Of a stretch of 64,000 nucleotides of DNA, positions 1 through 64,000 are shown piece by piece. The translations under genes were made by a program, and so were the position numbers. The number at the start of each line of letters is the position of its first letter. Within the stretch, counting starts at the first letter, position 1. The DNA is from Onchocerca volvulus (taxonomy: Eukaryota > Nematoda > Chromadorea > Rhabditida > Onchocercidae), in contig HG738140.1 in assembly GCA_000499405.2 (NCBI GenBank), forward strand, positions 10,133,560-10,197,559. The letters run 5' to 3'. The notes beneath the pieces were generated by a model. The model was not told the origin of the DNA. It made no database searches and saw only the letters and a list, made by a program, of their open reading frames with translations.

Positions 1-271
1 TGTTGGTAGAGTATGAAGATAAGGAAAGAGATTGCAGTGAATATCATATTGTTAAAAATGTTTATACAATGAAATTCTTTTCCTTTATTTGTGGAACTAG
101 TACTCATTAATTGTGCTTATTTTGGTACCATGACTCGTTCATTTTAATTACAAATATTTTCTCTAGTTTTGGTTGTTGCAAAAATACTAAAAACAGATGA
201 AAGATTTCCTTTTTTAAAAATATTTGATGTACTTATTTTATTAACTTTATTCTATGAACATTAATTTTTAG

Positions 272-3200
272 GCTGGCAGGAAATGGACAACTCAATTTCT
301 GAGCATTTTGGCGTCTCACAACATTAGTGATTTCTCTGTTTGGGTGATAAAATTGTTGTTGGGGCAACTTGCAGACTCCTCGGCAAAAATTGTCCGATAT
401 GCGTTGCGTTTATTACATCATTGGATACCGGTGTGTTGGTGATTTGATTCTTTGGAAGTTCGCGAAATTTGTATTTTTTAAAAATTTGTCGATAACATAT
501 TCCAGATGTCCTCAAAGTTTTTTATATTTAAAAATTGGTCTGGAAAAAATCCAAATTATTAATTCTTGAGGCCAAGATTAAAAAACAATTTGAACTAAAT
601 AAACGAACAGTGGAAAATAATCTAAATATATGTTTCCACTTTTTTAAAAGTGTAAGTAATTAAGTTGTTGAGGTTTTGAATTTTAATCGGTGTTTCATTA
701 TATCTCGATGATGATGCACAAATAATTGTTATTAATGATGTCAATTTGGACTTACGGATGTGATATCTATTTACAGCAATATCCGGAGAGTATTTATCTT
801 ATCAAGGATATATGTTTTGATGGATTTGGGGATGCAGGAACTTTGTTAAAAACATATCTTTTCTCCAGTGAGAATTATGTCGAGGACAATTATCGCGATA
901 CTTTAGCAGCTCTGGATTATTGGAAAAAGGTGTGAACTGAATCAATTTTCGTAAGGAAAGTCAGAAATTTAAAATTTTACTAAAATGAGGTGAAAGTTTT
1001 GTGAGAATACGATACGAGTAGCAAGGTATTCGAAATATCAAGTAATTTTGCATAAGAAACTCAATTGCTGGAATGATTAATTAGAAAGTATATGAAAATC
1101 TAGAATTTTTTCTTTTTTTTTTTTTTTTTTTATTTAATTCTACAGTTATCTTTTAGTTTTATAACCATATAATTAATTTTTGCAATTAATTTTGATTGAT
1201 AGTTAAGTCATTAAGTTATTCGTCATTTCCGATAAACTTTGTTTCCAAAAATGTTTCTGTCAATCTAATGTAGTAATCATTGGTTTTTTATTACGAAAGG
1301 AATGCAAACGTAATTTTATCCGGTATTTGTTCCAATTTAAGATCAATATTGTTTTTTGAATCTTATGGTTTACTATTTTTAAAAATTCAATATGCGTTAC
1401 GTCGAGATAGTTGATGAGGATGTCAGGATTGCTTTGCTGAATTCGAAGCGTTCAATCGATGGACGATATGCAAGGCCTTCAAATGAGCGGTTTGTTCATT
1501 AATATAATTTTCCATGACTCGCACTGCTCTATCCGACTCCATTGACAAAAAATATGCATCATTAATTTTCTGAGAATCAAAACCTTGAATTTATCTTCGA
1601 TGGAATATCTTATTGCGAAAAACTTGATTGTTCCCTTATTCATTAATTTGATTTAAACTGAAATCCTTTGCGGTGCATAGCATATTTTTTATGAATTCTG
1701 AAGGAAGGAAAGGATAAGTAAGAAAGGAAATCATAAGACTTCTATTTTTGACGCTTTTTCGAAAAAAAAAAAAAAAAACATTATAGTATGGAAAATTCCA
1801 TCCATTCTTACCTGATTTCATAAATGGCAGTCAAATAATTAGCATTAAAAGTGAAGTTTTGACATTTTACATGCAGTGGCGAACCTTTTAAATTTAGGAT
1901 TGCCAAATTAGGTGTGTCAATGCCAGTACATCTTTATGGACAACTGGCGCAACATGATACCGGTCGTGAATTACTGTTGAAATCGAATGAAGTTGTGAGA
2001 TTGCTTGATGTTTTACGTGATTCGCCTTTACCAACAAATACTTGTCAAATATCCAAATTAAAAGGTGCGCTGTACGCGCTGGGACATATTGTTGCTAGTC
2101 TGAATCCGAGTAAGTTCTTTAAAAAAATTTTGCTTTTACATGGTTTAATGATTCTATACTTTTTCACTTCCGATGAAAATTTTTCCAGGCCTTTTACCTT
2201 CGGAAACAGTACCAATTATATGTCGCTTTGCTGAATGTTGCTCAGTATTTAGTATCCGAGGCACAGCTTTCTGGACTCTTAATCTTATTGGCAATACACA
2301 ACTTGGTTAGTAAACCCAATCATTGATTTCATGACTATAATTTGTATTTCATGCTGTAAGTAGTTTTAGATGATATGAAAATTAATTTGTTCTATAGCTT
2401 TCAAATTAACAAATCTTGCATTAACTTAGCGTACCGATATAAATCAAGGCGTGATGAACTTACAAGATGCGAGGCATGTAAAGCCAAATTTGTCACACAA
2501 AGAAAAATACTTGCCTAAAACGTTATTACTTTTTTTAAAAATATTTTGATAAATATAATTGTTATTTTTTTCCAGGTTCTATTTTACTGTCTTCATTAGG
2601 CTGGGAAAGTAGCAACTTCATTATCAGTAAAAGAAAATCGAATATGTTACTATTAAAAGCAACTAATGTAGATAAAAGTAAAATTTGGATTCGATGCATC
2701 GATGGGATGAATCCTGCACATATAATAAGAGATGAAGTATGCATATTATCTTGGAAAAAAATTAAATTATTTCATATTTCAAATGTTAAATACAAAATTG
2801 CGTTCAAAATTATTTTATAATTATTAGATTTTACCATCTTTTTGTTTTCTCATTTGAATAGTTTTTAGTTTATTGTAATTTAGCAATACATTTTACTTTG
2901 AATATTCAGAATTTTCATATTCTGATTTTATTTTAAAAATCTAATAATTATAATAATATTATATTTAACGTTTTTACAACGTTAAATCTGTAGACTTCTA
3001 TATACTAGACGCAAAATTACTTGGTTTTTTAGAAAACTCCTAAGGTAAGAATAGGCATAAATTGTAAATTTTAAGACCTGTCATTTTTCACATCTTTGCC
3101 ATGAACAGTGCTTCGTTTAGTTTTAGTTCCTACAAAATGGTTTATGAAATTTCTCCAAAATGAGTTGCAATGAAAAAATATACCAGTCTTTTATTTTAAT

Positions 3201-5242
3201 TATCACAAAAAACTTTACTGGAAACGTTTCATTACCATCATGTCTAGATAAAATTTAATGGGTTTACAGCGTTACTAAAAGTGATTATTTTGTTTCATAT
3301 AAGTCCAGTTTTTGTATTCCTATGACTTTCGGAATCTTATGGAAAATGGATGCACGGAATCTTCGAGGAAATCGGGTTCGGAAGTGACAGAACCTCAGCC
3401 CATTAACTTATCCAGTCAGTCAATATCACTCCCACGCAATCCAGATTTTTTTCTTAAGGTCCATCGTGGTTTCATTTTTTTTCATAATTAATTTGAATCT
3501 TGGTGTTTTTAAATTATAGAAGATGATTTATATCATATCAAAAAAATTTTATATCAAATTTTTTTGAATCTTGGGTTTATTATGAAATGGTCAGTTATCA
3601 CTACGAAATGTCAATCTTGGTATATTTAGGACAGCTGTAGTTTGCTATAATTTTATATTAAGCTCATTCAATCGAATTTGAAAAAGATATTACTATTATG
3701 CAATATTAAACGATATACTCTACAAAATTTATGATATGCTATAGGATGTATTTGTCGTTGAAGAATTTATTGAACACAATTGTGATTCATTACTTCTTAA
3801 ACAGAAACACCGAATCAGTAATTGTTTTTATTGCTCATGGTCTGAGGAATATTTCGGCAGCAAAAGTTTGTTCGTTAGACTTTAAATTTAATTTTTGAAC
3901 TTAATTATTAGTGGAGTCCTTCAAAAATGTTTGTATACGTTATTTATTTGCTTACATGAAAGTAATTTGTGGAAGGGTTGCTTGTTTGGGATTGGAACTT
4001 GGTACAGATTATTTTATTGTGTAATGAAGTCTTTGATATGATGAATTTTATTTGTCGCAATTACGGTGCACAATGAATTGATGACTATCGATAATACAAC
4101 CGATAATTTGAACTTCTTTTTGGTAGTATGGAAATAATTGGCGGCTTATAGGTATTGGAGAGCATATAGAAATTTTCATATAGAAATATATAGAAATTTA
4201 CTTTAAGATATGTGAAAATTCAGTAGCTGAAGTTTCTGTCTATCCTGTTGTGTTGAAAATTTTTCTATTAAAGAAATACTTATTTTTTGTACTCTTTGTT
4301 CATTAAGCGCAAAAAATTTGAAAATATTCTGTATATAAGTAATTGTTTGTCTAATCAATCATTAAATAGTTCTTGATGAATTGTTTAATTTACAAATATT
4401 TGTTTACACAATTTATTTTGATAAATCTACTTAAATCGCTGCATGTAGTCACTCTTTGATATGTTAAATTCCTTTTTCAAATCAAATAAGATATGAGCGC
4501 TATGAGAATTTCCTTATTTTATCAATTTTCTAATTGCAGATTTCTCGGAAATTGGGATATCAAGTAAAGCAAGAGACGAAATAATATCAGTATTCTTATT
4601 ACAGGGATCAAAATACTCAGCGATTTCGAAAAAATTGCTCAAGTAAGTCTAAAGTTCCTTTTTCGATTTCCATGTTTGGATTCTTTTGATATATAATCGA
4701 TTATTGAAGTTAATTTTGATGAGATTCAGCGTAATTTCTTTGTATAGTGAATACAGCTAAGCATTCTGCTCTTCATCATTCATTAAAATATTCTCTATTC
4801 GTTCTTAAGAACAAAAATATAATGTAATGTCGCAGACTTGATTTTAAAGTGCGAGCAAGTTTCCATTCATCTTATTCTCGAATTTCCTGAATTGGAAATT
4901 AAAATGTCTAGGATTTTGAAAAATACTTCGCTAAAATGAATCGGAATACTTCCTTTACATGATTCATTCTTGATAATATCAAAATAAAATTGAACTTTTT
5001 TTACAATTTTCCTCTTTTTTTATTTCAGGAATTACCTATGCAACCGCAAAATTTTTTCCTCACTTTGCCTTTATTCCGATATTCTGGTGCTATTGGCCCA
5101 GCACGATTATAACGTAGAAATTCGACGCTTAGTTCATGAGTTATTTGCAGATGCTTTACAGAAAGCAAGTTGTTTCTCTAAATTTAAAATTTTTTCCATC
5201 TTATTTTTTGCTTTATTCATTTTTTCATCGTTTTTTTTATAA
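272..5242 (+). CDS. rict-1: Rictor homologue (TORC2 subunit), 3' part only
   Basis: Rictor is the defining scaffold of the TORC2 kinase complex, which controls growth and metabolism through AKT and SGK kinases. The gene starts before the window. Exons I can join in phase are 272-430, 777-929, about 1383-1489, 1898-2109, 2189-2305, 2576-2736, 3309-3458, 3745-3865, 4540-4642 and 5029 onward. Hallmarks in order are an armadillo-like piece (FSVWVIKLLLGQLAD), FDGFGDAGTLLK, RYVEIVDED, the conserved block MPVHLYGQLAQHDTGRELL, then LYALGHI and FSIRGTAFWTLNLIGNTQ. The last exon has SLCLYSDILVLLAQHD and RRLVHELF, matching the C-terminal Rictor block. The end is unsure: the frame reads through a T-rich stretch to a stop at 5240-5242, or may splice to a short exon near 5483. 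One exon (near 1383) has no visible AG acceptor. The poorly conserved middle (3309-4642) rests on phase and order, not on strong homology. Confidence 0.9.
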
Positions 5243-7150
5243 GCTTTTTTTTTTAATATTTTGCTACACTAAAATGCGATTATGATGCTTATCTGAAAAA
5301 CTCCAAGTACTTTATTTTCAATCATGTTTTGCCTTCAAACAATTGATGATTCTGATAAGACTACTTTCTATTTAAAATCTAGGAATCCAGAATATGTGAT
5401 CGTCAGAATTTGATTCTGTCTCATTCTCCTTTACAACCATTAACTTGTTATAAAATTAAAAATCATATTACATTATTTTCAGCTCAATTTTCGTGAAGCT
5501 TACATTCTCAAAGCATAACAGCACATTAGTTTATTCATAAACTGAGATCTGCTTGCAGTACCGGATAATGATAACAGCTGACTTTCACAAGTATTTGAAT
5601 TCCAAAGAAAAAAGAAAGTCCTATATATTAAAGCTTTTTTTTGAATATTTCTAAATATATTATGCTGATTTCTATAGAAATAAGTTACTTCTTGATTTGT
5701 TGTATCACTTTTTGCAATCATAGTAATGCAGGTTGTATTTAAAAGTCTGTCTTTTGATCACTTTTTTTGATGAACAGTTTTGTCCGGTTGATGCTTATTT
5801 ATTTTTTGGAAAGATTATCTTAATGTGAGAGATTAGTAATTCCTTAATTTTGTTTCAAAAGAGAAAGTAGCTACAAGAATGAGAAATGCTTCATTTTCGT
5901 TATAAAAAAAAAAAAAAAAAGACTGCATGATCCAATTTTTCTCTAACCTTTTTAATATTTAATTGAAGGGTTTCTGTATTTATGTTGAAAATATTTGCTA
6001 ATTAATGTTTTCTGAAATTCTCATTCTTGGTGTATTCGTTGACTTAAAATAAAGCTCGTTGCAAAAGATTAAATCAGCATGTTTATCGAATGTTTCAGAA
6101 TTTCAATAAAAAAAATGTATAAATTTATGATCCGCGTAAGAAACATAGCGTTGTCATTTTAGAACAGAAAGAATTCTTTAATTGCAGCTTAATCCCATTT
6201 TTTTCACTTTAATTCTATTTTTAAACCTCAATTAAAGATTGTATGAAAAATGAAACTTATTATAAAAGAATGTGTCGAAATCTTGCTTTTTCCTTTTTTT
6301 TTTTTTTTTTTTTCATTTCAATCTTTGAAACATAAATTCCCGTTATAATAAACGGTAATTTGACTGGTAGAAATATAATCTGTCGAAACAAAAGAAGATC
6401 AATCAATTAAGAAAAAGGATTGGGATATTCTGATATACTGGCTTATCTTTCATGGTCACAATTATTATTGAAATTATCCGATTAAAACTGCGAATGAAAA
6501 ATAAAATTATAAATATTTTGTCTAACGACAAATAGAAGTTCATTTTAGTTGAACTATTGCATTATAGATTTCTACCGGGTACCTTATACGGCATTAATCG
6601 CATTAAAATTAAACTCACAATAAAAATAATAGGTAATGAAACATAATAAACGAGAAATAAAATACAGAAAAATTAAGGATTGAGTCTTCCTTACACCTTA
6701 TAATTGATGATTGAAGTATAAAACATAACATCAAAAACAGCGATTTACATTAAGCTGCTTTGTCAAGTTCAAAAATGAATAATGCAAGGTAGAATTCATC
6801 AAGATGGATTTATTGAAAAGTTGAGGATTTCCGTTTATGAAAAAAATGATTTAGAAATTAAGCAGAAAAAACGAAAAGAAGACAATTAGCCTTTCAAAGA
6901 TTTCATATATGCAGTTTTTTTGCAAACGATATTTTAAACCATAATTATAAACTGTTAAAGTTATTGATTGGATTATGATTTCATTCGTATAATTGAAGAT
7001 ATCTAAATATGAGCCACGATATAAGAGTTAGAATATTAATAAAGTCGTACTTAAAGGTCAAAGTGCTACTCAAAGTTTTAAGAATTGCAATATAATTTTA
7101 CATCCAAAATCTATGATTGATGCAGTCTTTAAATTTATACAATATTCAAG
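5243..7150. other. Intergenic, no gene seen
   Basis: This stretch separates convergent genes: Rictor ends on the left and the minus-strand cysteine-rich gene ends on the right. It holds A/T homopolymer runs near 5905 and 6293 and several AATAAA-like sites (for example near 6047). A possible terminal Rictor exon begins at 5483 after TTTTCAG. I see no other coding signal. Confidence 0.5.
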
Positions 7151-8846
7151 TCAGGTATTAAAATATCCATTGTGTAAAGGCAAGAAAAATGAAAGAAGAA
7201 GTGCTGAGCAGTTTAAAAAGAATACTTGAGTGGACATTGTGCGGATAGCCATATCATCAGTATAATGCTTCGATCGGACGACGTCGTTGTAGGAAGGATC
7301 TATATCGGTAATTACCGAATTAAAATTTATAATACCACCGAAAAGTGGTGCTGGAAAAATTCTATATTAGAAATTACCAATTACTGATGATAGTTTTAAG
7401 AACCTAAAGTTATCCACTTCTCACTGTAACTATAAATTACTATTTATGAAATGCTTTTTCTGTGCTGATTTTTTTGGTTTAGACTGAGTTTTAGAATGAT
7501 TTCAGAACTTCCCTATAATCCTAATCTTGGTGGTTAAGATAGTACAGAATCCCTAATTCTTTACATCTTGTATTTCAATCATAGCCAGCAGATTCGAAAC
7601 ATCGAAGACCTACCACTGTAGGTGGTAAACGGCGCTCTTGCATGAATATCGTTGCATTTATCTTTGCGATTGCAAATACAGGTTGTCTGATTCGCGGAAT
7701 CTTCGCAAAGAAGCGTGGCTCCTACACGTACGACAAGCAGTTCAGCACGTTGTCGTGAAAATGTTAAATCGGTAATTTGCCAATCAGTTAATGTTAAACA
7801 ACCGGCCATATATTGGTACATCGGACAATTCTTACACTGTCCTAAGATATATAATTAGATGAGAGAATTCATCCAAAACGATTGTTTATGAATCATTTTC
7901 ATTTGACCGAAATATTCATTATTAATATTTGTTTTATTAAACTGATAGTAAGACTTAATTCTGTAAAATATATTGTAATTATTTTTAATGCAATATATCA
8001 ATATTTCATGCGAAACAAGGGCCTTACCAGCTAAAAATCTTGTCTGAAATTTAAAACTGTTTTTAAAATGACTTCCTTTAATAATGCAGAATTATCAAGT
8101 TTATTAACAAATGTTCGCAAGCTTTGATACTCAGAAACTTCATTTATGATTTCCTTTTTTTTCAAAGCACCGAATATTATCAAAGTAAAATGCTGCTTGG
8201 AAATACCGCCTTATTAGAAAAACAAGAATAATTTCAAATTAAGCGAATTAAAAAATTTCTGGGAACTAATATGATATTTAAGTAAAATCTTAAAGTTCTT
8301 AAGCTTTGATTGTAACTGAAATTTAGAGTTATTGAAAAAGAATGGAAAATTTTGCGAAACGAATTACAGAAAACGATAGATGAGTAGTGAGTGATCACTG
8401 ACAAATTTATGATGGCCGAGTTTTTTTAAACAAAGTTTTTTGAAACAATATGATCATTTCAACTGAAAAATTTCTCGAAACATGCTATTTGCTTCATTTT
8501 TATCATTATTTCTTTGTTTGGAAATAAAAATTCATGTTTTTGATTCAGTGGCAAAATCGATAAATGTATCTACAAAGTTTTATAATCAATGATGGAATTT
8601 ATCTGAAGGATTACGTAAAGAAGTTTTAAACGTACTCATAAAACAGACGTTGCCGGTACAAGTACGTGAATATGGTCCACACGTAAGACGAGAATCTCGA
8701 GCTAAAATATGCCATAGTTGAATGCATTGTCGACAGGTAACGCTTGGAAGTTGTCGATCCAACTCGAAATCGTCGTTAAGTTCAAGGAAGGGTGATGCAT
8801 TTTGAAAATGCGCACAGTAAACAATCACCAAAAAGAATGTCAGCAT
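7151..8846 (-). CDS. Secreted cysteine-rich protein with GPI-type tail (ET-module / three-finger-like)
   Basis: Three exons, read on the minus strand: 8846-8636, 7841-7614 and 7350-7151. The joins are GTACGT to TTAG at phase 1 and GTAGGT to TTCCAG at phase 1. The product is about 212 residues. It opens with a hydrophobic signal peptide (MLTFFLVIVYCAHFQ). A cysteine-rich domain follows, with CRQC, CTGNVCF, CKNC, AGC, LLCED, CIC and a closing KCND. This spacing, with G-N-x-C-F in the middle and C-N at the end, resembles the nematode ET module and Ly6/three-finger proteins. The last exon ends in a hydrophobic run (FFLNCSALLLSFFLPL) right before the stop, as in GPI-anchor signals. I infer an outer-membrane-anchored or secreted protein; the ligand is unknown. 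If the second intron is not spliced, translation stops at 7579 with a shorter product. The family call is by pattern only. Confidence 0.75.
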
Positions 8847-11800
8847 TAACAGAATATTAGTACTTTATCTCGTAATATTTTTTCACATCCTGTAAAATGC
8901 TTCATCTGTCATTTTATATGATATAAAATATTTAAATAAGCAAATATTTAAGTTCTAATCAATTAAAAGACTTAAAATATTTATATAAAATATAAGAGTT
9001 GATAATTAAAAGATTTAAAACTTTTGTATAAATATTAACTATATCTTCAATTCCATTTTCATATTGAATATCTAAGTTAAAAAAGGTAAAGAATATTAAT
9101 CTCCAGCTCATTCTATCCACTAATTATGCTAATTCTAATTACTTGATTTTACTCCAGTTCGCATTATAGTTTTTCCACTGACCATTGTTACCTTTAATAT
9201 TTCGATATGTTAAGCTAAAGAAATAGTGTACCACAATATCACAATCATTGAAAATTTCTGAGGCGATATTACAGTTTGAGCCTTAAAATTTCTCGAAAAT
9301 AAATGAAAAAGAAGACTTAAAGAGATGTTTTTCTCAAAGATTACCAGTCAATAAATATCAAGTATATTAATTGTCGGCATTAAATATTTTCTACTCAATT
9401 ATATTCATCTTACAATTTCATTTTCACTAAAAACAAGCTCTTTATAATACCATGAACTAATCACCATATATTTAAATTAATGTTAATTTTTTCCCACATT
9501 CCTTTTCTATCTTAATATTTTATTACTATTTTTAGATTTCAGTTATATACTAAAGATTTAACAACAAATTAGTAAATCCATCAATAGTCGAAGAGTAAAA
9601 ACTTGCCAAGACATATCAAAATAAACGTTATCTGCCACTGGAGGGTCGTCTAGACAAGATTTATTGGCCATATAAACAAAGAGGCAAAACAACAAATTAA
9701 CTTTTTTTTAAATAAGATAATTATTCGTTTTCATATGCACTGACTCACATTGACATGTTAGAAAGGAAAGGAATTGGTAGAAATTGAGAATTAATGAATT
9801 TGAATTGAAGATTTTTAAACATGCACCCTAATGAATTCATAAAATTAACATAAATAAATTCGTATCGAAATATAAACCGCCAATAAAATGTATATTTGTG
9901 ATGTTTTTTTCTAAACAGACTATTGCCAAAAACCAGAACTGATAACTTCATAAAAACTCTTGTTTGCTACAGAACTATGATTAGCAATCTCCTGTAACAA
10001 ACGTTTTTGTATAAGAAAATCGTGAATAACGAACATACAAAATAAAATTAATCAACTTATCCTAAATTAATCTTTATAAATTCAAATTTTACCTGATATC
10101 TCTTTGTTCTTTTCATCTTTACAACTGGTTAGATCAAAAGAAAAATCTAAGTAGCTCATTAATAATCTGATCTTCAAGGAAGTCACAAGTTTAAATGACA
10201 GATTAAAAATTTTAAAGTGAAGCATTAATCTTTAAAATTTGACCAGAAATTTTTTTACATCATTTTTTTGCATCATTTTCATATCATATCATTTTTTAAA
10301 AATTTACATCATTATTAATACTAAATGGTTGCCTGAATCCAAGTTTATCATCAATTTCAAGTTGATTCATCTTCAACGAACAACTGAAGATGTTGACGTT
10401 GAGTGAAGATGTTAACACCGAAAAATTAAATATTCATAATATTTATATATTAATATAAAATTAGTGCTGTTTTTTTTTTTTTTTTTTTTTTTTGTACGAA
10501 GATATAACTTCCCGAATTTTCCTTTATTTTGAAAGTAATTTTGTCGGTGAAAATGAAACTTTTTCGTTTTTGACTTAGTCTTTTACTTTTTTTCTGAGAC
10601 AAAATTCCCATATGCTGCTGAAAATATTAATTTCGTTTAGCACTTATCTTTTATAGAAAATTCTCACAAACATGAATTTACAGTTTTTGTGCTTATTTCT
10701 CTGCAGAGAAATCGGCAAATAAGCTTCAAAAGTTATTTGGAAAATTGCGAAAATTGATATTGAAGTGATTTCTGTCGTCAAATAACAAAGTACCATCATT
10801 AAAAAAAATCAAACATGACATATGAAAATTGAAACTTCAACTTAAAACGGAAAATTGTTTGATTCACAATGTTTCATCGAAACGATCAGTTATACTTGTA
10901 AATGAAACTTTAAGATCGAAACGTTTCGCGTAGAATTATTTTGTAGCAACAAAATAGCATAAATAAATAATCACATCATTCCTTAGATGGCTTTGCTTAG
11001 CAACCATTAATAACTTTAGGAAGCCATTTTCCTCAGCTTAGATTTGCGTAGGGTTAAATGAGATTTAATAGTGGAAGTGTAGACTTTTGATTCGGAGAAT
11101 TATTAAATCAGATCGAACAAGTTTCTGTAATTCCGAAATTAAAAAAAAAAAAAAAAAAAAAGAAAATTCCAATGCTACTTAGTAAATCAATTACTTCTAC
11201 AACAATTGGCATTTCAAGCATTATTTTCGATTGCACTGCATACTATCAAAATTATTAATGACTAAATGTAAAACAAAAAAAAATTAATTGCAAATTAGAA
11301 AGTTCGAAAGTTGCGAATAAAAAAAAAAAAGAAGATTAGAAAATTAAAAGTTCTCCTAGTTCTCTTAGTAATGAATTCGTAGTTGTGAATAAAAACTGCT
11401 AATACATTTGTTTGGATGAAAATAGCTGAAGCTTTCGGAATTTTCTGTAAAATCTAGAAATTGAATAAAGGAAACATATAGTTGCCAACAAAATATATGA
11501 TATCAGCAAATATCTTACGGGATAAATTACAAACATTTCATGACATTTGCAAATCATTTATAGTTAATGTCCCGGTTGCTAAGAGTATTCTCGGAAAAGC
11601 GAAACAACAAAATGTGCGTGGGATGTTTATCGTAAATGAGACAATTTTATAAAACATATTTCAGCATATTTATGCAATTTACTTAAGTATGAGATTGCGA
11701 GAAAAGACATGCATTTTAGATGCGAAAGATTATTATAATGGAACATAACTTAAGCAAATAATCAAAATTCCTGGAATATATCGGACGAAAGTTTTAAATT

Positions 11801-14800
11801 ATGAATGTTGATCATAAAATTTATATTTGATTTATTCAGCAAATCGAATTATGCACAGCTTCTCGAATAAATTGCATTTATTGAAGTGAAATATTGAAAT
11901 TGCCTAATATGCATTCTTCGGAGAAACAACACTTCAGGTAGTTGGACATAAGTTTGTCAATAGTATTTTGCACTTATTTAATTCACCCATTTGTCAAACT
12001 TCAGCGACAATTTTATTTCACACCATTAATTGAAATGGAAGAAAATCAGTTTTTTGATTATTCTTGTATGTTTTAGAATTTTCACAATTGCTATTATTAA
12101 TATTATGAGCAAGAAGTGTAAGATGAACTTTTGATATCCTTGAAGTACTTTCTCCGATCTTTTAAGGACAGTTTTGTCGAGTAGCAGAATAATTTAGTTT
12201 AATAAGTTTTTCAAAAAAGCTGGAAATGACTGTCAGTCATTAAATTTCGGCATTGTTTTCTGTTGAGAAATTTACGGATGGATGTTGGGGTCAAAAATGA
12301 AAAAGAAAAGTTTGGTGGCTTTTATAGTGAGCGAATTACGGATCCTTTGTATAATAAAAGGAGAAAGTTCATCAAATTTTTGCTTTAATGGAAAAAGATA
12401 AGATAGTTTTTCTTAATGTAAGATATAAACGAAAAAGAGCATTTATAGTGCCGTAAAATACAATGAAAATTTTTAGACATAAACTGAATTCCAAGCTTTA
12501 AAGCTTAAAATTTTTTGGAACAAATCTGAATTATTTTAACTGGATATTTTTTCATTCCGTTCTCGTTTAATGATTGAATAAGAAGCAGTTAGAATTCAAA
12601 CTGAATTGAAACCGAAACAAATAAAGAAACACTTAATTCGTTTATTCAATATACATTCAAATATTCCTCTAATGTTCTGTGAAAACATGATGCGATAGAA
12701 ATGAATGCGATTGAAAGAAAAAAAACTAAATCACCGATAAGTTATAGAAAATGTTTGCAGAATTGATCTTATTATCTAAGACACTGATAACTCGAATTTT
12801 TCTGAATTATCTGCACTTCGGAAACCGTTAGCAACTTTTTTTTCCAGCAAATTCATTCTAAACTAAATGAATCTTCAAGAAATTATCGTAAACTCATTCA
12901 TTTATATGTAGATAAACATATAAAATTGAATGTGCTTTTACCATAATTAAATTTGAATGCATTAACTCATTTTGGATTGCATTTTTGCAGTGTAAGTAAA
13001 GCATTCAGTTTACACTCTAAATGGTAATCAAAAAGCGCAACACGTTTGGAGAATTATTATGAATATTATTACTATAATGCAGAATATTCAAAATTGCAAA
13101 CCTAATAATCTGACATAAAGATATTCGACATTAAAATGTTAGTTAATAAATGATCTGAAATTATGGGAAGAGAATTTATTTGAGTGGATCATGCTTGATA
13201 AATCCTCTCCAGTGATCTTTTTCAATAATTTGGACAAAAGGAAAGAAGAAATTGGCACCAATTAGTAAATATGAAAGAAGTAAGAAGGCATAAATATTTA
13301 AGATAATAAATTGTCTGGAAAGGATAACTGAAGGATTATGTTAATGTAAAAAAGGTCAAGAAGTTCCAATCAAAGCTATCATTCACAAATGGGTTTTAAT
13401 TGAAAATGAGGCAAAAGAAAGAAACTCCTTCTGCTAAAATATTAGAAATGAATATCGAAGGACTGATATTAGAATTGCATTAATCAAGCACTATACAAAT
13501 TATACACTTTTAAATCGAAACTAAGATTTAATAAACTTAAATCGTTGCAAAACAAATCATTATTTAATAACAGCTGTGAATTATATCATAAATATGGTAA
13601 AAAAAGAGAATCATGCTGCTATAATTCGTTATCAAGCAGCTTCTGTAATACTGTTCTTATCCACAGAATATTGGTTCTGGAAATATTGATGAAAATATAA
13701 AAAGAAAGTTGGGAAATACTGATAAACAGTTCACATTACTTTGGATTTTTCCAGAAGACAGGCTGAATACAGCACCGAACATCATTATTTTGAACAAAAC
13801 CATATGAAACGAAAGGTCCTTTACTATCAGAAATTGACGTTCGAGATTCAATTGTATAAAGCCAAAGAGCAACTATACTAGAAACCTATATTTAAAAACT
13901 ATGTTTAAAAAAATTATACTAAAATATACTAAAAAATTGTAAGATGTGACTGCTAACTCTTTCCTTCAAGAGTTTTGTGAAGATTGAAAAGTAAGTGAAT
14001 TTAAGTAGTTGCAAATGCACTAAACAATGGTGATCAAATTAAATGAAAAGAAAAAAGAACTATTAAGATGATCCAAAAAGTGATATGAAATGACGGGAAA
14101 AGATGACATGACTAAGCCTTAATCATTTCTTTTTAGTGGAGTTGAGCCTGGAAATGAAATATAAATTGAGTTTCATTCATCATTCATGCTATTTACGAAA
14201 ATAACATTTTGCTTTAAATATGAAAGGCCATTTTTGCTTAAATTATGCTAGCATCTGCTGTTTATCTAAAAGGGAGAAGCTTTGACGGAGATTTACAACT
14301 AAAAGTTAGCTTTTAGAAAAAATTATTGATGTAATTAGCTTAACAAACATGCTTTCATTATTTTGATCAACAAATGAAGTCATTTTCCATTGTTAAGTGA
14401 GCAAATTTTTTTTTTTTTTTGTATGGATTTTTAAACAATTCTGATTGAAATATTTCATTTCAAGAAAGAAGATGTTTCAGAATATTTCAAAAGAACAACC
14501 AAATTTCTATGGAAAATAATTGAATTGCAGTTGATTCTATTCAATTTATTTTGTCAATATTCAGTGAGAAAGGAGTCGACCGATTGATCTTCGATGCAGC
14601 AAACTAACCTTCTTCAAAACTGTTTTGCATATGCTTTTGAATGAATAATCAATATCCAAATATTTTAAATTATATAAAAGCAATAATAGAATTTCACTGA
14701 CCATAAAAGGGTCCGATGAGATATCAAACAATGATTATAGCCATTTGATACTTTACCTTCATGCATATTTATATTCAATAGTATGAATAATAATATTATT

Positions 14801-16580
14801 ATAATATTGCTCAAGTAAACAAATAGAGGTTAGTGAAACTTACTTTTAACTGGGCAGTTACTTTAAAAGGATTTGATACAATCAAATTGTCAAGAAACAA
14901 CGAGACATAACATTAAATATTATTACTGTCGCTTGTAGTTTTACCGTAGTTTTCATCAAAAGGTAAAAATCGGTTACTAAAACAATCAAATTATTTTTTT
15001 AATTATCCTTATAAAATTTATTTTTTGTTGATCTTTCCGAAACAAGCATACACTATGGTTCCAGAAATTGCTAAAGCTGATCAAAAATGATGATTTATAA
15101 AATAGTGAAAGAAAAAAGGCAACGAATCGATCTTTTTGTGAAGATTAAAAAGAATGCAAAAATGAGAAATTTTAATTTGGCATCGGCTAATTTTTTTTTT
15201 AATTATTGATTACACTGACTAAAAAAAAAAAAATATTTCGAAAGACCACAGAAATAATGAATGGTGGTGATATTCTCAGAGAATTCTTCGAATAAAAGTA
15301 TTTTTTTCGTCATAAAAATCTTAGTTGCAAAAAATGATTATTTGTTATAAGACAATAAATAATGAAAGCTGAATGAAGTGTGCAACAAGAAAAGTATAGT
15401 AGACATTTTGGACAAAACAAGAAATACACAAAGATTTCGGGGCTTATATATTACCGTAATATAATACAGCAATGATATGGTGCAGAAATTTCCGAATAGA
15501 GTATATTTTATAGTTAAAATTTGAAATGAAGTAAAATACAAAATGAAATATAAATTTTCCTGAAAGAATCTCGATAAGAAATGACTGAGTACTTGACATT
15601 TGCTGTTTTGGTGATATAGCAATCGATTTGATGAACAAGAAATCCTGGACATATGGGAAAATGTCATCGAACAAAAAGATAAGAGAAATATACAAAATTG
15701 AAAAATGATAGAGAAAAATAAGAGTGAATAAATTTAACTGTTTTAAAAACAAATTTTATTTCTGGTTGAAATGAATTGGTTATGGTATATGAGATTCTAA
15801 ATATCAGAATATTTCTTACATGATGCATCGTTCCAATGATTTGTTTTTGGGTGAAACAAAAAAAAAGAAAAGTTTTTTACCAGAAAATGTCTCAAATTTT
15901 AGTACACCACGCTGATTGGTAAAAGACAATAACTATAGTTGGATGAGGAATAGAATTTTAAGTACTGCGAATAGGCAGACAATCAGATTGATTATGACGA
16001 TCTAATAAATATTCAAATTCACTTTCTTCGACTAATTATTTACTAATGGAATGACCGATCAAAAATGATTGGCTGAGTCATACTATACGAATATAATAAT
16101 CTAAGCTTCACGTTAACATGAATTTTGATTAATTCCTGAATATATTAAAATGCAATTACCTCAAGCTATCCAATAATTTATATTTTAATTTGCTATCGAT
16201 GCAATTTTGAACTGGAAATTCTTTACTATATTATCACTTTGTTACGTAATAAAAAGTTTCTATTACAATGTTTTATAAAAAGGGATTTGCTTTTATGTTA
16301 TGAAAATTTCTCATTCTGTTACTACCGTTATCACATACATCAAATTTAATAATTTTTTACCGCTGAAATTCTGTAAAACCTTTGTTAAAAGTATGTTCTC
16401 AAATGAATATTTCATTTGATCAACTCTCTTTTCAGGATTGGAAACTTCAATTTTTGTAGGATTATCAAAACCGAAATAAACTAGCTGTGACAATTATGTC
16501 TACTTTTACAAAACAAAATGAAGGGATTATCAGTCTTTATATAATTAAAAATGTAAATGCTGTCTGTGCTCCCTAGCATA
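8847..16580. other. Long gene-poor stretch
   Basis: About 7.7 kb of AT-rich sequence. Open frames here (up to 109 codons near 15.4 kb on the minus strand) are T/A-biased, overlap one another in several frames and have no recognisable domain. Long homopolymers occur at 10470-10492, 11140-11161 and 14406-14420. I found no splice-linked coding exons on either strand, though short exons could be missed by eye. Confidence 0.5.
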
Positions 16581-16589
16581 TCTCCGAAA

Positions 16590-17305
16590 GTTCTCCACTG
16601 ATTGCTTTTAAATTTTGATACAATCTTGAATTCGAATAGGCGGGTATTTGTTTATAAACATACTTTTTTTTACGTGTCACGTCCGTGACTGAAAGTAAGT
16701 GAAGAGGCGGAGTTTACTGACCTCGCCCTCCTTTTTTTCTCTCATTCTACTTTCTCCTCCCATCTCCCTCTCTCCTTTTCCCGAATAAAATATACGATTA
16801 GAACAAGACAAATAATATACGACTAATATAAACGTGAACGAATGACGTGGGTAGAATAAGTTTAGAATTAAAAGGAAAAAAAAATTGCTGTAAACCAGAT
16901 GCTCCAACATTTATCAACAATTATTGTTATTATTCGTTATTAATCATTATTATTTATTAGTTTATTTCTAAGTCATTCCCTTGCAACCCTCAACTAGGAT
17001 CAATGGCGATTAAAGGCGCATCATCATCATGCGCTAACAAAGGCGTCCTTTTCTATCATTTTATGTAAGAATATCAACGGGAGCAGTTTAATGCTCCGAC
17101 TCGGATTTTTTTCCCTTTATGTCGATTTCTCCTTTTTTACGTTAATAAATTTATCATTAGATTTGTTTTCTTGATATTATTGATTTATAATTATTGTGTA
17201 ATAAATAATAATGAATAATAAATAATAGCAACGCGTGTATAAAAGCATGCGCATATTCGAATGCAACGTTGTGTCAGAATTTCAAAGCAATAGGTAAGGA
17301 TTTTC
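16590..17305. repeat. Inverted pair of an interspersed repeat enclosing about 0.6 kb
   Basis: The left copy (about 16590-16660) and the right copy (about 17231-17300, opposite strand) are imperfect inverted copies. They share a core like TTTTGATACAA and TTCGAATAGGCG. The same core recurs at 58.6-58.8 kb and 63.6-63.8 kb. The interior also has inverted AAT-rich stretches, at about 16920-16970 and 17180-17225. The whole could be a non-autonomous foldback element. No target-site duplication was established. Confidence 0.5.
16985..17165 (+). repeat. LTR-like fragment related to the 42-kb BEL/Pao element
   Basis: Positions 17028-17042 are identical over 15 bases (CATGCGCTAACAAAG) to the minus strand at 42239-42253, downstream of the BEL/Pao reading frame. 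Gapped similarity continues on both sides, including an AATAAAT-containing stretch near 17145-17160. I infer a fragment of a solo LTR from the same or a related family. The alignment was made by eye. Confidence 0.4.
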
Positions 17306-17451
17306 CAATATCTAAGATTTTAAATTAATATAGATAAGACGCTTGCATACGAACTCTCGGGGGTTTAAGATTTTTGAACAAATGAACATTGACATTTTTA
17401 TTTGTATAGGTTAACTGTAGCTGGACACGTGAAGCGTGGCCGGCCCCCATA

Positions 17452-17497
17452 GACTAGCTGAATCGGCCACTTTTCGCTTGACCGAATCCAACTAGTT
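17452..17497. repeat. GC-rich imperfect hairpin, copy 1
   Basis: The arms at 17453-17470 and 17480-17496 pair imperfectly around a short TTTTCGCTT loop. The sequence is related to the hairpin at 63536-63582, sharing ACTAG...ATC(C)GGCC in both arms. Confidence 0.45.
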
Positions 17498-17499
17498 GA

Positions 17500-18929
17500 C
17501 TAACAAAGATCTAGTCCTTTGTATGACTTTTCGTCTCAGAATGTTTCCATCTTGAGATAATCGTTGTATTTTCTGCTATAAAGAACAGTAATTGTAAATT
17601 GATATTTAATATGTGCAAAATTCTGTAGAAGACAAAATAGGGAGAATGTCATCAAAACTTTCTATCTCACTCTTAATCATTTCTGAGGACAGTTATTTCG
17701 GGGATAAGTTGGAAATAAGTTGAGATAAGTCAAGCGAAATTGGTTGGAAGAGTGAATAAGAATGAATAGATATTGTCATCTTCTAAATGTACAATGTATC
17801 AAGATATGATTATTCTTTCTTCCATTTCGAATTAATTCTGAGAGCAAGAATTTTCAATAAAGTAAAAAAAAAAAAAAAAGAAAGAAAAAATGATAATCAC
17901 AACAAATTCTTCAACTTATTGCATCATTTTTTCCCTATTTTCGCGCCTTGTTTGGAATTAATCTTCAAAATGAACCGAGCATTGCGTAGATGCTAAGACA
18001 TACGTATTATCATTTTATTCTATACTTTTCTGACGACAAAAACTGAATATACATTGGTGACATCAACAAAGCACTTAATGATCACACCCTCTGCAATCAT
18101 GAAAAACTGATCAGGTTTGCTGCATTATTAGTTTTGTCTAATTTTGATTGCTAATATCTCTCACGAATAGTCTATTATGAATTTATAGAAACAATCCTGA
18201 CATATATGGGTAATATATGGCCATATCTCGAACTCATCGTTTACACTATTGTTTTTTCTTTCAATTTCACAAAAATTGTGCAAAATAACGAACTTTACGT
18301 AGATAATCGAGGAATTTTCCTACATCTGCAAATAAATAAAAAAGTTAATCAAATCTGGCGATAAAAAAGTGAAAAATTTCCAAAGTTTTATTCTTAAAAA
18401 TAACTGGATTTTAACTGGTCATTCACAAAGGATCTTAAAAATGCAATGATCACATCTGAGTTTGCAAAGAGCTATGCAAAACTTCTCTCCACAAATATTC
18501 GCATGGTTGCCAGATAAATGACTAGCTGCAAATCCATTTCACAAATATGTCTCCAATCTGTCCGCTCCAAGTACCATATAAACCTCTCTGTGCATATCAC
18601 TTGCAAAATAACGTGAGTTATTAGAGAAGAGATATGAAGCAGACATAAGAGGACCGTATTAAATATAACGAGGTGAGATGGTTGTTGGTAGATACATTAT
18701 CTCTATCTTTTTATTTAGCTGAGGTTGAGGTAGGAGGTCAGTCTGAAATGGAACTTCACGTATCATCTCTAGATTATCCCATCTTCTTTTATAAAAGACA
18801 AGAACAAAACAGCATGGTGCCTTCGTCCCGAATTTTGCAATCGAATCATCCATTCAACTTGTTTGCGATGCAGTTGTTTCTGAGGTTCTTTGGTACATGG
18901 CAAAAGTTCTTAATTTTTAACTTATTTCA
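17500..18929. other. Upstream region of CCDC93
   Basis: Mostly non-coding. A 107-codon frame (18673-18996, +) overlaps the CCDC93 start in another frame and has no recognisable domain. No clear promoter elements were seen. Confidence 0.4.
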
Positions 18930-18930
18930 G
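18929..18930 (+). promoter_or_regulatory. Candidate spliced-leader acceptor for CCDC93
   Basis: A strong acceptor (CTTATTTCAG) lies 50 bases before the ATG at 18981, and no upstream coding exon can join it. Nematodes commonly trans-splice a leader at such sites; this is inference. Confidence 0.4.
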
Positions 18931-18980
18931 TTTCTGCTTAATTTATTACGACGATTACATCGTGCTGCATTCGATAGCCA

Positions 18981-21900
18981 ATGGCTTCAAATATAATATC
19001 TGCTAGAGAAGTATGTCCATTACTTTTGCTCTTCTACGAGTTTGGATCCAGTCACAGCTTAATTGTTTTTATCTCATAAGTTTTACACAAGTATTTGTAA
19101 TGAACTGAATGAACCATAAACTTCAAATAATACGCAGTCAGGCTATCCCTTTTCTTGCTCCGGATCTTTTTCCTAACAAATAGCTGTTTAAAAAATTCTA
19201 GTTTCTAATCGCTCATCATAATAATACATGATAACATATGAAGTCAATTAATCGCTACTTAACCAACTTTAAATTGCAGTTTGATATACGTGAAGACGAA
19301 GAACAGCTGACAAAGTTGCAAGATATCATCGACTTACTCGTTGCTGCAGGCTATTTTCGAGCCCGTATCAAATCAATCCCTCATTTCGATAGGGTTTGCG
19401 AAATTTGGTTTCTTGGCCTTAAAATTACAGATCATCTTAAAGTTTGGAAACAAATCATTTTTTGGTCTAGAAGAAATAAAATTTCATTAGTGGAAAAAGA
19501 TATTTTTAATGGTTTCTGAATTGTTTAAAACTGTTTTATATGCACGTTTTATGTGTAAGGACCAAATATTTTAATACTTATTTTGATTGAATCTTTTTTG
19601 TAGTCTTTTTTTTTTTGTGGGAATTCCGAAAGTTTATTAGCTAGTTGATCTTTCGATGATTTATTAATTCCTTTAATTTACGAACAAATTAATTTTACTG
19701 TTTAAGGAATCAATTTTCAGATTTCTCTCAGTGTAATGGATTAGAGTGTTTCCATTGTTTTGCGAAAATCCTTATAGAATTTTTCGTCTGAATTTTCTGG
19801 ACCCGATGAAAATAGTTAATGAGGTAAAACAAAGACAAAACAATTGAAATTGCAGATAGTTGGTGGAATAGTATGGTGTATAACGTTATGCAACCATACA
19901 ATTGACGTCGATTTGTTTTATTCAGAAAATGCTACCATTGGTCAGAAGATGTTAGTACATTGAGATTACTTACTACTTCAGAAATTCTATTGATATCCTT
20001 CAAATGAAAGTTATTAATTTTCTAAAAATTAGGAAATATTTCTGGAATTAAGAAAATGGACGTCTGAATCTCTTTTGAATTTAAACTTCTTTCAGAGCGT
20101 TAACTGAAAAAGTAGTGGAAATTTTACCTCAGTTGAAATGTCCCTATACTATTGAACCATATCAAATTCAAGGCCTTGACTCTATCCACATTTTTCCTCT
20201 TGTCCAGGTAGTTCTCTTTATTTTTGCATTTATAAGTTAAGCCGTAAAATGGTTTCACTTTTAAATAATAATAATTGTAAAAATCAAAATCTGACAAAAT
20301 ATTAGCATTTATTTATGAAAGAAATAAAATTCGTTGATTTTATTTTTTTATAAATAACTGCTAATATTTTAGTAACGAATGAAGATGTTATCTTACTTTC
20401 TGAACAGTTAACTAGACCCAAATATTTAGTGGCTTGTTAGAGAAGCTGTTCATGCGAAAGAGCAGTATGGTGATAGTATACGAAATCATGCTGTATATCA
20501 GTTCGCTCAGCGATTCTGTTTTTCAAAGGTTATTTCCCAGAGATTCAATGATTGTTTTTCAACTTTTCTTAGAGATTTTTTTCTAAAATGATTTTGAAAC
20601 AGTTTAATTACTGGAATTTACAATTTTTATTCTTAGCTTTCAGGATAAATACGCAGAGAAACAAAGAAGTAATTTTTCAAACAATTACCTCAGCGTGAAA
20701 ACTAAGTGTTTACCCCAACGCATTTATAAACAAAAGGGCGATGTCAAACCACCGGATTTGCGAACTGATGTTCGCTGTACTTTATTGGAATACAGCTGGT
20801 TCGTTGAATAATTTCGAAACTGATAGACAAATGTAGTGGTGCAAGATAAAATTTTTAAATAATTAGATTTTCACGATGTTATTACAAGCGTCATTGATTT
20901 TAATAGATAAGATAAAGTGAGCAACATAGCTTCACAGTTTAATAGATAAACTAATGCAGGAAAGGTGTCTCTAATGTAGCAGTTCAGGAAAAATCTGAAT
21001 GGTTTGGAAACGATAAAGCAGATGAAAATACGGTAAGACTGTGAACGTTTATATTTTCAGTTTATTAAAATGCCGGATCACTTAGCATTGAAAGTACTGT
21101 TGTTGTGAATAAAATTTAAGGGAATTTTGATAATTTCAATTTTTTTATGGAATTAAAATTCAAATAAGTTAATTAGAAGTGTCTTAGCACAACAGAATTA
21201 GAAGAGCTTATATTGTGATAATATGGCGCAATGAGCATTCATGATCTATCTAAAAATGAGAAACTGATCATTTGAGTTGTAGAAGGCCGATGAACTCATA
21301 CAATTGTCAGAAGCGGAAATTCAAGCAACGAAACAACGATTGTCATCAAAAACATTAGCTCAGATCATTGATATATCGGAATTTGATACTGATGGGCTAA
21401 AGAAAGAGGTTTCTTATAAGGCTAATATGTTTGCAGATCAAATTTTTTAATTCCTTACTTATATCTCATTTAATTTTTTTTTCTTCCAAATTTATTTCTA
21501 GATCGGTTTTGCTCAACGACATCAGCAAATTATTTGCAGTAACACATCGGTAATAGAAAAACAATTAATGGAAGTTAGTTTTATACTAATTTGGTAACGA
21601 GATTAGATTAATCGAATAAGATTCATAATAAATGATTATTGTGGTTCTTTTTAGTTTTTTATAGCTCAAAGAAGAAGAAAGACTTTTGGACGAATCCCTA
21701 AAAAATCTCCAACAGAGGAAGGAGGTCCAATTACGCGAAATGGATGAAATCGACAGCAGAATAACCGAATTTGAGCAATTAGTTGGCAGCTATAGTATAG
21801 AGTAAAATAAAATACTTTTAAATTTGTTCCATTAATATTATTTTTTCAGGTTCTCTTTTTTCTTTTAACTGCATTTTTGAATTATTTATGATTATCTAGA

Positions 21901-23687
21901 TTTCTTTTCAGAACAGTGGAAAGGTTGAAACATTTGCTAGTTGAGCATGATGAGATTTATAAGCGAGAAATGGATTTCAAAGCAAACTGTCGAAATGAGC
22001 TGCGACAGTTGGATGAAATTCTTGAACAACTAAAAGTAATAAGCTTATGAAGGAAAAAATAAAATTTTTTGATTATTTTGATGATGAAAATCATCGCAGA
22101 AACTTGGAATCTATATTTCATCTTTTTTTTTTTTTTTAAACATATTTAATTATTGTATTATATACACATATTAACTGTTGTATTATTCCTTTTTTGTATC
22201 ATCTTCAAAAATTAAAAAACAGCATACATTTTTGAGTTGAAGGATAATGGCGAATCAGTGAGGAATTTAAGCTTGGAAGAGGAGCAACATCAAGCAAATA
22301 GTCGGTTGGAGTTGGCAGATTTAAATCGACAGATTGCAGTTCAGCAGCGTATGCTCGACAATGTTCCAGCGCAAACTGAAATCACTCAGTATCAGCGGAG
22401 AATTATCGAACTTTATAATCAAAGTTTGTAATCTAAACAAAGATAGGGATTCTAAATAATTATTTTGAAGAAATGACTTTTTCAACAGTTATTCACTCTT
22501 CCTTATATCAGTTGGATTTAACATGTACTTTTGTCCTTAGTAAATTTTTATGATGCCATTATATGGCAGATTTTTTCAAATATTTCTTGCAAAAGATTTT
22601 GAAATTATAGTGGCAAGTAAGCATCGAGAAACGAAGCAATTTTACATTTTACATAATACTTTGGTTGATATCAAAATGTTCATGAAAAAAGAAGTTGACA
22701 TGCTGAACAGTATCGATGACATACAGGATTTGTAATTTTTCTGTTATTTGTTGCAAATTTATAAATTTCATATTTACGGATCAAAAAATTCTTTATTGCC
22801 ATTGTGATTGGTCTTAAGTCAATTTTTATGTTGTAGGACATCGAAGCAAAATTACAAGGATTCATTTGTTGAGAATTTACAGAAAATATTGAAAGGTGTT
22901 GATGCTTCTCTTGATAAGGTTTGTTATTATTATTTAATTTGGTCCCATATGGTGATTTTTGCGGCTGTATCTGTTGAAGGCCTTATGATTAAAGCTGATG
23001 TTTCGCAAAGAAAATTTTTATAAAAAGAAAGGATGCTGATAAGATTCCCTATATTTTAAATGGATTAACTTTTAAACTATTCGTTTAATTTCTCAAGTTT
23101 CATTAATTTCATTTTTTATCTATAGCTAATATCTTCATAGGTATCAACAAAGCAGAAAGAACTACAAGATAGAAGGGATAAATTATATGGAGAATACCAG
23201 TATTTGTTAGAAAAAGAACGCTTGTATTACAAAAGAGTTGATGATTTCAAAAATGTTAGCTCTATTTTACAATTCTACAACCCTATATTATAGACCATTG
23301 CATTCGTTTCTTCAGATGAGTAAAGAAAATATGAGGAATTAAAGCATTATTGCATGTGATTTTTTGGATACAGCATTAATATTAGCTGAGTTTGAAATTT
23401 GGAGATTTGGGTGGGTGTTATCTGAAATCTCTCCTTTTATTTCTATTTGTTCTTCCAGTTGTCAAGTTTCTTTACTCAAGATTTCATTCTTCTAGTAATA
23501 GAAGAATGAAATCTTGAGTAAAGAAACTTTCAATCTTTATAATAAAATTAATTTTGGACTTAATTTTCATGTTTTTCGGTATTTCACGGTTAATTATTCA
23601 GCTCTCACTTTCTTATTTTCTTTTTTGCAGGCTTGTCATGAAAATGAAGAACTAAAGCGCAAAGTAGAAGGTGAAAATTTGGTTTAA
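18981..23687 (+). CDS. CCDC93: CCDC93 homologue (CCC complex, endosomal recycling)
   Basis: CCDC93 pairs with CCDC22 and COMMD proteins in the CCC complex, which works with Retriever and WASH in endosome-to-surface recycling. Sixteen exons join in phase: 18981-19010, 19280-19393, 19856-19950, 20096-20207, 20430-20528, 20644-20798, 20960-21032, 21283-21408, 21502-21573, 21665-21801, 21912-22035, 22237-22423, 22611-22731, 22837-22918, 23141-23254 and 23631-23687, giving about 565 residues (human about 630). The N-terminal half matches the family closely: [66 protein letters not shown]. The second half is coiled coil, with [20 protein letters not shown] and [13 protein letters not shown] conserved. 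Exon 12 uses a weak acceptor (TTTTGAG). AATAAA at 23858-23863 is a likely poly(A) signal. Confidence 0.95.
23464..23529. repeat. Perfect 31-bp inverted repeat with 4-nt loop, intronic
   Basis: The arms 23464-23494 and 23499-23529 are exact reverse complements around GTAA. They lie in the last CCDC93 intron (23255-23630). The stem is AT-rich but not simple sequence. Confidence 0.9.
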
Positions 23688-24323
23688 AAACTTGACCATT
23701 TTAAGGTGAAAGCATTTTTAAAAATTGATATTAATTTCTTCGATCAAGGATTCAAAATTTAAATTCATTTATATTGGATCTATAAAATTGGGATATTTAT
23801 AGAATAACTTCATTCCAATTCGTATAATAGTTGCATTGTTTTGTTCTTCGCATTGTTAATAAATTGTTCTCATTTTAATGCATATTTATATATATATATA
23901 TATATTTTTTTTTTTTGTTGAAGCCGTCATAAATTATTTCGGTATTCTGTTTTATCATTTTATCTATTTTTATTTCTGTGAAATATCCATTTCAATTTTT
24001 TTGGAAATATTAAATAAAAAATAATTAATTTTTTCCAGGTTGCGTTACAGTTTTGAGTCTCGAGAATATAATTTTCAAAAAATGTTGTCGGATTTGTCGG
24101 ACTGTCTTACATCTCAAATTTATTGTAAATTATTTATCTTTGGCGGATCAAATCGTGAAATTAAGACTCCATGTGATGTCAAATGTGTATTAGCGGTAGT
24201 GATCTATTACACTATGTCTCTAATGTATGAGTTATTATGCAAGCAATCAATTCCAATAAAATATTATTACTGCCTCATAGGTCATAAATTTCACCATTAT
24301 CCGACCGACATATTTCTGGAAAG

Positions 24324-26585
24324 ATGCCCATTACGCAGATAAAATCGGCAGCTATCGAGGCAGTCATGGAATTTAGTGATAATTTCAAGGATTTCGCTTC
24401 AAGTATGCCCTGTGCAATAGGCATTGATGAAGCAGGGCGTGGACCAGTTCTTGGTCCAATGGTATACGCATGCGCCGTTACATTGTTAAATAATGAAAGT
24501 ATGCTGGTCGAAATGGGTTTGTTTATTTTATGTTTTTTCACGGTGTTCCACTGTGCGAACTCTTTTTTATATTTACAACTTTTGAACTTAATGGCATTTC
24601 GGCATAGCATCCCACTTATTAGAATATCAGCATAATCTGGAAACTTTTACTTGTACATTTGAAGTCTTGCAAATTTCTGTGCAGCAGTTATTGTCTTAAA
24701 TCAAAAGATTTCACCATTAGGTTTTTTTGTTTTGTTTACAATCATTTTTAAACGAATTTTTATGACGTTTTTATTATAGGTGTTAACGACTCAAAAGTTC
24801 TAACAGAAGCAAAACGTGAAGAGATTTTTGAAAAAATGAAAGAAGGCAGTATGTCAAAGGTTACATTTAGTTCTTCATTTCATGTTCTTTCTAAAATCAC
24901 TTCCCTATTTTCATTGACATATTTCAGTGGATAATTGGAATTTTTTTAAGTTCAGCTAATAGTTTAAAGGGGGAATTTAGATTATAAAAATATTTCGTAC
25001 TTTGCAAAAATCAGCACAGTCCAAATTGAAGTGAGGGTAAGTTATTTCTTTGGAATTATTAACAGTTCTAATATAAATCTGTTAAAAGAAGTGTTGTTTT
25101 TTTCATTAATATCCTCAAATTAAAGCAAAACATTGTTTTCATCTAAATAAGTGTATTATTGGTCAAATTAAAATGTTACTGTTTTAGCTGTTTGGATATG
25201 CTTGTCGACTGGTATCAGCGCAAATGATCAGCGCTGCTATGTTACGTCGAACGAAATGTTCATTGAATGAGTTATCACACAATTGTGCGACGGAATTGTT
25301 GAAATTAGCGATCGACAATAATATAAATGTTGTGGAGGTTAATCTGGAAGATTTCATTTGATTGAAATGAATAGCAAGGTATAACTGCTGTTCTCATGAA
25401 AAAGCTATCCTGAGCAAAAGTTGAAATATAAGAGTGCCATTGAACAATATTTCTCGAAATATATTCTAGCGGATAGAAAATAATGTTCAGATTGTATTTT
25501 TAGGTTTACATAGATACAGTTGGACCGAAAGGTCCATACCAAGCTATGTTGTGCAAGAAATTCCCAGGCATAAAAATTATTGTAGCGGAAAAAGCAGATG
25601 CGAAATTTCCAATTGTTAGTGCTGCTTCAATCATTGCAAAAGTAATTTTTTCGTTCGATATTGATTTAATTTTTTTAAAAATATATGTATTTTATTGATT
25701 AAAAATGTTATTTAAAATTGTTCTAAACTTTTATTATTTTTGTTTTTAAAGTTTTCTCAGTATTCTGCTGATGATTGTTTTGCAAATATCCATTTTTATA
25801 CTGCTAATTTGCTTCATATTGTCATTTTATTGCTTTCAGTTGTGTTTAAGCCTATCGCATCATTTTGATTTATAGCATTTCTTTCTTTTATAGTTGATTC
25901 TTCTGTGATTAATTGATTTATTTAGGTCAGACGTGACAAAACTTTAAGAAATTGGGCATTTCCGGAAGGTGTTATTAATATACCGCCAAGCGGATATGGA
26001 AGCGGTTATCCTGGAGGTATATTTTTCATGTCTCAAACTTGTGGCTTATTCTGTTTGGTTTGTTAATAATTTTTATTTAGATCCAAATACAAAGAATTTT
26101 TTACTGGAGGCAGTTGATCAAGTATTTGGATATCCAAATTTGGTGCGATTCAGCTGGAAGACAGCCGAAGTTTTACTGTATAAAAAAACAGTGAATTGTA
26201 AATGGTAAATATCAATTCATTTATGCATGTTTTTATTGTTTCCTTTTGAAATTTCAGGAAAATTTCTTGCAATAACAGTTTGAATGATAAACACGCAAAT
26301 TTGAAAGCAATTTTAAGAACAGAATAAAAAAGTTGACATCATTGCTTGATCTCTTTTTTTTTTTGTCTCTTGAAGTCAGCGAAGGTAACATTTTTTAAAG
26401 TTTGGAAATAGATGAATTTTCGAAAGCTACTAAATTTTTTTTATTTCAGGAGTGACCCCGAAAGTGCACCTGGTAGTACTATAACATCATTCTTTAAACC
26501 GAGTGGAAAGAATTACTCTTCAATAAAAAGTCGATTTTTCATTGATCGTTGTCTTTCAAATGTTTCAAAGTGCTCAGATTTTTAG
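24324..26585 (+). CDS. rnh-2: Ribonuclease H2 catalytic subunit A
   Basis: This enzyme cuts RNA in RNA:DNA hybrids and starts removal of ribonucleotides misincorporated in DNA; it acts in the nucleus in the H2 complex. Seven exons join in phase: 24324-24516, 24780-24859, 25188-25337, 25504-25641, 25926-26016, 26081-26204 and 26450-26585, giving 303 residues (human 299). The first catalytic motif is at residues 32-45 ([14 protein letters not shown], with D35 and E36). The other two acids fall in YIDTVG (D145) and KADAKFP (D173), spaced as in the human protein. [23 protein letters not shown] and [11 protein letters not shown] are also family signatures. The C-terminal ITSFFKP resembles a PCNA-interaction box without its leading Gln. 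The end of exon 2 was chosen by phase and is the least sure join. AATAAA is at 26597-26602. A TTTTTTCCAG at 24039 may start a long 5' UTR. Confidence 0.96.
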
Positions 26586-26602
26586 TTACAGATGCAAATA
26601 AA

Positions 26603-28005
26603 GTTGTAATTGATTATTTTTACTTTACGACAAATTATTGCATACACTGCACAATTTCTTATTTTACTTCAAATTTCTAAAATTTTAGGTTTTCCACAGC
26701 AAAACTAAGCTCATATTAATTTTGCATTTTAAGGATTATCATTTGCAAATACTACTTCACACTTAGAAATTTTCTCACTTCATTAAAAAATTTCATTTAG
26801 CATTCAATATATGTCTTATTATGCTTCATTTATACATTCGTTTTTATAATTTATGCTTATTTGCCATTTGCTCCAATTATACTGCTGATATTATAAATGT
26901 CATTTTTTCATCGTTTTTTTATTATCGATGTCACAGAGATAGCTTTAATTATATTATTTTGTTTTTCTGTTATTCTAATTATATTGATTTTATTGCTTTA
27001 TATTCAATTTTTTCTTTATTTTGAAACAATTATTTGAAAATCATGTCAAAAGTTTGTAATATCAAGAGAAATAATGAGATATGAAGTGAATGCATTCGTG
27101 AAAATACTTATTGTTTAATATAAAGGCTTGTATACATTAATTTCAGTTTCTGCATTGTTATATTCTTGATGAAGTATCTGACCGGTTTCCTATATGTTTC
27201 CATCATTTTGATGTTTTAATTTTTCCTCTTTTCTGCTACATTTTCTATGTTTGTATATCATTTATGGGAAAAGAAAATTTACATCATTTCAGGCGTTTTA
27301 CTCAGGGTTTTAACAAATCTTACCTTATCATGTTGCAAAAATTAAAGAATTGACATTCTTCACTACTTTTTCTATCAAGTTTGTACTGTTTTTTCGCGAG
27401 CATCATATCACTCAGCTGAATGTGAAGAAGCTATTAAGAAAGTGAAGACTTCGACAGTGGTTATGGAAGCCGAAAAACTCCTCAACGAGGAGTAGTCAGT
27501 AGGATAAAAAAAAAATGGTTAATCAATAGTTTTGATGAGTTTTAGTGGGAAATTTCGGAGAAAAAAAGATTTTGCTGAGAAGATTGGCATAAACTTGTAG
27601 AAATGTTCCCATATAGTTGCTGATTTCCGGATAATGAATTCAACGTCTATAAATACCGCCTACTTGATAGTCAGTCAACCAGCTGACTTATATTTTATGC
27701 ATTTTGCTGTTGCCTTAAATTGCAATTTGAATAAAATTAATTAAGTATCTTCACGACATTTCCTGTTAGCCTTTCCTCTGCTTGCATTTATTTTCTCTGA
27801 ATAAATCATTTTAAATTGAGGTTTAGAATTTTATACCACGAGTAATCCTAACATATCTAGTAGAATGCCAAAGAGGGGTAGTCGAAGTAAGAGAAATATA
27901 ATTTAGGTAATGTTATTCTGCTAAAGAAATCTTTCTGAGTAACTTAAAATATGTTTTATAAATAGTATTACTTTTCATTAAGTTTAAGCATTTGAATAAA
28001 TTTCA
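26603..28005. other. Intergenic with one short coding-like frame
   Basis: Mostly AT-rich. An open frame at 27346-27495 (+) has clustered normal-looking codons and ends ...VMEAEKLLNEE before TAG. It has no start codon, partner exon or known family. It could be a pseudogene scrap or chance. Confidence 0.3.
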
Positions 28006-28006
28006 G
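28005..28006 (+). promoter_or_regulatory. Candidate spliced-leader acceptor for CLPTM1L
   Basis: AAATTTCAG ends 33 bases before the ATG at 28040, with no upstream coding exon to join. A leader-addition site is inferred. Confidence 0.4.
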
Positions 28007-28039
28007 ACTTGAGCTGCTACTGGAAAAGAAGCTTGAGTT

Positions 28040-29773
28040 ATGTTCAAGCTATCTTTAACAAATGTGGCCACAATTATCTTTGTAATATATATTGCCCATT
28101 CGTTACACTCAATTTATACATTATTTCATCCACCGCTGTGCCGACAAAATCAAGATGACAAGGAATGCTTGATTGTTAGTTTTACTCTCTTTATTTTCTG
28201 TTTTTGTTCATTGGGAAAACTTTCTCAATGAAAATTTCTAATACTTAAACTTTTCTTTCTTAGTATTTCAGTGATATTGGCTATCTAGTTTCTTCCAATC
28301 AATCTCGACATTGAGGGCAAAACCTTTATTTTGAATTCGAAGCATCCAGAATCCATTATTATCACTGATCTATCTCTCCTATTACTTCTCAAATTAATAG
28401 ACTCGAGTTTCAAACATATTAGAAAAGAAGTAAGAAACAATAGAGTGAAATAATTTTTAGGCTTACTATTTCAGCCAATGATCCAAAGAGATGCAGTAAG
28501 TTCCGAATGGCCTCCATTGCAGTTTCGTATTTATGCATCCGTGAATTCTCGTGCCAAAGAAAATTATGGAAAAATCATTCATCAAATAGCATTCTTGGAT
28601 ATTGATGAAGTCATGGAGAGAGAAGTAAGTCTTGTTCTTCTTAAAAATCTAAATTACCACAAGTTTTAAAAGTTTCTGATTAATCGGTAAAAATCAACAG
28701 CTGTTATCTGCTAGTTGTTGCAGTTTTGTTTTCTATTCAGTAATTCTACTTATCTTTTTTAACACGAGTAGTTTATCATGATATTTTCCTTGCTTCGACA
28801 AGTATATTCCATTTAATTTAATTTATTAATTGTTGTCGTGTCAGGTACATGTGGATCTTCCAGAACATACACGTAACAATGGTTCATTATATTTGCACTG
28901 CTTTTTGCTGCCGGCAGAGCATAAACATCAGGATCCTTACCAGGTATATAACATTTGTTATAAATGTGGATAGATCTTGTATTATGATGATTAGAACATT
29001 TTCATTTTAATAATGCAACTTAAAGCAGCTTAAAAAGTGCAGACTGATGATGTTTTGTACCAATGGACCTTAACAGCATAATCTTTTTTTTCAGTACAAT
29101 GATTATTAATCGATGATTTGGAATCAGAAATAAAATAAATATTTCTCTTTTTTTCCTAGTTTAATATAGGAAATTGCGGGTTAATCTCAATTAAATTTAG
29201 TTCTACAAACGGAAAAATAGATTTTAATTTTCATGTTGAGTTGATTGCTTTCAGGCATCTTGGCAAATAATACAAACAGTTCGCATAACAACATACCAAA
29301 TTCCCCAAGCAGAAACATTTCGATTGATTACAGAAGCGGAAGAGAAACGAAGGAAGAGTAAAGAAGCTAGCAGATCTGTAGATCAGGTTCATTTGATTTT
29401 CCTCTTTGAATAACGTTCCATCAGTGGTCTTTCATCAAGATGAAAAAGTTTTCGAAACTATTTGAAAGATTTTCTTTTGAATATGAAAACTGTATCAGAA
29501 TTTTAAAGGATTTGTTTTTATTCCTTATTGCTGACAAAAATCGAAGAATGAAAATTTTATTACTTTCAGTTACGTGAAGAAGGAACACCAGTCACACATT
29601 TTCGCAGCAAATTACCATTGACAATTGTTGCTGAATCACCTAAATTTGATTTATATGCTCTCCCTGGTGAAATCTATCAACACATGCAATTTTTTCACAA
29701 AGGTATTCATTGGTTAAGTTTTAAATCGTTTAAGAGCTTTTTATCCGTAACAATATCTATTATATTTGCATTT

Positions 29774-29839
<66 letters not shown>

Positions 29840-32745
29840 CATGATGCAATTTGCATTCCATAAAGTCGAATTTTTTCATATTGCTCAGTTGCACTCTTAA
29901 AAAAGATATTGCTACTAAACATATCGCTCTTATATAAGTATTAATGGAAAAATATTCATCATATTCTCTTCAGTAATTGAAATAAGAGATCAAACAAATT
30001 TTATGTACATAGATTTTTATCACCGAAACTTTTTAAATGCTTCAGAAGGTCAAACATATTATTGGCCAATATTTTATATTGATGAATTGAGTTTTCTTAC
30101 CAAAGATCTAATACAGGTGGGTTCCTTTTCAGCTGGTTTTAGCCAGGTTTCTTTTCAGTAATAAATTCTGTATTCAGAGCAACGTGATCTTTTCTCCTTA
30201 TTTTTTCTTTAAAGATAAAAAGTTATCATAAATTGGCATGATAATTTGTTTATTAAATAGATAGAACCAGAACAAAAAAGCATCATGATGAAGATCCAGT
30301 ATCGACCGATATCCATTGGTAAATTGCGCTTGCTGGTTACTGCTCAAGCGTCTCTTGCTCAGCTAAAACAAATGGGTTTTAGCAATAAGGATGTTGACGA
30401 GGTTAGCTATCGCTGTATTCTTTCACTATAAATTATTTCACTGAATTTTGCAGGACCTCATCACATTATCATCGGTTTTTTTCATGAATTTTATAACCTT
30501 TACTTGCTTTCAATTATTTTGGATTCTTTTTAGGTAAAGGGAATATTTGTGGACACGAATTTTTACTTCTTGGCATTGACAATATTTGTTGCTGCTTTAC
30601 ATATGTTGTTTGATATTCTTGCATTCAAAAATGACATAACATTTTGGCGAAATCGTAAAAGTATGGCCGGTCTATCGACAAGGTTAAAAATATTGCTTTT
30701 TTAAACACTTGATTGAAAGTTTCTTCATGTCAGGGAAATAAGTTTGTTTAATTAATAACTAACATTAAAAATTTTCGAAATAGTGGTCAATAGAAAGTGA
30801 CTTTAATAGAAGTCAGAAGTCCTTCTACAGCTACGTTTTATTCGTTTTTAGAACTGTATTATGGCGTTCATTCAGTCAATCAGTAATATTTATTTATCTT
30901 CTCGACGAAGAAACAAGTCTTCTGGTAACAATTCCCACTGCTATCGGTTGCATTATTGAATATTGGAAAGTAACCAAATCTGCTAAAGTAATAATTTATC
31001 TGTACATTTTTTTATCGAGAAAAGTTCTCATTTATGCTCTTGGCTGTTTTTGTAACTTTTTTTGGGATCTTGGAAATTAAGAAGCAAACTTTTTCATGGA
31101 AATTTATTTTTCAAAAGTAGCTGATATTGTGATATTCCAAGATTGGAAAAGATTGTGTCTTAAATTAAGAAATTTGGACGAAATTGGTGCTGCATATCTC
31201 ACTTCAGTTTTTTGAAGTGAAATCACTGTTCATGTATTTATCAAATTTTATTTCATATTTACTGACAAAAACAAACCATTGTGTTTGAAATTTTTCCTGT
31301 GGATTTAAGTTAAATGCTTGTTTTAGATTTCGGTGTGTTTTTTTTCAGATTTCAATTTATTGGTCAAAAGGCATACCAGATTTTCGATTTGGGACTTCTA
31401 CTGCAGCAGAACTGGAAACAGAATCATTTGATTCAGAAGCAATGAAATATCTCACTTTTCTACTTGTACCGCTTTGCATAGGTGGTGCCATTTATAGGTA
31501 TTACTTATGATCTATCGTCCATCTCGATATGGTGATCTTTCAAGTTCATTGTTGATTTGAGAATTCAGAATCCGAACACGAAATTTAGACAACAGCTAAG
31601 TTATGAGCTCTTCCATTCAAATCGGATATATTTATCTTATTCCAGCTTAACATACATTCCACATAAATCATGGTATAGTTGGATAGTTCAGTGTATGGCT
31701 AATGGTGTATATGCTTTCGGATTCTTATTTATGCTACCACAGTTATTTGTTAATTATCGTATGAAATCAGTTGCACATCTCCCATGGAGAACCTTTATGT
31801 ATAAGGTGGGTCGTGTTTATTCAGTTAGTTCTGAGAATGAAATAAATAAACATTTGTGCTTAGAAAATTTGTCAATGAACATTTTTGTTGAGAAGCAAAT
31901 TTTTGATGGAAAATTTGAAATTATTCAAAACAAATTGGGAAGAGAGAAAATGATAAAGCAGAACTGTAGAAGAAAAAAAAAAGTTCATTTAGAATGATAT
32001 AGAAGGTTGTGTAATAGTAAAAACTACTTCATCTTTTTATTATTATACAGAAATATCCAAATTATGCTCGGAACTCAGGACGTTTGCATTACACTACATT
32101 TTTTTCTATTGATTCTTTACTTTCAGTTTCAAGTTTTTAGCTAAATATTCTATTTTATTTTTGTTTTTTTTTTTTTTTTTTTGTTTTTGTCACTTCTGCG
32201 TTTTTATGAAAGTATAGTTTAACATTGTTAATCAAGAAATGATCATAGTTAGGTTATGTGACATTCATATCCTTCACAAATAACACTTAAAGTGCTTATG
32301 AATTTTTCTTAAAAAATCTTTGAACTGTTTAAAAATTTGATCTTGTTAACAAATCTGCATTTTTTTTTTTTTTTTTAAATACTCGATTCAAACTAACTCT
32401 TGTTTTCTTACTTCTGCATATCTTTAAAATATTCCGATTTTGAAGTACGGAAATGATTCTAAGCTAAATAATTAATTGCAGGCATTCAATACTTTTATAG
32501 ACGATATGTTTGCATTTATTATCACAATGCCAACATCTCATCGTGTTGCTTGTTTTCGGGATGATATAGTTTTCCTCATTTATCTCTATCAGCGTTATCT
32601 TTATCCAGTGGACAAGTCACGCATCAATGAATTTGGTGAAAGTTTCCAGGATACTGAAATTCAGGATGTTCAAGAAAGCGAATCTCCATCAACATTGGCA
32701 TCATTTGCACATTCTAAATCGAAAGCGAGCAAGAAAACTGATTGA
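28040..32745 (+). CDS. CLPTM1L: CLPTM1L-type multi-pass membrane protein
   Basis: CLPTM1-family proteins are ER and plasma-membrane proteins. CLPTM1L has been linked to lipid scrambling in GPI biosynthesis and to cisplatin resistance. Twelve exons join in phase: 28040-28174, 28475-28624, 28845-28943, 29255-29386, 29570-29702, 30046-30116, 30261-30401, 30534-30682, 30852-30987, 31349-31497, 31646-31805 and 32482-32745, giving about 572 residues (human 538). An N-terminal membrane segment (residues 8-28) is followed by a luminal domain. The conserved membrane half then has [89 protein letters not shown] and [14 protein letters not shown]. The last blocks choose CLPTM1L over CLPTM1. The C-terminus is longer than human and Ser/Lys-rich. 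AATAAA at 33051-33056 is a possible poly(A) signal. Confidence 0.96.
29776..29837. repeat. 62-base T homopolymer
   Basis: An uninterrupted T run in the CLPTM1L intron after exon 5. Its length in the assembly is likely unreliable. On the minus strand it could be the tail of an old retroposed transcript. Confidence 0.9.
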
Positions 32746-33330
32746 AGAACAGATACAGTTCTTCAGATTTAGATAGTTTTTTCTCTTTAGCAAATTGCTT
32801 CGAGTTGTTTTTCGTTTCTCATTTAAATTCCGTTTTTTTTTTTCAATATTTTTTCAATCGTTTTTATAAGTTATCCAAATTTGGTGTTTTGGTGCAGTCA
32901 TTATTTTTCTGGAAATTCTAAGCTATGATGTACAACATTCTTCATATTTTCTTTTCTATTCTATTTATTAAATTTTTCAGAAAATTCTTCACGAAAAGAT
33001 TTTTTCAACTTTGTCTCAATAATTATTTTGGATTAAGAAACTAAACATTGAATAAATTTTTTGCACGTATATATATTTTAATAAACATCTGATGAAAATT
33101 TTATAATTTGACTGAATGATTCAGTGTTAACTTCTCCGTTTTTAAAGTCTTAAGCAAAAATTGATAGTAGATAATACTGCATTGATGACAGGTTCTGAAA
33201 GTTTTGGATGAGAAGTTAACCTAAATTAGCCTTTTTTCATTCCTGTTTTGTTCTTTTTCTTTAGATCATTATTTAAAATTTAGTTTAATTTCAAGGACTG
33301 AAGTTATTCAAATGTGGATTGTTTTGGCAG

Positions 33331-33842
33331 CAGATTGTTTTACATCTAATTCTAAAGCCTGAGATGAGCGATGCAGTCGTTTTGGATCAGATTGAGAATC
33401 GCGAATTTGTGGAAACTATTTGCTATTTTTCTATGAAATTTTCATTATGTAAGATATCGATTAGATTGGTTGAGATTGAAATGATTGATCATTCAAGTTT
33501 GAAATGTTTTTTTTTTTTTATGATTTGGAATATCAATGTTATTTTAAACAAGCGATATGATTTAGTTGGCTTAATCATTTTACGATCAAATTTCAATTCT
33601 CATTGCACCTCAAAACGAGGAAATATTATTACTGACGGCATAAAATATTTAAATACCAAAAAAATTCGTTTCATATGTTTATGGTAAGTGAAATTAAAGC
33701 TGGGCGATGAACCTATATCAATATCTTCCCAGAATAATTATGAAGTATTTATAACGACTTATTTTCTTCCTTCAGATTGCGAATGATATCATTTCGTGAC
33801 GAGCTTGAAAACAAATTGATTGGAATGGACCTTTCTCTGTAA
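33331..33842 (+). CDS. Unrecognised open frame with strong flanking splice sites
   Basis: After TTTTGGCAG at 33330 the frame stays open to 33685, through ATG at about 33362 (MSDAVVLDQIENREF). A consensus donor GTAAGT follows at 33686, and TTCCTTCAG lies at about 33766-33776. Joining them gives an immediate stop (TGA), so the downstream open stretch is not in the same frame. This may be a small nematode-specific protein, a non-coding transcript or chance. No domain recognised. Confidence 0.2.
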
Positions 33843-33849
33843 TTTTTTT

Positions 33850-36800
33850 TAATGCCAATATTTTCAGTTTCGTACCCTTTTTTGCAATTTTTTTCTTTTT
33901 TTTCTTTTTCGTACGCGAGGGAACAGTGAATATCTAAGTTTCAACACTTAGATGTCGAAAATTGAACATTTGAAGGATATGATCAAAATAGAATATGAAC
34001 AGAATTTTCTGCAAATATGGTCAAGAAAGACTATATTAGATTCCATATGCACAATCGATGCAAATAGTTATGCACTTAATTTAGATTTATGAAATTATTT
34101 TTTCTTCCAAAAATTTGAATACTATAAGTTGTATTCTGATTGCTTTGGAATCTTATGCAATTTCGATAGTTTTTACAATCGAATGATCGAATGGATTTTA
34201 TTCTTTCAAAAATGCTGATTTCTAACTGGAAGGCGAAAAAGTTGTTCTTTTTTGTTTTGCTTTATTGTCTAGTTTCTGGTCTCAGTCAAAATTAATTTCT
34301 TTTATGAATTAAGAAAAATCCATCTTCACGATTTGCTAACTTACTTATTTCGTCTTTTGAATAATTATTAATAGCTCTATCATCTGTTTTATCTGGGGTT
34401 ATACTGTTTCTCTAATTATTCCTTGCAACAAATTGTAGCTTTTCTACTTGATTTTCTTATTTGATGATTTATCAGCAAATTTTTGCTTCATTTCATCTTG
34501 ATATTGTTTTGAATATTATATCTAAGAATTTCAAATAAATAATTTCAACGGGAATATACTTCGACGCACTGAACATTGGATTTGAATTGGTCCTGTTTCT
34601 ACAAACAATCAGTTTCAAAGTGGTTTCGATAATTTCGAATGTCAGTGGAAACATGTTCTGCTGTGAAAATATTATAAATAAGAATAAAAACTTAAGTTAC
34701 CTTTTGTGTGAAGCAGCTACATGATCTTTCACTCTAGGATTCATTAGATGTTATTGACTAATTTCCTTGCAAGATTCAAATATCATAAGAAATCCCATCT
34801 TACAAAGCCGTAAATTTATTCTAATGAGCGTCTTCATTTGCAATATTAAAAGTTGAAAAATAGCCTATAATAATAATAGAATTAATGAATCTGTATTTCT
34901 CTAAAAATTAAAAGTAATAAAAGTGATCTATTTTTTCTTTTTTCGTTCATAGGTCCAGTTCTTCATTAATATGACAAAAGTTTTTTGCCTTCCTGGCTAT
35001 GTTATTTTCAAGTCACCACAATTTTCACAATCCATTGAAATTTTATGAGACATAATTGTCAAATGTTAAAGATAAATAAGATGTAAAGATAAATAAGATT
35101 TTAAAGATGTAAAACGATTTGTTATATTTTTTTGCTTTAGTGGACGAAAATTTTCTCCTAAAACTGTCACATAATTAAAAGATTCAAAAAAGATCTTTGC
35201 GGGGACATTTTTTCCTGACTTCTTATCCAACATCTATCTCTGAAAAGGAAAAATCTCCGCCTTACCTATATTCATAAAACTGAAGCAATTCCATTTTGAG
35301 CATGTTTTTATCAGACTCTTAAGTTAAATTCACTATAACTGTATAATCAGGAACAAATTTGTGGCAGAAAGAGAAATATTTGTTATTTCTTCCATTCTTG
35401 GATTTTTTGGGAGTTGATAATACATGACCTGAAGCCAAAATAATCACAATCTGCTTGTCACAGACAAAAGAGATTAGTAGATTAATTAATTCTTCACGAT
35501 AGAATAAACATTGCTATTACTTTTAAGGCTTTAATAAACATTATCATCACTATTTAAAGCTTCATAGAATTAAGGCTTGTGGGCTGATCTTTCAGTTAGG
35601 ATTGATCTTTCTATCATTTTCATTCTTCATCTCTACTCACTGCGAGATAGAAATTATTGTTTTCTTTTTTATAAAATTGAATTCCGTTATATCTATTTAT
35701 GATTTATGAGGAATTATATTACAAATAAAAATGAGGCTTTATTGATGTTATGCTGTGGGAGAAGAAAAAAGAGATGAATCTCATATGGAAACAAATCTTT
35801 TGAAAATAGAATGAATAACTTTGCAGTCGTCTGCGTGAAGTATTTGATGTTCAAACTTTATTCGCCTTGGGCTAGCGAAATTCAGCCGAATAATTTCTTT
35901 TATTTTAAGCCAGTAAATTAATTTACTTGATTATAGAACATATTTTGTTATTGTCGACTGCATTTGAAAAAGTTTTGAATTGTACCAAAAAAAATTTACA
36001 AAATCTGGACTGCTTATCTTGATTAAATCTAATCAATCTTAGTGGCTTACACATATTCTAAATTATTTGGTATTATCTTAATAATTGTTCCTGTGGTTTT
36101 CCTTGTTAAATCTATCATAGATTCAGGATAGATGACAAGAAAGAAATAATAAAAAATACTTCTCAGTGACTATTAAGGTTAGTCAGTTAATTTCATTGTA
36201 TTATTATCGTTTCATTAAACACATTTCGATTTATCATGCTATATCTCTTTTTTAGTTGAATAGTGTATGCAAACATTTCCATTTGTCGTTGACTGAACAT
36301 CACTGATAATGTTATATCAATGATAAAGGCAAATGATATGTATATGTAGATAATGCTCTCTGATCTTGTGTAAAATGATTTGCACAAAAAATTTTTTTAT
36401 ATAAATTACACCTCTAGTAATAAACAATTGAAGTCTTTGTAATGATTTTTTCTTGGCCATGGTAGCCTTTCTATAATTTTTAATGATCAAAAACAGAATG
36501 CAAACCAGTTTATAAAAAACTTTCATTTTAAATTCATATCTTGTGATAATCCTAAAAGATACTATTTAATATTTGCCCATTCTGATGTAAACAAATTAAA
36601 AATTATTCAGTGATTTGGTAAGATGTAGCGATGCTGTTGATAAACACATACTTTTCTTACGAACGCAATAAGACATTAGGTTCTAAAAATCGTTTCATGA
36701 GGGATTTATCGACATCAGCTTTAGGATATTCAAACTTAGTCTTACTTTGAATAATTTCAACATTTTAATATATTTTTGATATTAGTCAAAAATAAAAAGG

Positions 36801-37300
36801 TTGTCGTCTAAGTGATGGTTGGAAAGAGTTTGATTATGAAATTTTGAGACGTTTGCTAAGTGTATCATTTTACGTGTTTTTACATCTCAGTAAATTTTTA
36901 AATCTCAATTTACGTTTAGACAAACCTTGGCGCTTGCAATAATAAAATATTTTTTTAGTGATTCCTTAAAAATTACAACGGTTTTTTTATTTAATGGTGG
37001 CAGAATTAAATAGTGAGATGAAAATATTCACGAAATGATGTATCTATAAAGTTAAATAGAGATATCAAAAGTTAGGATTGCAGGATTTTAGAACTGAGAT
37101 GATATTGCAAATTTTGCAAGAAGCTGAAATTTGATTTGGGTGAAAAACTGAAAAATATTTTTAAAAAAGTGAAAAGGTAAAAAGTCTTTCATTGATTCCA
37201 CTTTTCGAAAAGTTTAAATTAGAAGCATGAGTTATTTTGATTGCACTATAGTACTGATTTAAATTTTTCTTGTTTTATCTGTCCAGACCAACTCTATATA
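33850..37300. other. Gene-poor stretch
   Basis: AT-rich sequence without splice-linked reading frames that I could support. Overlapping minus-strand frames at 36193-36526 are short and low-complexity. Confidence 0.45.
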
Positions 37301-37310
37301 TCAGTTATTA

Positions 37311-37585
37311 TTAGAATACAGTGTATTCGTATTCAGAAGTCCGTAAGATTGCTTTTGTAGTTACTGCTAAGATTCCGCTTCTCTAGAAACGATTTTCCAT
37401 TCAAAATCCATTCATTTTAGGAGTACTAGATTCAACAGTTCAGTTATTACACATTCCTTAGTGGTTTTGCAACGATGACATATCTGCTCTCCATATGCAT
37501 GAGATCTTATACATTCTAATTCAGATGCTGCAATTTTTAGCTTTCTAGAGATATTGACATAATCGTAAAACCAGTATCGAAGGGC
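37311..37585 (-). CDS. Small spliced reading frame, probable 3' end of an unidentified gene
   Basis: Two exons on the minus strand, 37585-37451 (45 codons) and 37382-37311 (23 codons plus TAA), join at phase 0. They enclose a 68-base intron with GTAATA and TTTCTAG; the first exon follows TTTCAG. The peptide opens LRYWFYDYVNISRKLKIAAS. A cysteine-rich stretch follows (CIRSHAYGEQICHRCK, then KEC), ending EYEYTVF. Codon use looks like real coding sequence. There is no start codon, so upstream exons must lie above 37.9 kb on this strand, or this is a relic. The open frame at 40428-40988 on the same strand is a candidate upstream part, but no join was shown. No family recognised. Confidence 0.45.
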
Positions 37586-37885
37586 CTGAAATGGCAGAAA
37601 TTATTTATTTCTTTTGACGGGACCGCCGATTGATAAAACCATTCAAAGTCCATTCAGGAGTAATTGATTCGACAATTGAGTTATTAAACATTCCTTTATG
37701 ATTTTGCAACGTCGCAAATTTGCTCTCTATATTCATGAAATCTTATGAACAAAAAAGCAATTTTTTAACATCCGAATTCAAATGCTGCAATTTCTAGCTT
37801 ATCCAACGGTACTGGCATAATCATAAAACCAGTAACGAAGAGTTTAAAATGACAGAAATTATTAGTGTCTTTTGATGAAACTTTT
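37386..37885. repeat. Imperfect tandem duplication, unit about 245 bp
   Basis: Block 1 (about 37390-37620) and block 2 (about 37635-37885) align along their length in direct orientation with many substitutions and small gaps. Block 1 contains the open minus-strand exon. Block 2 holds the same exon with stops, frame changes and an insertion, and its TTTCAG acceptor is lost. Confidence 0.8.
37640..37870 (-). pseudogene. Decayed tandem copy of the 37451-37585 exon
   Basis: The start LRYWFYDY is kept, then the frame breaks with TAA. KLEIAAFEF and REQIC can be read in shifted frames. The inserted bases (around 37752-37775) and the lost acceptor show it is not coding. Confidence 0.6.
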
Positions 37886-40427
37886 CACATGCTTTCGAAA
37901 TTGATTGTAATTTAGAAGTGAGTTCACGATTTCTTCCAAAATTAGCCATCAATCTTATTACTGGAGAGGTGCAATACATTGAACCTGACTTAACCTAACG
38001 AGCTTACTTTTATGCTTTCCTTTGGTCAATGCCTCATTTCCGATTTCATTTCGTGTAGAATGCAAAATTTTGAAGAATTAAGTATTCAATCAAGTTTTTA
38101 AGTAAATTTTTCACAATATACTAGTTAAATGAAAATTCCCAAAAAGCTCTGAAAAGTAATTGTGCCAGCGCAATTTGAACAGATTATCATTTGGAATTTA
38201 ATAAATATTTGCTAAAATGGCTATTAATATCTTCATATATGCATTTTATTTTGTTTCAAAAGCGAATAAGCTTTTCCTTTAAGCGCTTTTTTTCCGTCAG
38301 TGACATATCATCAAAATTGATTGAATTTATATGAGAAAGGAAGATTGTTGAAGAAAAAAAGAAAAAATTTGTACTAAAGATTTGCTTTTCTGTGTTTATT
38401 CATATAGATCATCTCCTATCTCATTCTCACTCACATTATCATAATCGATATGCCAAAATGGGAAAGAAGTTTAGGATATCCCAGAGAATTCTAATTTTTC
38501 CATTTCTTCAACCTTTTTCAATTTTTGGGAACCTTAGTTCTTCTAAGCTGAGGAAAATAGTTTCGAAAAAGAGATATAAATGAAAAATGAAATTAACCAT
38601 CTTTGAGATAATGCAGATTTCAAAAATTATCTTCCTTTTTGTCACAAAGAACTGACTTCGGTTTTTTTCCGGATTATCTTAAAAATGGAATACGTATTTT
38701 CAAATGAAAAATTTTCGTTTTAGAAGTCAGAAATAAAAATACCACGATTTTGACTGAAATTCATTTGCCTAAAGAATTTCGTACTCATTTTCTATCGAGG
38801 ATTTCAGAATTTGAATGGCTGTTGCTAAAAAACTATAGAATGAAAATGGATCTGTATCAAAGTGTTATATTATTGGTTTGAATTCTATATTTTAAAAATC
38901 AGCATCCAATTTCCATCATCCACTTAGCATCCAAAAAAATCCAATTTTGTTTTTCTAAAATTTTGTAGGGGAAGAAAAAATGAAGAGCTTTTCTACGTCG
39001 AGACATTTCTTTTCAGATTCATTGCTGCATTCTTATAGCTATCACATTTTCTTTTTAATTTTTTCTTTTTTTTTTTTTTTTCAGGAAATTTAATTTTTGA
39101 CAAGTTAAGATCCATTTAAAATCTCAGAATACTTCGTTATTCGCTGAACCAGCACCATTTCATTTCCAATTTCTTAACTCTGTCGAATCTATTAAACCAA
39201 CCAATTTAATCTTAGACTCAAAGCTTGTGACTTTAGTTACTCAAATAAATTTCAATTTTTGGATGTTTTTTTCTTGGCGCATCATTTATTTCATCGTCTC
39301 AAAATTATGGAAGTGAGAAGTTTGAAAGGCATGTTTAGAGGGTAATTTTAAGCGATTTATTTTTTAAAAAAGCACGTTTAGACAAGATGAGGTCTTTTTG
39401 TTGTTTTGACTCTATAAGTTTTGAAAAGATGTGGCTTGTTTTTTTTTCATTGTAAGGATGGAAAAATTTGTTAGAAGAAAACTCTTGAATTATCAGCAAA
39501 ATTTGACTGGAAAAGCGTGCAAACATTTATCTATCTTGACTTTTCATTTACTCTCTGATTTCTGACTAAATTTTATTTAAATAGTTGAGACTCTCAAATT
39601 CTGAGAACTTTCAGATAGTAAGAAGACACTGAAGATATTTTAAAAACAGACAAAAGAAATGCATTAGTTACACAGTCATCCTTCACTGATTTTACTGAAG
39701 TCCCAGATGAGCATTTTGTGCTCTCTTAAGAGCTCATGCAATAATAATTCTTATCGTTTTTGCTCATCCTTTTTCCTCCATCTTCTTCTCTCTTGATTAA
39801 TGGGATAAATAGGCACTTGGAACCAATTGATAACACTAATAGTTTTGATAAATATACATATTATCTATTGATACATTAATAATTATGCTAAATATATATT
39901 TGAAATTATGAAGATCGTAATTAAGACAAGGCGAAAGTAAATGAACTTGGAAACAATAAATTTCTAATTTGTGCGAAATGAGTAAGTTTCCACTTCAAAA
40001 CTTTTTGTCGATCATTTCATGCCTATTGACCAAATTCTTTACAACTATTTTTCAAGAAATTTTTGACTGTTCATTTTTAATAATTTATCCTGTCTTTTAT
40101 ATTTGATACTTCCTTATTCATTCAGAAAATTGGAATGAAAAATAATGCATTAAAACTAAGAAGATATCATGATAGTGCTTGAACTGTACGTTGTCGGCGA
40201 ATCATTTCATCGTTATTTTTTTTTTTCTTTTTTTTGTTTTTTTTGGTAAGTCTTTCATTATTAGCAAATATTTGGGAAATTTAAGCACCCAAGATGTCAA
40301 AATGAATAATAAGATTTCTGAAAGTTGTACTAATGAACACTTAATTTGATATGATTCTCGGAAAACTAATCACCGGTGATCACTTGAAAATGGAAGGAAA
40401 GTAAAAGGAGAATGAAAAAACCATCAG

Positions 40428-40988
40428 TTAAACTGATAATAGTTCAACTTTCTGCATTTTATGAATTTCATTTCCATTTGGTTTGCAATTTCTCCGTAAA
40501 TATAAGAAATTACGGATGTCATCCCATTTTTTTTGCAGTTGAAGACAATGATTTGACACAGCTTTTTTCGTGACACCCCACAGGCATTGCTTTCTCTTAT
40601 TTTCCACATTTTTAAATATGATGAGATTGATGCTTCTCTCTTTTTTATGTTTTCGCAGAAGCAGAAATCCGATTTGCAACATCTTTAGGATCCCGAAGTG
40701 ACTGGAATCATCAATGTGAGTAACCAATATTGGATCTCTCATCATTTCTTCTTGTCTTCTACTAAATTGTGCAATTTCATGTTTAAAATCTTTGAGTAAT
40801 TTTGTTGATGATTTTTGCATAAATAAAAAGAAGAAATAACAAACAAAAGAAAACCAAAAGAATAAAAGAAAAAAGCATAAAGTCATGAAGATTGTATTAT
40901 AAAGGTCATGTAGAATCGCAGCAAAAGCGAGACTGCTTGTGATGGTTGAGTTCAACGCATTTCTCACCAGGAAGGTCAAGACATTCAT
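40428..40988 (-). CDS. Unidentified 186-codon open frame with one membrane segment
   Basis: This is the longest open frame in the gene-poor middle of the window and longer than I would expect by chance in DNA this AT-rich. It starts at ATG 40988 (MNVLTFLVRNALN), shortly after an ACTTATAG that could accept a leader. A very hydrophobic, T-rich segment (about residues 32-57, with FFLLFFWFSFVCYFFFLF) is followed by a charged, probably helical tail (LLKDFKHEIAQFSRRQEEMM). The rest is basic. The T-rich segment could inflate the frame, and a strong internal donor (GTGAGA after residue 7) hints that part may be intron. I do not recognise a family. Confidence 0.4.
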   Translation of the reverse strand: MNVLTFLVRNALNSTITSSLAFAAILHDLYNTIFMTLCFFLLFFWFSFVCYFFFLFMQKSSTKLLKDFKHEIAQFSRRQEEMMRDPILVTHIDDSSHFGILKMLQIGFLLLRKHKKERSINLIIFKNVENKRKQCLWGVTKKAVSNHCLQLQKKWDDIRNFLYLRRNCKPNGNEIHKMQKVELLSV

Positions 40989-41920
40989 GGCTCGTGAAAG
41001 TAAACAACCCTATAAGTTTGTAAGCAAAAAAAAGTACTGATAATTCTTGTCTTGCAGTATATCCAATTTTGGTTTATTTTAGGAACATTACTGTAGCTTT
41101 ATGTTTTAATTAATCGGTCCAAAAGATAATAATTTCTGCCCTTAATTAGTGATACTTTTAGCTATTTTTGAAAATGAAATAGAAAACATGCCATTTGAAT
41201 TATTAAAATGAGGACATTTTTTAAATTAACTTATTTATCAAAGCAATTCGATGATATTGGATTGCTTTTTTGTTAAAATTCTTGTATTAAAAATTAAACA
41301 GTTATCTTTAATACAACGTATTCAATGCTTTAATTTAACAGTTGATTAGAATGTAAGTTCTGGTCTTATTATTGGTACTGGAAAATATTGGTTTGTTAAA
41401 ATAACTTGATGTTTAACCAAAAAGCACTTGCTAGAAAAAATCAAAAAAATATACAAGGAATATGAAAATTTGGTAAGAAGGGTTTTAGTATATTTTTACA
41501 ATTTTTTTGCTTCTTTTTGCTTTTAAATGTCTTGCTGAATTATTGATATTCATATTCATGAGGGAAACATTCGTAATTTTTTTCTTTCGAATCCAAGCAT
41601 AAAATTTCCAGATATTTTGCAACGAATTTGAAAACTTTTAAAATGGGAATTTAAAAAACACTATTTCTATTTGGTTGATTCTAGGTATAATAACAGGAAC
41701 AGTTATAACAAAATGCTGTTTTATGCATATTTTTCTACTTATCATATTTTCTTGCTTTGTTTGGAAGATAATGTAAAATATAATCTTTGGTCATTAATTT
41801 TGGACAATCTTAGAAATAAACTCTACTGAAAGAGTAGAAAAGGATAAGAGAGCGATTTAAATGTTTCTTCCTCTTGAAATGCTCTGAAGAGAAAATTCAG
41901 GCAACCAACACTAACTGTCG

Positions 41921-42437
41921 CCGATCTTTTTTACCGTGACAATAATAAGGGTTCTTACTTTTTATTGTATTGTCATCGAATATTTCGCGGTATCTCAAAC
42001 CTGGGTAATTGAATCTTTATTACAAAAATTAGATAATACAATAACGTACGAACAAGTACAAATCAATTATATCAATAAAACAGTGTAAATGAGGATTTAT
42101 TAATACGAGAAAATGGGATAAAGATATTATTAAGAAGAAACTTGAATTATCCCAGACGGAGGATCCAACCGCATTCATAGTTAGCCTTCTTTTCAAATGA
42201 TGCACAAAGGAGCATCTCCGTTACATGAAAAAGGTTTTCTTTGTTAGCGCATGAGACAGCGCTTTTACGGTATGATTTACAACAGTATAAAATAAAAGTT
42301 AAACCATTCGACATAGCCATAAAATAAGCTTAAGCTATTTAACAAGACCATAAAACTGAGTCATTTAATTTGAAATAAAGAAATAAATTTTTTACAATCA
42401 TCAAAGGCTACAAATTATTTCCTTTAAAACAAAGAAA
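41921..42437 (-). repeat. Probable 3' LTR or trailing sequence of the BEL/Pao element
   Basis: It lies directly after the pol stop on the minus strand and shares a 15-base identity with 17028-17042 of this window. The end near CGGCGACA (about 41921) fits an LTR terminus. No 5' partner is present, so the borders are not proven. Confidence 0.4.
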
Positions 42438-43723
42438 TCACATTTCTCTGATCTTCCTCACGCTCATTTCAGCGACACTCCCGAGGCGAACGATCTTTTT
42501 GATTTTGTTTTCTGTCGGAGATCCCCAAGGGATAGAGATACCTACTGTTCTCACTAGCCCGCTTCCACTGGCTATTCTTACCACTGCTGGTCGGCATATA
42601 CCATCCTTACCCCTCATGAGTCTCTGTACTCTTCCCATTTTCCAAATATTTCTAAGGTAATCTGCTTTCAACAACACCAGCTCTTCTAAATATTCCTCTC
42701 GCCATACTTTCCATAACTTATCAAGTCTTTTGCATGCTGTTGTATATTGATGTGTCAATTCTTTTGTTTGCAGATTTTCAGTGTTGTTTGTAGCATTATC
42801 TCTATTGTAATTCTGTCCTTCTATTAACCGTTCTCCTCGAGCTGAGCCTGGATGTAAGAAATCCTCAGGTCTTAACACCAGCCTATCTCTTCGATATCTA
42901 TTAAAGATCTTTCATTGATAATTGCTTCAAGTTCCGCGATTAGCGTTATTAATTCTGCATTGTTAAGAAGCTTTGTACCTATAGTTCTTCTTAAGGATCT
43001 TTTAACAACTCCAAACATTCTTTCATAAATGCCGCCTTGCCAAGTAGCGCCTGGAGTAATGGATTTCCAATCCATGATTTCATTTTCCGTTCTTTCAATC
43101 TTATAAGTATCTTAGAAGCTGTTATAAGATTCTTAGCATTGTCAGGAACTACGTGTTTCGGTTGTTTTCTTCGGCTTATAAATCTTCTGAATGCTTGTAT
43201 GCATCGCTTTCCATTACTTCAAGGTGCACTGCTTTAGTTGCCAAACATGTAAACAAAGCCATCCATCGTTTGGTTTTGACATGATTCTCCATTATTTTAA
43301 TTGGGCCAAATAAGTCTACACCAGTTGTTTCAAATGGTTGCGTTGCTGTAACTCTAGCAGTAGGATATGGAGGAAAATCTGGTTATTCAAATGGCGTAAC
43401 CACCCACATAGCGCAACCTTTACAAATCTTTCTTAAGATCTTCGTAATATATGCCTGTTCATGCGGGATCCAATACCGTTGTCTCATTTTACTCCTGTGT
43501 AATGCACGCTCGCATGAAATGATTTTTCATGGTAATGTTTCACAATGAATTCTGCAAGCTTTCCTCTATTGATGAAGTATGGAAAGTCCTCAATTTGAGG
43601 CATAGCCTGTCTCGTCTTCCAACGCATCTTCAACTCCCATTCTGATCTTTTCTTAAACCCCAATGTTCGATTTCTTTTTGTGTTATGTTTGATTGTGCCA
43701 TCTTGACTAACAGTTGTGTTCAT
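42438..43723 (-). pseudogene. Integrase region of the BEL/Pao element
   Basis: A zinc-binding start (HYHEKSFHASVHYTGVK, then CKGC) and the central piece TTGVDLFGPIK are seen. A later piece has GGIYERMFGVVKRSLRR, the region of the third catalytic acid, and the C-terminal part runs to the stop at 42438. Several stops and frame shifts lie between 43480 and 42880. Confidence 0.8.
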
Positions 43724-43877
43724 AATCTTTAGAAGTAATATTCTCCTTCGAGAACTCTTTCAAATTTCTTATCTTTTCTTTTGATATCTTCGCAAGGAAT
43801 CTTAAGACGTATAGTATCGTTCTTATTAACTTGAATAGGGATGAGAATCTTGTTTCATCTATCAGTGCCATTACTTT

Positions 43878-44608
43878 CTATGATTGTATTTCTTCCTTTT
43901 CCATCAATCCCATACTCATACACACACTAATAATGCTTTCTTCCATGACTTTGTTCTCAGGCCAGTTTTCTTTCGGTTCCCACAGCCATGGTGGACCATT
44001 CCACCATAACAAATTTTCTTTCAAATTTTGTGGGGGAAGTCCTCGTGAAGCCTGGTCTGCTGGATTATTTGTTGATCTTACATGACGGTATTCAATTTCT
44101 TTACATCTTCTTATTTCATCAATTCTATTTGAGATATATCTGGATCCTACTGGCGCTTTTCTTAGCCAGTGCAGAACACAACCGCTATCTGTCCATAAGT
44201 ATGTCTTTCCCACTTCAATTTCTTGTCTGATGAATTCCAGCGCTTTTACTCCAAGTGTGACGGCGAGTAACTCCAATCGGGGAATACTGGCGATTGATTC
44301 GTATTTTCTCGTTTTGGCACTAATCTTGTCTTTTCGTAGGTCAGTTGTGGTTTACATGGCGTATTACTGCTTCTACGTGCATATAGTGCTAGACCCATAG
44401 CCTTTTCGGATGCATCTACAAACACATGTATTTCAGAGTATTCTTGCGGCGTCCATCGTGATATTTCCATGACATCAACTTGATTAAATGCCTTTTCTAA
44501 CTCCAAGCAGCGTCTCATTTCTTCAGGTTCCAAATTTTCATCCCATGGCATACCTTTCTTCCACATGTCCTGAATCAAAAGTTTCCATAGAAGTATGATT
44601 GGACTCAT
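43878..44608 (-). pseudogene. Connection and RNase H region of the BEL/Pao element
   Basis: Two overlapping open pieces show EIHVFVDASEKAMGLALYAR, MELLAVTLGVKALEFI, YLWTDSGCVLHWLR and STNNPADQASRG. These are the usual RNase H landmarks (D...E...D...D), split by a frame change near 44250. Confidence 0.8.
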
Positions 44609-44686
44609 TATTCCTAATGGATCGTAAATACCAGCATAGAATTGTAATATTTGGCGTTTTGTCTGAAGGCCTTCTTGTGGAATCTT

Positions 44687-45400
44687 CTAGTTCCATGTAA
44701 ATTTATCCTTGCTATTATTCCATTCGATGCCTAACAATTTTACTTTTGTCTTCTCTGTCATTTCTTGCTCATTGTCCATGTTAATGTCATGATTTGCATG
44801 GAATCTTCTCAATTGCATCTTAGCTTTCTTAAATAGTTCTTTCGCTTTCTTGGCTTTTCTGATACTTTCTGATTCACTTTCTGAGGTTAGTACAATATTA
44901 TTAACGTAGAGATTCTTTGCAATTTCTATTGATAATTTAGAGTGTTCTTCACTCAGCAGATGTCTAATGACAGCGGCTAATAGAAAAGGCGATGACACTA
45001 CACCAAAGGGTACTCTTGCGAAGCGAAAAGTAACCAAATTTTCTTGAGTCGCCTCCTTCGATTTATCTTTCAGCCACAAAAACCTAGTGACATCTCTGTC
45101 TTCCCGTTTCAAGCTAACTTGCAAAAATGCCTTTTCCACATCAGCTATCACCAGATAACGTCCTTGCCTAGCTCGTAAAAGAATTCCTATTAATGATGGT
45201 AACATTACTGGTCCCTTATACAGTCATTCATATAGCGATGGTCCTTCATTCATCTCTGCTGATGCGTCTAATACTACTCTTAATTTAGTGGTAGAGTTCT
45301 GAGGTGTTATTACTGTTTGGTTAGGCAAGTAAGATACTGACGATGTTTCAGTTTGGTCCCAACTTTTTCTCTAACTCCTTATAATAATTTTGTAAAATAT
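44687..45400 (-). pseudogene. Reverse transcriptase domain of the BEL/Pao element
   Basis: The core is clear: LRVVLDASAEMNEGPSL, then GPVMLPSLIGILLR, VIADVEKAFLQVSL and FARVPFGVVSSPFLLAA. A stop falls between the first two blocks. At the catalytic loop, where active relatives have Tyr-Val-Asp-Asp or a close variant, this copy reads LYVNN, so polymerase function is almost certainly lost. Confidence 0.85.
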
Positions 45401-45746
45401 TCATCGTAACGTTCCAATAATTCTGGAGATTTCTTTAATTTTCGTATTGTCGATCGTAATCGTCCCTGTGCCAGTCCATATCCTTTTGCTGGCGTCATCT
45501 CTTGATTCATCCATGGCCAACCCATAACTCATCTTCCTTCCTTCACTGTTTATAGTGAGCGTTTTTTGGAATGCTTCAAGGGCCTTTTCATCCTGATATT
45601 CCGCTATTAAATCTTTAATTCCAATTGCTTCCAATTTCAATGTTTGTTCAATCTGATCCATTTGCATTTGTGATTCCTTTTTTGTTATATTTGCAATTGC
45701 TTCAATTACATGAGACTCGTTATTTTCCATTTCTCTATTGTCTTAC

Positions 45747-45912
45747 TTTACCTTTCGTGTACCGCCTGTGACCACTCCTATTTCTGTTTCCATTACCATT
45801 TCTCCTGGTGGGTGTTTTGTGCAATTACGAATGACTAAATCCGCAATTCCTTCCACGCCTAATAACACATCTGGTTTTCCCACTTTCCTTTTTCAAGCTC
45901 CGTCGCTTGCAT
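45747..45912 (-). pseudogene. Protease C-terminal remnant of the BEL/Pao element
   Basis: The fragment KPDVLLGVEGIADLVI, ending TEIGVVTGG, fits the end of a Pao aspartic protease (D-V-L-I-G ... T-x-x-G-x-x-x-x-G). The catalytic Asp region is absent because the copy is truncated. Confidence 0.6.
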
Positions 45913-45939
45913 ATTTAGTTAAGAAAAACAAAAAAGTTA

Positions 45940-46045
45940 AGATAGATTTTTGATTTGACAGATTTTTGATAGACTTAATAGATTTTTGATGCCAGTTTAA
46001 TACATTTTTGAAAAATTTATCTCAATTTAATAGATTTTTGAAAAA
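45940..46045. repeat. Short imperfect tandem repeats of an ATAGATTTTTGA motif
   Basis: Several degenerate copies of (TTA)ATAGATTTTTGA lie directly next to the truncated 5' edge of the retroelement. Confidence 0.6.
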
Positions 46046-46758
46046 CTACTTTATTAAATATAAAGTTTGGAATTCAATGCTTGTTAGTAAAGTTATTGTC
46101 AGCTTTCACAACTCGCTCTGAATCAGGTCAGATACAATTGAAAATGAGGGAATCAATGAAACTGAAAATGGTTATGTACTCAAAATAAGTAGTTTCATAT
46201 TTTTCTAAAAAATTTTAGGCGTAAAGATATCTGCTTACTAGATTTCAAGAACTGAAGTCTTTCAGTGAATTCTTAAAGGTTGCTGAATCAATTATCTTAT
46301 CATAACTTTATCAGATTTAGAAAATTGAGAAGGAGTATATTATTGAAATAAGAAGTGAAAATAACATGTCTTTTCAATTTGATCTATAGTGTGCTCAGTA
46401 AGTCTTCTTTTTAAGCTCTTTTATCCGATGTTAAGTGCTTTTCTTCCTAAAACAGTTTGAAGATTTTTTATATTGTTCAATCTCACCACAATTTTAAATT
46501 TAATTAACAAATCGAAGGAAAAAAATGAGGTAGACCTGTGTTTCCTTACGAAATTCATAGAATTTTTCACAAGATTTCTTGTTTAGAGTAACTTCGAATG
46601 CAATTCTTTAAAAATGAAATGTAATAAAACCTTCAAATGGTTGCGACTTCTGTCTGTATGTTTCTTGTCCAATCTTCTTTTTTAAATCCAGAAGTAGTTT
46701 AAGCGATCAACTGTTTACAAATAAAAAATGAAATCGACCAATAATAAATTCGCTTAAT

Positions 46759-46764
46759 TTTCAG
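46759..46764 (+). promoter_or_regulatory. Candidate spliced-leader acceptor for the potassium channel
   Basis: TTTTCAG ends six bases before the channel ATG at 46771. Such short spacing is common at nematode leader-addition sites. Confidence 0.5.
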
Positions 46765-46770
46765 CCTTGA

Positions 46771-49700
46771 ATGGACAGCGAACATCGCGTTATATTGAAT
46801 GTGGGAGGAATTCGACATGAAACATATGCTCACGTACTCAAAAAAATTCCAGCTACAAGACTGTCTAGGTTCTCTCTAAATTTTTACTTTTCAGATCTAT
46901 GTGAGTAGACTAATTTCATTTAAACACTATAAACTTTTAATTTCTGTTTTTATGGACACATAATTAGTCTAAACTGAAAAATTATGAATCTTTTAAAATA
47001 TGAAATTTAATTTTTAGGTTGACACCCAATTTGGCAAATTATGATCCTCTGTTGAATGAATATTTTTTTGATCGTCATCCTGGCGTTTTTTCAATGATTC
47101 TAAATTATTATCGAACAGGTGGACAATTTTTTGAAGATTGTAAATTTAGGAAAGTTTTCTCGGAACTTTTATTTATAATTTCGGGAATTTTTTGCTTCAT
47201 ATACTTTTAATTGATTGATTCTTTCATTGTTAGGAAAGTTACATTATCCGACCAATGTTTGTGGTCCATTGTTCGAGGATGAATTGGAATTCTGGGGTTT
47301 AGATGCAAATCAGGTAGAACCATGCTGCTGGATGACTTATACACAACACCGGTAATAATTCGTAACGAAAAAACAATTAGTATTTCTAGAATTCTAATTT
47401 AAAACAATGAATCATTCGTGAATTTCAAAATTTGCATCATGTATTTTATGAAATGTAAAAAATCTAATGTTCCAACAGTACGGTATTAATTTCATAAGAG
47501 ATCTGAAATCGAAAAAAATTATGCATATAAATAAAGAAAAATTGAGACTTACTGTTTTATTAATCATATCATATATATTTTTTTTTATATCATCATAATT
47601 ACCAAAATATCAAAATATTTGAAAGTATTTAGAGATACTCAAGAAACGCTGGCCGTTATCGAAAGCTTAGACCTGGATGCCGAGCCACCAACCCAAGAAG
47701 AAACAGCGAAAAAATTTGGCTGGGAAGATGATTATTATTCAGGCAATTTATCAAAATGGCAACAGTTGAAACCAAGAATATGGGCTTTGTTTGATGAACC
47801 TTGGTCTTCTCAGTATGCTAAGGTAAGTTAAACTTAACTTAAAAACTTTATAAAATAGAGGAAAATGTGTTATGAGAAATATTATAAATTAATCTCAGTT
47901 GATATAAAGGCTTTTTACTTATGGGAATTTCAAATTCTTTAAATTTCGATAACCATTTTTTCCGATTGCATCATTTAAATAAGCAGTGACAAATATCATT
48001 TAGCATCCTTAGTTGCGTGCTGTATGATCTGATAATCTAGTTAGAAGTACCAGTTTTTAAAAATTGCATTCATTACTGAATAGTTCTCTGCATGTTTCAA
48101 GTTGTCGAATAAAGCTGAGCATGCCGCATACTTGCTGAAAGCTTGCTCGAACTAAGCCAAAGGCAATCTAACTTTCATCGAATGCAAAAATACTGAAACA
48201 AGAATTTAAAATTAGCCATCAGTTTTTTAGTTAGATTACGAAGATCCCTGAATGTTTTTTTCTTTCTTTTTTCCCAAGTTTGTTTTTGAAACTATTGCGG
48301 ACATTTGGAAATAGTTCGGATGCAGGCTTTTGGCAGAAATTTGCTTATCATAAATGTATTTAACTTTGTAATGCTTTCTAACGATTTACCGTGCTTCCAA
48401 TTGAATGCTTGAAAAGTCATTCAGATAATTCCATATTCTTCTATATTTTTCATTAACGCCAATATCGTTTCACTTATCTCAAAACGCATCCTTCATTCCA
48501 GATATCATCCATTCCAGGTCAGCAACTTCTTGTTAAATTTCGAAGGAAAAATTTAGTCATTATTGCAGAAAGGTCCAGCAGGCATCAAGTACAATGCACC
48601 ATAACATGGTACCAGGAAAATTTGGAAATAATGAAATTCAATGCATGATATGAATTTAATCTGTGATTTTTTATGTTTTGTATAATCTAAATATTTTCAG
48701 TGTAATATAATACAAAAGTTGGCAGAAATGGTACCCATTTGGCAATTATATCCGAGCCATTTAATAATGCGCATCCCGCATTCTTTATTGTTCTCATATG
48801 CAACATACATTTTAGCGTTAAGCTTGTTAGTGTAAAAATACTGCTCATTAATATTTCTCAAATGAAAACGATGATACTATCAAAACATGATGGTGATGAT
48901 AAGATAAGGGAATTTTCATGATACGTTTGTGTTGGTCAGATTAATTGTATCGAAACTTCTTGTATAAAACTCATTATTCAAAATACATCGAATTGAACAA
49001 ATCGAAGCTTTAATTTAAAATAGTCGAATTTAACAAATCTCTCTTCTTTATGTTATAATAAAATATCATTGTCAGATAAATTATGATAGATATATTCAAA
49101 TTTTTAACGGAGCTATTTCTAATTAAGCAAGTTAGATGTTTTTTATTTTTAAATTTTTAGATAATTCGTATAATATTTGCGCCATCATTGCAACGATTCA
49201 TCAAATCACCTGTAGCAATTATCGATCTATTAGCAACAGGATCTTTTTTCTTGGATTTGCTAGTGACCAGTTTTTCAAGTAATCGATCTAGCTCGAATTC
49301 TATCCAATTCTTGTCTCTATTACGTGTTTTAAGGCTATTCAAGTTCGCTGAACATTACAGTGGACTTAAAATACTCATTCAAACATTTAAGGCAATTTAA
49401 AAAATTTCTAGATTAAATTCTATTGCTTTCTTTAAAGGAACAGAACTTCTTGCAAGTTGCCAAATAAATCCCTCCATTCTTTTTCTATATCAGCAAATAA
49501 TTTTGGAATAATCTTTTTCTAGGATAGGAAGAAAATAGCAAGTTGCCCGCCACTGAACAGAGGAAATTCTCAATGATTCGTGAATTGGGATTGTTAGTAC
49601 TAAGGGCAGAAAAAGATGACATGAAGATATCATCAGAATGAATGATTATATTGCCAACTTGATCGAAGCTAATCTATGTATCTGTAAAAATGAAGCATAG

Positions 49701-52700
49701 ATAAAAGTCGTATTTCACTTCTTCCACTTTTTTCAAATTATTTTTTTCAAAATAGTTTTCTTATTTGCAAATTTCACGAATTTTGTTATAGGTATCGGTA
49801 AAGGAGTTGTTATTATTGGGATTTTTCGTGCTCTTAGCGACTGTCATATTCTTTGCACTTGAATATTACGCTGAACGAATCGGAGATAATCCAGAAAATC
49901 AGTTCATTTCGATACCAGATGGACTGTGGTGGTAAGCTTTTGTCTGTTCATGTTTTCCTTTTTGTTTTTATCTCTCCATACATCTCTCACTGTTTTGAAA
50001 GTTCTTTCTATTTGATGGAAATAATCTTTATACTTTCTATGATCAAATTAACAATTTCAGGGAAATTGTAACGATGTGTACAATTGGATTTGGCGACATA
50101 GTAATTGCTTGAAATTACCATCTGTCTCAAAAGCTTGCCTTTTTCTACCATCTTAAATTAATCAATTGATTCCATCTTGTATCATATTATTTCCAATTTA
50201 TCTTGCAATTATTTCGCTATTGCTATCGATCCCTCAGTCACTTTTCTTTTCATTTGAATTAAATTAATGCTTTTTTCAATACTCAATAGTTATTTATTAA
50301 ATCTTTAATTGTTTTAATTTTCCAAAAATAGTCATTGTCTTGGTGCATATTAAATGGCTCAATTTTCAGATTCCCAAAACATATTTGGGCAGGTTTGTTG
50401 GTTCATTATGTGCACTGATGGGTGTATTAACTATTGCATTACCAGTGCCCGTTATCGTTGCTAATTTTTCCAATCTCTACTCTCGTTCACAAGTAATTTC
50501 TTTAATTTTATTAAAGGATTTTTTTTTCTTTATTTTTAGTGCAATAAGTAATACTTAAAGAAACATTAATTTTGTTAAAAACTTTAATCTCATTCGCAAG
50601 TAATTTCTTTATTTTTTTTTTAATGATTCGTATTTACCTTGGATTCTGCAATAGATTTCAAAAATAGTGCTTGAATTTGACATTTATTTATTAGTAGTAA
50701 CTATGTAAAAAGCTTCCGATTCCTTTGTGATAATCATTTGTTCCATAGCACACCATTTGCTATAATTGACACCCTAATGGAACTATTACGCTTATTATTC
50801 CAAAAATTCAAATCATCTTTTGAAATTTAGCGAATTTATCTTGAACATTTTTCTACTCTGCTGTTACATAATATTCATCGAACCTAGTCTCAAATAGCAT
50901 TAAAAGCAAGTTTGCTTGGAATCTTATTCTTCGGGCTTGCAATTCAATTATTTGACTTTAACAGGCTCATGCGAAATTGTCAAAAAAAAGGAGGCGAGTT
51001 TTGCATGAATTAATACGTCGCTTAAATTCCCCAAATCAATGAAAAAATCATAGGGAGAAGGAAATAAGGTCGCTCATGTAATTATTTAATGATTTTTTGA
51101 ATTCTAATTTTACTTTCCACCGTCATTAATGTTATAAATAATAGAATTGGATTATTTTTTTACTTTATCAAGCTTTATGCTTTACTAAAACACTCGTAGT
51201 GACAGCATTATTAGTTCATTCAAAGCATATTTTTTTTTTCAGAACCACTGACGTTTCCGAAATTCAGTATCACTCAGAATCGAATTCAGTTTCATAGCAT
51301 GGAATCTGTATTCGTTTGTCAAGCAATTTTTGTGTGAAATTTGATGGTTGTACAGCCATGGGTTAATGCATTTTCAGAATTAATTTCAACTGTATTCTTC
51401 ATTGCTTATGCAGAATCATTGACTGATTTGTGCAAGTAGTGAAGAATATAATTGAGTTCTGCGGAGAAAAGGCTTTAACTGCTTTGACACATTTCAATTC
51501 AGACACACTGCCATGCTTTTGTTCTATATCTTTTTATATTGCTTCGCTTACTTTGAATTTAATTTATTTGTCGCTGCTTATCCGTTTGGCTCTCTTTCTC
51601 ATGTAAGTCTGCATAGTTATTTATTTTGATTTAGAATGCTATAGAGTTTTTTATTATTCTTTCGGTTAATGGAAGATGAAATTTGAACATGCAAGTAGAA
51701 TATAGTTGAAGGATTCAATTCTCTGCCAAAAACAAATTATCAACTCGTTTTCTGATTTGTCTTTAAATGTTGTTAGGAAAAGAAGGATGTTGATTGATTT
51801 GTAATCTGGAATTCTAGAGTCATTGGACTGGAGATTTTTTTGCTGCTTTGATTTGACTAGATCAATAATAGCTTTTATGAAGTTTACACGATATTATAAA
51901 CAATATCGCTCTTTACAATAGCAAACAATGAAAAAAGAAAAATATGCGAATAATAAAAATAATGCAATAGCGGCCTTTTGAAGAACTGTTGCTTAGCTTC
52001 ATTGAGATTGCTTGATATTGTCGGGGAACTTTTTGCCACTGATACTGATGTAAAAGAGTCTGTATCTGATGTAGTTCCCTTGTTGCTGATAAACTGACGA
52101 TGTAGACACTTGTAGAAACTGAAGCCCGCCACTAGTCTTGATGTATGGTGATAGGAATATTGAAGAGACTGCTGCTGCCGCTGCTGTTGATATACTCAAG
52201 CACTGATCTGCTGCCCCGAAAGCTCCCCTTTTATATGGTCATCTTTGATAGGAGCGGAGATTCACACAACACATTAGTTATACAAAAAAGATTGGTTTGG
52301 ATAAAAACTAAAGGATAAGAGATAAGTAATGCTTAAAACAGTTAAGCAAAGAACAAAGATTTAATCCCTAAATTACTCGATAATTAACATGGTTGCAACC
52401 ATTTGCAATTCTTTAGACAAAGATTATGATATTAATCCCTGTGACATTCCAGACATTGGCATGTTTTTACAATCATTTAAGCATTTTTACAACCATTTAC
52501 AAAAAGTTTTACAGCCATTTACAGTACTTAAACAAAGCACATGAACATTATCAGCAGATTAGTTTATGAGAAACATAAGAGCCATTGTGCGCAATATAGA
52601 TAAATGGCTTATATGTATGAAATTACAAATTTTTATTGTAAACAACATTTGGATTATGTCAACATTTCGGTTTACTGACAAATGCAATCGATATTTGGTA

Positions 52701-55700
52701 AATAGACTCCCAAATCATAGCTTTATCTTATCTTTTATACCATGTGTGGTAATTTTTTATTGCTACAGCTTTTTGGCAGTGTATTTTTCAGCTTTTTTTT
52801 GAGAGCAATGAATTTGATATTTAAAAGAATGGAATGCTTGGCAGTTAACATCTTATTGCTTATTTATTCAATAGATATCAAAAGCATTGACACAAAAAGT
52901 ATCGTACACTTATAACGAAATTTTTAAACTTTATATATATTGCAATATCGATTAATTGATAACTGAATGGAAAGAGATGAAAAGAAAAGACAAATTAGCG
53001 TATATTTTATCATCATCACACTCAGATTGATCTATTTTCGATAAATCTCAAAGGAAGTAGTTAAACTGCTTCCTTTGAGATTATTATCTCCCATATATCA
53101 TTGACTGCTTTTGGACATAAAACATTAGTTTTCACAAAATATCAACTGATCCTCTTAAAGCGATACATGCTCTTACTAAATTTTAATAATAATGCCTACA
53201 CTCACTAAATCCTCAGATCACTGCATGCGCTTATCAAGCTTAAATTTTTTCCTAATGCAATGGGGATTCACAAAAAAAAACGTAAACACGAATCAGTTAA
53301 TTTACTAAACCAATGTGAAAACGCAACATTGATGCTGAAATGTTATTTAGCTCACTGTAACATTCAAAAATTTGGGAAATAGACTAAATTTTACTGAAGA
53401 ATGGTGAGTACGAATTTCGATTCATTCATGAGAGAATGGAAGTTTTGTCTAACTTTTTGTTTTTCTTATGCTTAATTTTGCTTATTGCATTATTGCTGTT
53501 GCTTATTTGCTTTGGAATAAATAATCTTTCTTTGCATGAAGTCTTCAGTTCTGTTTTTTATTTTTAAGGAATATTCAAGACTAATCAGGAATTACTGCAA
53601 GATTTAACAAATGCTACAAATCAAAGTTTAACAATTCAGAAATCTTTTTTAAAAATTTCAGAAAAAAAGTAATGTTTGCATCATTAGTTGTATTTGGGAG
53701 ACATGGTGGGGGAATCTTTAAGGATTGGAGAGAAACATTTAATAGAAATTGTAAGAAATGAGAAATGGTTGAAGAATTAAGTGGAAGGGATAGCACAAAG
53801 AATGAAATGGTCTAACAAATTCAACTTTGCTGTTCAAATATAAATTATAAATATGAAAAATATGGATCCTTATAAAAAAAAATTTTTTTTAAACAATACT
53901 GGCAAAGATATAAAATGAAATGATACATTTGCAGGTAATTTCAGTAATATCCGTATTTTTTGTGATCATGTCAATAATTTGTTTTTGCTTAAAAACACAT
54001 CCGGATTTGCGTATTCCGGATATCGATATTGATATCAGGAATACTTCTACTCATGTATTGTTTGTCACGAAAACTACTACAAGGTAAAATTCTTCACGTG
54101 TTTCAATTATATCAATCTCTCAACATTCATACAAAATATTCTCAATATTTTCATCTTATTATAAAATTAAATTATAAATTTATTAATTGCTCCTTAAACC
54201 ATCTTATCATCGACACTAAAGACGGAGTGGAATGCTTTCATTTTTTTTGGGAATAAATTTGTATAATTTGGAATACTTGATATATGAATATAATTATTGA
54301 AAAATTGTTGAGCGCAAACAAAATCAGAAAATTTCTAAAATATCATTCATTATCCTTTTTCTTTCAAAAATCAATTCTGACAATGCTATTGATAAAAGTG
54401 ATGACACTATCATAAAAAATATTGTTTGAATGGTATAATTTCACAAAATTTGTCAAAAGACAGAGTATAGAAGAAAGATTGCATAATAGAAACTACTGAA
54501 CTTGATCCTGAAATTTTCCTGCGCTTGAATAAAAGATTTGAAAGATTAAACTTTATCGCAATTATCAACAATATAGAGCATCCAAAAGCAGGGAAATGCC
54601 CAGAAAGCGAGCATTCATTAGCTGATTTAACAATTCATTTATCATATTCTGATGATAATTAATAATGCGAACTGTAATGTAGTTAATTATGATTTCTGAA
54701 ATTAAAAACGCTGTTATGCCGTCTCTATAAGTTAATAAATAACAAAACAAAGAAAAAATAATGAAAAAAAAGCAAAATAATTTTAAATAAAGTTGTGTAG
54801 CAAAGACATTGTCGAGAATGAAAATGAAAAATAGAATTTATATTTATTTAAAAATTTGTATTTCTTAAAAAATTTCCAGAGCACATCCAGCCTTCTTTTA
54901 CATTGAATTTGTCAGTAACATATGGTTTACAGTGGAACTATTCATCCGTTTTCTATTTTGCCCCAAAATATCAAAGTTTGTCCAACAACCAATCAACATT
55001 ATTGGTAACTTATATTCTACACCTTTACTTTTATACATTTAATTATTCATTATTTCCATAGGTGTGCATTCTGTTTATATTAATTTTCTGAATGAATTCA
55101 ATGCTGGCTCAAGTGTTATTTTGCTTTATTGTAAATCTCTTTTTTCTAAGTTTTTTAGACTTAATAGCGACATTATCGTTTTACATTGACTGGGCGCTGG
55201 ATCAGGCAGTAACTGGTGCCAATCGCGATACTGTTGAGTTTATTTCCATTATTAGAATTTTGCGACTGTTCAAACTGACGCAACATTCTTCGGGACTCAA
55301 AATTCTTATCCAAACATTTAAGGCATCTGCTCAAGTAAATTTAACTGAAATTTATAAAAGTTTACAGTAAGCAATAAGTGAAAGATAGAAATATTGCCAA
55401 GGAATCGAGCAATTTCCAATTTCTTGTTTTTTTTTTTTTTTTTTGATATTTTCCAATGCTTTTCTTGAATGTTTTTTCTAATTCAATGAAAAAATAGAGT
55501 AACCGCAATAGTTTAAAAAAAAAAATAGTGACCAAAAAAGATTAAATTTGTTTCAGTTTCATTTCATTTTTGTATTTGATTATTAAATTTGTTATAGGAA
55601 TTATTATTACTAGTTTTTTTTGTATTACTTGGTATAGTGATATTCGCAGCTCTAGTCTATTATGCGGAACGAGTCGAGACAAATCCAGGCAATCAATTTC

Positions 55701-56881
55701 ACTCAATCCCAGTCGGATTGTGGTGTAAGTGTGTCATATTTTTCCCTAAAGTTTTTGAAAAGCAAGATGAAACTGACGTTGTTTCATACATAAATATGAA
55801 TTTGTTCGTTTAGTGCTAGCATACATCGAACTATCGTAATTTAAACATTATAAACGCCAAAAGAATTCAGAGGATTCTTTTACCAATCGATTCAAGATGT
55901 GGTTTAAATTTAGTAGAACACGAATTCGAAAAATGGAATTTAATTTTTCCAGAAATATGTCTTTTCTATATTTATATTTATGTATTTATAGGGGCAATCA
56001 TTACTATGTGTACAATTGGCTTTGGAGATATGGTAAATTTTTAGTTCTATTTATTTTTCAGATGAAAACAATTTCTGGCATTCCGCTCAGAACTGATATA
56101 AAAACTGATTTGATAAAATTTGGAATAAATTTTGTGAAAAAAAAAGAAAGTTGATCGGTGACTACACTAAATATAGAAATCAAGATCATTTAAAATATTT
56201 TTCTCACTGTTTCATTGTCAAACAAATCTATGCAATCTCAATCATTTTGTTTATCGAAATTCCATTCATTTCGTCAGTTATTATTTTGGTATTATATAAT
56301 TCTGTTTATTTTAACTGAGCAATAAGATCGATTCAAAAAATGAAATCAAATTAATTTTAGGTCCCAAAAACGTATTTGGGAATGCTAGTCGGTTCGGTTT
56401 GTGCATTAATGGGAGTGTTAACAATTGCACTTCCAGTTCCAGTCATCGTTTCCAATTTTGCAATGTTTTATTCACATGCCCAAGCTCGGTAAAGCTTTAA
56501 TTTCTTTATTTTTGTTTAATTTATATAATAACAAAACGATGCCACTACTATTCCATGAATTTTTGGTAATATTTAAGTTTCTCCAGTATTCGAAATCTAA
56601 ATTCTAGATCGAAATTGCCCAAAAAACGACGTCGTATTTTACAACCATATGAAATCAAACCAATGTTTGGAAGACTAGCAACTGCACCATTTTTCAATAG
56701 CTTAACCAATGAAAATACATCATCGATCCAATCGTCGCAAGTACTGGGAGCTTTGACGGCTACGGCTCCATTACTGATATGTCCATCGGCGAACGATTTC
56801 ACTGCTGATTTGAAATCAAGCCTCAATCATCACTCTATTAGCAGCAAAACTAATACTTCGAATGATAACAAAAACGACTAA
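46771..56881 (+). CDS. Shaw (Kv3)-type voltage-gated potassium channel
   Basis: Forms tetrameric K+ channels in excitable cells. Eleven exons join in phase: 46771-46868, 47018-47118, 47234-47351, 47633-47822, 53935-54083, 54880-55004, 55159-55334, 55598-55724, 55992-56032, 56361-56488 and 56608-56881, giving about 508 residues. The T1 domain (about 7-110) has [33 protein letters not shown] and [16 protein letters not shown], all Shaw-specific. S1 is at about 170-192, S2 225-245, S3 260-275, S4 288-310 ([20 protein letters not shown]), S5 320-342 and S6 385-410 with PVPV. The filter reads [10 protein letters not shown], with GFG where GYG is usual. S4 has Gln where Shaw channels usually have a fourth positive residue. 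The 6.1-kb intron between T1 and S1 (47823-53934) contains a second copy of the core. Closest known worm relatives are EGL-36 and SHW channels; which one is not decided. Confidence 0.93.
48416..51042 (+). pseudogene. Extra copy of the channel core (S1 broken, S2-S6 open) inside the channel gene
   Basis: Exons matching the downstream core lie in order: S2 about 48726-48825, S3-S4 49161-49391, S5 49792-49931, pore 50061-50100, S6 50370-50492, C-terminus 50965-51042 with its own TGA. They join in phase from S2 onward. The S1 exon (about 48416-48516) is a remnant: [10 protein letters not shown] remains, but the hydrophobic part is out of frame with a TAA at 48454. After S4 ([20 protein letters not shown]) no GT donor exists; AAG|GCAATT would work as a GC-AG intron and keeps alignment length exactly. 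The filter is CTIGFGDI. No T1 exon of its own was found. It may be a decaying tandem duplicate, or a supplier of alternative 3' exons; the clean S3-S6 argues for recent or continuing constraint. Confidence 0.75.
51043..51995. other. Between the two channel cores, no gene seen
   Basis: Intronic to the channel gene. No coding exon recognised and no T1-like sequence for the downstream core. Confidence 0.5.
52000..52455 (-). repeat. LTR-like module with TATA box and initiator
   Basis: On the minus strand a TATAAAAGGGG (TATA at 52235-52229) is followed about 31 bases later by an initiator-like TCAGT (52206-52202), then CAG-rich sequence. The module could begin at TGTCTGGAATG (52455). The layout resembles retroelement LTR promoters, and the sequence around the initiator (AGCAGATCAGT) resembles 58079-58089. 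No target-site duplication or second LTR was found; a genuine gene promoter is the alternative. Confidence 0.4.
52380..52525. repeat. Degenerate TTTTACAACCATTTA repeats
   Basis: Three to four imperfect copies of TTTTACAACCATTTA-like sequence lie in direct orientation, overlapping the start of the LTR-like module. Confidence 0.5.
53044..53082. repeat. 17-bp inverted repeat with one mismatch
   Basis: The left arm AATCTCAAAGGAAGTAG and the right arm CTGCTTCCTTTGAGATT pair around TTAAA with a single mismatch. It is intronic, upstream of the S1 exon. Confidence 0.85.
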
Positions 56882-57570
56882 AAGAATATGATTGTTGTGA
56901 TATTGTCTCCATTGTTTTGTATTAAAGTTATCAAGTAGTATACAGAAGCACTAAGAAACTGGTATTGATCTCCAGTTGAAAAATATTACGTCAATAGAAA
57001 TAGAAATGATGATGCCGTGAGTGATAAAAAGCGATCAGAAAGGATTTCCAAAATGCATCGTTCATTGTTCCAAAACAGATTCTGAATATCAACTATTTTT
57101 TTAAAAAATCTCTTAAATTTCGTTTTAGCAATGACTGAAACTTATCTCAATATTAACTAAATTAAATTCTTTTATATCATCGAATTGGTTTATGCACAGG
57201 AAGATTGAGACGGAACGAAGAATTAAATAAGAATTTAAAAATGGATTTAATAATAGAAAGAGAAGCAATTTTTGATTGAATCCTAGCATCGATGAAGAAT
57301 GAGTTACGAAAAGGATTGCTTGATTGATTTATTAATGATTAATAATGAATACAAAATCTGTGAAAAAAAAAATCTCTAACTACTGATTTTCAACAACAAA
57401 ATTTACTCTCCACTCATATTTCTCTGAGTGATATAAATGTATGTAATTACAAAAAAACTTCCCTTTCTATCTTAGCATAAAATACACTCAAATAAAAGCT
57501 ATTATTTTTGTTATTATCACCATTATTATTATTAAATACCAATATTATTTGAAAAATGAGATATGTTTTA
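56882..57570. other. Channel 3' UTR and flank
   Basis: Non-coding. AATAAA at 57491-57496 is one possible poly(A) signal; nothing else recognised. Confidence 0.4.
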
Positions 57571-57575
57571 AATCT

Positions 57576-58210
57576 GTCGGGATCAGATATCTCAACAGTG
57601 CAAACAAATACTGTGATATGAGAGAACTAATCCTGAAAGACCTGCATATAAAGAGAAATCAGTGTCCTCTTTTTTGATTTCCAGAATGGATCAAAATTTC
57701 AGCCCATTTCGACTAAAACAGAATCATTCATAGCTACCTCTCCAATGCCGTAGATCCATTTTAATGTTGAACATGCAAGAAAGGTCTTGACTATCATCCA
57801 AATCTTAGACATAAGAGGAGTGGTTATCGAAATGAATGAACTAACGTGCTTTCAAAATTCCATGGAAAATTTATTTCCACTTCATAGATTTCTGATTTTT
57901 ATCGATCAGTTAGAATACGTTTTTTTCTTTTTTCATCTCCGTAAGGATAAATATATTTCCCGTTAAGACATTCGATCGATAGATAAACAAGGTGAGATCA
58001 ATCAAACATAAGACGATATGTTGGAGATCATGATAGGAGGAGGAATCCCGAAAGGATTTAAGAGGTTCAGATTTTGAAGCAGAATCAGTTTAAGTTCAGC
58101 AGTAATTCGAGTTCAATAGACAGTTCAGTTCGGATTTCATTTCTACACCGACACAGCGACAGGTTTATAACAATACAGATGACGTAGCGAATCGACAGTC
58201 AAGAAATTCT
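57576..58210 (+). repeat. Second LTR-like module
   Basis: TGTCGGGATCAG at about 57576 could be an LTR start. A weak TATA-like GATTTAAGAG (58055-58064) is followed by AGCAGAATCAGT (initiator A near 58087) and an AGTTCAG-rich stretch, as at 52.2 kb on the other strand. The right border is not defined. Confidence 0.3.
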
Positions 58211-58286
58211 ATTCTTCTCTAAAAGTGACAAAGGGAAGAATAATCCAGTGATCAATTTGCTTGGATATTCTCAAATAATTTCGAGG

Positions 58287-58322
58287 ACAGTCCATTTTTT
58301 TTTTTTTTTTTTGAGGACAGTT
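58287..58322. repeat. Oligo-T tract flanked by direct repeats
   Basis: GAGGACAGT occurs on both sides of an oligo-T run. This is what a minimal retroposed tail with a target-site duplication would look like, but it is tiny. Confidence 0.45.
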
Positions 58323-58576
58323 CGGGATAATTGACTTGCTTTAGTTCATCCAGATACTGCCTTGCAAATAACCTAACTTCAGTAGTCATATTTGCGCAAT
58401 GGAAGTAATGCGACAATTACTTGCGAACCAAACAGAGTAGGAATGGACATCAGCGAGCGAGCGAAAAAGTCAAAGAATGGCTCAAATGCAAGCAGAGCGA
58501 CCGTAGCCAGACTTGAGGATGCGCAGTTACAAAATGTAGATATTCATTGTTCGAGATCTTAAATCACCGAAATTCT

Positions 58577-58960
58577 TTACCGAATGATTTGAAATTTTGA
58601 TACAACGTTGCATTCGAGTAGATGCATTCGAGTATTTCTATATAGATGTAACTACTTCATTTTTTAACTTGTCACACATGTGATAGGTAAAAATAAGTGA
58701 ATGACTTAATTTATTAAATACGTCTATTTTCGGCATAATGTTGCAAATTCTTCACCGATTGCTGTCAAAGTTTGTTACAAAGTTATATTCGAATAGGCGC
58801 ATGTTTTTATACAGATATAAAAACGAATATAGGTATAGATATAAATATAAAAAAATATAAAAATATAAATACAAAAAAAATTTTTTTCTTACTTTTTTTC
58901 TTGACCTATAGCACCTTTGAAAGGTAAAAATAAGTGAGCGGACATTTTTATTTATATAGA
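58577..58960 (+). repeat. Two direct copies of the interspersed repeat
   Basis: Copies near 58577-58715 and 58750-58960 share CCGAT(T)G...TTTGATACAACGTT...ATTCGAATAGGCGCATG and a later GGTAAAAATAAGTGA block. They match the copies at 16.6, 17.3 and 63.7 kb. Confidence 0.65.
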
Positions 58961-58984
58961 TTAGCAGTGGTCAAATATAGTTAG

Positions 58985-59205
<221 letters not shown>

Positions 59206-59269
59206 TAATGACAAAAAAATAAAATAGTTATAAATAAACAAAGTGACCGATGAATTCAAGAATTCCAAA

Positions 59270-60100
59270 GCATTCGAAAAAAAAAATAAATTTCACTGTA
59301 ATCTGAAATGGTAGATTGAAAATAACTGACTCAAATCATCTTTCATTTTCATTTCTGCAAGGTTATATGCAAGCACTACTTTGTGGATCATCTTGTATTC
59401 GAATTTTATAAGTTCTGAAATTTCAAAATTTAAGTTTTTATAAGCAAATATTTGCTATAACTTTTTATAGCTTATTTCATTTCCATGCATAATATTTTTC
59501 CATGCGAAATATTCACATTTTTGAAGGTTTGATGAATCATTTATGTTAGAAAGTACCGCTCAAACATAAATTTAGACAATATTTTTGAATGAATCCAGGA
59601 AGGAAAAAAGTAAATACTGACAGATATCATGTCAGTAGTACTGTTCGTATAGTTTAGGTATACATTTATTCATTTACTTATTTTTTGAAATTCCATAAAA
59701 GAAAGGAGAAAGGAACATTAATAAGTTAAGCTTTTGATGTAAAAATTGTTCCTTCTTCCTCCAAACAACATTGCTGCATATAAATCAAACCTAATTCTTT
59801 ACGATAAGCTTCACTATCTTTTCAGTATTTTTCCTTGTTTTATATTATAATAAGAATCATCCAGCCAGATAATATTAAGAAATTCACTCCTTCCTCCCTA
59901 TAAAAAGTAATATCCACACTATTCAAAGTTTTGTTTTTTTTTTTTTTTTAATTCGAGTAGATTTTTGGTGAAGCAAATTTTTAAAAAAGTTTTCATTTCA
60001 TTCCTTATCCTTATTGATCGACAGTTGATACTTTTTTGTATATTTTTTTTTTGGAAAACTAAAGCAATTTTTAGTATTTCATTTTCTCTAAAAAAAATAA
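59270..60100. other. No gene seen
   Basis: AT-rich, with T runs near 59934-59949. No coding signal supported. Confidence 0.5.
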
Positions 60101-60105
60101 ATGCA

Positions 60106-61399
60106 GGCAGATGATCTCATTACTGTTCGAAAAGAAAAGCTGTTATCCTTCTGGCATATGCGGTTAAATTTATAGATTTATGTCATGCCGATAGTGTGAT
60201 AAATTCGAACGCCCTATTTTTTTGGCACAGATGAGAATTTGCAAGAGTTTTAAATTTTATCCGCAAAATTTGGCTGTACAATTGTATTTGATGGCACAAA
60301 TATGGATGGAAAATGCTTTATGGAAAAAATTTCAGCAATTTCAAATTTTTACAGCGTGAATACAAAAGAAACTACCTCATTTAAAATTGATTGTTTGATA
60401 CTGGAAGCATTTTTTATAGGAAGAAGGCACTCCAATAATCTTTTAGTCTCTCCTTATCAACACATTTTTAATGATATTACAGATGACACCAATTGGAATT
60501 TATATTTGTTCGATGAAGCTAATTCTCCCCTGAATTTACATTTTCCATTTTAAAAATAACAAGTGCAATTTGTATTGCTTGATGATAGTGCAAAATGCCA
60601 TCAAATCGCATGCACTCTCAAGATCTTTCATTCGGAATTTTTTGAGAAAACTTCATGAAAAAGTTGATTTCATAGGTTGTCAAGAATAAGATGAAGCAGT
60701 AATACAAATCAGCAAAGAATGCTATAACTAAATATGCCTGCAAAACAACAGAAGATCATACAAAAGTTAAGATAAAAATTTATGAAAAGAAAGAGATGAT
60801 CTTTTTTGCAAGTTTCATTAGTTACAATTTCAATGAAAATATAAATTTTCCTCCCGTTTATGCGGCAATACACACAATATGTGGCTTTCGGTATGGCAAC
60901 AGTAACAATTCGATTAATTTAGGAATTCTAATGGACTTTTAAAAGGCTTTTGCAAGTTCCTATCGAAATTTTTATATCAATCAGGATTTCCCTCTAAAAA
61001 ATAATTTTATTTATTTTGCAAAAGATCCACTGTTCAGACGAAAAATGCGAAAATATTCGACATGAAAATTCGCATAGTTAACTTTAGACAGTATTATCAA
61101 CAATGCAGAATGTTCTAGTCCCATAGATAGAAATTATTGCATGCGTTCGCATCAGAATGTATTTCCGAAACAGAACCAAAATTCATTAAACCAATCGATG
61201 GTATGGCTTGATTATTCACGAAAACACTATCGGTGCACCACGAAAAACAATCGTTTCCGGTATGAGACATCACAGAAGGATGAAACAGATATGTAATAGT
61301 GGAAGAATTGAGGAAACGCTTGAAAGAATTCATATACCATTTTGATAATAGAATGTGATCATCACAGAATTCATTGCAACGATCAGCCCAAGCTAACAC
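60106..61399. pseudogene. Possible relic of an unidentified gene, coding-like frames on both strands
   Basis: On the + strand, after AATGCAG at 60110, short stretches with coding-like codons read in shifting frames. They run into a frame open from about 60255 to 60553 (FGCTIVFDGTNMDGKCFMEK, later DDTNWNLYLFDEAN). On the minus strand, 61399-61115 is open for 94 codons (LAWADRCNEFCDDHILLSKW, later GNDCFSWCTDSVFVNN). Neither matches a family I know. Frames of this length are expected by chance several times in a window this size, so confidence is low. Confidence 0.2.
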
Positions 61400-63290
61400 T
61401 ATACTTAGCTTTTAAAATCATGCATAAATTCCATTCTCCATGACGATACGCCATTTTGCCAAATTGCAGATGTCTTTTTCGTTGATTTTATCAAATCATT
61501 ATCTAACTGTTTGTCAGGCCATATGCTTCATATCAATACAAAAGCATGAAAATGCATTTCCTCTCAGTCAATCCAACAAATCCAATTCTATCCATTTAAT
61601 TGAAATTTTACTCACGTCAATATTTTTATATTGCTCTTCATAAAATGAAATATAGCATGTTTGTACGAATTTATTTGCTGGCTTTTTATTCAGTTTTTTG
61701 CCACGATTCATTTTGTGTTTGATTTTATCCGATTTGAGCTAAATAGTCTGAATTCTGAATTACTGTCAACGCAATCAGCAAATAGTAGATAAATGGATTT
61801 TTTCTTCTTTGATATCATTTTCTAAAATGAAAACTCTCTTATTTTATTAAGTATTATTTTTCCTGGCTTTTTATTTTATTTTATTAAGCATTATAAGAAA
61901 TCTGCATTTAGATACTGTCATCGTTTGAACGCCACAAACGAAAAAGTCGAGTTGATGACAGCTGAAATCGTTAGTACAAATCTACTAAAAAATCTGCTTT
62001 GAGCATTACAAAAGGTCACGGGGGTTCGTCTTCTTATGACTCCCATCGTTTAGAATAATTCTTTCTTAAAAGGATAGTTAAATGATGAATTTTGTTCTAA
62101 GTTCGGCTTCTCGCTCTCGCCTTTACTTTTTTTCAATAACTTTTTTTTTAGAAAGCACAGTTATGCTGCAGGAATGAAACAATTTGCATGATAAAAGAAA
62201 GCGCATCGAAGTGCTTGGAAATGTTTTTCCTTGAGTGATTTTTACTTCTCTTTTTCGAATTAAATAAAAGGAAAAAGGCGCGATTAATGGCATTTCAATG
62301 ACATTTCTACAGTATTATTTCAAATCAATTCCAAAATGAATATAACAGACTCGATTTTCAATCGCTTATTGGAGCGATTCCGCATTTAAATAAATTTGAA
62401 AAATTTTCTTATACCTTTATCTCGGATTATGTAAATTCATGAGCAAAAATGTCATAATGGAAAATTTAACGGATATATAGATGATGAGGAGAAAAATAAT
62501 GAAATATGGCCGCTTGAAAAAAATCGAAAAATTTAAGTATCATATGACTGGTATTATTATAACTAACCATCGTCCTACTAATACCTTTATAACCAATGTT
62601 GGTAATTTTATAGCTAACGATCTTTCTCTTATTCAATCAGACTTGTTTTCGGAAGACATAAAAAAAGTTAATTTACCAAAGAGATGGAAAAAACAATTGT
62701 GATATATCATAGCACAGTTTCTTGAAGAAAATATCCCATATATTCTTTTTACCACTGATTCATGATTTGGCAAAATAGTTAGAAAATCAGGTTAATTCTT
62801 TGACAAGCGCTTGAACTAGTCTTTCATGTATCTTAGGTTGATGAAAATAAAGAAATTCCGGAAAATGGCACTTGAATTAATCTTCCATGGGTTTGGATTA
62901 ATTTTTCAAGTCTGAACTTTGAAAACCTTTAGCTGTGCTCGTTATTCAATGAGAATGTTAAGAATCAAATACAAAATTTTATATTCAGGAATTTCATTCT
63001 TTCCATACTCAGATTTGCGGGAGGGATCAACCATAAAAGGGCGTATCGAGACATTCTGCTCTGTATTCGTTCATTTTTGCCATATAATTGAGAAAGCTAT
63101 GAGATGTTTGCATGCAAGATAAAAGGAATAATTTTTGGGTTCTCAGTTTTTTTTCAGCTTCTGATTGGCAAAAACCTTTGCATCACATATAGATAGGTTA
63201 CCGTAGATTTCGATATAACAATAAGGTATTCAGAATGTGTACTTTGTTGGCAAAAGGGAGAACATACGAAAAAGCGGCGAAGAAATTAAT
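61400..63290. other. No gene supported
   Basis: Small open frames (67-73 codons) at 61440, 62481 and 62919 on the + strand have no domain, no splice partners and are of chance length. Confidence 0.45.
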
Positions 63291-63535
63291 GGTTTCCCAG
63301 CTATGTGGCCTGCTATCCCCGTTGTAAAATACCGATGCTTTGATTTTCCACGCGGCGGTTCACTCCTGCTTCATTAATCAGTCCTCCGTCAACAGACACA
63401 TCCCGGTACTTGTGATAATTGACACCGCTTTTTATATCATATCACATTTTGAATGATTTCTGTCTTCAATCATTTTCCTCTGTGTAATTTATGGGACAAT
63501 GTTTCTTCTGATTATCTTGTGCAAAATTATTTTTC

Positions 63536-63582
63536 AACTAGCTTAATCCGGCCGCGCTTCGCGTGGCCGGATCCAGTTAGTC
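63536..63582. repeat. GC-rich imperfect hairpin, copy 2
   Basis: Arms of 22 bases (63536-63557 and 63561-63582) pair around TTC. The central part is AATCCGGCCGCGC / GCGTGGCCGGATC. It is much more GC-rich than its surroundings and related to 17452-17497. Confidence 0.7.
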
Positions 63583-63637
63583 TATAAAAAATAAAAATAT
63601 AAACATTTGTTCCAAACCTTAAATCTCCAAAAGTTCT

Positions 63638-63765
63638 GAAACACGCGCCTATTCGAATGCGACGTTCCAGAATTTTTTTTTTCAAAATTTTAAACACGCG
63701 CCTATTCGATCTATTCGAATGTGACGTTGTTTCAGATTCAAAATTGTAAATCAATCGGTGAAAAG
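63638..63765 (-). repeat. Two adjacent copies of the interspersed repeat
   Basis: ACACGCGCCTATTCGA...TG(C/T)GACGTT occurs twice, and the second copy ends in AATCAATCGGTG. These are reverse complements of the 58.6-58.8 kb copies and lie beside the GC-rich hairpin, as at 17.2-17.5 kb. Confidence 0.65.
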
Positions 63766-64000
63766 CATGAAATTGAAACTAACGTTGTCTGGGAATGAAT
63801 AACGAAAATTTTTCTGCATTTTTATTTATGTGGATAAGCAGATTCGACCATTTTCATTTGTCAAACTCAAAAGTTTTGTTAATTTTTTCGTTTCCTCGTT
63901 ATTTGCCTAAGTCAATGAGAGCAGTAAAGTGAGTGCAATAATTTATAAAATACTAAAAAAGGTAAATTAATCAGTTTGCCTGATCTCGACACGAATGAAT

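What the first reader, a model, noticed from the sequence alone, without database searches (positions are those of the whole stretch)
46771..56881. One T1 domain followed by two consecutive channel cores in a Shaw K+ channel locus
Seen: T1 exons once, then two ordered sets of S1-S6 exons, each with its own stop. The T1 donor (phase 0) joins directly to S1 of the second core. The first core has a damaged S1, but S2 to stop is open and in phase. Known: whole-core duplication inside a channel gene is not the usual form of Kv diversity. Inference: either a partial tandem gene duplication that lost its own T1, or alternative 3' ends giving different channel subunits.
Basis: partly seen in the sequence, partly recalled or inferred. 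Interest (0 to 1): 0.75.

Follow-up and report, generated by a model that had tools for sequence, protein, structure and literature searches.

The report
One potassium-channel gene, two alternative cores
A nematode potassium-channel gene carries one shared assembly domain followed by two alternative channel bodies, a layout found in many roundworms, and in this Onchocerca-like worm the first body looks to be falling apart so that only the second is still readable as a whole.

Summary
One four-exon Shaw-type T1 (46771-47822) is followed by two ordered sets of channel-core exons, each with its own stop: core 1 (48425-51042) and core 2 (53935-56881). T1 plus core 2 reads as an intact 508-aa Kv3/Shaw subunit. 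The duplication is old. In a tree of 65 cores, core 1 and core 2 fall in separate nematode groups, and 17 taxa (window included) have a row in each. A duplication confined to filariae and near kin is rejected (p-AU 3.7e-31). In Haemonchus one gene id has two annotated products with identical T1, one joined to each core. Best reading: an old 3' duplication made one gene with two alternative channel bodies behind one T1. In this Onchocerca-like worm the first body is decaying: a frameshift in S1, a stop in the S1-S2 linker, a residue missing from S2, and recent changes that ignore conservation. Its open S3-to-stop frame is unsurprising in a young pseudogene. The Dirofilaria core-1 gene model looks broken too; Loa, Brugia and Cercopithifilaria models look largely intact. 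The splicing choice rests on public annotation, not reads. C. elegans was not checked.

The parts
46771..46868 (+). T1 exon 1 (start codon; [10 protein letters not shown])
   Evidence: translation and splice sites; tblastn
47018..47118 (+). T1 exon 2
   Evidence: BTB_2 hit
47234..47351 (+). T1 exon 3 ([24 protein letters not shown]; Shaw-type CC motif, motif name recalled)
47633..47822 (+). T1 exon 4, T1-S1 linker; phase-0 donor GTAAGT, the shared branch point
48425..48517 (+). core 1 S1 exon, frameshifted
   Evidence: tblastn with O. flexuosa P0189; splice signals
48701..48825 (+). core 1 S1-S2 linker and S2 exon; in-frame TAA at 48703-48705, S2 one residue short
49161..49391 (+). core 1 end of S2, S3, S4 exon; followed by a GC donor
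49792..49931 (+). core 1 S5 and pore-helix exon
50061..50100 (+). core 1 selectivity-filter exon (TIGFGD)
50370..50492 (+). core 1 S6 exon
50965..51042 (+). core 1 tail exon with stop
53935..54083 (+). core 2 S1 exon (phase 0 with T1 donor)
54880..55004 (+). core 2 S2 exon
55159..55334 (+). core 2 S3-S4 exon
55598..55724 (+). core 2 S5 and pore-helix exon
55992..56032 (+). core 2 selectivity-filter exon (TIGFGD)
56361..56488 (+). core 2 S6 exon
56608..56881 (+). core 2 tail exon with stop

Best explanation
This is a nematode Shaw (Kv3) gene with one T1 and two alternative channel cores. An old duplication of the 3' part of the gene (S1 to stop) put a second complete core downstream. In relatives the T1 donor is joined to S1 of core 1 or, skipping core 1, to S1 of core 2, giving two subunits with the same T1 and different voltage sensors, pores and tails. 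Because T1 sets which Kv subunits can assemble (established for the Kv family; stated in PMC9989356, passages), the two products should be able to co-assemble; that step is inferred. In this Onchocerca-like lineage core 1 has lost its function and is decaying, so the gene now makes a full channel only as T1 + core 2. Shown here: exon layout, open T1 + core 2 model, lesions in core 1, age of the duplication. From public annotation: both joins in Haemonchus. Inferred: co-assembly, different roles of the two subunits, and the absence of any core-1 product here.
For: Exon layout and 508-aa open model. One T1 only; no second core 1 found in the genome. Tree of 65 cores: 30 rows on the core-1 side (99/95), 28 on the core-2 side (96/79), 17 taxa in both; a clade of both cores from filariae, Thelazia, Toxocara and Enterobius rejected, p-AU 3.7e-31. 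H. contortus V3C99_011301: P0009 = T1 + core 2 and P0024 = T1 + core 1, T1 identical over 167 of 167 residues and joined at the same QYAR boundary. Consecutive locus tags, with T1 only in the core-1 member, in Loa (LOAG_01086/01085), Necator (RB195_020474/020473) and C. briggsae (L5515_013435/013436). Ten gene models chain all or part of one T1 with both cores, whole or in part (P0001-P0005, P0007, P0008, P0011, P0012, P0018). Core 1 decay: lesions; 17 of 116 sites invariant in 18 other core-1 rows changed here, against 0 to 6 (of 41 to 122) in seven control rows (p = 0.0001 against Loa, 0.0008 against Cercopithifilaria, 0.015 against Thelazia, the three controls tested); changes private to the window fall equally on invariant (7 of 89) and other sites (6 of 84, p = 1), while changes shared with O. 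flexuosa avoid invariant sites (5 of 89 against 21 of 84, p = 0.0005).
Against: No RNA data were available, so both joins rest on annotation in one species and on gene models elsewhere; many annotations make core 2 a separate T1-less gene. P0189 (O. flexuosa) is a gene prediction that skips the end of S4 and the start of S5 and ends after S6, so 'intact in O. flexuosa' is not certain. The 28-row core-2 branch misses the star (SH-aLRT 79) and the Plectus rows are long. Counts of recent changes are small (13 private to the window). Core 1 exons 3 to 7 are open with normal splice signals except one GC donor, which is what a retained, trimmed product would also show.
Confidence: 0.82

Rival explanations
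1. In this species core 1 still makes a trimmed subunit: T1 spliced straight to the exon at 49161 (both phase 0), giving T1-S3-S4-S5-pore-S6 without S1 and most of S2, which would act as a poisoning or modulating subunit of T1 + core 2.
For: The T1 donor and the exon at 49161 are in phase and the frame runs open to 51042 if the GC donor is used. The L. sigmodontis model P0002 has the same kind of join (QYAK|VIRMLFAPSL).
Against: Window-private changes are as frequent at invariant as at other sites, and include a new arginine in S6 and a new glutamate in the pore helix. Under random substitution the frame stays open in 0.39 to 0.47 of simulations at 6.7 to 8.4% residue change. P0002 is a gene prediction.
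Confidence: 0.08
2. Recent tandem gene duplication in filariae that lost its own T1; core 1 never was an alternative exon set.
For: Layout alone would fit.
Against: Core 1 and core 2 group with their counterparts in Caenorhabditis, strongylids and Steinernema; a clade of both from filariae and near kin is rejected, p-AU 3.7e-31. No T1 trace between the cores.
Confidence: 0.02
3. The two cores are two separate genes: core 2 (and perhaps core 1) has its own promoter and start, and the single T1 belongs to core 1 only by origin.
For: Several annotations give core 2 as a T1-less protein (P0122, P0123, P0124, P0125, P0128, P0131, P0132, P0133). Some filarial models start at an ATG inside the core-2 acceptor region (P0121, P0123, P0124), and D. 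immitis has such a form (P0121) beside T1 + core 2 (P0006).
Against: T1 joins core 2 in annotated Haemonchus, Cylicocyclus and D. immitis products (P0009, P0010, P0006), and here the join is in phase and open. A T1-less form could coexist.
Confidence: 0.05
4. Assembly error in core 1 (false frameshift and stop).
For: Single assembly available; no reads.
Against: Several separate lesions plus an excess of residue changes at invariant sites; the D. immitis core 1 model looks broken as well (P0012).
Confidence: 0.03

Closest known systems
Shaw / Kv3 (KCNC) voltage-gated K+ channels
   Same: T1 with CC motif, S1-S6 and an S4 [18 protein letters not shown]; best solved matches are Kv3.1 (7pqt, E 6.8e-135), and the Shaw T1 3kvt at E 4.7e-66.
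   Different: Filter reads TIGFGD where Kv3.1 and the arthropod Shaw rows seen have GYGD; two cores on one T1.
Shaker (Drosophila Kv1) alternative splicing
   Same: One channel gene diversified by splicing (PMC9989356, passages).
   Different: In Shaker parts of the channel vary around a common core (recalled); here the whole S1-to-stop part is duplicated and T1 is the common part. [quoted passage not shown]
Second Shaw-type gene of the same genome (C3:15267759-15272511)
   Same: Same family; T1 and core hits.
   Different: One set of core hits there in a capped hit list.
Nematode genes with a shared 5' exon and alternative downstream bodies (cha-1/unc-17 locus, recalled)
   Same: Shared 5' part joined to one of two downstream coding bodies (recalled).
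   Different: There the shared exon is non-coding (recalled); here it is a coding assembly domain.

Membership tests
Shaw / Kv3 channel (T1 + core 2) | BTB_2 T1 domain with Shaw-type CC motif | tested here: met
   Pfam BTB_2 95 bits; 3kvt Shaw T1, E 4.7e-66; CC read in the sequence
Shaw / Kv3 channel (T1 + core 2) | S1-S6 with S4 positive repeat and pore | tested here: met
   Ion_trans 147 bits; Kv3.1 7pqt E 6.8e-135
Shaw / Kv3 channel (T1 + core 2) | GYGD selectivity filter | tested here: not met
   TIGFGD in both cores. Of 66 nematode rows examined 61 have GFGD (Trichinella among them), 3 GYGD and 2 neither, so it is taken as a nematode variant of the motif and not as an exclusion from the family
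Alternative-core Shaw gene | one T1 followed by two cores in one locus | tested here: met
   17 taxa with both core types
Alternative-core Shaw gene | T1 joined to each core in mature RNA | tested here: inconclusive
   annotated products of one Haemonchus gene id; no reads available
Unitary pseudogene (core 1 in this genome) | disabling lesions and loss of constraint, with intact relatives | tested here: met
   Loa P0028, Brugia P0042 and Cercopithifilaria P0001 largely intact as models (P0042 lacks the S4 part, P0028 ends before the tail exon)

The most novel reading that the evidence does not exclude
In nematodes with both cores intact, some transcripts chain T1, core 1 and core 2 into one polypeptide: a two-domain, 12-transmembrane Kv subunit with one T1, of the kind otherwise assumed as a step towards two- and four-domain channels. 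Three filarial gene models (P0001, P0005, P0007) join the core-1 tail to core-2 S1 at the corresponding place, and two models from distant clades (P0004, P0011) share another junction.
Probability: 0.04. Interest if true: 0.85.

Novelty: new variant of a known kind. Interest (0 to 1): 0.5.

Why it matters
If confirmed in RNA, a whole voltage-gated channel body is an alternative exon set behind one fixed assembly domain, kept over the long history of chromadorean nematodes. That would be a natural way to make two kinds of K+ channel subunit able to mix. The filarial lineages that lose core 1 are natural knock-outs of one form, and would allow a direct test of what the second body is for. It also warns that automatic annotations split or fuse this gene.

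Tried and rejected
Recent duplication in filariae and near kin: rejected. A second T1 or a second core 1 elsewhere in the genome: not found (six-frame searches that may miss short exons and score only the best candidates). Open frame of core 1 as proof of function: rejected as weak, since simulated random substitution leaves it open in 0.39 to 0.47 of runs at 6.7 to 8.4% residue change. TIGFGD as a marker of the duplication: rejected, because Trichinella has GFGD too. Insect models with two S1 hits (P0014, P0130): read; they look like a chained neighbouring gene and a repeated segment, not like this layout. dN/dS between the two cores: not computed; I judged the divergence too old, and no DNA of relatives was held. 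Polyadenylation-like words were listed after both stops and gave no clear answer. Literature: ten counted searches; no title or abstract start that was listed pointed to this gene layout, but the lists were short extracts (15 of 310, 12 of 23) and only passages of three papers were read. That library lacks most subscription journals, and WormBase was not available.

Rows dropped before counts: the tree left out rows P0005, P0012, P0015, P0017, P0018, P0033, P0043, P0067, P0121, P0127, P0137, P0187, P0192, P0194, P0195 (partial, duplicate or near kin of rows kept) and the insects P0014 and P0130; P0136 was named but fell out because it was not in the segment search; segments spanning under 150 residues (such as the Elaeophora core-1 piece) were dropped by the script. 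Further hits in the lists were not used. The homology tables show only the best 120 of 3515, 983 and 303 hits. The conservation counts used 18 reference rows chosen by hand from the 30 core-1 rows of the tree (window and O. flexuosa being two of those 30).
Full report
What is there. The window lies in a 94.7-Mb genome of 115 contigs. Its core 2 is 99% identical to an Onchocerca ochengi protein over 92% of the S1-S4 stretch (P0043), so the source is probably an Onchocerca close to O. ochengi/O. volvulus (inferred). Four exons (46771-47822) encode one Shaw-type T1. Its last donor is GTAAGT in phase 0. Seven exons (53935-56881) encode S1 to S6 and a tail. Joined, they give 508 aa without a stop, with Pfam BTB_2, Ion_trans and Ion_trans_2. 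The closest solved structures are Kv3.1 (E 6.8e-135); the Shaw T1 3kvt matches at E 4.7e-66. Between T1 and core 2 lies another, upstream set of core exons, 48425 to 51042.

State of the first core. Compared with the O. flexuosa model P0189, the S1 exon (48425-48517) is recognisable and has AG and GT splice signals, but the reading frame shifts inside it. The next exon (48701-48825) has an in-frame TAA in the S1-S2 linker, and S2 is one residue short. From 49161 the frame is open for 203 codons to a stop at 51042, with normal splice signals except a GC donor after 49391. The translation matches Kv3.1 at E 2.7e-47. The tail ends earlier than in Brugia or Cercopithifilaria (by eye). No second core 1 was found in the genome, no second T1 in the window, and no other BTB_2 hit on this contig.

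Age. Three searches of the protein collection (best 120 hits of each listed) returned nematode proteins with one or both cores. A tree of 65 core segments has a core-1 side of 30 rows (support 99/95, or 100/98 without Plectus) and a core-2 side of 28 rows (96/79, below the star). Trichinella, Trichuris and arthropod Shaw rows (7) lie outside both. Seventeen taxa, the window included, have a row on each side: Plectus sambesii, Mesorhabditis belari, Caenorhabditis sp. 36, C. briggsae, Ancylostoma caninum, Necator, Haemonchus, Parelaphostrongylus, Thelazia, Loa, Brugia, Wuchereria, Cercopithifilaria, Litomosoides, Steinernema glaseri, S. hermaphroditum and the window. Forcing the 19 rows of both cores from filariae, Thelazia, Toxocara and Enterobius into one clade costs 116 log-likelihood units (p-AU 3.7e-31). 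On this tree the duplication predates the split of Plectus from the rhabditid orders, with the caution that the two Plectus rows are long. Some lineages show one core only: Strongyloides rows fall on the core-2 side, Ditylenchus and Panagrolaimus rows on the core-1 side. These absences rest on capped hit lists.

One gene, one T1. In Haemonchus contortus a single gene id (V3C99_011301) names P0009 (T1 + core 2) and P0024 (T1 + core 1). Their T1 parts are identical over 167 of 167 residues, and both join at the same QYAR boundary. D. immitis P0006 and Cylicocyclus P0010 are T1 + core 2 as well. In Loa, Necator and C. briggsae the T1 + core 1 protein and the T1-less core 2 protein bear consecutive locus tags. 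Brugia, Thelazia, Caenorhabditis sp. 36 and M. belari list both on a contig of the same length. Ten models chain all or part of one T1 with both cores, whole or in part, and two partial models chain both cores without T1 (P0127, P0195). Of the 11 in which a core-1 to core-2 junction was found, three filarial ones (P0001, P0005, P0007) share the corresponding place, two (P0004, P0011) share another, and six differ. Such scatter is what one expects of gene finders that bypass the core-1 stop, but the shared junctions leave a real two-domain product not excluded.

Loss of constraint. Against 18 reference core-1 rows, the window's core 1 differs at 17 of 116 invariant sites. Seven control rows differ at 1 of 108 (Loa), 0 of 98 (Brugia), 3 of 109 (Wuchereria), 3 of 119 (Cercopithifilaria), 1 of 115 (Litomosoides), 6 of 122 (Thelazia) and 1 of 41 (Acanthocheilonema). 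With O. flexuosa as the near relative (173 shared sites), changes shared by both avoid invariant sites (5 of 89 against 21 of 84 at other sites, p = 0.0005), while those private to the window do not (7 of 89 against 6 of 84, p = 1); O. flexuosa has 5 private changes against the window's 13. I read this as constraint on the Onchocerca stem and none since. T1 differs from O. flexuosa at 1 of 169 positions. Random substitution leaves the 203-codon frame open in 0.47 to 0.39 of simulations at 6.7 to 8.4% residue change, so the open frame is no proof of use. Other filariae hint at the same erosion: the D. immitis core-1 model looks broken, A. viteae P0187 seems to leave the frame after S5, and the L. 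sigmodontis model lacks S1 and most of S2. These are gene models, not checked on DNA. Against the reading: O. flexuosa P0189 is itself a prediction that skips the end of S4 and the start of S5, so its core 1 may not be fully intact.

How it works. Inferred from the layout and from the established role of T1: the T1 donor chooses between two S1 acceptors. If it takes core 1, the transcript ends behind the core-1 stop. If it skips core 1, it makes core 2. The two subunits share T1 and so should be able to mix in one tetramer. In this worm the gene is reduced to the T1 + core 2 product, across a 6.1-kb intron that still holds the decaying core 1.

Compared with what is known. The family is Shaw/Kv3. 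The TIGFGD filter departs from GYGD; 61 of 66 nematode rows examined have GFGD, Trichinella among them. No listed title or abstract start in the ten counted literature searches pointed to a whole-core duplication behind one T1. [quoted passage not shown] PMC6602206 (egl-36) and PMC4714817 (egl-36, shw-3) give no gene structure in the passages seen. C. elegans databases may already list isoforms of its orthologue; that could not be checked. A UniRef name (BMA-SHW-1 for the Brugia core-2 protein) suggests shw-1 as the C. elegans namesake.

Noticed in passing
window about 42100-45900, - strand: Remains of a retroelement just upstream of the T1 exons (extent judged by eye); the ORF 44687-45205 matches RVT_1. 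The sequence reads like a BEL/Pao element (recalled, not tested).
   Followed up: partly
window 53920-53934: An ATG lies in frame just before the core-2 S1 acceptor (MIHLQ|VISV). Filarial models P0121, P0123 and P0124 start core 2 at the corresponding place, so a T1-less core-2 form is conceivable.
   Followed up: no
both cores, 50061-50100 and 55992-56032: Selectivity filter TIGFGD instead of GYGD in a Shaw-type channel; 61 of 66 nematode rows examined have GFGD, 3 GYGD, 2 neither.
   Followed up: partly
P0187, P0012, P0002, P0007 (public proteins): Core 1 models of A. viteae, D. immitis, L. sigmodontis and Elaeophora look damaged or cut, hinting at repeated erosion of core 1 in filariae.
   Followed up: partly
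P0014 (Anopheles) and P0130 (Papilio): Insect Shaw models with two S1 stretches: an apparent chained neighbour gene and a repeated T1-linker/S1/S2 segment.
   Followed up: partly
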